Virus record (IMG/VR): IMGVR_UViG_3300032315_001442 | Span: 1 to 30,370 of that record | Strand: one strand, 5' to 3' | Length of the DNA stretch: 30,370 nt | Origin: a virus | In this document: piece after piece, positions 1-30,370 of the stretch | How positions within the stretch are numbered: the first letter of the stretch is position 1 | Layout of the letters: each line of letters begins with the position of its first letter | Notes under the pieces: model-generated | What the model saw: the letters and a program-made list of their open reading frames with translations, nothing else | Database searches by the model: none | Told to the model about the DNA's origin: nothing | Program-made: the position numbers and the translations under genes

Positions 1-3000
1 AGAAATATTTACTTCACTTGGTCTTAATGTAACCGAATTTCCAATAACAATCCTTGTGGGTGTTCCCAGTTCTACAGTTCTTATTTCAACTTTTACTGTA
101 GCATTTCCACTATCTTTTTTGGCAAAGAATAAATCAACGGCAGTTAAGAAGGCACCATTAGAATCATCGGTTGCTAACCCTTCTCTAGAAGAATCGGGAG
201 CCTCTATATTTCCACCAACAACAAAAGATTGTGCAAGAGGGTCTATAAATCTCTGGATAGTTGTTCTAGTGTGAGTGTTTATAGTTGTTTGTGATGTTGT
301 TGTATTTGTTGTAAGATTAGTGACTGTTTTTGTTGTTAGATTTTTAGTAGTTGCAGTAACGGTATTTTCCCACTGCTCAAGTGTTCCATCAGAATTAAAA
401 TTTGTTTCGGCAAATGAAGTATCTGAACTTCCTGAAAGACCTGGATCGTTTGTTGAACTTGAACTCAACTTAAATGTTTTAGTTCCAGTAGAAATTCTTA
501 CAGTTGGAGTTGGAATTGTATTCGGATCTCTTAAAAAGAACGTTCCGATCAAGTCTCCAAAATTATCAGAAATAAGTCTTAGGTTATTTACGGTTGCTAC
601 CGCATTGCTGGTCTGACCAACTAATTGCATACCATTAAGTAAATATCCAGAATACTTTCCCTGAGCCTCTTCTGATAGTGAAACCGTATCAACATTCAAA
701 ACCTTTGATGATTGACTGTATCCTGATGCTATAGATTCAGTTCTAATGTATGGATTAATTGTATATACAGTAGATGGTGCATTATATGGACCATACTTGT
801 GATTTGGTGTTGCAACTCTAAATGAAATTAAATTATTACCACCAAATGTTCCAATAACAGTTTCCCCAACTACAAATGCTTTGGATGAATTTGTTATTTC
901 AATCAATTTGGGGATAAAATCAACTCCACTATTTCCATCAAGGAATTGGTAAAATTGTGTAGATGGTTTGACATTAGATACGGAAAATTGAATATTTCTG
1001 GACCTCATAAATGATTCATTAGACGAAGATATTAATACATTTCTTATTGTTGTATTAGTATTACTTACAGTATCATAATTTTCAGTTGTTGTAGTATTGG
1101 AGGTAGTATTAGTTGCAGTTGATGAAGTTATTGATGCATTTATTCCAGTAACAACATCACCAAAATTTCCCACTCCAAAAATCTCACTAATTACTGCATC
1201 GTTTGTTTGAGTATTAATTGGTGTTAGAGTAACGGAAATATTACTAGTTAAATTATTGGTAAGTGTTCTACTGGAATTTAATGTTATGTCAATATTTTTA
1301 TCCGGAAGTTGAATTGTTCTGACCCAATTGTCAATTTCTGGACTTAACTTAATATCACCACTGTAAACAATTACATTAAATGGATTTACATTTTCAACTG
1401 TTGTTGCAAAAGCTTGTTCTATCCATCCAGTAGATTCATACTTTAAAGTTACTACTTTTCCTGTTTTTACGACATTTGGATCTAGTAACTTAAAATTTTC
1501 CGAAAAATCTAAATTTTCATCAGTAATTGCAGACTCGGGTGCAATTTGCGATTTGAGTGAATTTCTACTAGTAACAGGTGTTATTTCATTTGTAGATGTA
1601 TTAACTCTAATCGAAGATAATCCTCTATTAATAAACGAATAATTTTTAAAATCGTCTACAAAAAATCCACTTTTAAATCTATTATTACCATCAGCATCTT
1701 GAATCTGCAAAGTCTGAGTATTTACTTCTAGTAAAGACAGTGAAGTAACTCTCTCTAAGTTTTCTACCCTATCTTCAATTAGTCCAATATCTCTCATAGT
1801 ATATCTTCTATTGTCCTTCAAGGTCACCACAGCATTTGCAGGATTGTAAAGATATGGAGGTAATTTAATAGTTGCAATTTCCATCACAGCATCATTTTTT
1901 TCTGGTTCCTTGGGGGTATTTGAGGATATTCCTTTTTCTAGAATAAAGTTTTTATTTCTATCAAGATACAGTTTGTCAATTCTTGCTAAGTAATAATCAT
2001 AACCAAGCAATGAACTTTCATTTGGTGATAAAATTCGTGTTGGACTTAAAATTCTTGATGCAAAATCAAATGGTGAAGAACTATCCGAGGTAAAAATAGA
2101 AACTCTTGGTCTAAAATCTAAAGTATCTGAAGATCTTACAGATCTTGGTCCAATGAAAGGAACATCGTGTGTAAATCTTTCTTTATCATAACTTAATACA
2201 GTAAATACATCACCACTATCATTAGAAGGAACTGAATAATAATCAAACACAACTAAAAGTTGTTTTGATGGTTCTGTAGTGCCCTTATTTCTGACAATTC
2301 TAGAATAATCATAATATTGATCTTTTTGCCCTTTGTCAAGTCTATATGAATTTGTAATATCTTTATACTTTCCGGGAATTATTGCTTCAATTTCTGTGGT
2401 TATGTTTGATTCCTCAAACGTAACTGTTTCAGAATCTGTAAATCTTTCTGAATTTAAGTATACTACTCCAAGGATGTTGGCAGATGGATTTGAAACGACT
2501 CTTGCGACAGCTTTACTATTATTTCCTATAATATTTTCACCAATAATAGCATTAGTTGATACATTAGCACTAGCACCAAATTGTATCCTATCTAAAGTAG
2601 GTGTCGAAGAATCGAATGACTCATAAACTGAAATAATTTTTACTACATCTGGGTAATTTAGTGATATTTCCTCGTCTTGAACTCTCAGTCCATAAAATTG
2701 ATTATAGGTAAGACCGTCTCCAATTGAAGAACTAATACCAGTTCCTGATTGTGGATACTTTGATCTAGTTACATTTAATGGTTGACTTCTATTATATGTT
2801 TTTACTTTGCTCTGGATTCCATTTTTAACCAATGTGGTATTTACAACAACATTTGATTGTGAAGCAGACAATCCGCTAATAGTTACTGTATTTCCACTCA
2901 AAACAAATTGATCTGAAGTTATCGTACCAATACCACCTCCACTATAATGTACCGAATATCTTTCCTGATCAAATGACTCAAAAAATACACTAGAAATTCC

Positions 3001-5100
3001 ACTAATTGCTGAAGTATTGAATTCCAATACTCCACTACCATTTGTGCCTTGTCCTGTTATTTGTTCGGAAATTGTTAATAATGAATCTGAAAGATTTACT
3101 GAAGAAACATTAGGATCTGGTAATTGTGCATATAGGAACCCAGAATTCTCATTTCTTATGGTTGGAGAACCTATAAGTATGTTACTGTAAGTTCCATTTG
3201 CAACGGCACCGTCAAATACTCCAGAAACTGTGGTGATACCAGCAATTGTTAGTGATGTGCCAGAAGAAGGAACTTCAGTTACGCGATTAAACGATTCATC
3301 TCCAGTTGTAGTTTGATATCTAATAATTGATCCTACTTTTACACCAGTGAAGAATTTTCCTGGGCTTACTAAGGTGTTTCCACCACTAATTGTTCCTTGA
3401 GAAACACCATTAGGTAATCTAAATCTTTCAAGAAAACAATTTGCAGTAAAATTTGTTGAAAGTCCAGATACAGTGGTTGTTTGTTTTACTGATTTAATGT
3501 CTTCTGTAGAATATGCAGTTACTGTTCTAATAGTTCTTGGAAAATCAATCCCATTGATAATTAACTGCTCTCCAACTGAAAATGTTCCGGAAGTTTGTCT
3601 TAAGTTAATAATAGATGATGCTCCACCAGCAGAAACAGCAAACCCACTGGCACCACTACTTTTTCCTTTTACGAACGATGTGGCGGGTAATTCTGCACTT
3701 GTTACTGAAGTATTTAAACCGACAGTTGTATAAGTCTGAATGTCATAAAGATATAAATTCCAGTTAGTGGCATTATTGCTATAAGCAGCATCGGTCAAAC
3801 TAAAATTATATACTCTTGCGTTTCCAATAGTGGTTCCAGATCCCACAAATTGATCCAATAAATCTATTGTAAATTTCTGTTTTGGAGTTCCAGATACTGT
3901 ATTAACTTTTATAATATTTCCCATTTCAAAGGGAACATTTACATTATCTACTCGTGCTGTATCTCTTGGTTTATCAACATCAACAATTGTTGTTGATATT
4001 TTTTCTATATCATATCCCCTTACATAAGCCTTTCCTGGAGATATTTTTAAACACATCAAGTTCTCTGATGGTGTGTTTTTTTGTTCAGTAGTTTCAGTAT
4101 TAAAAAATAAACCATTATTACCTAATCTATCATTTAAAGAATTATTTGCAGATACATTAAAAGGTTCAACTGTATAATCGCCAGATTCATCATAAGTTCT
4201 TTCTGCCATATAATCTTTAATTATATTATATGAACTTTTTTGTTCAATTATTTTAATCTTTCCATTTTCAACTCTCAAAAGTTCAATAAAATCAGTATCG
4301 TTGAGATCTGATATTAATTTCTTCGTTAGGGTTAAATTAATCTTAAATCTATCTGCTCCAGGTGCCGCGTAGTTTGTAAATCCCTTAGATGGGTCATATA
4401 ATGAACTATCGTCTCCAGCACTGAGGATTAATTCTTCAATTTTTAATCCAACTCTATATGAAGGTGTATTTGTATAATTATCTAAAATTATGGTTTGTTT
4501 GGATACATTAACAAAATAACCTCTAATGAAATAAACTCCATCACCAATAGATGTAGAAGAACCCACAGATGTTGCATTCAGCGATATTAGTGATGCAAAT
4601 GGGGTTCCCGCATTAATGGTAGTATTGCCATAAGTTATATTTTCTTCTGCAATTAATGATTCTCCATCTTCAAACGGATTAAACTGAAAATTATTATCAG
4701 AATCCAAATATTTTACATATATTGTTAAATCTTCTACATTTTCTCCATCTGGGAGAGCAACAAATTGAATTATTGCCGTTGTTCCTGATATTTGCCCCGA
4801 TATTTTTTTACCAATAAAATTATTAATATAAAGAGAAATATCAACACCAAAATTAGTTGGATTAAGTTTTACAGAATTGAAATTTCCATCATAAGCAATA
4901 TTTCCAGGAATAACTACTGATCCTTCTTTAAATATATGACTTCCGAAAGATTTTACTTGATCCTGTAAAATAGATTGGAGAGTTGTTAACTCCCTTGCCT
5001 GTATTGGATATCCTGGTTTAAACAATACTTTATAAAAATTCCTTTCAGAATCAAAGTCATCATAATATGGACTGATATTTAAATCTGTTTTCTGTGTCAT
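1..5100 (-). CDS. DUF4815-type virion structural protein, 3' end outside window
   Basis: An uninterrupted minus-strand frame runs from an ATG at 5100 to the window edge, at least 1700 residues, with no stop seen in the many stretches I checked. The N-terminus reads MTQKTDLNISPYYDDFD and continues with a Gly-Tyr-Pro-Ile-Gln-Ala-Arg-Glu-Leu motif, then QSILQDQV and a VIPGNIAYDGNF segment. This is the start I know from the DUF4815 family of cyanophage structural proteins. Near the truncated end there is a Thr/Asn-rich stretch (TNTTTSQTTINTHTRTT) followed by DPLAQSF, also typical of the family. It lies directly downstream of gene 8 with 5 bases between the stop and this ATG, so it belongs to the late baseplate operon and is probably a tail or baseplate-peripheral protein. 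Its exact place in the virion is not known to me. The C-terminus is missing because the window is cut. Confidence 0.85.
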   Translation of the reverse strand, partial: MTQKTDLNISPYYDDFDSERNFYKVLFKPGYPIQARELTTLQSILQDQVKSFGSHIFKEGSVVIPGNIAYDGNFNSVKLNPTNFGVDISLYINNFIGKKISGQISGTTAIIQFVALPDGENVEDLTIYVKYLDSDNNFQFNPFEDGESLIAEENITYGNTTINAGTPFASLISLNATSVGSSTSIGDGVYFIRGYFVNVSKQTIILDNYTNTPSYRVGLKIEELILSAGDDSSLYDPSKGFTNYAAPGADRFKINLTLTKKLISDLNDTDFIELLRVENGKIKIIEQKSSYNIIKDYMAERTYDESGDYTVEPFNVSANNSLNDRLGNNGLFFNTETTEQKNTPSENLMCLKISPGKAYVRGYDIEKISTTIVDVDKPRDTARVDNVNVPFEMGNIIKVNTVSGTPKQKFTIDLLDQFVGSGTTIGNARVYNFSLTDAAYSNNATNWNLYLYDIQTYTTVGLNTSVTSAELPATSFVKGKSSGASGFAVSAGGASSIINLRQTSGTFSVGEQLIINGIDFPRTIRTVTAYSTEDIKSVKQTTTVSGLSTNFTANCFLERFRLPNGVSQGTISGGNTLVSPGKFFTGVKVGSIIRYQTTTGDESFNRVTEVPSSGTSLTIAGITTVSGVFDGAVANGTYSNILIGSPTIRNENSGFLYAQLPDPNVSSVNLSDSLLTISEQITGQGTNGSGVLEFNTSAISGISSVFFESFDQERYSVHYSGGGIGTITSDQFVLSGNTVTISGLSASQSNVVVNTTLVKNGIQSKVKTYNRSQPLNVTRSKYPQSGTGISSSIGDGLTYNQFYGLRVQDEEISLNYPDVVKIISVYESFDSSTPTLDRIQFGASANVSTNAIIGENIIGNNSKAVARVVSNPSANILGVVYLNSERFTDSETVTFEESNITTEIEAIIPGKYKDITNSYRLDKGQKDQYYDYSRIVRNKGTTEPSKQLLVVFDYYSVPSNDSGDVFTVLSYDKERFTHDVPFIGPRSVRSSDTLDFRPRVSIFTSDSSSPFDFASRILSPTRILSPNESSLLGYDYYLARIDKLYLDRNKNFILEKGISSNTPKEPEKNDAVMEIATIKLPPYLYNPANAVVTLKDNRRYTMRDIGLIEDRVENLERVTSLSLLEVNTQTLQIQDADGNNRFKSGFFVDDFKNYSFINRGLSSIRVNTSTNEITPVTSRNSLKSQIAPESAITDENLDFSENFKLLDPNVVKTGKVVTLKYESTGWIEQAFATTVENVNPFNVIVYSGDIKLSPEIDNWVRTIQLPDKNIDITLNSSRTLTNNLTSNISVTLTPINTQTNDAVISEIFGVGNFGDVVTGINASITSSTATNTTSNTTTTENYDTVSNTNTTIRNVLISSSNESFMRSRNIQFSVSNVKPSTQFYQFLDGNSGVDFIPKLIEITNSSKAFVVGETVIGTFGGNNLISFRVATPNHKYGPYNAPSTVYTINPYIRTESIASGYSQSSKVLNVDTVSLSEEAQGKYSGYLLNGMQLVGQTSNAVATVNNLRLISDNFGDLIGTFFLRDPNTIPTPTVRISTGTKTFKLSSSSTNDPGLSGSSDTSFAETNFNSDGTLEQWENTVTATTKNLTTKTVTNLTTNTTTSQTTINTHTRTTIQRFIDPLAQSFVVGGNIEAPDSSREGLATDDSNGAFLTAVDLFFAKKDSGNATVKVEIRTVELGTPTRIVIGNSVTLRPSEVNIS

Positions 5101-5105
5101 TTTTT

Positions 5106-6647
5106 TTAGAATTCCAGGATAATTTTAATGTCTTCTTTTTGCCTAATGTCTCTTGTTACCAGGGGTCTACTATCAATATAAATTATATCTCCTGTCTTTT
5201 TATTTATCTCAGGATTTGCAAGACCATTTGTAAAGACTGTTCCTAAATTTATGTTCTTATTCCCAATTGTTGTAGTAATTCCCGAAAAACTAGTATCAAT
5301 AGACCCTGCAAATGGAGTAATTGATCCCCCAGATGAACTAAATGATAATACTTTAGAATCAGAAGTTACTGTATTATAATCAGTTTGATCTATATTATTT
5401 CCAAAATATAAAGATCTATCTTGAAAATACTTTAAAACCATAGTTTCAGTATCATATGATGCTACATAACCTCTTGCAGTTCCTCCAGTTATAGTTTGAG
5501 TTATTTCCTGCCCAATAACTGGAGTTCCAGTAATTGAATCTAACTTAATTGCTCCTAGAGATGAATACTGATTTTCTGTAAAAGCAACAGTATCTGAAGA
5601 AAAAGTAGTTGGATTTTTTATGATTCCAACTTGAGCAAATTTAGTATCTGTTGGAAAATCTTTTGTTGAATCGTCAAATCTGGCATACACTAATACTTTA
5701 TCTGTTCCCAATTCGGTATAAATGTCATAACCATGCCCTTTTGATGGTGGAATGATTGGTATTAGTTTTGCTGGATTTGGAAGACTGTCGTCAGGTTGAA
5801 GACTTCCTAAATCAACAATTCCCCAAGTATATCCATAACCACCTGCAACAACTTGAGTTTCAGTAATTTTTCCACCACTTACTTTTATAGAAACTCTGCC
5901 GTCAATTCCATCACCAAGAATATCAACAGTTTTTATACCTTCACTATATCCACCGCCGCCAGATGCAATATATACTTTCTTAATTTGATTTGGGTTTGTT
6001 GGTCCAGAATTGCCATTTTCTCTTACACTTATAATTTGAGAATCTGTTGAAGTTGCCCAATCGTTAGGAACAACAACATATTCTGTTGAATCAAACTTTA
6101 TAATATCACTTGGAGAAACTGAAAATAGATATTTCCAAATATAACCATCACCACTTATCCCCGCTGCTGAAGGTTCTAAATCTGTAAATGTGGGTTCATC
6201 TTGGGATTTACCACCTTTCAAACTAGTACCAGAAGAACCATTATCTATACAAATATAAACTCTAAAATCACTATTGATTACATAATAATTGGAATCATAT
6301 AATCTGCTTGAATTTGAATTTGGTGTTGGGTTTTGAATGCTATAATCGTGCCTATACATCTCATAGGATGTATTAGAAGTCCAAGTAACTTTTCTTATAA
6401 GTCTTCTAATATTACTAGATGTAATTTTTTTACCAAATAAAGATGTATCTCTATAGTGTGAGGAATATTCCAAATTATCTGTTGGATTTGGAATGTTGCT
6501 ATCCCAATTAGTAGTTCTTCCAAATTTATTATCTGATGGATTATCTAATCCCAAAAAAACATAGTAAGAATCGTTACCACCAGTTACCGAATTTATAAAA
6601 TTACTCGCATTTAATATTCTAAATTGATCTGTTACTATTGCCGCCAT
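5106..6647 (-). CDS. 8: Baseplate wedge protein gp8
   Basis: A 513-residue protein. Two segments recall T4 gp8: GDGYIWKYLF followed by TEYVVVPNDW (about 167-197), and the C-terminal end TGDIIYIDSRPL...EDIKIILEF (about 485-513), which matches the T4 end GEMIYMENRPP...EEINILFTF from memory. T4 gp8 is 334 residues, so this version is about 180 longer. The extra length sits mostly at 205-470 and contains Gly-rich beta segments (ASGGGGYSEG, VAGGYGYTWG) like those of the giant neighbour upstream. I chose the ATG at 6647 (MAAIVTDQF) over a longer frame starting at 6749 because MAAIVTDQF aligns with the T4 start region, the longer frame would overlap the upstream gene by about 80 bases, and a late promoter sits just before 6647. 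gp8 forms part of the baseplate wedge with gp6, gp7 and gp10. Confidence 0.88.
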   Translation of the reverse strand: MAAIVTDQFRILNASNFINSVTGGNDSYYVFLGLDNPSDNKFGRTTNWDSNIPNPTDNLEYSSHYRDTSLFGKKITSSNIRRLIRKVTWTSNTSYEMYRHDYSIQNPTPNSNSSRLYDSNYYVINSDFRVYICIDNGSSGTSLKGGKSQDEPTFTDLEPSAAGISGDGYIWKYLFSVSPSDIIKFDSTEYVVVPNDWATSTDSQIISVRENGNSGPTNPNQIKKVYIASGGGGYSEGIKTVDILGDGIDGRVSIKVSGGKITETQVVAGGYGYTWGIVDLGSLQPDDSLPNPAKLIPIIPPSKGHGYDIYTELGTDKVLVYARFDDSTKDFPTDTKFAQVGIIKNPTTFSSDTVAFTENQYSSLGAIKLDSITGTPVIGQEITQTITGGTARGYVASYDTETMVLKYFQDRSLYFGNNIDQTDYNTVTSDSKVLSFSSSGGSITPFAGSIDTSFSGITTTIGNKNINLGTVFTNGLANPEINKKTGDIIYIDSRPLVTRDIRQKEDIKIILEF

Positions 6648-6663
6648 ATTGATATTTTTTAAA

Positions 6664-6671
6664 TATTTATA
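6664..6671 (-). promoter_or_regulatory. T4-type late promoter for gene 8
   Basis: TATAAATA on the minus strand, about 17 bases before the gene 8 ATG. It overlaps the TAA stop codon of the giant upstream gene (6667-6669). TATAAATA is the late promoter box read by the gp55 sigma factor in T4-like phages. Confidence 0.75.
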
Positions 6672-9600
6672 AGAGTTTTGGAAGTGCTCCAGTTTGTCTA
6701 ATCCCAATTCCTCTCCTCTGAATCGTTGCGAAGGTTGATAATCCAACATCCACAGTATTTCCCGTTACTCCTATTGAAATTGCAGAACTTGATCTATTAA
6801 ATCCAGACATTCTACCCCATGAGAATTTACCTATGGGGTTTGATATATTTCCAGTAGATGCTAACCCAACCACAGATGTAGTTGATAGTATATTACAAGT
6901 AATAATTCCAGTAGTGCTACTAGAGGAGATTTGATGAATATAGTAAATATTATCTACAAAGGTTGTTCCAATTCCAACCACTGCAGAGTTAGAACTGTTG
7001 ATAGAAGTTACTCCTTTTCCAACTCTTGTATCAAAAATATAAATCGGATATCCAGTTTGCAATTGAGGAAATCCAACAGGTCCTTCTAAAGTAAACTTAA
7101 GTGCTAGGGAATTTCCACCACTACCTGTCGTGGTTCCAATTCCAATAATAGTTCCGGAGAATCCATTTACTAGAGAAATATTTGTAATATTTTCATATAT
7201 TGGATCTGGAAGTGGAACAATAACTTCTGGTGGTCTCCCAACACTGTAACCCAATCCGGGATTTATAATTGTAATTGGAGTTGTTAGAGATCCTGCAGCA
7301 GAGACTGCAATAGTTGCGGTTGCAGTAGACCCAATACCAATACCACCCATAGGTAATGAGGTCAAAATACCAACTGTCGATGGTGCAGCGATCTTAACAG
7401 TAACTGATGCTCCGGTGTATCCACTTCCGGGGTTAATAATTGATAGGGATTGAATTGTTCCTGCAATAGAAACTATTGCAGTTACTCCAGCAGATACTGG
7501 ATCAGCAACTCCAGAAAAAATTAAAGCATCAAATTTTTCTGGTGCTGTCAAATCATAATTAAAGAATTCTGCATTATCTACAAATATTTCATCAGATGTA
7601 GTTGAAAAATCTTTAATAATTTTAGCAGTTGGATAAATCAAAGATTCAATAGAATCTCTAGTTTTATAAACATCTTCTCCGTTAATTTTCCTATCAACTT
7701 TTTGTTTAGTCCAACTCAATGGTTTATTATTTTCGGAATCAACTCCTTGATTTGAATATAAATTAGTTTCAAACTTATCAGAGAATGATAAATCAAATAC
7801 TGTTCTCTTATCTTGTGTTATTGTTCCGGGAATTGAATTATTCTTAAGAACCTGTACAGTATCACCTCTTTTTAGAGTTTCATTAATCGTATCATTTACA
7901 ACAACATCATCGCCATCAGTACCCTTATAGAAGAAAATGGCAACATTATCCTCTGGCCTTGGAGCAGTTGTGAATATGAAACTAGTTCCACCTTCAAATT
8001 CATATGCAACTCCAGGATCCTGAACTACTCCATTTATAACGATTAATAGTGCATTTGAAAGATTTACCTGAGAATCCTTAAGAGATTCAAAACTTAGTAG
8101 TTCATTATTATAGAATAATGGGAATCTTGTTCTGACTCCATCTTGATAATTTTTTATAGAATCTATATAATCAAACTCCCCAAACTGCCAAGATGCAAAA
8201 GAATCTGAAAATGTATCAACGACGGTCAATCGGAACTCTAATAATGGAGATGCCAATCCCTTAGCAGTAACTAATCCAACTGGTTTGAATACATCTCCCC
8301 TTTGGAATGAATATCCTTGCCTTGAAATACTAAATTTAGAAATTTCAAAGTATGTTGATCCTATTCCGGTTGTAGAACTTGCTCCAACTTCAACATTGAG
8401 TAAAAGACCTATTCCAGTTCTTGTTGTTGCCCCAAGTCCCAATCTAGATACGCCAATTACACTTAAATTTTCATATGATGGTTCAGATACGAATACTTTA
8501 GGATTTGTGTACCCAGTTCCGCCACCAACGACAGTAAATGATAGAGTTCCGCCTGCTCCAACTGTTGCCGATATCGTTGCAGCAGCACCTATGTGTCCAT
8601 TTTGATATACGGAAACTCCCACCGAAACAACACCATTATATCCAGAACCAAGATTATCAGTAGTTCCTAGTCCAACAGATACTATACTGCCTCCAGCACC
8701 AACTACAGCAGTTACTGCTGCTCCTACAAGAGGTGCATACCCAAGACCAGTAGAAGAACCCAACGAAATAATTATCCCCCCTCTGGGGGTTTGATTTTGA
8801 TTTACATCAAACTCCGAAGTAATAATTGTACCAGTACCAGCAGATGTAATACCAGAGAATACTACACTGGATATTCCGGAAATGGTATTCTCAATAATAC
8901 TAAAATTATTTTCTGGGTTATTGATAGTTGTTGGAGTTTGGAAAACACCATTTATGAATAAAATTCCATTTCCTCCAGTAGTTCCTAGTCCTACAGTGTT
9001 TGCTCCACCAACAGTCAATGTGAAAGTTCTACCAATGCCAGTAAATTGATTTGAAATATCATCATATAGTTGATTTGATGTATAATCATTTCTTAAGAAA
9101 ACTCTTCCAGTAAAATCGGAAGTTTCAAAAGTTAAATTACTAGAATCTTTTTCTATTTGTGAATTCCCTCTTGGAGATTCGGCAAAGAAAATATTACTAT
9201 CAACAATATTATAAGATCCTTTATAAATTCTTACTGGAGTAGAATTTGTATGAGTTGTTGCTGATGAACCAACAAATGCTCTAGTGACTTCAACTAAATT
9301 AATATTTCCACTATTTGTAATAGGTCCAATATTAGTCGTCCCTAATCCAACATTAATTATCCCCATATATTCATTATCAATTTTTAGAATATCTTTTGGT
9401 ATAATTGTAGATATTCCGCTCAAAGCAAATACTGAAGAACCTGCACTTATATTACCAAGTAAAGTATATGATATTGGAGTAAATTGTAATGGATATTGGA
9501 CAATATTGTCGATAGTAATAAGTGATTTTTCAAGTTTTTTATCCATTTCTAGTTGATGTGCATTACCACTGCCGTATGAAGTAAATGTAACTCCAATTCC

Positions 9601-12600
9601 AGAAATAGCATTAGATTTGCTTGTCGCTAGTTTAAATGTATTATCTGATAATTTAATGACATATACCTCAGAAGGTAATAATACTGGACCAGCACCAATT
9701 TCCATTGCACTGGCACCAACACCAATAAATGTTGATTTTGGTGTGTATATGAGTTTTTCTAGATTACTAAAGAAATGATTTTCAATAGTAAAAATTCCAG
9801 TTGATGGGTCTGGAGTTAATGGATTTATTGGATTAAATCTTTTTCTAAAAATTTCAATTCCATTGGAGTTTAGATTAAAATCAGTTTTATTAATTCTACT
9901 TCCATTAATTGCATTGTATAATTTAATATCAATGGATTCTTCTACTGTCCCATAACTTAAAATTGGAGCAGTATTTTGAGTATCTAAACTTGTATACAAA
10001 CATTGATTAAATGCTAAAATATTAACCTCTGAAGTTACTGATGGGTCTGGATAGAATTTTAGTATAAAATTACTACCAGAATATTCTCCACCAAAAGTTC
10101 CAATTCCATTTGTGCTTCCAACGGATAGAAAAGGTGACTGTTGGACATAAATGTTAGTTTGGTCCTGTACTAACATAATTTGGTGGAGGGCACTTGTGGA
10201 TCCAACACTAACCTCCACTAAGGATTTAACAGCATTAAAATTAGATTTATCTAATGATATGACAGTTGATGCAGAAGAAACTGTGGATGAATAAGTTGAT
10301 TGATATACCACACTTCTCTCATTTCCTGGTATTTGACCTGGAGATATAAATCTATATGCACCAGTTCCTACAGATGTTGTACCGAACCCAACAACCTTTG
10401 ACCTGACATTTACTGGATTCGATGAATTATTAATATAGTTTAATGATAAAATTCCAGAAGGAGAAATACTCGCCGTGAATATTCCTATATTATTTCCAGA
10501 ATAATAATTACTCGAAAATTCAGAATCAAAATAATATTCTGAGATATAAGTATCTACTCCATCATGATTCAAATAAACTTCGGCAAAGTTCATTTGAGTT
10601 GTTGCTGAACCAACAATCTGGACATTTAAATACAATGAAGAAAACTTATTAGATTCTACGGATATAATTGAAGTTTGTATTCCAGATGCCGCAGTTCTAT
10701 TAGAACCAGTTAGATTTATGAATCCAATAGAAGTTGTTCCAATTCCTGCTAAAGGAGAATTAAAATTACTATTGATTAGTTTAACATCATAATCAATATC
10801 GAATGGATTATTCGGAATAAATCTTAAGTAAGTATTATCATCCACATCGTCTTCAATTAATATAAATTCTCCTATTGGTTCTCCGGAGATATGTGTAAGT
10901 CCTACTCCAGTATTGACTAGAGTTGATTTTTCTGCCAAAAATAAATTACTTCCGCCATTCAGTAAAACTAATTCTGTCAATTGAATTTCAGTATTATCCA
11001 GACTAGAAACTCTGACTAGTATATTGTTATAAGATACTCCAGAATTTAATTCCAGTAAATTGAGAAATTCACTTGGATTGCCATCGGCGTTAGAAAATTG
11101 GCGATTTATGTCATCTATTTTTAAAACTACGTTACTTCTACACTCAATGTAATCAGTTAGTTTTTTATTTTTTAGTTTTAAAAACTTTGAAGAAGATCCA
11201 ACTACATCAATATCCTTTACTAAATCGAAATCATAAATTGTATCTACTCTGTTTTCTTCTATTATGTCATAAATTATAGTTGTAGCATTCTCAGAATTTA
11301 TAGAACCAAAGTTTGTAGTGGATGTAATTCCAGTGTCAGAAAAATTCTTTAATCCACTCGTATGAAGTAAACTATTAACTGGTGTTCTTAATTCTTGATA
11401 TGTAATTGGACTCTTTACAGTATAGGAAAGATTTTGGTAATAATCATTATCGGGAATAACTTGATTATCTTGATCTAATTTGCCAATATCATTAGACCAT
11501 CCAATGTTTTTTTCAACTGAATAGTCAATCTTAAATCTACCGATACCTGATTCAATTTTATCTATTGTTGCTATATTTCCAGATTCTTTCCCTATAATAA
11601 TTTCTCCAACAGACAACTCATAGGTTCCAGATACTTTAATAAATGAATTTTCATATGAAGAAATTTCTAAGTCTCTCTCGGTATTATTTGAAATAAGTTT
11701 TTCTCCAACAATAAACTCAGATGGAATTTGAGTAACATTAAATGTTGGATAATCAGTTCTTTTTATAATATTTCCAACAGAATCCTGAATTGTTTTTGCT
11801 ATACCAGTATTTGTAGTTAATCCGGAAATATTGATTGTTACTGAATCGAGAACTCCAGCAGTATTAATACTATCAATCTTGAAGAATTTGTATTCATAGT
11901 CTTCAGAATTAAATCCAGTCCCTTCGGTACTAAATTTTTGAATTCCTTCCACAAATACTTGATCATTAACACTAAAAGGATACGGCACAAAGGTAGAAAA
12001 TCCTAAAGTTGGTGTTGTTATGAAGCAAGTAAATATCCCACTTGAAGAAGATTGAACTTGTTGAATACTAATTCCATTAGTATTATTAGTGGTGAATAGT
12101 TTTACCGTTGTTTCGGGAAGACCCTTTGGTTGTTGTATAACACTTACAGAATCAATAGAATTTCCTGATAGTTTTGCTTCCAATATTCCACTATCAATTT
12201 TTTCTCCAGTACTAGAATTCACAATTATTACAGATGGTGCATCAGTATATCCATTTCCACCATTATTAACTGTAACAATACCAATTGTATTTGAGTCTTT
12301 AATTGTGATTAGAGGAGATATGAATGCAATTGGTTGTAAAGTTTTATCTGAAGAATATTGAAATCCTTCATTGACAATTCTTACTTCCTTTGCATTGCCT
12401 ATAGATGTCGATTTTGCAGTAATGTAAGCATCCTTTCCGTTCACAGAATTAGATCCTACGAATGTTGGAAGTTTTTTATATCCAGAACCAGCAGAAATAA
12501 TATTAATTCTATCAATAGGACCTTTTGCTGATAATGAAGTAGTAGTATATTGTAATTTATCACACTCATTTTGAATATATGTTAATTTTTCTGGTTTTTT

Positions 12601-15600
12601 AGATAAAGAAACAGTAAATGTTGTTGCTCCTACACCAGAAATTATATAATTAGAATTATATACACTGTTCGCAAATAATATTTCGGAATAGTTGTTCACT
12701 TCTGTGTCTGAAGTACTAATATATCCAGATTTTTCTAAATTATAATATAACTTTGTTGGTAAACTTTCACTATAATTAATTGCCAGAGAAGCATTAGTCG
12801 AAACTCCGATAGTTCCAATACCAGATAGCGTAAACAAATTAGACGATGGAGTTGAAATAAATTCATTATTATAACCTTGATCATAATAAAGTTTAAATTT
12901 ATATCCCACTAAAGAACTATCTGATAAATTGAATATAAGGTTATTATTTTTAATCGATTCAATTTGGGGATTTATTAATGAAATACTTTGACTTGAACCA
13001 CCAGTTCCGGCAATACTTACTGTTGTTGGGGGAATGGTTTTAGAGTCTAGATATGTTTCAGAAAGTTTTATTGTGTTATCATTAACTCGGTAAACATAAT
13101 AAAGTCCAGTTGATAATCCAGATGCAACTACATTGGATGAATATAGAATTTTATCTCCTGTTTTTAAGTTATGTGAATTAATTGAAATAGTATTTGTTGA
13201 TGTGTTAATTCCGGTTGAACTAAATCCAATTGGATTGATTAAAATGTTTCCAGTTATTAAATCTCTTTTTACTCTAATGCCAGTAGAAGTTCCAATACCA
13301 ACAGAAAGATTTGGCTCTATACTTAAACTAATAACATCTCCGCTAGAAAGTTCATGAGAAGTAGATACTGAAATTGTAGATTTAACTCTTTCAACTTTTC
13401 CAACTATTTGTGGGTATACACTTTCAAATGAATACTTATTATTATTATCACCGTTATTAATAAAAAATAGTTCAAAATTGGTGGTAGAACTAATTCCAGT
13501 TTTTATTCCAATTGTATTAATATTTTTATTGATTACATATACATTTTGAGGTAAATTGAATGGGATTCCTGTCGGTGACGTAGAAACTGAAATATTAGAA
13601 ACATTGTATGTAAATGTTACTAGTTGATTATTTGTGAATGGATGATTCTCAATATAAATTCCCTGAGTTGGAACAGTTCTAGTAATATTAGAATCTCCAA
13701 ATTGAAATGTTATAGTGTTTGTAATTCCGGGTGTAGTTCCTAATCCAACAGATTGTTTCGGATTAAAAAATACTTTGTCATTTACATTAGATTCAAAATA
13801 ATCTATTTTTTGTGAAATGGTAAATGAATCGGGAATAAAGTTTATTTGTGTAGTTGCAGTATGAGATACTCCAGTAGATCCTCTCTGAACTTTAAGTATA
13901 TTGAGATTTTTATATACTTCCAGTACCGATAATGTTTCACTGCCTATTTTAATGCTACTTCCAATAGATACTGTTGTCGGAAGTTGTGTAATATAAATTT
14001 CAGTTGTTAATCCGGATGTTGATGTTGATGGAATGTCCTTAAGAACATTTGAATAGTAAGAAGATACTCCAATCTTATATGAATTATTTAATTTGGATAG
14101 GTTGGTTGAAAATCCGGAAACCACAATAAAATCATTATTAGACAAATTGTGATATGGTTTAATGGTAACTTTTACTTCTGCTCCATCAGTATATGTAAAA
14201 ATAGAATTTTCATAAGTTTCTATAGAAGTATCTATTTTTGTAATATCCCTTCCTTCTATCGAAGAGACTCTTGCAATTAATCCACCTCCTGAAGTATTGT
14301 TATCATCAAAATTTAAAACATCATTAACTTTATAATCAGATCCAGAATTAATAATATCAAAAGAATTTACAAATCCTTCAGATACAGACTCAACAATTGA
14401 CTCTTGTGATGTAATTTCATTAGTTTCTATTATAAAATCATTTTTTGCGTAATTATCTGATACTTTATAAGGTAAGGTATTTCTAAGTAAATTTGAGTTA
14501 TTAAAATCAAATGTTTGGTTTAAAGTAGAGTTTTCATTTATAGTATTAGATCTGTACTTGTTTCCTATAAAATATGGAAACTTCGGAATCGAAAAAGTAT
14601 CTAGAGTCGCAAAATATGCATAAACTCCATTTGGAAATTCTGGTGTTTTTCCAAATCTTCCATTATTTTCATCCAAATCTCCAGAATTTGTGTACTCATA
14701 ATCTTCGATAAAAAATCCTGATGGAAGTAAAGGTCTATCAATAACATTAGAAGGATTTAATGTGTATCCAGATTCTAACCTTTTAGGCACTGAGTTTGAA
14801 TTTTCTGAATCTGAATATCCATATGCTCCATATATTGGATTTCCATCATATGCCCATCCAATTATATTAGAAACCTGAGATCCACTATCACCAAATGAAG
14901 TTCTTAAGTTTTCAAAATATCCACAAACAGAATACTGCAATTGATTTTCAGTTTCTATTAAAATTTCATCACCAAACTTTAAGTTATTATTAACTGTTAA
15001 ATCTCTAATATTGGCACTTAAAATTGCATTAGAACCTGAAGGATTTACTTTAATTATTGTTGAGGTGCTTGAGTATCCAATTCCTGGATTTACTATCTTA
15101 ATGTCTGTTATTTTTTGGTTAGTAATGACTGGTCTTAAATCTGCTCCGGATCCAGTCCCGGTTAAATCTGTTACAACCAAATCAGGACTTGAATAATAAT
15201 CAACTCCACCATATTGAATATTTACGGAATTAATTTGACCATTTACAATAATTGGTTTTAATTTTGCCTCCTTTCCGGTTTTTATCGTTATTAATGGTCT
15301 TTTCTCAAGATTTACAATTGTCGATCCATATCCAGTTCCACTTTCATATAGATAAGCATCTATAATATTACCTTTAACAATAGGAGTTGCCACAAGAGAT
15401 TGAATCTGTTGACTTGTAGTACCAAATCCAACAGGAGTATATTGTATAGAAACAGAAATATTAGGATAACTAAAATATTGATATCCCGATCCAGTAGAAG
15501 AAAATTTAATATAATTTTTTCTATTATAGTTTGATATATCAGTTCCACCAATTCCAGCATCACAAAGTCTAAAAGAATCATCATTATTTTTCAATACATA

Positions 15601-18543
15601 ATATTGCAATAATGTCGAAATTCCAATTGTAGATGTCTCATATCGATAAGTTACAAGTTCCCCACTCTTAAATCCGTGATTTTCGAAACTAATCGTATCG
15701 TTTATTGTAGATATTCCTGCCGAAGAAACAATTAACTCTCTATTTGTATATCCATTCCCACCATTTAATATTTTAATATCCGATATGGTATTTTTAAATG
15801 CTGCGGTAGAAAACTTATGTATTCCTCCAGTGTTAGTTGCATTAAAAGATATTGTATTGATTCCGGACAAATAATCGGAGTTAGTTTGAAAGAGTCTTAC
15901 AGTTGTATTATTATCAACTTTAGGATAATATGTGGCATTATTGACCAAAGTTAAATTTGTAGTACCAATACCAATTGGAGAATTTCCATTAGAATTATAA
16001 ACTACCAATTCCCCATTGCTTAAATTGTGATTCGTTAAAAATGACAATTGACTTGTCGTTGAACTAATTCCCCCAGAATTTGTGGTCAATCTTCCATCAA
16101 AGAAAATATCTCTTCTTCTCTTCGTAAGAATAGGTTCTAATACGCAACCAGACCCATTACCACCAGTTACACCAATAGATACAATTGTATTGATATCATA
16201 GTCTTGAGAATCGATATAAACTTTTTCAATTAACCCGCTAACTACTGATCTAACTAATGCCGTAGACCCAATTCCAGAAGAAACCGATATTAATGGGGGA
16301 TTAATCACATCATAGTCTATTCCACCATTTAATACACTAATAGATTTTAAAGGACCATAGTATACTTTATTATTGGATTTATAATTATTAACTTCAACAC
16401 CATTAATTAACATTCCGACTGAACCTGGAATTGTTAATTCTCCAGTTCCAGTATCGATACTTTCAGATAATGGAAATTTTTTGAGTAATTTTTGAGCACC
16501 AATTATACCAGATTTTTGAGAGTATAATGTAAATCTATGAGTTTGATTTACAAAATTTGCATCTGAAAATGTTAAGAAACTATCAGTTCCAACAAATGAT
16601 AATGATGAATACAATCTTATTTTATTAGATGGATCTAGAACTTGTACATAATAATCTCCAGTATCTAATCCAACAATAGGTGTTCCTGATGGTTGATAGT
16701 AAATTCTATCTCCGGTGATAAATGGAACATTATTTTGAAATACTATACTCGTGTAGTTGTTATCTATTACATCAGCAGTTGCTATTCCGACTGATGATTT
16801 GATGTCTTTTGTTATTTTGTATGTAAAATTTCCATTATAACCATCTCTACCCGAAGGTAATGAGTTAGACGCTACATAGGCATACTCATCATCAGTATAT
16901 AAATTTTGAATATCTGACAAGATGACATTATTTCCAAATTCTATTGGAACTACTGCACTGTTTGCGGTATTGATTTTTCTTCTTAGATCATACTTCACTC
17001 CATTTTCTGCCGTGAAGTTTAAATTATCTAGAGTAACTCTATTTTCTTCAGGTATAATACCTGAAACATATGCACCAGAGGACGATACTACAACATTACT
17101 ATCTTTTTCTAAAATTTCTACTTCATCTCCAATTTTTAAACTAGATCTGTCAATTGGACTTTTTAAAGTAAAATTACTGATATTTTCTATTTGATATCTA
17201 GATCCAGTATTGTATATCCACGAATTTGCAAATATTTCTTTATATGTCTTATTCTGCTGCGGATTTTGAATCAAATCCCCAATATTTTTAACTGATATTT
17301 TTTGCCCTTCATCTAAATTTAAAGTATCTGATACTTGAACAAATTTAGATAATACTCCCGTAAGTCTTAACTCAACTTTTTTATCCAAATCTCCATTTTC
17401 ATATCCAAAATAAATTTCATCAGATCTTATATCGGCAGATGATAAAATTGAAGATGTAATTCCGGTACATCCAAAAAACTGATTGACACTCTTACTTGTA
17501 TAAGCGATAGTATTAATTCCAGATATGATGGTTCCAATTCCAGCAAATCCTATTGTAGAGTCTACTGAAATTACTGACGACCCGATGGCAACATTTTTTA
17601 AACTTTTTGTATTTGGAGTAATTGTAAAATTTCCAAGAACAGCGGAAAAATTTTCATATCCAACAAAAAGTGAAATCTTAAAATATTGTATATTATTTCT
17701 GGTAAATAGTTCTACTTCAGAAATTGAGGCACTAGTACTCTCATCATTAAATTTCTGAATTGTTTGACCTACCAATTTAGAAGGATCTCCAGAAATTCTT
17801 TCTGCAATTACAACTTCTCTTCTTATAAATTCTGCCGAAGATGGTTTAATTAAAAACTCCTCTAAATTTACTACCAGAGGAGTTACTCCATATAAAATAT
17901 TAAATAAAATTTTAAATGATTCATCAGTCCCCTTTGCCTGATAAAATGATCTTGCTTCTTTTATGAAATTTCCAACATTTAAATTTGATACAAAGTCAAC
18001 TTCTTCTAGACCAGGAGTAAAGGTATATTTTATTTTCTTATAAAACTCTTTTAAGAATAAAGAACTTAGATTTTGTACGGAAGATTCAATACTATGTGAT
18101 GCAGATACTGATTCTGAAAATACTAATTCTTCTTGATTTGAATTTGAATGATAATTAGTGACACCACTAAATCCACGAACACATCCCGTAAATGTATTTG
18201 TTGTTATTCCGGTGTATGTAATAATTTCATCATCAATTTTCAATAATCCATAAGTTTGAGGAAAACCTTTAGTACTACTTACTGTAATAATATTTGATGT
18301 TGTTGTGATTCCTATTGTAAGTATCGTACTATCAACTACAACTTCTGGAGTTAGATTATCTAATTTCAAATATTGATCTAAATTTTCTGCAATATCAATT
18401 GGACCACCTTGATATTCTTGAGAAATATAATATTGCTTTAAAAATTCTGCCGTATTTGGACTTTCATCCAAAATAAAATTTGGAAGTTGATTTTCAATAA
18501 CTTGCTGAACCTTAACTCTAGATTCTAACCCAGTCTGTATCAT
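6667..18543 (-). CDS. 7: Giant gp7-like baseplate wedge protein (3958 aa) with YHYH domain
   Basis: One unbroken 3958-residue frame between genes 6 and 8, the position of gene 7 in T4. Residues about 30-60 (TAEFLKQYY) and 197-263 (ARSFYQAKGTDESFKILF, then KLVGQTI) resemble the C-terminal part of T4 gp7 (SRSYDFYSTKGIEASYKFLF ... EDLVGQTI), so the gp7-like part is at the N-terminus here. An insertion at about 70-150 carries a LKIDDEIITYTG...GCVRGFSG beta motif. The rest is Ser/Thr/Gly/Asn-rich beta sequence with two recurring motifs: G-x-G-Y turns (NGGNGYT, NPGIGYS, SAGSGYK, NPGSGYT) and G-[ILF]-G-T-T (at least ten copies). At about residues 1225-1330 (DNA about 14560-14870) lies a YHYH-type domain (WAYDGNPIYGAYGY, GRFGKTPEFPNGVYAYFAT, FPYFIGNKYR). 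T4 gp7 is about 1030 residues. The start follows the gene 6 stop by one base. The gp7 label is strong by position and moderate by sequence. Confidence 0.8.
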   Translation of the reverse strand: MIQTGLESRVKVQQVIENQLPNFILDESPNTAEFLKQYYISQEYQGGPIDIAENLDQYLKLDNLTPEVVVDSTILTIGITTTSNIITVSSTKGFPQTYGLLKIDDEIITYTGITTNTFTGCVRGFSGVTNYHSNSNQEELVFSESVSASHSIESSVQNLSSLFLKEFYKKIKYTFTPGLEEVDFVSNLNVGNFIKEARSFYQAKGTDESFKILFNILYGVTPLVVNLEEFLIKPSSAEFIRREVVIAERISGDPSKLVGQTIQKFNDESTSASISEVELFTRNNIQYFKISLFVGYENFSAVLGNFTITPNTKSLKNVAIGSSVISVDSTIGFAGIGTIISGINTIAYTSKSVNQFFGCTGITSSILSSADIRSDEIYFGYENGDLDKKVELRLTGVLSKFVQVSDTLNLDEGQKISVKNIGDLIQNPQQNKTYKEIFANSWIYNTGSRYQIENISNFTLKSPIDRSSLKIGDEVEILEKDSNVVVSSSGAYVSGIIPEENRVTLDNLNFTAENGVKYDLRRKINTANSAVVPIEFGNNVILSDIQNLYTDDEYAYVASNSLPSGRDGYNGNFTYKITKDIKSSVGIATADVIDNNYTSIVFQNNVPFITGDRIYYQPSGTPIVGLDTGDYYVQVLDPSNKIRLYSSLSFVGTDSFLTFSDANFVNQTHRFTLYSQKSGIIGAQKLLKKFPLSESIDTGTGELTIPGSVGMLINGVEVNNYKSNNKVYYGPLKSISVLNGGIDYDVINPPLISVSSGIGSTALVRSVVSGLIEKVYIDSQDYDINTIVSIGVTGGNGSGCVLEPILTKRRRDIFFDGRLTTNSGGISSTTSQLSFLTNHNLSNGELVVYNSNGNSPIGIGTTNLTLVNNATYYPKVDNNTTVRLFQTNSDYLSGINTISFNATNTGGIHKFSTAAFKNTISDIKILNGGNGYTNRELIVSSAGISTINDTISFENHGFKSGELVTYRYETSTIGISTLLQYYVLKNNDDSFRLCDAGIGGTDISNYNRKNYIKFSSTGSGYQYFSYPNISVSIQYTPVGFGTTSQQIQSLVATPIVKGNIIDAYLYESGTGYGSTIVNLEKRPLITIKTGKEAKLKPIIVNGQINSVNIQYGGVDYYSSPDLVVTDLTGTGSGADLRPVITNQKITDIKIVNPGIGYSSTSTIIKVNPSGSNAILSANIRDLTVNNNLKFGDEILIETENQLQYSVCGYFENLRTSFGDSGSQVSNIIGWAYDGNPIYGAYGYSDSENSNSVPKRLESGYTLNPSNVIDRPLLPSGFFIEDYEYTNSGDLDENNGRFGKTPEFPNGVYAYFATLDTFSIPKFPYFIGNKYRSNTINENSTLNQTFDFNNSNLLRNTLPYKVSDNYAKNDFIIETNEITSQESIVESVSEGFVNSFDIINSGSDYKVNDVLNFDDNNTSGGGLIARVSSIEGRDITKIDTSIETYENSIFTYTDGAEVKVTIKPYHNLSNNDFIVVSGFSTNLSKLNNSYKIGVSSYYSNVLKDIPSTSTSGLTTEIYITQLPTTVSIGSSIKIGSETLSVLEVYKNLNILKVQRGSTGVSHTATTQINFIPDSFTISQKIDYFESNVNDKVFFNPKQSVGLGTTPGITNTITFQFGDSNITRTVPTQGIYIENHPFTNNQLVTFTYNVSNISVSTSPTGIPFNLPQNVYVINKNINTIGIKTGISSTTNFELFFINNGDNNNKYSFESVYPQIVGKVERVKSTISVSTSHELSSGDVISLSIEPNLSVGIGTSTGIRVKRDLITGNILINPIGFSSTGINTSTNTISINSHNLKTGDKILYSSNVVASGLSTGLYYVYRVNDNTIKLSETYLDSKTIPPTTVSIAGTGGSSQSISLINPQIESIKNNNLIFNLSDSSLVGYKFKLYYDQGYNNEFISTPSSNLFTLSGIGTIGVSTNASLAINYSESLPTKLYYNLEKSGYISTSDTEVNNYSEILFANSVYNSNYIISGVGATTFTVSLSKKPEKLTYIQNECDKLQYTTTSLSAKGPIDRINIISAGSGYKKLPTFVGSNSVNGKDAYITAKSTSIGNAKEVRIVNEGFQYSSDKTLQPIAFISPLITIKDSNTIGIVTVNNGGNGYTDAPSVIIVNSSTGEKIDSGILEAKLSGNSIDSVSVIQQPKGLPETTVKLFTTNNTNGISIQQVQSSSSGIFTCFITTPTLGFSTFVPYPFSVNDQVFVEGIQKFSTEGTGFNSEDYEYKFFKIDSINTAGVLDSVTINISGLTTNTGIAKTIQDSVGNIIKRTDYPTFNVTQIPSEFIVGEKLISNNTERDLEISSYENSFIKVSGTYELSVGEIIIGKESGNIATIDKIESGIGRFKIDYSVEKNIGWSNDIGKLDQDNQVIPDNDYYQNLSYTVKSPITYQELRTPVNSLLHTSGLKNFSDTGITSTTNFGSINSENATTIIYDIIEENRVDTIYDFDLVKDIDVVGSSSKFLKLKNKKLTDYIECRSNVVLKIDDINRQFSNADGNPSEFLNLLELNSGVSYNNILVRVSSLDNTEIQLTELVLLNGGSNLFLAEKSTLVNTGVGLTHISGEPIGEFILIEDDVDDNTYLRFIPNNPFDIDYDVKLINSNFNSPLAGIGTTSIGFINLTGSNRTAASGIQTSIISVESNKFSSLYLNVQIVGSATTQMNFAEVYLNHDGVDTYISEYYFDSEFSSNYYSGNNIGIFTASISPSGILSLNYINNSSNPVNVRSKVVGFGTTSVGTGAYRFISPGQIPGNERSVVYQSTYSSTVSSASTVISLDKSNFNAVKSLVEVSVGSTSALHQIMLVQDQTNIYVQQSPFLSVGSTNGIGTFGGEYSGSNFILKFYPDPSVTSEVNILAFNQCLYTSLDTQNTAPILSYGTVEESIDIKLYNAINGSRINKTDFNLNSNGIEIFRKRFNPINPLTPDPSTGIFTIENHFFSNLEKLIYTPKSTFIGVGASAMEIGAGPVLLPSEVYVIKLSDNTFKLATSKSNAISGIGVTFTSYGSGNAHQLEMDKKLEKSLITIDNIVQYPLQFTPISYTLLGNISAGSSVFALSGISTIIPKDILKIDNEYMGIINVGLGTTNIGPITNSGNINLVEVTRAFVGSSATTHTNSTPVRIYKGSYNIVDSNIFFAESPRGNSQIEKDSSNLTFETSDFTGRVFLRNDYTSNQLYDDISNQFTGIGRTFTLTVGGANTVGLGTTGGNGILFINGVFQTPTTINNPENNFSIIENTISGISSVVFSGITSAGTGTIITSEFDVNQNQTPRGGIIISLGSSTGLGYAPLVGAAVTAVVGAGGSIVSVGLGTTDNLGSGYNGVVSVGVSVYQNGHIGAAATISATVGAGGTLSFTVVGGGTGYTNPKVFVSEPSYENLSVIGVSRLGLGATTRTGIGLLLNVEVGASSTTGIGSTYFEISKFSISRQGYSFQRGDVFKPVGLVTAKGLASPLLEFRLTVVDTFSDSFASWQFGEFDYIDSIKNYQDGVRTRFPLFYNNELLSFESLKDSQVNLSNALLIVINGVVQDPGVAYEFEGGTSFIFTTAPRPEDNVAIFFYKGTDGDDVVVNDTINETLKRGDTVQVLKNNSIPGTITQDKRTVFDLSFSDKFETNLYSNQGVDSENNKPLSWTKQKVDRKINGEDVYKTRDSIESLIYPTAKIIKDFSTTSDEIFVDNAEFFNYDLTAPEKFDALIFSGVADPVSAGVTAIVSIAGTIQSLSIINPGSGYTGASVTVKIAAPSTVGILTSLPMGGIGIGSTATATIAVSAAGSLTTPITIINPGLGYSVGRPPEVIVPLPDPIYENITNISLVNGFSGTIIGIGTTTGSGGNSLALKFTLEGPVGFPQLQTGYPIYIFDTRVGKGVTSINSSNSAVVGIGTTFVDNIYYIHQISSSSTTGIITCNILSTTSVVGLASTGNISNPIGKFSWGRMSGFNRSSSAISIGVTGNTVDVGLSTFATIQRRGIGIRQTGALPKLL

Positions 18544-18544
18544 A

Positions 18545-20419
18545 TTATGCTCTTATTAGATTCCCGTTTGAATAACTTGAAGTGTAATAGTCTTTAGCAA
18601 ATACTGTACCAGATATTTCATCACCAGACGCAATTACATCTCTTACCATATTTATTGTGCTTTTTGAAATACTAAAATTTAAGTATAGATCTCTTAATCC
18701 AAGAACATCATTGGATTCTGGGAATGCCTGTATTTCAATAATATTATTTTCTTTAGAGGTTGAAATGATGTTTATTGTTCCCAGTTTAATTTCACCTTTT
18801 ACATAGTCAACTGTTCCTGCAGATTTTGCGACTATTCTTGCAGTTCCGTCGCTTAAAGGTTTTACTATTGATATTATTCCAGTTTTTCCATCGTTATTAG
18901 GTACATCTGTTAGGTATACGATATCAGAATCTGCAGAAATTTTAAATCCAGTGCTTTTAATATTAAAACCACCACTATTAATATGAAATTTATTTCCAAA
19001 GCATAGTTCATATTGTGCAAACTGGTTTATCAGTGCCTTCAAATCTCTTCTAATTCTAACCTTAGTGATATTAGAAGTTATGGCAATATCAGTATTATCA
19101 ATTATTTGAAGAACCTTACTATACTTAAATCTTCCACCAAATGAATTGAGATCCACAGAATTGGAATATTCTGTTAATGAATTTATAACTTTTGTTTTTA
19201 ATGACTCTACTGCCGATACTTGAGTATAGTTATAATAAATTGATGAATTAATCTCTACATATAATATCTTAAGATCAATTATTTTTTGATTAATTCCAGA
19301 AATACTGTATTGCTTTAATTTATTTTTAATTTGTTCCTTATTAAAATCAGAAACAAAAGTTCCATTTTTTGGTTTAATACTTATCGATACTGTACCAAAT
19401 TCTGGTGGATCTAATTCCTCACCTCCAATAACAGCAACTGATTCGGTATCTGGATATATTTTTTTTATAATTGCCTCATAATCTCTTGATGTTACTGCTC
19501 TATATTGAGAGGAATAAATTCTTGGGGCAAAATATTTGACAGAATCTATGGATTCTATTTCAGAACCATTTTGAGATGACTGATTCGTTATAACAGAGAC
19601 CGAACCTGTTTCACTATTTGGACTAGTGCTCCCAGCAAAAGAAAATGAAGAAGCACCATTACCATCTTCACCATCGGTAACAATGTAATTTACCGTAATT
19701 ACCGTATTATTTTCTAATTTTTTTCCAATCAGACCATCACCGAAAAGTAATTCATATTTTTCATCTTGAACTTCTTGTAGGAGATATATTCTTGAGGATG
19801 AATCTACATTAAGAATATTATCAACAGAAGAATATTCTACTCCAAGACCACTATCATTAATTCCCTTCACATAGACTGAGATAGTGGAAGTATCAATAAA
19901 TGAGTTGTTTAAAATAAATCTTTGATCCAGAGATCCATCTACTGTAAATTGTTTGGTTAAAAATGTTCCTTGATAGATATCAATATTATTAAAAGATGCT
20001 GCTCCGTTCACAACATTTGATGATATGTTGTCTGGGATTGAAAATGTGTATGAGGTATTATCTACAGAACCTATACAGACTAGACCTGCCTGTAAGGTAA
20101 GTGTAGGAGTTGCGGATGTAGGGATATTAAATGATACTTGTGCCTTTGCTGCCGTTCTGGAGCGAGGTACATATCCAATATTTCTTGCCAGTGAAACTAC
20201 ATTTTCTCGAACAGTCGCAGAATCCAAGAAAGATTCATTCACAACCATATTCGAGTTGAATGCGGTAATGTAAGTATTATATGCCAGAGTGTCTATTAAT
20301 ACCGAAAAATTAGATCCCTCAAAGTCAAAATCCGTGAATGTGGAGTTGGTACGGAGATAATCTTTGATGGATGTCTTTATCTGATCGAAATCTAGATTTG
20401 TAAATTTAGTGAAAGGCAT
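18545..20419 (-). CDS. 6: Baseplate wedge protein gp6
   Basis: A 624-residue protein, close to the 660 of T4 gp6. The N-terminal block, IKDYLRTNSTFTDFDFEGSN followed by LIDTLAYNTYITAFNSN, matches the T4 segment IKQNLIEWLNGQNEFLDYDFEGS...LCDLLAYNTLYIQ, and a later GYVPRSRTAAKA matches T4 GYLPTSKSAAQ. TNGADANGAVGFS in T4 corresponds to the TDGEDGNGASSFSFAG segment here (about residue 250), and the VTSRDYEAIIKKIYP segment (about 310) matches the VTATDYDTFV block. gp6 dimers join neighbouring wedges and form the core ring of the baseplate. The ATG is one base after the gp25 stop, which supports translational coupling in one late transcript. Confidence 0.93.
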   Translation of the reverse strand: MPFTKFTNLDFDQIKTSIKDYLRTNSTFTDFDFEGSNFSVLIDTLAYNTYITAFNSNMVVNESFLDSATVRENVVSLARNIGYVPRSRTAAKAQVSFNIPTSATPTLTLQAGLVCIGSVDNTSYTFSIPDNISSNVVNGAASFNNIDIYQGTFLTKQFTVDGSLDQRFILNNSFIDTSTISVYVKGINDSGLGVEYSSVDNILNVDSSSRIYLLQEVQDEKYELLFGDGLIGKKLENNTVITVNYIVTDGEDGNGASSFSFAGSTSPNSETGSVSVITNQSSQNGSEIESIDSVKYFAPRIYSSQYRAVTSRDYEAIIKKIYPDTESVAVIGGEELDPPEFGTVSISIKPKNGTFVSDFNKEQIKNKLKQYSISGINQKIIDLKILYVEINSSIYYNYTQVSAVESLKTKVINSLTEYSNSVDLNSFGGRFKYSKVLQIIDNTDIAITSNITKVRIRRDLKALINQFAQYELCFGNKFHINSGGFNIKSTGFKISADSDIVYLTDVPNNDGKTGIISIVKPLSDGTARIVAKSAGTVDYVKGEIKLGTINIISTSKENNIIEIQAFPESNDVLGLRDLYLNFSISKSTINMVRDVIASGDEISGTVFAKDYYTSSYSNGNLIRA

Positions 20420-20420
20420 T

Positions 20421-20822
20421 TTATCTTGTTGCCTCTAATATGAATGAATATTCTTGAGTTGGAAATTCTTGCCCTATAATATCAAAAATAATTGTTACAT
20501 TAAAGGTATTATCATCCGGAATAGGATCCACCTGAACTTCTACATTATTAACTCTTGGTTCAAAGTTATTAATTGATATTTCAATTTGACTTTGTATTAC
20601 TGATGCAGTACCAAAATCGACAAATTCAAATAAACTTTTTGTAATATCGGATCCTAATAAAGAATTGAAGAATCTTTCCGTTGGGATAGTTTCTACAATA
20701 TTTCTTACTGATCTACGAATTGCATTTTCATTCTTTAGTATCGGCAGATCCTTTGTCACTGGATGTGGTTCAAAGGATAAACTGATATCTTTGAATGATC
20801 TGGATATCCTTTGAATTGCCAT
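20421..20822 (-). CDS. 25: Baseplate wedge protein gp25 (GPW/gp25 family)
   Basis: A 133-residue protein; T4 gp25 is 132. It belongs to the GPW/gp25 family, which includes the wedge-core proteins of phages and type VI secretion systems. The features are the NENAIRRSVRNIV helix (about 32-44), FFNSLLGSDITKSLFEF (about 51-67), and the EPR motif in INNFEPRVNNVEV (about 85-97). gp25 sits with gp6 and gp53 in the baseplate wedge and helps template the sheath. A late promoter lies about 20 bases before the ATG, making this the first gene of the late operon 25-6-7-8 in this window. There is no clear Shine-Dalgarno sequence before the ATG. Confidence 0.93.
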   Translation of the reverse strand: MAIQRISRSFKDISLSFEPHPVTKDLPILKNENAIRRSVRNIVETIPTERFFNSLLGSDITKSLFEFVDFGTASVIQSQIEISINNFEPRVNNVEVQVDPIPDDNTFNVTIIFDIIGQEFPTQEYSFILEATR

Positions 20823-20841
20823 CGAACGAAAGTTTTTTATT

Positions 20842-20849
20842 TATTTATA
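20842..20849 (-). promoter_or_regulatory. T4-type late promoter for gene 25 operon
   Basis: TATAAATA on the minus strand, 19 bases before the gene 25 ATG and just after the stop codon of the upstream small gene. It is an exact match to the T4 late box and probably drives the 25-6-7 transcript. Confidence 0.8.
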
Positions 20850-20850
20850 C

Positions 20851-21027
20851 CTACTTCCAGGAAGAACCATAGTTTGGTTCTGTTCCATAAGACCAATCAT
20901 CATAGTCTTCATCATTACGAATTTTTTCGTGCAGTTCAACTTGTTTTTTTAGGTTATGTTTTGGTGCGACATCATAGACCACTTCTTGAATGAGTCTTTT
21001 TTGATTTTCTTCTGATTCGAATAGCAT
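20851..21027 (-). CDS. Small acidic protein, 58 aa, unknown function
   Basis: A 58-residue frame starting MLFESEENQKRLIQEVVYDV and ending EDYDDWSYGTEPNYGSSWK. A strong Shine-Dalgarno (CAGGAG) lies 8 bases before the ATG, unlike the neighbouring structural genes. The C-terminal third is rich in Asp, Tyr and Trp, and the N-terminal half is charged and probably helical. I do not recognise a family. An A/T inverted repeat (CTGTTTT...AAAACAG, about 21035-21055) sits directly before the Shine-Dalgarno and overlaps its first bases, so it could affect access to the ribosome site. The codon pattern and ribosome site make it a convincing gene. Confidence 0.75.
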   Translation of the reverse strand: MLFESEENQKRLIQEVVYDVAPKHNLKKQVELHEKIRNDEDYDDWSYGTEPNYGSSWK

Positions 21028-21035
21028 TTTGAAAC

Positions 21036-21056
21036 TCCTGTTTTAATTTTAAAACA
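21036..21056 (-). promoter_or_regulatory. A/T hairpin overlapping the Shine-Dalgarno of the 58-aa gene
   Basis: The minus strand reads CTGTTTT, a 6-base AT loop, then AAAACAG running into GAG. The last stem bases are the first bases of the AGGAG ribosome site. It may be a weak translational switch or only an AT-rich stem. Confidence 0.35.
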
Positions 21057-21063
21057 GAACTTT

Positions 21064-21086
21064 TATAAAGGAGGTTTCTATCTCCT
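21064..21086 (-). terminator. Possible weak terminator after speD
   Basis: On the minus strand AGGAG, a loop of about 8 bases, then CTCCTTTAT follows the speD stop. The stem is only 5 bp and the T-run is short, so this may be partial. Confidence 0.35.
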
Positions 21087-21094
21087 AATACTAT

Positions 21095-21421
21095 TTAACG
21101 ATTTACTTCTCGAAGATTGTAATTATCAGAATTTAGATATTTTAATAACTCAATTGCAATTAATTTGGGATTTCCTTCACCACAAGTATACACATCAATC
21201 GCAATACATCCATTTTCTGGCCAAGTATGACACGAAACATGACTTTCAGAAAGCGCAATAACGATGGTACAACCCTGAGGAAGAAAACAATGAGAAAAAA
21301 TGTTCAAAATAGTCATATTTGCCCGATTAATACCCTTCTCCATTGTTTCTTGGAGAGATATTACATCATTTAAGAGGTCAAATTTAACATCATACACCTC
21401 CAAAAGGAGATGAGTTCCCAT
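21095..21421 (-). CDS. speD: S-adenosylmethionine decarboxylase SpeD (auxiliary metabolic gene)
   Basis: A 108-residue pyruvoyl-dependent AdoMet decarboxylase of the short bacterial class. It makes decarboxylated AdoMet, the aminopropyl donor for spermidine synthesis. The proenzyme cuts itself at Glu59-Ser60 in LSESHVSCHTWPE; Ser60 becomes the pyruvoyl group, and His65 and Cys80 (in DVYTCG) match the catalytic His68 and Cys83 of the Thermotoga enzyme with a constant offset of 3. All key residues are present, so it should be active. I used the ATG at 21421 (MGTHLLLEVY) because MG-HLL is the family start; a TTG 15 bases upstream would add MEQYS. A GGAA lies about 9 bases before the ATG. speD is a common auxiliary gene in T4-like cyanophages, presumably supporting polyamine supply during infection. 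Confidence 0.95.
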   Translation of the reverse strand: MGTHLLLEVYDVKFDLLNDVISLQETMEKGINRANMTILNIFSHCFLPQGCTIVIALSESHVSCHTWPENGCIAIDVYTCGEGNPKLIAIELLKYLNSDNYNLREVNR

Positions 21422-21455
21422 TGAATACTGTTCCAATTATTATTCCAGTAAAAAG

Positions 21456-22112
21456 TTATTTATTTTCTTTTTCTTCCGGAGTTTGCCAGAAATATTCATC
21501 AGTATCACCTAATCTACCCCATCTAATTCCTCTTTCAATCTGAAAATCAGTCGTTGAAGTCAAAAAATCTGGCATTTTTGGTTCTTGAGGAGTCAATGAA
21601 AGATCATACATCTTCATTCTATTGGTTGGGTATAGTGCAAATTGTCCATTTTCAAGTTCAATGCAGTTGTGAGATTTGTGTTCATCAGGCATTTCACTCA
21701 CATCAGTGTCAACAGAGTTTAAATCTGCGTGATAATTATCCAAAGTAAAGTGATATTTACCTTTGATAACTCCATAATTGCGAGAAAAGACTTCAAAATC
21801 CATGTGTTTGATGAAATGTTTTTCAATACATATGATTCCATAGTCCATACAATTCCAAAATTGAAGATTTGAGAGATCTAAATCTGGATTTGGAGTTTCT
21901 GGGCGTGATACAAATGCACTGATAGGCAACTTATCGTAAAATGCTCCATATTCTGGTAAATAAGTCTCAAAATAAAAAGCACGTCCGGGTATGCTCTTTG
22001 CGGCAACCCAGATGCCTTCTACAAATTCACCATACCCATCTTTAAGGTCGCGTAAGTATTCTTTACGGACCCATACTTTAATCATTGGTAAGTTAACAAC
22101 AAGTTGACTCAT
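21456..22112 (-). CDS. Conserved cyanophage protein, 218 aa, unknown function
   Basis: A 218-residue protein, MSQLVVNLPMIKVWVRKEYL at the start, ending EYFWQTPEEKENK. It is rich in aromatic residues and looks like a soluble mixed alpha/beta fold without signal peptide or membrane segment. Visible blocks are GYGEFVEGIWVAAKSIPGRA (about 26-45), YGIICIEKHFIKHMDFEVFS (about 91-110) and ELENGQFALYPTNRMKMYDL (about 151-170). I recall similar proteins in other cyanophages next to structural or speD genes, but no function. The ATG at 22112 is taken; an internal ATG (MIKVWV) nine residues later is an alternative. It is followed by speD 35 bases downstream and is probably cotranscribed. Confidence 0.8.
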   Translation of the reverse strand: MSQLVVNLPMIKVWVRKEYLRDLKDGYGEFVEGIWVAAKSIPGRAFYFETYLPEYGAFYDKLPISAFVSRPETPNPDLDLSNLQFWNCMDYGIICIEKHFIKHMDFEVFSRNYGVIKGKYHFTLDNYHADLNSVDTDVSEMPDEHKSHNCIELENGQFALYPTNRMKMYDLSLTPQEPKMPDFLTSTTDFQIERGIRWGRLGDTDEYFWQTPEEKENK

Positions 22113-22153
22113 AATTTAAAAGTTTCTCTGATGGATTTTAACATCTTTACGAT

Positions 22154-22297
22154 TCATCCTTGTCCCCTATACTTCTTACGAGCTTTATTACGAGAAGATG
22201 CCGCATACTTAGTATGAGCACCACAACCTTGCTTAGTTTTCTTGGGGAGAGATTCAATTACTTGCTTCCCACCACCTGATGATTTTTTAATTGCCAT
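22154..22297 (-). CDS. Small basic protein, 47 aa, conserved in cyanophages
   Basis: A 47-residue, strongly basic protein: MAIKKSSGGGKQVIESLPKK, then a Gly-Cys-Gly-Ala-His-Thr segment and an Arg/Lys-rich tail KARKKYRGQG. Its ATG overlaps the TAA of the preceding gene (TAATG), and a GGAGAA ribosome site lies 6-9 bases before it, so translation is coupled. The composition suggests RNA or DNA binding, perhaps ribosome-associated, but that is inference from charge alone. I recall similar short basic proteins in other cyanophages. Confidence 0.78.
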   Translation of the reverse strand: MAIKKSSGGGKQVIESLPKKTKQGCGAHTKYAASSRNKARKKYRGQG

Positions 22298-22461
22298 TAA
22301 TTTTCTCCTATAATTTCAGTTTCAATTTCATTTGGATTTGGAGAACCCGTCTGATAAAATTGTACGGACAGATCATCCATAGTATTGAAGTATTCTTCTT
22401 CTGTAAGATTGGAATAAATTTTACGACCCTTACAGATTATATTGTAAGATTCGTTAGTCAT
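22297..22461 (-). CDS. Small protein, 54 aa, unknown function
   Basis: A 54-residue frame starting MTNESYNIICKGRKIYSNLT and ending PNPNEIETEIIGEN. The middle EEEYFNTMDDLSVQFYQTGS looks helical and acidic. It overlaps the genes on both sides by one base (TGATG with the glycosyltransferase, TAATG with the 47-aa gene), so the three form a tight translationally coupled set. I do not recognise a function. Confidence 0.78.
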   Translation of the reverse strand: MTNESYNIICKGRKIYSNLTEEEYFNTMDDLSVQFYQTGSPNPNEIETEIIGEN

Positions 22462-23219
22462 CAAATTACTCTTGTCTTTTCGTGACCGACTCTAATACGA
22501 GGGTCGCACCAAATTTCAAATCCTGCTTCTTTTGCATCCAAACAGAATGATACATCTTCTCCACACATATCCTGAACTTCACCAGATTCAAAGACTTGCA
22601 TCTTTGGTGCAAACCATGGATATGTCATCTCCGAGTGCTCGAAGACTCCTTTCTTAATCAGTAACCAACCAAATCCTGCGTAATCAACTGTAAATGGTTT
22701 ACGACGCTTGGAGATGCTATCGACGGTCTCATGATTCATGACTCCACCATTATTGCGGAAATCATCTTCTTCCATCCAGTGTGCCACTGAGGTTGTATGT
22801 CCGTCTTCGGTTGCATACCATCCGGATGCAATGTCCCTATCCATTAGAACTAATTGCCAAAACTTTTCACTATTGAAGACAATATCGGAGTCAATCCAAA
22901 GTTGCCAATCATAATTCAGTTTTCCATCCCATGGAAGTTGATTTGGACCTCTGAGTACATTCGCACCCAAACATTTGCATCGTGCAAAGTTTACCATGGA
23001 TGAATAGTCTTGTGAGATTTGAATACTTGCTCCGGACTGAACAAGATCAAAACAAAGTTGAACAAAACTTTTTAGATATGTATAGGAGACTCCTCTTCCG
23101 GGAAGGCAGAAGACAATTGATTTGCCTCGTACCATTTCCTTTGCGAGTTCATAGTCCCATTCTAGTTCTTTATTTGCTGCTACGGGGGCAGATGCTTTAA
23201 CGGTAAATCCTTTAGCCAT
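22461..23219 (-). CDS. Glycosyltransferase-like protein (GT2/GT-A fold)
   Basis: A 252-residue protein with a nucleotide-sugar transferase layout. After a strand SIVFCLPGRGVSYTY (about 34-48) comes a DSD triad (Asp110-Ser-Asp112, in LWIDSDIVF), the metal-binding DxD motif of GT-A enzymes. Later come GFGWLLIKKGVF (about 182-193), the acceptor-side CGEDVSFC motif (Cys219-Glu221-Asp222) with the likely catalytic acid, and His246 near the end (VGHEK), which in such enzymes can ligate the metal. The phage may use it to glycosylate virion proteins or host surface sugars; the substrate cannot be read from sequence. It has its own sigma-70 promoter and overlaps the next gene by one base. The ATG at 23219 is the only good start. 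Confidence 0.8.
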   Translation of the reverse strand: MAKGFTVKASAPVAANKELEWDYELAKEMVRGKSIVFCLPGRGVSYTYLKSFVQLCFDLVQSGASIQISQDYSSMVNFARCKCLGANVLRGPNQLPWDGKLNYDWQLWIDSDIVFNSEKFWQLVLMDRDIASGWYATEDGHTTSVAHWMEEDDFRNNGGVMNHETVDSISKRRKPFTVDYAGFGWLLIKKGVFEHSEMTYPWFAPKMQVFESGEVQDMCGEDVSFCLDAKEAGFEIWCDPRIRVGHEKTRVI

Positions 23220-23241
23220 AATAGTAAGTAGTTACTTCAGT

Positions 23242-23270
23242 ATCATACAACATTATATATCAATTGTCAA
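23242..23270 (-). promoter_or_regulatory. Sigma-70 promoter for the glycosyltransferase operon
   Basis: On the minus strand TTGACA (23265-23270), a 17-base spacer and TATGAT (23242-23247). This is a near-consensus host-type promoter, 22 bases before the glycosyltransferase ATG. The -35 box overlaps the TGA stop of the upstream AbrB-like gene. It suggests early transcription of this gene set. Confidence 0.8.
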
Positions 23271-23440
23271 TCAGTGCGTTCTGTGAGAATTACATCATTC
23301 CCCTCAATCTTAAAACTAATCTCAGTGTCTTCGTACCATGAGAGTTCGTTGGCAATACTCTCTGGGATAATCACATAATAGTCGCCAGTAATTGGATCGA
23401 CTTGTATGGACTCGAAAATTTCCTCGGAATTTTTTTTCAT
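23267..23440 (-). CDS. AbrB/MazE-like small DNA-binding protein
   Basis: A 57-residue protein, MKKNSEEIFESIQVDPITGD, then YYVIIPESIANELSWYEDTE and ISFKIEGNDVILTE. The order strand (YYVIIP), short helix (ESIANEL), Gly/Trp-Tyr turn, two strands (EISFKIEG, DVILTE) is that of the swapped-hairpin AbrB/MazE/SpoVT fold, where the first strand-turn reads D..GRI.IP. Such proteins bind DNA as dimers and act as transition-state regulators or antitoxins. No toxin gene is adjacent, so regulation is more likely. I used the ATG at 23440; an upstream TTG at 23461 would add seven residues. The upstream DNA has AT-rich -10-like boxes (TATATAAA) but no clear Shine-Dalgarno. Confidence 0.72.
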   Translation of the reverse strand: MKKNSEEIFESIQVDPITGDYYVIIPESIANELSWYEDTEISFKIEGNDVILTERTD

Positions 23441-23636
23441 ATGCGAGTTATAAGGTTTCAATTTTTATATAGGGAGTGTTATATTTTGAGGGTTCTGGGG
23501 GTTCTGGGATCTGGGGAAATTTTTTTTTGTTTGAGAGTTACATTTAGAGGTCGATCTGGGTCGTTTATAGCTTATAAGGGACCCATCGATTTATAACGCC
23601 CCATGGGGGCACGGGGGCATACCCATAAGGATCGCT

Positions 23637-23720
23637 TAACTGTCAAAACACGAACGATCAGAAGTACTAATCACGAACGATTAGGGACGCTAAGTATACC
23701 TAACTGTCCAAACACGAACG
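23637..23720 (-). repeat. CGTTCGTG direct repeats, two with a TTGACAGTTA extension
   Basis: On the minus strand CGTTCGTG occurs three times. Two copies continue as TTT(T/G)GACAGTTA (near 23639-23656 and 23701-23718). The middle copy (near 23668-23686) is inside a small palindrome, CTAATC-GTTCGT-GATTAG. A degenerate copy lies near 23765. The spacing of about 62 bases between the long copies suggests duplicated regulatory sites with a -35-like TTGACA. Confidence 0.6.
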
Positions 23721-23729
23721 TATACAATA

Positions 23730-23751
23730 GGGGAGAGACTGTGCCCTCCCC
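23730..23751 (-). terminator. Hairpin terminator after the 58-aa module gene
   Basis: GGGGAG and CTCCCC form a 6-bp stem just after the stop at 23759, flanked by GTATAC and GATATAC boxes. It is the same layout as the other module hairpins. Confidence 0.6.
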
Positions 23752-23758
23752 GATATAC

Positions 23759-23935
23759 TCAACCGATCACGAATACGTGCTCCGGGTGATGATCCTCACA
23801 CCAATAGACTGCGGTTTGACCTATACTGGAAAGGTGAGAATTGAGACGCTGAGTCTCCATCTCCGCCTGCGATTCGGTCAGGTGAGAATAGTGTACTCGC
23901 ACAACATTGGCGACCTTAGAGTAGATTGCAAACAT
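23759..23935 (-). CDS. Small module protein, 58 aa, unknown function
   Basis: A 58-residue frame, MFAIYSKVANVVRVHYSHLT, ESQAEMETQRLNSHLSSIGQ, TAVYWCEDHHPEHVFVIG. It reads like a compact alpha/beta fold: strand, helix (about 20-37), strands. Supporting it as a gene are its position between two module hairpins, its regular protein-like composition, and its orientation with all neighbours. Upstream is GTTACACTTTC, a box also seen before the next gene. It lacks the C-rich leader of the other modules. No family recognised. Confidence 0.65.
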   Translation of the reverse strand: MFAIYSKVANVVRVHYSHLTESQAEMETQRLNSHLSSIGQTAVYWCEDHHPEHVFVIG

Positions 23936-23967
23936 TAGATTAGGGTGGGAAAGTGTAACGAATAGAT

Positions 23968-23986
23968 GGGGGATTGTGAGTCCCCC
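23968..23986 (-). terminator. Hairpin terminator after the 69-aa module gene
   Basis: GGGGGA and TCCCCC form a 6-bp stem with a 7-base loop, flanked on both sides by AAGTGTAAC/GAGTGTAAC boxes. It lies 8 bases past the stop of the upstream gene. Confidence 0.65.
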
Positions 23987-23994
23987 GAGTGTAA

Positions 23995-24204
23995 CTAACT
24001 GTTTGCCAAGTTAGTTACCCAATCGGGCACAGGATACCCGAGAGTAGGAAACATTTCGACCGCCATCTGTGCCGCTAAAATAGAGTCGGAACTAGAAACA
24101 TTCTCATCGTAACTTACCCAATTCAGTCCCGCTAGGTGTTCAACGTGGCGATAGATTGCCTCATAAAGAATACGCTCATCTGCAAGACAAAGTGTGAGAT
24201 TCAT
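23995..24204 (-). CDS. Small module protein, 69 aa, unknown function
   Basis: A 69-residue acidic protein, MNLTLCLADERILYEAIYRH, then VEHLAGLNWVSYDENVSSSD and SILAAQMAVEMFPTLGYPVP. Predominantly helical by composition. It is tightly placed between two hairpin terminators. Upstream, the sequence GTTACACTTTC occurs once and a variant CTACACTTTC directly before the ATG, possible -10-like repeats. I recall small cyanophage proteins with a similar start but no function. Confidence 0.68.
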   Translation of the reverse strand: MNLTLCLADERILYEAIYRHVEHLAGLNWVSYDENVSSSDSILAAQMAVEMFPTLGYPVPDWVTNLANS

Positions 24205-24236
24205 GGCGAAAGTGTAGTGAGAAAGTGTAACGAATC

Positions 24237-24257
24237 GGGGAGGCGATTAACCTCCCC
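24237..24257 (-). terminator. Hairpin terminator after the 78-aa module gene
   Basis: GGGGAGG and CCTCCCC form a perfect 7-bp stem with a 7-base loop, flanked by AAGTGTAAC boxes. It lies 10 bases past the stop codon of the upstream gene. Confidence 0.68.
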
Positions 24258-24267
24258 TAAGTGTAAC

Positions 24268-24504
24268 TTAGACGTTGCGATTCAAGTATGCTTCGGGTGT
24301 CAGACTACACGCTTCGGAGTGATACTTCCAAAACCTCTCCGAAGTATAGTCATCCCACGTTTCGGGCGTAAATTTATCCGCCCATTCTGCTGGCACTGCT
24401 GCCAACCGGCGGACCGTGCCAACGTTGGCGCGGAACCGCTCTCCCGCCTGATCTGCGGCGGTAAGGTTGGCGCTCCAAGGCGCGTCTTGAGTGTTGAAGT
24501 TCAT
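24268..24504 (-). CDS. Module protein, 78 aa, unknown function
   Basis: A 78-residue protein, MNFNTQDAPWSANLTAADQA, then GERFRANVGTVRRLAAVPAE and WADKFTPETWDDYTSERFWK. Helical, with several Trp residues (5 in the C-terminal half and start). The ATG at 24504 is chosen because the conserved C-rich leader ends exactly there; the longer frame to 24591 would put the leader inside the protein. Its upstream region is a near copy of that of the KTSC-like gene at 27869. The function is not recognised. It is directly downstream of the ring nuclease module, with an opposite-facing promoter between them. Confidence 0.7.
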   Translation of the reverse strand: MNFNTQDAPWSANLTAADQAGERFRANVGTVRRLAAVPAEWADKFTPETWDDYTSERFWKYHSEACSLTPEAYLNRNV

Positions 24505-24580
24505 CGGGTCAGGTGTGTTTGACCTCTCTACAATACAGCATCGGGAACCGTTGCCACCGCTCCAAACCTGAAGAAAACCT
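24505..24580 (-). repeat. Leader plus duplicated upstream block (copy 1)
   Basis: Reading the minus strand, this holds GGTTTGGA-CGGTGG, GGTTCCCGATGCTGTA, then a GTCAAACACACC leader ending in GACCCGATG. It is closely similar to 27870-27943 before the KTSC-like gene. The stretch GATGCTGTATTGTAG may contain the gene's -10 region. Confidence 0.68.
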
Positions 24581-24613
24581 GAAGAAATCAATTGTTAAAT
24601 TTTGTGAAAACCC

Positions 24614-24642
24614 TTGACATGGCACCCGAAAACGACTATAAT
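24614..24642 (+). promoter_or_regulatory. Consensus sigma-70 promoter facing against the genes (copy 1)
   Basis: TTGACA (24614-24619), 17-base spacer, TATAAT (24637-24642) on the plus strand: a perfect consensus. No plus-strand gene follows. Transcription from about 24649 would enter the AT-rich tract, then the hairpin at 24712-24730, then the 3' end of the ring nuclease gene in antisense. Confidence 0.85.
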
Positions 24643-24655
24643 TGATCTGTACTCA

Positions 24656-24710
24656 CCCTGCCATGAAATAATAAAGTATAAAAAATATAAAAATCTTAAG
24701 TATAAAGAAT
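24656..24710 (+). repeat. Conserved CCTGCC box and AT tract (copy 1)
   Basis: CCTGCCATGAAATAATA followed by an AT tract. A string of about 38 bases at 24674-24711 is identical to the corresponding string of copy 2 (about 25285-25322). The ATG-AAA-TAA here is not kept in the other copies, so it is not a conserved peptide. Confidence 0.75.
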
Positions 24711-24711
24711 A

Positions 24712-24730
24712 GGGGGATGATTAGTCCCCC
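24712..24730 (-). terminator. Hairpin terminator after the ring nuclease gene
   Basis: GGGGGA and TCCCCC with a 7-base loop, flanked by AAGTATA boxes; on the minus strand it is followed by TATTCTTTATA. It is also the first hairpin met by plus-strand transcripts from 24614. Confidence 0.68.
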
Positions 24731-24749
24731 AAGTATATCTAACTCTAAC

Positions 24750-25091
24750 TCATCCAATATACCTCATCAGGGCAAATTCATACCCAATTTCTTCTAAAGT
24801 TGGGCGGTCCAAAATTGCACCCTCCGGAGGGCGACTCATGAGGCGAAAACATAGGAACCTGTCGCCAGGTGTGGGCGACACGGTGATCCTATTCTGGGGG
24901 ATCTCCACCCCTAGAAGATTAGTTAATACCTCTGCCGTAGACTGATGCCCAACGGCGGAGGTCCACCCTTGGTACCCGGCGCCCTCCGGGAAGACCATCA
25001 GCGCCGCCTGGGCGGCATCGATGGAATCCATCTCCCAGCGTCCCCAGGCGCCGCCGGGGATGATCGTAGTGGACATGATGTAGGTGGTCAT
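24750..25091 (-). CDS. acrIII-1: DUF1874 protein: AcrIII-1 viral ring nuclease (anti-CRISPR)
   Basis: A 113-residue protein of the DUF1874 family (STIV B116, SIRV1 gp29, YddF). Members called AcrIII-1 degrade cyclic tetra-adenylate, the second messenger of type III CRISPR systems, and so block the ancillary nuclease response. The core reads SAVGHQSTAEVL, LLGVEIPQNRI, GDRFLCFRL, SRPPEGAIL, EEIGYEFAL. His49 in GHQST and Glu90 in PPEG stand where His47 and Glu88 act in SIRV1 gp29, so the active site is intact. Length fits the family (about 105-115). I chose the ATG at 25091 because the conserved leader ends there and the first strand TTYIMSTTIIP aligns with the family start; a frame to 25187 is longer but has no family counterpart. 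A later ATG (MSTTII) is possible. It stands alone between a leader and a hairpin. Family assignment is firm; activity is inferred. Confidence 0.9.
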   Translation of the reverse strand: MTTYIMSTTIIPGGAWGRWEMDSIDAAQAALMVFPEGAGYQGWTSAVGHQSTAEVLTNLLGVEIPQNRITVSPTPGDRFLCFRLMSRPPEGAILDRPTLEEIGYEFALMRYIG

Positions 25092-25110
25092 TTCGGTCAG
25101 TGGTGATTTA
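25092..25110 (-). promoter_or_regulatory. C-rich leader of the ring nuclease gene
   Basis: AATCACCACTGACCGAA ends directly at the ATG, a divergent copy of the module leader. There is no Shine-Dalgarno. Upstream GGTATTGTATGGAAG may hold the -10 region. Confidence 0.6.
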
Positions 25111-25225
25111 CTTCCATACAATACCAGCAGCACCCCGATCCCGCAAGCATCCAACGGTATCGTCCTGATACCAAAATCAAAATCCAATAGATCAGCGATC
25201 CTAATGTGTCAAAGCGTTAAAACCC

Positions 25226-25254
25226 TTGACAAGACCCATCAGATCCGCTATAAT
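25226..25254 (+). promoter_or_regulatory. Consensus sigma-70 promoter facing against the genes (copy 2)
   Basis: TTGACA (25226-25231), 17 bases, TATAAT (25249-25254): perfect consensus, plus strand. It would transcribe the two large inverted repeats at 25310-25478 and has no plus-strand coding sequence downstream. Confidence 0.85.
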
Positions 25255-25309
25255 TGATCTGTACCCACCCTGCCTTGAAATAGTTAAGTATAAAAAATAT
25301 AAAAATCTT

Positions 25310-25356
25310 AAGTATAAAGAATAAAGAATCGAATCCTTCTTTTATTCTTTATACTT
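25310..25356. repeat. Inverted repeat 1 (AAGTATAAAGAATAAA arms)
   Basis: Left arm 25310-25328, right arm 25337-25356, an 8-base loop. The arms are complementary over 19 bases with one bulged A. All A/T except a few bases. It begins at the AAGTATA box that flanks the hairpins of other modules. Confidence 0.8.
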
Positions 25357-25380
25357 AGTTAAATGTAAAGATATAAAGAA

Positions 25381-25478
25381 TAAAGATATAAAGAATTAGA
25401 CAGGACTGAATGTAAAGAATAAACCACACCACTGACCATTAAATTACATTCAATCCTGAGTAATTCTTTATATCTTTA
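25381..25478. repeat. Inverted repeat 2, 35-base arms
   Basis: Left arm 25381-25415 and right arm 25444-25478 are complementary at 32 of 35 positions. It lies just past the stop of the 56-aa gene, so on the minus strand it could also act as its terminator or as 3'-end protection. Confidence 0.82.
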
Positions 25479-25496
25479 TACTCTCATCTTAATTCT

Positions 25497-25667
25497 TTAC
25501 CATATAAGTAATTCAGCAGGACTTCCGCACGATTTATAAAACTCTATCATGCGTTGTGCCTCATCTAATGTAGTGAATGATTGTGTACGCCATTCACATT
25601 CATTGTATGGCGTCTGGTATGTAATAGTGAACCCGATTGCATTAACTGGGCGTGATGTGTGTTGCAT
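25497..25667 (-). CDS. Small protein, 56 aa, unknown function (palindrome-class promoter)
   Basis: A 56-residue frame, MQHTSRPVNAIGFTITYQTP, YNECEWRTQSFTTLDEAQRM, IEFYKSCGSPAELLIW. The layout strand (IGFTITYQT), acidic turn, strand (EWRTQSF), helix (TLDEAQRMIEFYKSC) looks like a real small alpha/beta domain of the kind common in cyanophages. A longer frame on the same strand (25565-25786) is only translated palindrome and GT-repeat sequence. Its upstream region is not the C-rich leader: it has CATCGAGATTCACATC directly before the ATG and CACACACATACA with two palindromes before that, shared with the 62-aa gene at 29857. Confidence 0.72.
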   Translation of the reverse strand: MQHTSRPVNAIGFTITYQTPYNECEWRTQSFTTLDEAQRMIEFYKSCGSPAELLIW

Positions 25668-25673
25668 GATGTG

Positions 25674-25770
25674 AATCTCGATGTGATGTATGTGTGTGTA
25701 TCTCGACGAGATTTGTGTGTATGTGTGTGTATCTCGTCGAGACTAATGTATGCGAATCTAGTCGAGATTC
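25674..25770 (-). promoter_or_regulatory. Cluster of ATCTCGWCGAGAT palindromes (left cluster)
   Basis: Sites lie at 25674-25687 (degenerate half site), 25700-25712 (ATCTCGACGAGAT), 25731-25743 (ATCTCGTCGAGAC) and 25754-25770 (GAATCT-AGTCG-AGATTC). Between them are GT-rich spacers (TGTGTGTGT). The sites at 25700 and 25731 are about 31 bases apart, near three helical turns, and lie upstream of the 56-aa gene; the last overlaps the stop of the 44-aa gene. They look like operator sites. Confidence 0.7.
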
Positions 25771-25892
25771 GATTCTGAATCATCATCAGAACCCCATTGA
25801 TTGATGATTGCCATCAATTCATCTGTGAGTTCAATGATACCAAACTCATTTAGTTCTTCTACTTGTGAGTTGTTGAGATAAGGAAAATTCAT
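25758..25892 (-). CDS. Small acidic protein, 44 aa, unknown function
   Basis: A 44-residue frame, MNFPYLNNSQVEELNEFGII, ELTDELMAIINQWGSDDDSE, SNLD. It reads as a helical, acidic mini-protein with an Asp/Ser tail. The stop codon is inside a palindrome (CTCGACTAG). Before the ATG there is no usual leader but GATTATC after a run of 11 C on the minus strand. Too short for confident family assignment, yet its composition is protein-like and it fills the gap between two regulatory elements. Confidence 0.6.
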   Translation of the reverse strand: MNFPYLNNSQVEELNEFGIIELTDELMAIINQWGSDDDSESNLD

Positions 25893-25899
25893 GATAATC

Positions 25900-25910
25900 G
25901 GGGGGGGGGG
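25900..25910 (-). repeat. Homopolymer of 11 G (C on the coding strand)
   Basis: Eleven G on the plus strand, 8 bases before the ATG of the 44-aa gene. Such a tract can slip during replication. It replaces the position of the C-rich leader in other modules. Confidence 0.9.
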
Positions 25911-25917
25911 TGATGAT

Positions 25918-25939
25918 GAGGAGTCCGTCCGGACCCCTC
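25918..25939 (-). terminator. Hairpin terminator after the 65-aa module gene
   Basis: GAGGAGTCCG and CGGACCCCTC pair over up to 10 positions with one A-C mismatch and a very small loop. It is followed by TTAAGTGTAAAGAA. It is the strongest of the module hairpins. Confidence 0.65.
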
Positions 25940-25953
25940 TTAAGTGTAAAGAA

Positions 25954-26151
25954 TCAGAGGAGATTCAATGCCCAAACATTGAACTCTCCAACGTCAACCC
26001 TATGTCCCTCCATACAACTGTAGTCGGTAACAAACTGATCTGAAATGTGAAGCAATTGGGCACAGATTCTGGCATAAGTATAGGAAACTGTGCCGTTGCT
26101 GGGTTCCATATAGGACTGGAGAGCAGCAAGGTAGTCGGTGGGTTCGGGCAT
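25954..26151 (-). CDS. Module protein, 65 aa, unknown function
   Basis: A 65-residue protein, MPEPTDYLAALQSYMEPSNG, TVSYTYARICAQLLHISDQF, VTDYSCMEGHRVDVGEFNVW. It is mostly helical with many Tyr. I chose the ATG at 26151 because the conserved leader GTTCACCACCACCGACCG ends at it. A longer frame begins at 26223, where ATGA overlaps the stop of the upstream gene, but it would translate the leader, so I take it as secondary. No family recognised. Confidence 0.68.
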   Translation of the reverse strand: MPEPTDYLAALQSYMEPSNGTVSYTYARICAQLLHISDQFVTDYSCMEGHRVDVGEFNVWALNLL

Positions 26152-26184
26152 CGGTCGGTGGTGGTGAACTTCGTTAATGGTAGC
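26152..26184 (-). promoter_or_regulatory. C-rich leader of the 65-aa gene
   Basis: Minus strand GCTACCATTAACGAAG then TTCACCACCACCGACCG-ATG. It is nearly identical to the leader at 26367-26400, including the GCTAC-ATTAACGAAG part, whose TACCAT/TACAAT may be a -10 box. Confidence 0.72.
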
Positions 26185-26219
26185 ACGGATCGGGGACCGT
26201 TGCGGGTCCCCGGTGAGAT

Positions 26220-26366
26220 TCATTCTGCCTCGTATCCGTCAAACCAGACGCCATCCTGACGGGTCTTAGGGTTGCGGCAGTGTGCCTGTGCCTGCTCAAG
26301 GGTCAGACCCCGGCAGATGACGCGGGTGGACTTACTAACGTGGAAGCGGATGATCTTGTAGGTCAT
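26220..26366 (-). CDS. Small module protein, 48 aa, conserved in cyanophages
   Basis: A 48-residue protein, MTYKIIRFHVSKSTRVICRG, LTLEQAQAHCRNPKTRQDGV, WFDGYEAE. The pattern, a strand MTYKIIRF, then GLTLEQAQAHC, then WFDGY at the end, is one I know from many small cyanophage proteins of unknown function. The helix LTLEQAQAHC after the strands resembles a minimal ribbon-helix arrangement. Its stop overlaps a downstream ATG (ATGA), but that ATG is probably not used. Function is unknown despite the conservation. Confidence 0.78.
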   Translation of the reverse strand: MTYKIIRFHVSKSTRVICRGLTLEQAQAHCRNPKTRQDGVWFDGYEAE

Positions 26367-26400
26367 GGTCTGGGGTGGTGTGAACTTCGTTAATTGTAGC
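26367..26400 (-). promoter_or_regulatory. C-rich leader of the 48-aa gene
   Basis: GCTACAATTAACGAAG then TTCACACCACCCCAGACC-ATG on the minus strand. TACAAT is a good -10 box, which would place the RNA start close to the GAAG before the leader. Confidence 0.72.
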
Positions 26401-26403
26401 AGA

Positions 26404-26517
26404 TCAAAGGCGACCGGAGCGCCCCAGTGCTGCCCATTCTACGGAAGTCTTAACAATTCCGTTTCGGACCCATACCAGTTGGCGGGTCTTAAGGTCGCTG
26501 GCGGGTGAGAGTGTCAT
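26404..26517 (-). CDS. Very small module protein, 37 aa
   Basis: A 37-residue frame, MTLSPASDLKTRQLVWVRNG, then IVKTSVEWAALGRSGRL. It is preceded exactly by the module leader (GTTCACCACCACCGACCA-ATG), which is the main reason to accept so short a gene. The order strand (RQLVWVRNGIV), strand/helix (KTSVEWAALGRS) could be a tiny beta-hairpin plus helix. It is basic. No family recognised. Its stop is immediately before the leader of the next gene. Confidence 0.6.
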   Translation of the reverse strand: MTLSPASDLKTRQLVWVRNGIVKTSVEWAALGRSGRL

Positions 26518-26540
26518 TGGTCGGTGGTGGTGAACTGATA
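26518..26540 (-). promoter_or_regulatory. C-rich leader of the 37-aa gene
   Basis: TATCAGTTCACCACCACCGA then CCA before the ATG. The extension TGGTATCAG is shared with the leader at 27307-27330. Confidence 0.68.
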
Positions 26541-26617
26541 CCAGTATGAACCCAAACGGCACCAGAGTCAAGGGGTTGATTGATCAGCGATGCTAATGTC
26601 ACAAAGTGTGAAAATGC

Positions 26618-26646
26618 TTGACATGGCACTCAAAAACGACTATACT
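26618..26646 (+). promoter_or_regulatory. Consensus sigma-70 promoter facing against the genes (copy 3)
   Basis: TTGACA (26618-26623), 17 bases, TATACT (26641-26646) on the plus strand. The spacer TGGCACTCAAAAACGAC differs from copy 1 at only two or three positions. Upstream it shares GATCAGCGAT.CTAATGT with copy 2. The first downstream element is the hairpin at 26692-26711. Confidence 0.82.
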
Positions 26647-26683
26647 TGATCCGTACCCCACCTGCCTTGAAATAGTTGGGTAT

Positions 26684-26711
26684 AAAAAAAAGGAGGCAAC
26701 TTGTGCCCCCT
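26684..26711 (-). terminator. Rho-independent terminator after the 83-aa module gene
   Basis: On the minus strand GGGGGCA and TGCCTCC pair (one G-U) around a 5-base loop and are followed by a run of 8 T. A near-identical element of about 38 bases is at 28043-28080. Confidence 0.8.
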
Positions 26712-26721
26712 TAAGTATAAT

Positions 26722-26973
26722 TTACAGCATCTCAATCAGGTGCATTAAAGATGTAATCTGAACCGGTGTTTGGTAAGGTATTACATCATCCAGCATATTG
26801 CCATTTGGACGTATCACCGCCACTTCGAAAGTGTCCTCCCCGATGATACCATACAGACCCGAATCTTGGGGTCCGGCAACTACACTGATAGTCCAATCAT
26901 TGGCAAAAGTATACCTTGCCTTAGTGCCTCCCTTTATATCGTGGTCGGAGAATGTAAGATCTGAGAAAATCAT
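26722..26973 (-). CDS. Module protein, 83 aa, conserved in cyanophages
   Basis: An 83-residue protein, MIFSDLTFSDHDIKGGTKAR, YTFANDWTISVVAGPQDSGL, YGIIGEDTFEVAVIRPNGNM, LDDVIPYQTPVQITSLMHLI. It looks like an antiparallel beta sheet with a C-terminal helix. I recall cyanophage small proteins with the same plan (FSDLTF, then FxNGxxxSVVxG, then FEVAVxxPNG) and no known function. Leader and ATG match exactly at 26973. It has the window's clearest own terminator, so it is a single-gene transcription unit. Confidence 0.78.
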   Translation of the reverse strand: MIFSDLTFSDHDIKGGTKARYTFANDWTISVVAGPQDSGLYGIIGEDTFEVAVIRPNGNMLDDVIPYQTPVQITSLMHLIEML

Positions 26974-26996
26974 GGTCGGTCGGTGGTGGTGAACTG
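26974..26996 (-). promoter_or_regulatory. C-rich leader of the 83-aa gene
   Basis: CTCAGTTCACCACCACCGAC then CGACC before the ATG. Upstream ATGCTAGGATTC may hold an extended -10 (TGCTAGGAT). Confidence 0.7.
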
Positions 26997-27016
26997 AGAG
27001 AATCCTAGCATGGAAT

Positions 27017-27041
27017 GGGGGAGAGTGTGAGTCCCTCCCCC
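27017..27041 (-). terminator. Hairpin terminator after the winged-helix gene
   Basis: GGGGGAG and CTCCCCC form a perfect 7-bp stem with an 11-base loop, 7 bases past the stop codon. No T-run follows. Confidence 0.6.
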
Positions 27042-27048
27042 GTATTGG

Positions 27049-27306
27049 TCAACCGATAAGGGCGGCAATGATTCTGTCGCGTTTCCTGATGCGGTCTGTG
27101 TGAGCAAACCATACATCGCGCCTTGTGCCCTTCATGGTGGCACCCAGAACCCCTTCCCGCTCCAGATCGACCATAATTGCGTGGATGGTGCCCTTATGGC
27201 GTTTGGGGTCCAATCCCATGCCTCTCACAAGGTCGGAGCAGGTCTGGGGACCTTGCTGGATTAAGGCAGATCTGATAGCAGTCCGGGTGATGGTCGTGAA
27301 GTTCAT
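27049..27306 (-). CDS. Small winged-helix DNA-binding protein
   Basis: An 85-residue basic protein. Residues about 7-16 form helix 1 (TRTAIRSALI), 21-30 helix 2 (QTCSDLVRGM), 38-52 the recognition helix (HKGTIHAIMVDLEREG), followed by a wing (VLGATMKGTRRDVWFA, about 53-68) and a basic tail helix. This is the plan of MarR/PadR-like or replication-type winged helices. It may regulate the phage's small genes or a host operon; its target is unknown. The ATG at 27306 is fixed by the module leader. The region just upstream contains an 11-bp inverted repeat that could be an operator for its own control, but that is speculation. Confidence 0.72.
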   Translation of the reverse strand: MNFTTITRTAIRSALIQQGPQTCSDLVRGMGLDPKRHKGTIHAIMVDLEREGVLGATMKGTRRDVWFAHTDRIRKRDRIIAALIG

Positions 27307-27330
27307 TGTCTGGTGTGGTGAACTGATACC
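27307..27330 (-). promoter_or_regulatory. C-rich leader of the winged-helix gene
   Basis: GGTATCAGTTCACCACACCA then GACA before the ATG, without Shine-Dalgarno. GGTATCAGTTCACCAC is shared with the 37-aa gene leader. Confidence 0.7.
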
Positions 27331-27337
27331 ATTATTA

Positions 27338-27398
27338 CCCCAGCAGTGCCACTATTCCAGTGACCTTGTGCCAGTGGTCGAACTGTCCACTGCTGGGG
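27338..27398. repeat. 11-bp perfect inverted repeat upstream of the winged-helix gene
   Basis: CCCCAGCAGTG (27338-27348) and CACTGCTGGGG (27388-27398), with 39 bases between that contain further short pairings (CCACT...AGTGG). It sits next to TAATAAT, a possible -10 region, so it would lie in the promoter or upstream of it. Confidence 0.8.
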
Positions 27399-27452
27399 GT
27401 TTATGGGTCTGGGGGTGCTGTAGGATAAGGGGACAATCAAACGAACGCGGGC
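27363..27452. repeat. Duplicated intergenic block (copy 1; copy 2 at 29390-29485)
   Basis: ACCTTGTGCCAGTGGTCGAA and later TAAGGGGACAATCAAACGAA recur in order at 29392 and 29454 with few changes. Both copies precede a CCTGCCATAAAATAAT box. Confidence 0.72.
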
Positions 27453-27479
27453 AGCGTGATGACACAAACCAAGACACCC

Positions 27480-27516
27480 ATCCTGCCATAAAATAATATG
27501 AAAAAAAAGTATAAAG
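27480..27516 (+). repeat. CCTGCC box and AT tract (copy 4, without promoter)
   Basis: CCTGCCATAAAATAAT followed by an A-rich tract and AAGTATAAAG. I see no TTGACA/TATAAT before it, unlike copies 1-3. Confidence 0.68.
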
Positions 27517-27519
27517 AAA

Positions 27520-27537
27520 GGAGGCAGAATTGCCCCC
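27520..27537 (-). terminator. Hairpin terminator after the KTSC-like gene
   Basis: GGAGGCA and TGCCCCC (one G-U) around a 4-base loop, flanked by AAGTATA boxes; the minus strand then reads TTCTTTATAC and later a T-run. Confidence 0.7.
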
Positions 27538-27557
27538 CCCTTAAGTATACTTTAGGA

Positions 27558-27869
27558 TCAGACTTCGATCTTTTCCAGATCACCGTGCTTCAGGGCACGA
27601 TGTAGCATTGATCCCCAACTTGTTGCCGATTTTGCCTCATCATCGTTGAGAAGATCATGCCAACGGCGAGCAGCACCCGAAGACATATCGTCCTCAAAAA
27701 TGTACCTATAAACTTTATCTGGGTTGGAGTTAAATATCACCAACAAGTGTGGAATGTTGTCGTTGTCGATAACAATCCCAAGTCTGGCAATTGCACTAGA
27801 GTAAACTGCCACTGTTAGCAGTTGTGCCTGCTCGGCGGTGGGGATGCTGTAGACGGTTGCGGTGCTCAT
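27558..27869 (-). CDS. KTSC-like domain protein, 103 aa
   Basis: A 103-residue protein. Residues about 22-57 read VYSSAIARLGIVIDNDNIPH and LLVIFNSNPDKVYRY, the strand pattern of the KTSC domain (SSxIxxxGY...LxVxF..GxxYxY), and the later SWGSMLHRAL (about 84-93) can stand for the domain's SxGxxxN/H end. KTSC domains are short, found alone or with lysyl-tRNA synthetase and other proteins, and their role is poorly known. The ATG at 27869 is set by the module leader; a longer frame to 27893 adds eight leader-encoded residues. Its upstream region is duplicated before the 78-aa gene at 24504. Confidence 0.68.
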   Translation of the reverse strand: MSTATVYSIPTAEQAQLLTVAVYSSAIARLGIVIDNDNIPHLLVIFNSNPDKVYRYIFEDDMSSGAARRWHDLLNDDEAKSATSWGSMLHRALKHGDLEKIEV

Positions 27870-27943
27870 CGGTCTGGTGTGGTTGACCTTCATATCCTAC
27901 AGCATCGGGAACCGATTCCACCGGTCCAAACCTTAAGAAAATC
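27870..27943 (-). repeat. Leader plus duplicated upstream block (copy 2)
   Basis: Minus strand GGTTTGGACCGGTGGAATCG, TTCCCGATGCTGTAGGATAT, then GTCAACCACACCAGACCG-ATG. It corresponds to 24505-24580. GCTGTAGGATATG may hold the -10 box. Confidence 0.7.
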
Positions 27944-27968
27944 AGGATTTGCCATAAGCAATCCTGAT
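27937..27968 (-). terminator. Second terminator downstream of the Cys-cluster gene
   Basis: ATCAGGATT (27941-27949) and AATCCTGAT (27960-27968) form a perfect 9-bp stem; on the minus strand it is followed by TTTTCTT. It would stop read-through from upstream before the KTSC-like gene. Confidence 0.7.
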
Positions 27969-28042
27969 GGGTCTGGGGGTTGACTTAGGGGTGGGGTGCC
28001 GTGCTAAATTGAAGGTAGAACCTATTTTTGGTGGGGTTAGGT

Positions 28043-28070
28043 ATAAAAAAAGGAGGCAACTTGTGCCCCC
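28043..28070 (-). terminator. Rho-independent terminator after the Cys-cluster gene
   Basis: Same sequence as 26684-26711 apart from one A fewer in the A-run: GGGGGCA, 5-base loop, TGCCTCC and a T-run on the minus strand. Confidence 0.8.
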
Positions 28071-28080
28071 TTAAGTATAA

Positions 28081-28752
28081 TCAACCTACGATCTGGTTGA
28101 CTGTTTTTTTGGCAGTGCCATGTGCGGGCAATGCTACAATGAACTTGCGGTCTGCTATCTGACACAAACCGCAAGTCGCACAGGTTACCTTATCTGGGAA
28201 AAGTGCAGCAGGGCAGGTTATAACTTTGCGACCGGATTCTGTTGTATAGAATCGGCGGATTTCTTCAGAGTTAACAACTGCAACGGCAGGTAGGTTATAC
28301 TCAGTCATCACACGGTCAGCATCTTCTACTGATTCGGTGCTAACGTTAACAGTGAACCCCATAGAGTTTGCATTCTCTAGGCACACACGGTTGTGATCAT
28401 TTAGCGTGTGGTGAGTATAAGTATAACCTTTCTTGCCTTTGTTTGCATCAATCAACTGCCGCAGTTGCAGATAATCAATGTTACCATCATTGTGAGGCAA
28501 ATCACCCGCAACATTGTGGCGCCATAGTTGACCTTTTGCAATCTTACGGACAAGTTTAGTAAACTCTGCCCAAGATACGCCACGCTCGGCATTAGAAACT
28601 GCCCGCCAATGTACACCCTGAAGGTGATACTTTGCGTAACAACCTTTATCAATAAATGGACAACATGGAGCGCAAGATGATTGCTCACTTGTGCTGATGG
28701 GGATGGGTCCCGTCTTGCTATTCTTGGAAGCGGTGGTGAGAGCGACTTGCAT
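28081..28752 (-). CDS. Cys-cluster protein, 223 aa, conserved phage family of unknown function
   Basis: A 223-residue protein with two Cys clusters: CAPCCPFIDKGCYA (Cys27, 30, 31, 38) and, after Cys180, CATCGLCQIADR (Cys191, 194, 197). Between them are LWRHNVAGDLPHNDG (about 77-90), IDANKGKKGYTYTHH (about 101-115) and GFTVNVSTESVEDADRV (about 132-148), and near the end ALPAHGTAKK (about 207-216). I recall a phage and bacterial family with this order of motifs (WRHN.AGDLP, KGYTYTH, CPA, CATCGLC, PAHGT) that is still a domain of unknown function. The Cys pattern suggests a metal or Fe-S centre, and the TIM-barrel-like order of blocks is possible, but no enzyme activity can be claimed. The start is set by the module leader; a frame to 28833 is longer. 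Confidence 0.75.
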   Translation of the reverse strand: MQVALTTASKNSKTGPIPISTSEQSSCAPCCPFIDKGCYAKYHLQGVHWRAVSNAERGVSWAEFTKLVRKIAKGQLWRHNVAGDLPHNDGNIDYLQLRQLIDANKGKKGYTYTHHTLNDHNRVCLENANSMGFTVNVSTESVEDADRVMTEYNLPAVAVVNSEEIRRFYTTESGRKVITCPAALFPDKVTCATCGLCQIADRKFIVALPAHGTAKKTVNQIVG

Positions 28753-28777
28753 CGGTCTGGGGTGGTGTGGTTGACTT
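28753..28777 (-). promoter_or_regulatory. C-rich leader of the Cys-cluster gene
   Basis: AGAAGTCAACCACACCACCC then CAGACCG before the ATG. CGTTACACTGTAG upstream may hold the -10 box (TACACT). Confidence 0.7.
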
Positions 28778-28797
28778 CTACAGTGTAACGGGTCGAA

Positions 28798-28819
28798 AGG
28801 GGAGACCGTGATCCCCCCT
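28798..28819 (-). terminator. Hairpin after the 155-aa module gene
   Basis: AGGGGA and TCCCC(C)CT pair around an 8-base loop, 27 bases past the stop at 28846. No clear T-run. Confidence 0.5.
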
Positions 28820-28845
28820 GTGCATCTTAACAAACTGTCACACTG

Positions 28846-29313
28846 TCACTTCCAGAGACCTTCGGCAATCAAACGATTAACTAGAACTTGTGCAAGTTTG
28901 CCACATTCATCACATGCTTTTGCATATTTAATCTCAGAAAGCAAAGAATACTTCTGGGGATTATTGCGACCGCCAAACTTGTAGCGGCAAACTGCACTTA
29001 CAACCTTCAGAAGTTGACGCTTTTGTAGATCACCCCCAACCAATCGGTACATTGAGATGAAGTAACGGAAGTCACCAATTGCACGGGCACGATCTAATTT
29101 AGTGACGATCATTGATGCACCAGCAGCACCGAAGTAGGGTGTCAATTCTACAGTCAGAAATGCATTGAATGGTGCCAATTCTACCGGTTCGTTAGAAACA
29201 ACCGGAGCAACTGGTTGTGCCAGAGTGTTAGAAACCATGCCCAAGATCTGAGCAATTTGATCAATTTGTCCCTCAACTTGATTGCCGTTGATAACAAGTT
29301 GGATGGTGTTCAT
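28846..29313 (-). CDS. Module protein, 155 aa, unknown function
   Basis: A 155-residue protein. Residues 1-35 (MNTIQLVINGNQVEGQIDQI...) form a strand and a helix; a Pro/Val-rich linker follows (about 33-48), then a helical part with FRYFISMYRLVGGDLQKRQL (about 82-101), and a CDEC motif (Cys134-Cys137, in AKACDECGKLAQVLVNRLI). The single CxxC is too little for a zinc finger on its own but could pair in a dimer. The ATG at 29313 is set by the module leader; the longer frame to 29370 is leader translation. Function not recognised. Confidence 0.72.
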   Translation of the reverse strand: MNTIQLVINGNQVEGQIDQIAQILGMVSNTLAQPVAPVVSNEPVELAPFNAFLTVELTPYFGAAGASMIVTKLDRARAIGDFRYFISMYRLVGGDLQKRQLLKVVSAVCRYKFGGRNNPQKYSLLSEIKYAKACDECGKLAQVLVNRLIAEGLWK

Positions 29314-29340
29314 CGGTCTGGTGGTGGTGGTCGGCATCAG
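29314..29340 (-). promoter_or_regulatory. C-rich leader of the 155-aa gene
   Basis: GATGCCGACCACCACCACCA then GACCG before the ATG on the minus strand. The leader type is clear, though the GTTCA part is changed. Confidence 0.65.
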
Positions 29341-29389
29341 TGGTGTGCCGTTGAATGAATGATGCCACACCAGAACCGACCAGATCCAG

Positions 29390-29485
29390 CAACCTTGTGC
29401 CAGTGATCGAACTGGTTTTAGGTGGTGGTTCTGGGGTGGTTTTCTGGTATCTTAAGGGGACAACCAGCACCAACGGCAGAAAGGT
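29390..29485. repeat. Duplicated intergenic block (copy 2)
   Basis: ACCTTGTGCCAGTGATCGAA and TAAGGGGACAACCAGCACCA match the order of copy 1 at 27363-27452. Confidence 0.72.
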
Positions 29486-29514
29486 ATCTGCCTGATCAAT
29501 ACATCGGTACTCCC

Positions 29515-29530
29515 CCTGCCATAAAATAAT
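29515..29530 (+). repeat. CCTGCC box (copy 5)
   Basis: CCTGCCATAAAATAAT, preceded by CGGTACTCCC, which matches the GATCTGTACTCACCC of copies 1 and 2. No sigma-70 boxes precede it. Confidence 0.65.
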
Positions 29531-29544
29531 TATAACAATATATT

Positions 29545-29577
29545 AAAAAAAGTGGATCAGGCACCACCCCGATCCAC
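29545..29577 (-). terminator. Rho-independent terminator after the 62-aa gene
   Basis: GTGGATC and GATCCAC form a perfect 7-bp stem with a 12-base loop, followed by seven T on the minus strand. Textbook form. Confidence 0.85.
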
Positions 29578-29668
29578 AACACCCACACACCTATGCTATA
29601 ATTATCTGTTCTCTTGCTCGCTGGGTAACTTTAACATTCAGCGACGGCAAACCCCTTCCGTCTTGGTC

Positions 29669-29857
29669 TTACAATTCTACCATCCAGTCTGGGTCTTTGT
29701 CAAGCATTACCCAGAAGTGATTCTTACCATTCTCAGATGTGAGAAACACCTTATCATGTGTGTGTTGCTCGATGATACATTGTGCATTGCTACACATAAG
29801 GTTGGCAAAGCGATTCTTTGCCTTACGCGAGATTGGTGTAACGATTGCGGTTTCCAT
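29669..29857 (-). CDS. Small protein, 62 aa, conserved in cyanophages (palindrome-class promoter)
   Basis: A 62-residue protein, METAIVTPISRKAKNRFANL, MCSNAQCIIEQHTHDKVFLT, SENGKNHFWVMLDKDPDWMV. A strand, the basic helix SRKAKNRFANLM, then three strands; Cys22 and Cys27 are near each other. I recall cyanophage small proteins starting with TPxSRKAKNR and containing SENGK...W; function unknown. Upstream on the minus strand is TATAAT with a palindrome at the -35 position and CATCGAGATC directly before the ATG, a promoter type shared with the 56-aa gene at 25667. A perfect terminator follows at some distance. Confidence 0.78.
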   Translation of the reverse strand: METAIVTPISRKAKNRFANLMCSNAQCIIEQHTHDKVFLTSENGKNHFWVMLDKDPDWMVEL

Positions 29858-29885
29858 GATCTCGATGCGTTTTGTATGTGTGTAT

Positions 29886-29974
29886 TATAGTTGATGATGT
29901 GGATCTCGTCGAGATTGTGTGTGCCACTTGTGCGACTGTCACATCTCGACGAGATTATAGTCTCGACTAGATTT
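29886..29974 (-). promoter_or_regulatory. Promoter with palindrome cluster (right cluster)
   Basis: TATAAT (minus strand, about 29884-29889) with palindromes at 29903-29916, 29943-29956 and 29961-29974 upstream. The first palindrome covers the -35 position (TCGACG at 17 bases), as expected for a repressor operator or activator site. Confidence 0.68.
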
Positions 29975-29996
29975 TATGTGCCACTTATGCGACTGG
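29901..29996 (-). repeat. Tandem duplication carrying the palindrome
   Basis: On the minus strand CAGTCGCAYAAGTGGCACA plus AATCT.GWCGAGA occurs twice, about 58 bases apart (29901-29938 and 29962-29996). The distal copy begins inside the last codons of the 75-aa gene. Confidence 0.75.
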
Positions 29997-30212
29997 TACA
30001 TGCGGATCTACAGATTCTAACAAATCCTGAGCAACTTCATCATCATAAAGTTCTTTAATCTCAGCAAGAATCTCTTCTTCAGTATAAGTCACATACTCTT
30101 TGAAAAGTAAATCAGAGACCATACATTCAAGAGATTCTGTATCCATTCCATCTACAATATGCAAAACATAGTTCTCAACGAACTGTTCGAATTGTGCTTT
30201 GTTGAGTGTCAT
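29985..30212 (-). CDS. Acidic protein, 75 aa, unknown function
   Basis: A 75-residue acidic, helical protein, MTLNKAQFEQFVENYVLHIV, DGMDTESLECMVSDLLFKEY, then VTYTEEEILAEIKELYDDEV. The plan FxxFxENYVxxxVDGMDxxSL is one I recall in small T4-like and cyanophage proteins without known function. It follows the partial gene at the right edge by 9 bases (TAAACAAACAAAATG), so the two are likely one operon. The last residues VDPHVPVA are encoded in the start of a tandem repeat. Confidence 0.78.
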   Translation of the reverse strand: MTLNKAQFEQFVENYVLHIVDGMDTESLECMVSDLLFKEYVTYTEEEILAEIKELYDDEVAQDLLESVDPHVPVA

Positions 30213-30221
30213 TTTGTTTGT

Positions 30222-30370
30222 TTAGTGAGTGTTGAGAACGTGAACGAAATCCAGAGAACAGACACACCAACCGGCATAATCTGTCACTTCTTCAACTAGA
30301 GCATCGGCAACAACTTCATCATCATAACCATCATCAACTTCAACCTCAAAGACATTACCAAGCACATCAT
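30222..30370 (-). CDS. Acidic protein, C-terminal part only (cut by window edge)
   Basis: An open minus-strand frame enters from the right edge and stops at 30222-30224. The readable end is DVLGNVFEVEVDDGYDDEVV, ADALVEEVTDYAGWCVCSLD, FVHVLNTH. It is acidic with a Trp-Cys-x-Cys segment. The start lies outside the window. Composition and spacing to the next gene make it a probable real gene of unknown function. Confidence 0.65.
   Translation of the reverse strand, partial: DVLGNVFEVEVDDGYDDEVVADALVEEVTDYAGWCVCSLDFVHVLNTH

Follow-up and report, generated by a model that had tools for sequence, protein, structure and literature searches.

We analyzed a viral contig of 30,370 nucleotides (IMG/VR record IMGVR_UViG_3300032315_001442, whose full length we call the window) and identified a small gene of the DUF1874/AcrIII-1 family, acrIII-1, within a minus-strand array of accessory genes (Table 1). 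The translation contains everything that the original prediction had read from this segment, namely 113 residues with GHQSTAEVL, LLGVEIPQNRI, RPPEGAIL, His49 and Glu90; missing there was the strand, which is minus, the plus strand of 24750–25091 not being open and having many stops. An alternative in-frame TTG at 25187, upstream of the ATG, would give a protein of 145 residues; the ATG at 25091 was preferred because the starts of the homologues align there. The GC content of the gene is 57%, reaching 63% in its first half, and that of the baseplate genes of the contig is around 31%.

The contig carries the T4-like baseplate genes gp25 and gp6, identified by Pfam and PHROG family matches, and its gp6 is 71% identical to that of S-SKS1 and 69% to that of S-SRM01. 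Together, these families and the cyanophage relatives support the T4-like cyanophage setting that had been proposed from the letters alone. Of the named phages, the freshwater Synechococcus phage S-SRM01 (Serangoon Reservoir, Singapore) is the closest at the DNA level, and one gene of the accessory array matches a Dishui Lake phage. This similarity to freshwater Synechococcus phages speaks against the marine Prochlorococcus framing of the original prediction, and it makes a freshwater picocyanobacterium of the Synechococcus/Cyanobium type the most likely candidate host. As a separate observation, the 3958-residue ORF adjoining gp6 is very long for its position in the baseplate cluster.

Table 1. 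Positions of acrIII-1, its predicted control elements and other features in the window
Feature	Position	Strand	Remarks
acrIII-1 gene (DUF1874/PF08960)	24750..25091	minus	113 aa; ATG 25091, TGA stop 24750; His49, Arg68, Arg87, Glu90
Predicted sigma70-type promoter of acrIII-1, TTGCGG-17 nt-TATTGT	25118..25146	minus	same hexamers and spacing in L041
Leader CACCACTGACCGAA directly before the acrIII-1 ATG	25092..25105	minus	variant of the CACC..GACC leader
Terminator-like hairpin GGGGGACTAATCATCCCCC just past the acrIII-1 stop, with a T-rich tail behind it	24712..24730	minus	from sequence
108-nt intergenic repeat, downstream copy	24604..24711	unstranded	perfect TTGACA-17-TATAAT on the plus strand
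108-nt intergenic repeat, upstream copy	25216..25323	unstranded	86% identical to the 24604..24711 copy
S-adenosylmethionine decarboxylase (PF02675, E 5e-30), auxiliary metabolic gene	21095-21436	minus	also in S-SRM01
DUF7227 protein (PF23872, E 1e-81), Cys-rich C-terminus	28081-28752	minus	S-SRM01 gene at the same place noted as Gp37/Gp68-like
Single 3958-residue ORF adjoining gp6	6667-18543	minus	matching S-SRM01 gene annotated 'baseplate wedge initiator'
Short-palindrome clusters around ATCTCGWCGAGAT	25675-25769 and 29859-29973		possible operator sites

Family, fold and active site

The HMM check proposed with the original prediction gave a significant match: against Pfam PF08960 (STIV_B116-like, DUF1874), the protein scored 72.5 bits (E 3.4e-20, profile positions 2–100 of 101), the curated cut-off being 26 bits. 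It also matched PHROG 5063, whose function is unassigned (E 4.5e-18), and, in a phmmer search of the PDB, AFV3-109 (2j6b, E 7e-18) as well as STIV B116 and SIRV1 ORF114. The E-values for PF08960, PHROG 5063 and AFV3-109 exclude a chance match. When a profile of 25 aligned relatives was compared with the PDB, 2j6b was recovered at 8.7e-42, the Marinitoga Csx1-Crn2 fusions at 1.9e-16 to 3.2e-14 and SIRV1 gp29 (6scf) at 8.2e-13. The originally proposed family is thus borne out by Pfam, PHROG, PDB profile and fold matches alike. The PADLOC model for Csx16 matched as well (E 5.5e-15) but its 54 bits are below the score of PF08960, and an NCBIfam search gave no family at E 0.1, Csx16 included. Csx16 is described as a ring nuclease of cyclic tetra-adenylate (cA4) that is structurally similar to 2j6b (PMC12409355). 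We assign the protein to DUF1874/AcrIII-1 and see in the Csx16 label a neighboring or mixed model. A PADLOC scan of the protein and seven neighboring ORFs found no convincing Cas protein; on its T4-like contig, acrIII-1 is virus-encoded, stand-alone and outside any CRISPR locus.

An AlphaFold2 model of the single chain, computed with the 25-sequence alignment, had a mean pLDDT of 91.8. The Foldseek ranks 1–16 (all E < 0.001) were DUF1874 structures, including 6scf and the cA4-bound 8y7g, and the VIA Z for AcrIII-1/Crn2 structures ranged from 15.3 to 10.2 vs. 2.8 for the next fold. In the structural comparison suggested at the outset, the single-chain model thus matched only DUF1874 structures well, 6scf (SIRV1 gp29) among them. 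Ser45, Gly48, His49, Arg68, Arg87 and Glu90 are invariant in the 25-sequence alignment, and the same six residues are again invariant among the 12 aligned members of the cyanophage branch described below. Counted along the SIRV1 alignment, His49, Arg68, Arg87 and Glu90 correspond to His47, Arg66, Arg85 and Glu88 of SIRV1 gp29, the pairing of His49 and Glu90 being the one predicted. The founding AcrIII-1 paper reportedly assigns a catalytic role to Glu88 and Arg85. The cA4-degrading activity of AcrIII-1 is lost in the H47A variant (PMC7213978), and a mutant of the equivalent catalytic His of Crn2 shows no cA4 degradation (PMC7293037).

The closest functional counterparts differ in their setting. 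The archaeal-virus proteins (SIRV1 gp29, 6scf/2x4i; AFV3-109, 2j6b) have the same Pfam family, fold and catalytic residues and are likewise stand-alone viral proteins of ~110 aa, but their hosts are hot-spring archaea whereas the host here is probably a cyanobacterium. The window protein is ~38–42% identical to the lipothrixvirus proteins and only ~17% to the biochemically characterized SIRV1 gp29, which weighs against reading it as a ring nuclease. Crn2, including the Marinitoga Csx1-Crn2 fusion (8y7f, 8y7g), has the domain and the catalytic His in common with it and cleaves the cA4 ring; in contrast to the protein found alone in this phage, it is cellular, a type III CRISPR component and fused to an effector.

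The acrIII-1 slot and its predicted control elements

The two 108-nt copies of Table 1 lie as direct repeats on either side of the gene. A relative, contig L041, is 87–93% identical to the window across long stretches on either side of this slot, yet the promoter-like TTGCGG-17-TATTGT and the downstream repeat that enclose acrIII-1 in the window enclose two different genes there (L041:816-1592), of 103 and 131 aa and without known family; these are candidates for other counter-defense functions. We read the element upstream of acrIII-1 as a probable promoter because the same hexamers and spacing precede the different genes of L041. PF08960 was absent from 10 of 10 relatives examined, the complete S-SRM01 genome included, and it was not seen in the available DNA of 80 anchor-gene relatives, many of which are fragments ending short of the slot. 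We infer that recombination within the conserved intergenic segments exchanges the genes of the array, and that acrIII-1 would be exchangeable cargo of the accessory array with its own predicted promoter. The comparison with L041 illustrates how counter-defense genes can swap between phages.

The CACC..GACC leader also precedes at least eight other genes of the array. Overall, at least nine small minus-strand genes between 24500 and 29330 have this leader a few bases before the ATG, at the place expected for a Shine–Dalgarno sequence, and a related, more palindromic form is found in S-SRM01 and DSL-LC03 (GTTCACCACTGAAC in DSL-LC03). The intergenic repeats at 24604–24711, 25216–25323 and 26608–26715 contain perfect or near-perfect plus-strand sigma70 promoters (TTGACA-17-TATAAT or TATACT) that oppose the array genes; their hexamers are conserved but their spacers are not, and contigs L040 and L041 contain copies as well. 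These promoters may drive antisense or small RNAs, and transcription from the predicted copy at 24614 would enter acrIII-1 at its 3′ end.

A cyanophage branch of the family

Among annotated phages, the sole cyanophage homologue was gp35 of Synechococcus phage S-CBWM1, annotated 'putative DNA binding protein' and 36.6% identical to the window protein; S-CBWM1 belongs to another phage genus (Aokuangvirus) and has the gene in a tRNA-rich neighborhood. A scan for close relatives with the single acrIII-1 protein as query gave no match. The IMG/VR and genome scans were run with a three-protein alignment, and those of the IMG/VR contigs provided ten further close homologues for the tree. In the maximum-likelihood tree, which is unrooted so that a branch means a split, the window protein, S-CBWM1 and the ten homologues form one split (support 100/99) that stands apart from archaeal, Fusobacterium, Vibrio and other sequences; support for the inner branching is weak, and the branch leading to S-CBWM1 is long. 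The 12 aligned members have 20 invariant columns that include the catalytic set and the branch-typical Trp19 and Cys81, two residues conserved here and not general across the DUF1874 family. Some members have a C-terminal extension, which the window protein lacks.

Several members have neighbors that point to cyanobacterial hosts. The Rad52 of L012 is 73% identical to a Microcystis phage Rad52, the helicase of L126 is 83% identical to that of S-H1 and 68% to that of S-LBS1, and the neighbor gene in L123 matches, among all phages, S-SRP02 only. The neighbor in L011 gave only non-cyanophage matches at 26–30% identity, and host clues sought for L122, L124 and L128 were not found; a search for the gp6 family in the contigs of seven other members gave no match, the control likewise giving no signal. 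By these gene matches, the members with host evidence appear to span T4-like myovirus, Aokuangvirus, S-LBS1-like, S-SRP02-like and Microcystis-phage-like genomes, and a distinct AcrIII-1 branch is, on the same comparisons, present in several unrelated cyanobacterial viruses.

An earlier survey reports AcrIII-1 from 36 of 28,114 phage genomes, and S-CBWM1 may be one of the 36 (PMC12409355). Our literature search found no description of a cyanophage AcrIII-1 branch or of a member in a T4-like cyanophage. The 'anti-CRISPR' calls in the freshwater cyanophage Pam2 come from prediction servers and, in the portion of the report available, are not linked to DUF1874/AcrIII-1 (PMC9382816).

Proposed function, alternatives and targets

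We regard the family, the fold, the conserved active site, the phage setting and the different genes in the L041 slot as established, and we consider it very probable that the protein is a phage AcrIII-1 ring nuclease directed against type III CRISPR; cA4 cleavage, dimer formation, timing, host and benefit are what we infer within this reading. The phage would express the small protein from its own promoter during infection, and the protein would dimerize and bind the cA4 made by the host type III (Cas10) complex upon detecting phage RNA. His49, with Glu90 and Arg87, would then cut the ring into linear di-adenylates, so that effector nucleases of the Csx1/Csm6 type, which are activated by cA4, would stay off and the infection would proceed. 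Among phage ring nucleases, AcrIII-1 is the most frequent (PMC12409355). AcrIII-1 as a trigger of the Panoptes defense was a separate candidate, which we rejected on a published test that says no (PMC12657218).

The invariance of the catalytic residues throughout so divergent a branch makes three alternatives less likely. The protein could be a sponge for cA4 or a related cyclic nucleotide, binding it but leaving it intact, or its true substrate could be another signal: phage sponges for cyclic nucleotides exist, the ring-nuclease candidate Csx15 has been suggested to be a sponge (PMC12409355), and the branch has its own conserved Trp19 and Cys81. Yet a pure sponge could lose the catalysis-linked residues, all of which are kept, and where tested, both AcrIII-1 and Crn2, the cellular form, act enzymatically on cA4 (PMC7213978, PMC7293037), making this quite improbable. 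A DNA-binding regulator, as suggested by the GenBank records of the S-CBWM1 and lipothrixvirus homologues ('putative DNA binding protein' or 'DNA binding protein'), has very little probability, since the annotations look transferred, the conserved positions are the catalytic ones and later structures and assays of the family show cA4 binding and cleavage (6scf, 8y7g; PMC7213978, PMC7293037); the branch placement suggests correcting this misleading name on the S-CBWM1 homologue. We find it just as hard to credit that the protein mainly processes the 3′ ends of phage or host RNA and cleaves the ring as a side activity. The Crn2 domain does trim RNA 3′ ends in a manner dependent on the catalytic His (PMC7293037), but this is described as something the fusion enzyme does in addition, and viral members are otherwise known for fast cA4 cleavage (PMC7213978, PMC12409355).

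For the favored ring nuclease, a cA4-type target in freshwater cyanobacteria is plausible and unsurprising because III-B systems of picocyanobacteria and Microcystis, and Csx3/Crn3 in cyanobacteria, have been reported. CRISPR-Cas was found in 15.9% of the freshwater picocyanobacterial genomes surveyed, marine genomes nearly all being without it, and gene organization was displayed for the subtypes III-B, I-E and I-G (PMC11316352). A putative novel type III system is described in S. lacustris (PMC9361551), and of the several III-B loci of Microcystis, one acted against phage T4 when placed in E. coli (PMC11855584). Csx3/Crn3, a ring nuclease specific for cA4, occurs most often in euryarchaea and cyanobacteria, adjoining III-B operons (PMC7371418). 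The original suggestion of an unexpected host range or defense is therefore weak, as freshwater picocyanobacteria carry III-B (PMC11316352, PMC9361551). In the S-SRM01 study, two examined Synechococcus strains had no CRISPR array and an array-bearing strain had no spacer matching the phages (PMC8557907), which counts against the ring-nuclease reading and leaves CRISPR pressure on this phage group hypothetical. Our scan of 84,980 species genomes with strict patterns found acrIII-1 relatives at nine loci, all on non-cyanobacterial contigs; given the strict patterns, absence of the family from cyanobacteria does not follow.

If the enzyme works as proposed, it would be genetic evidence that freshwater picocyanobacteria, from which III-B loci have been described, confront cyanophages with type III immunity based on cA4. 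A further reading, which we consider unlikely, is that the branch is adapted to cyanobacterial III-B signaling, perhaps with another signal or kinetic tuning than the archaeal enzymes, and that its spread would mark cA4-based immunity as a major force in freshwater cyanobacteria. Because its proteins come from several phage lineages, the branch itself offers material for testing cA4-based immunity.
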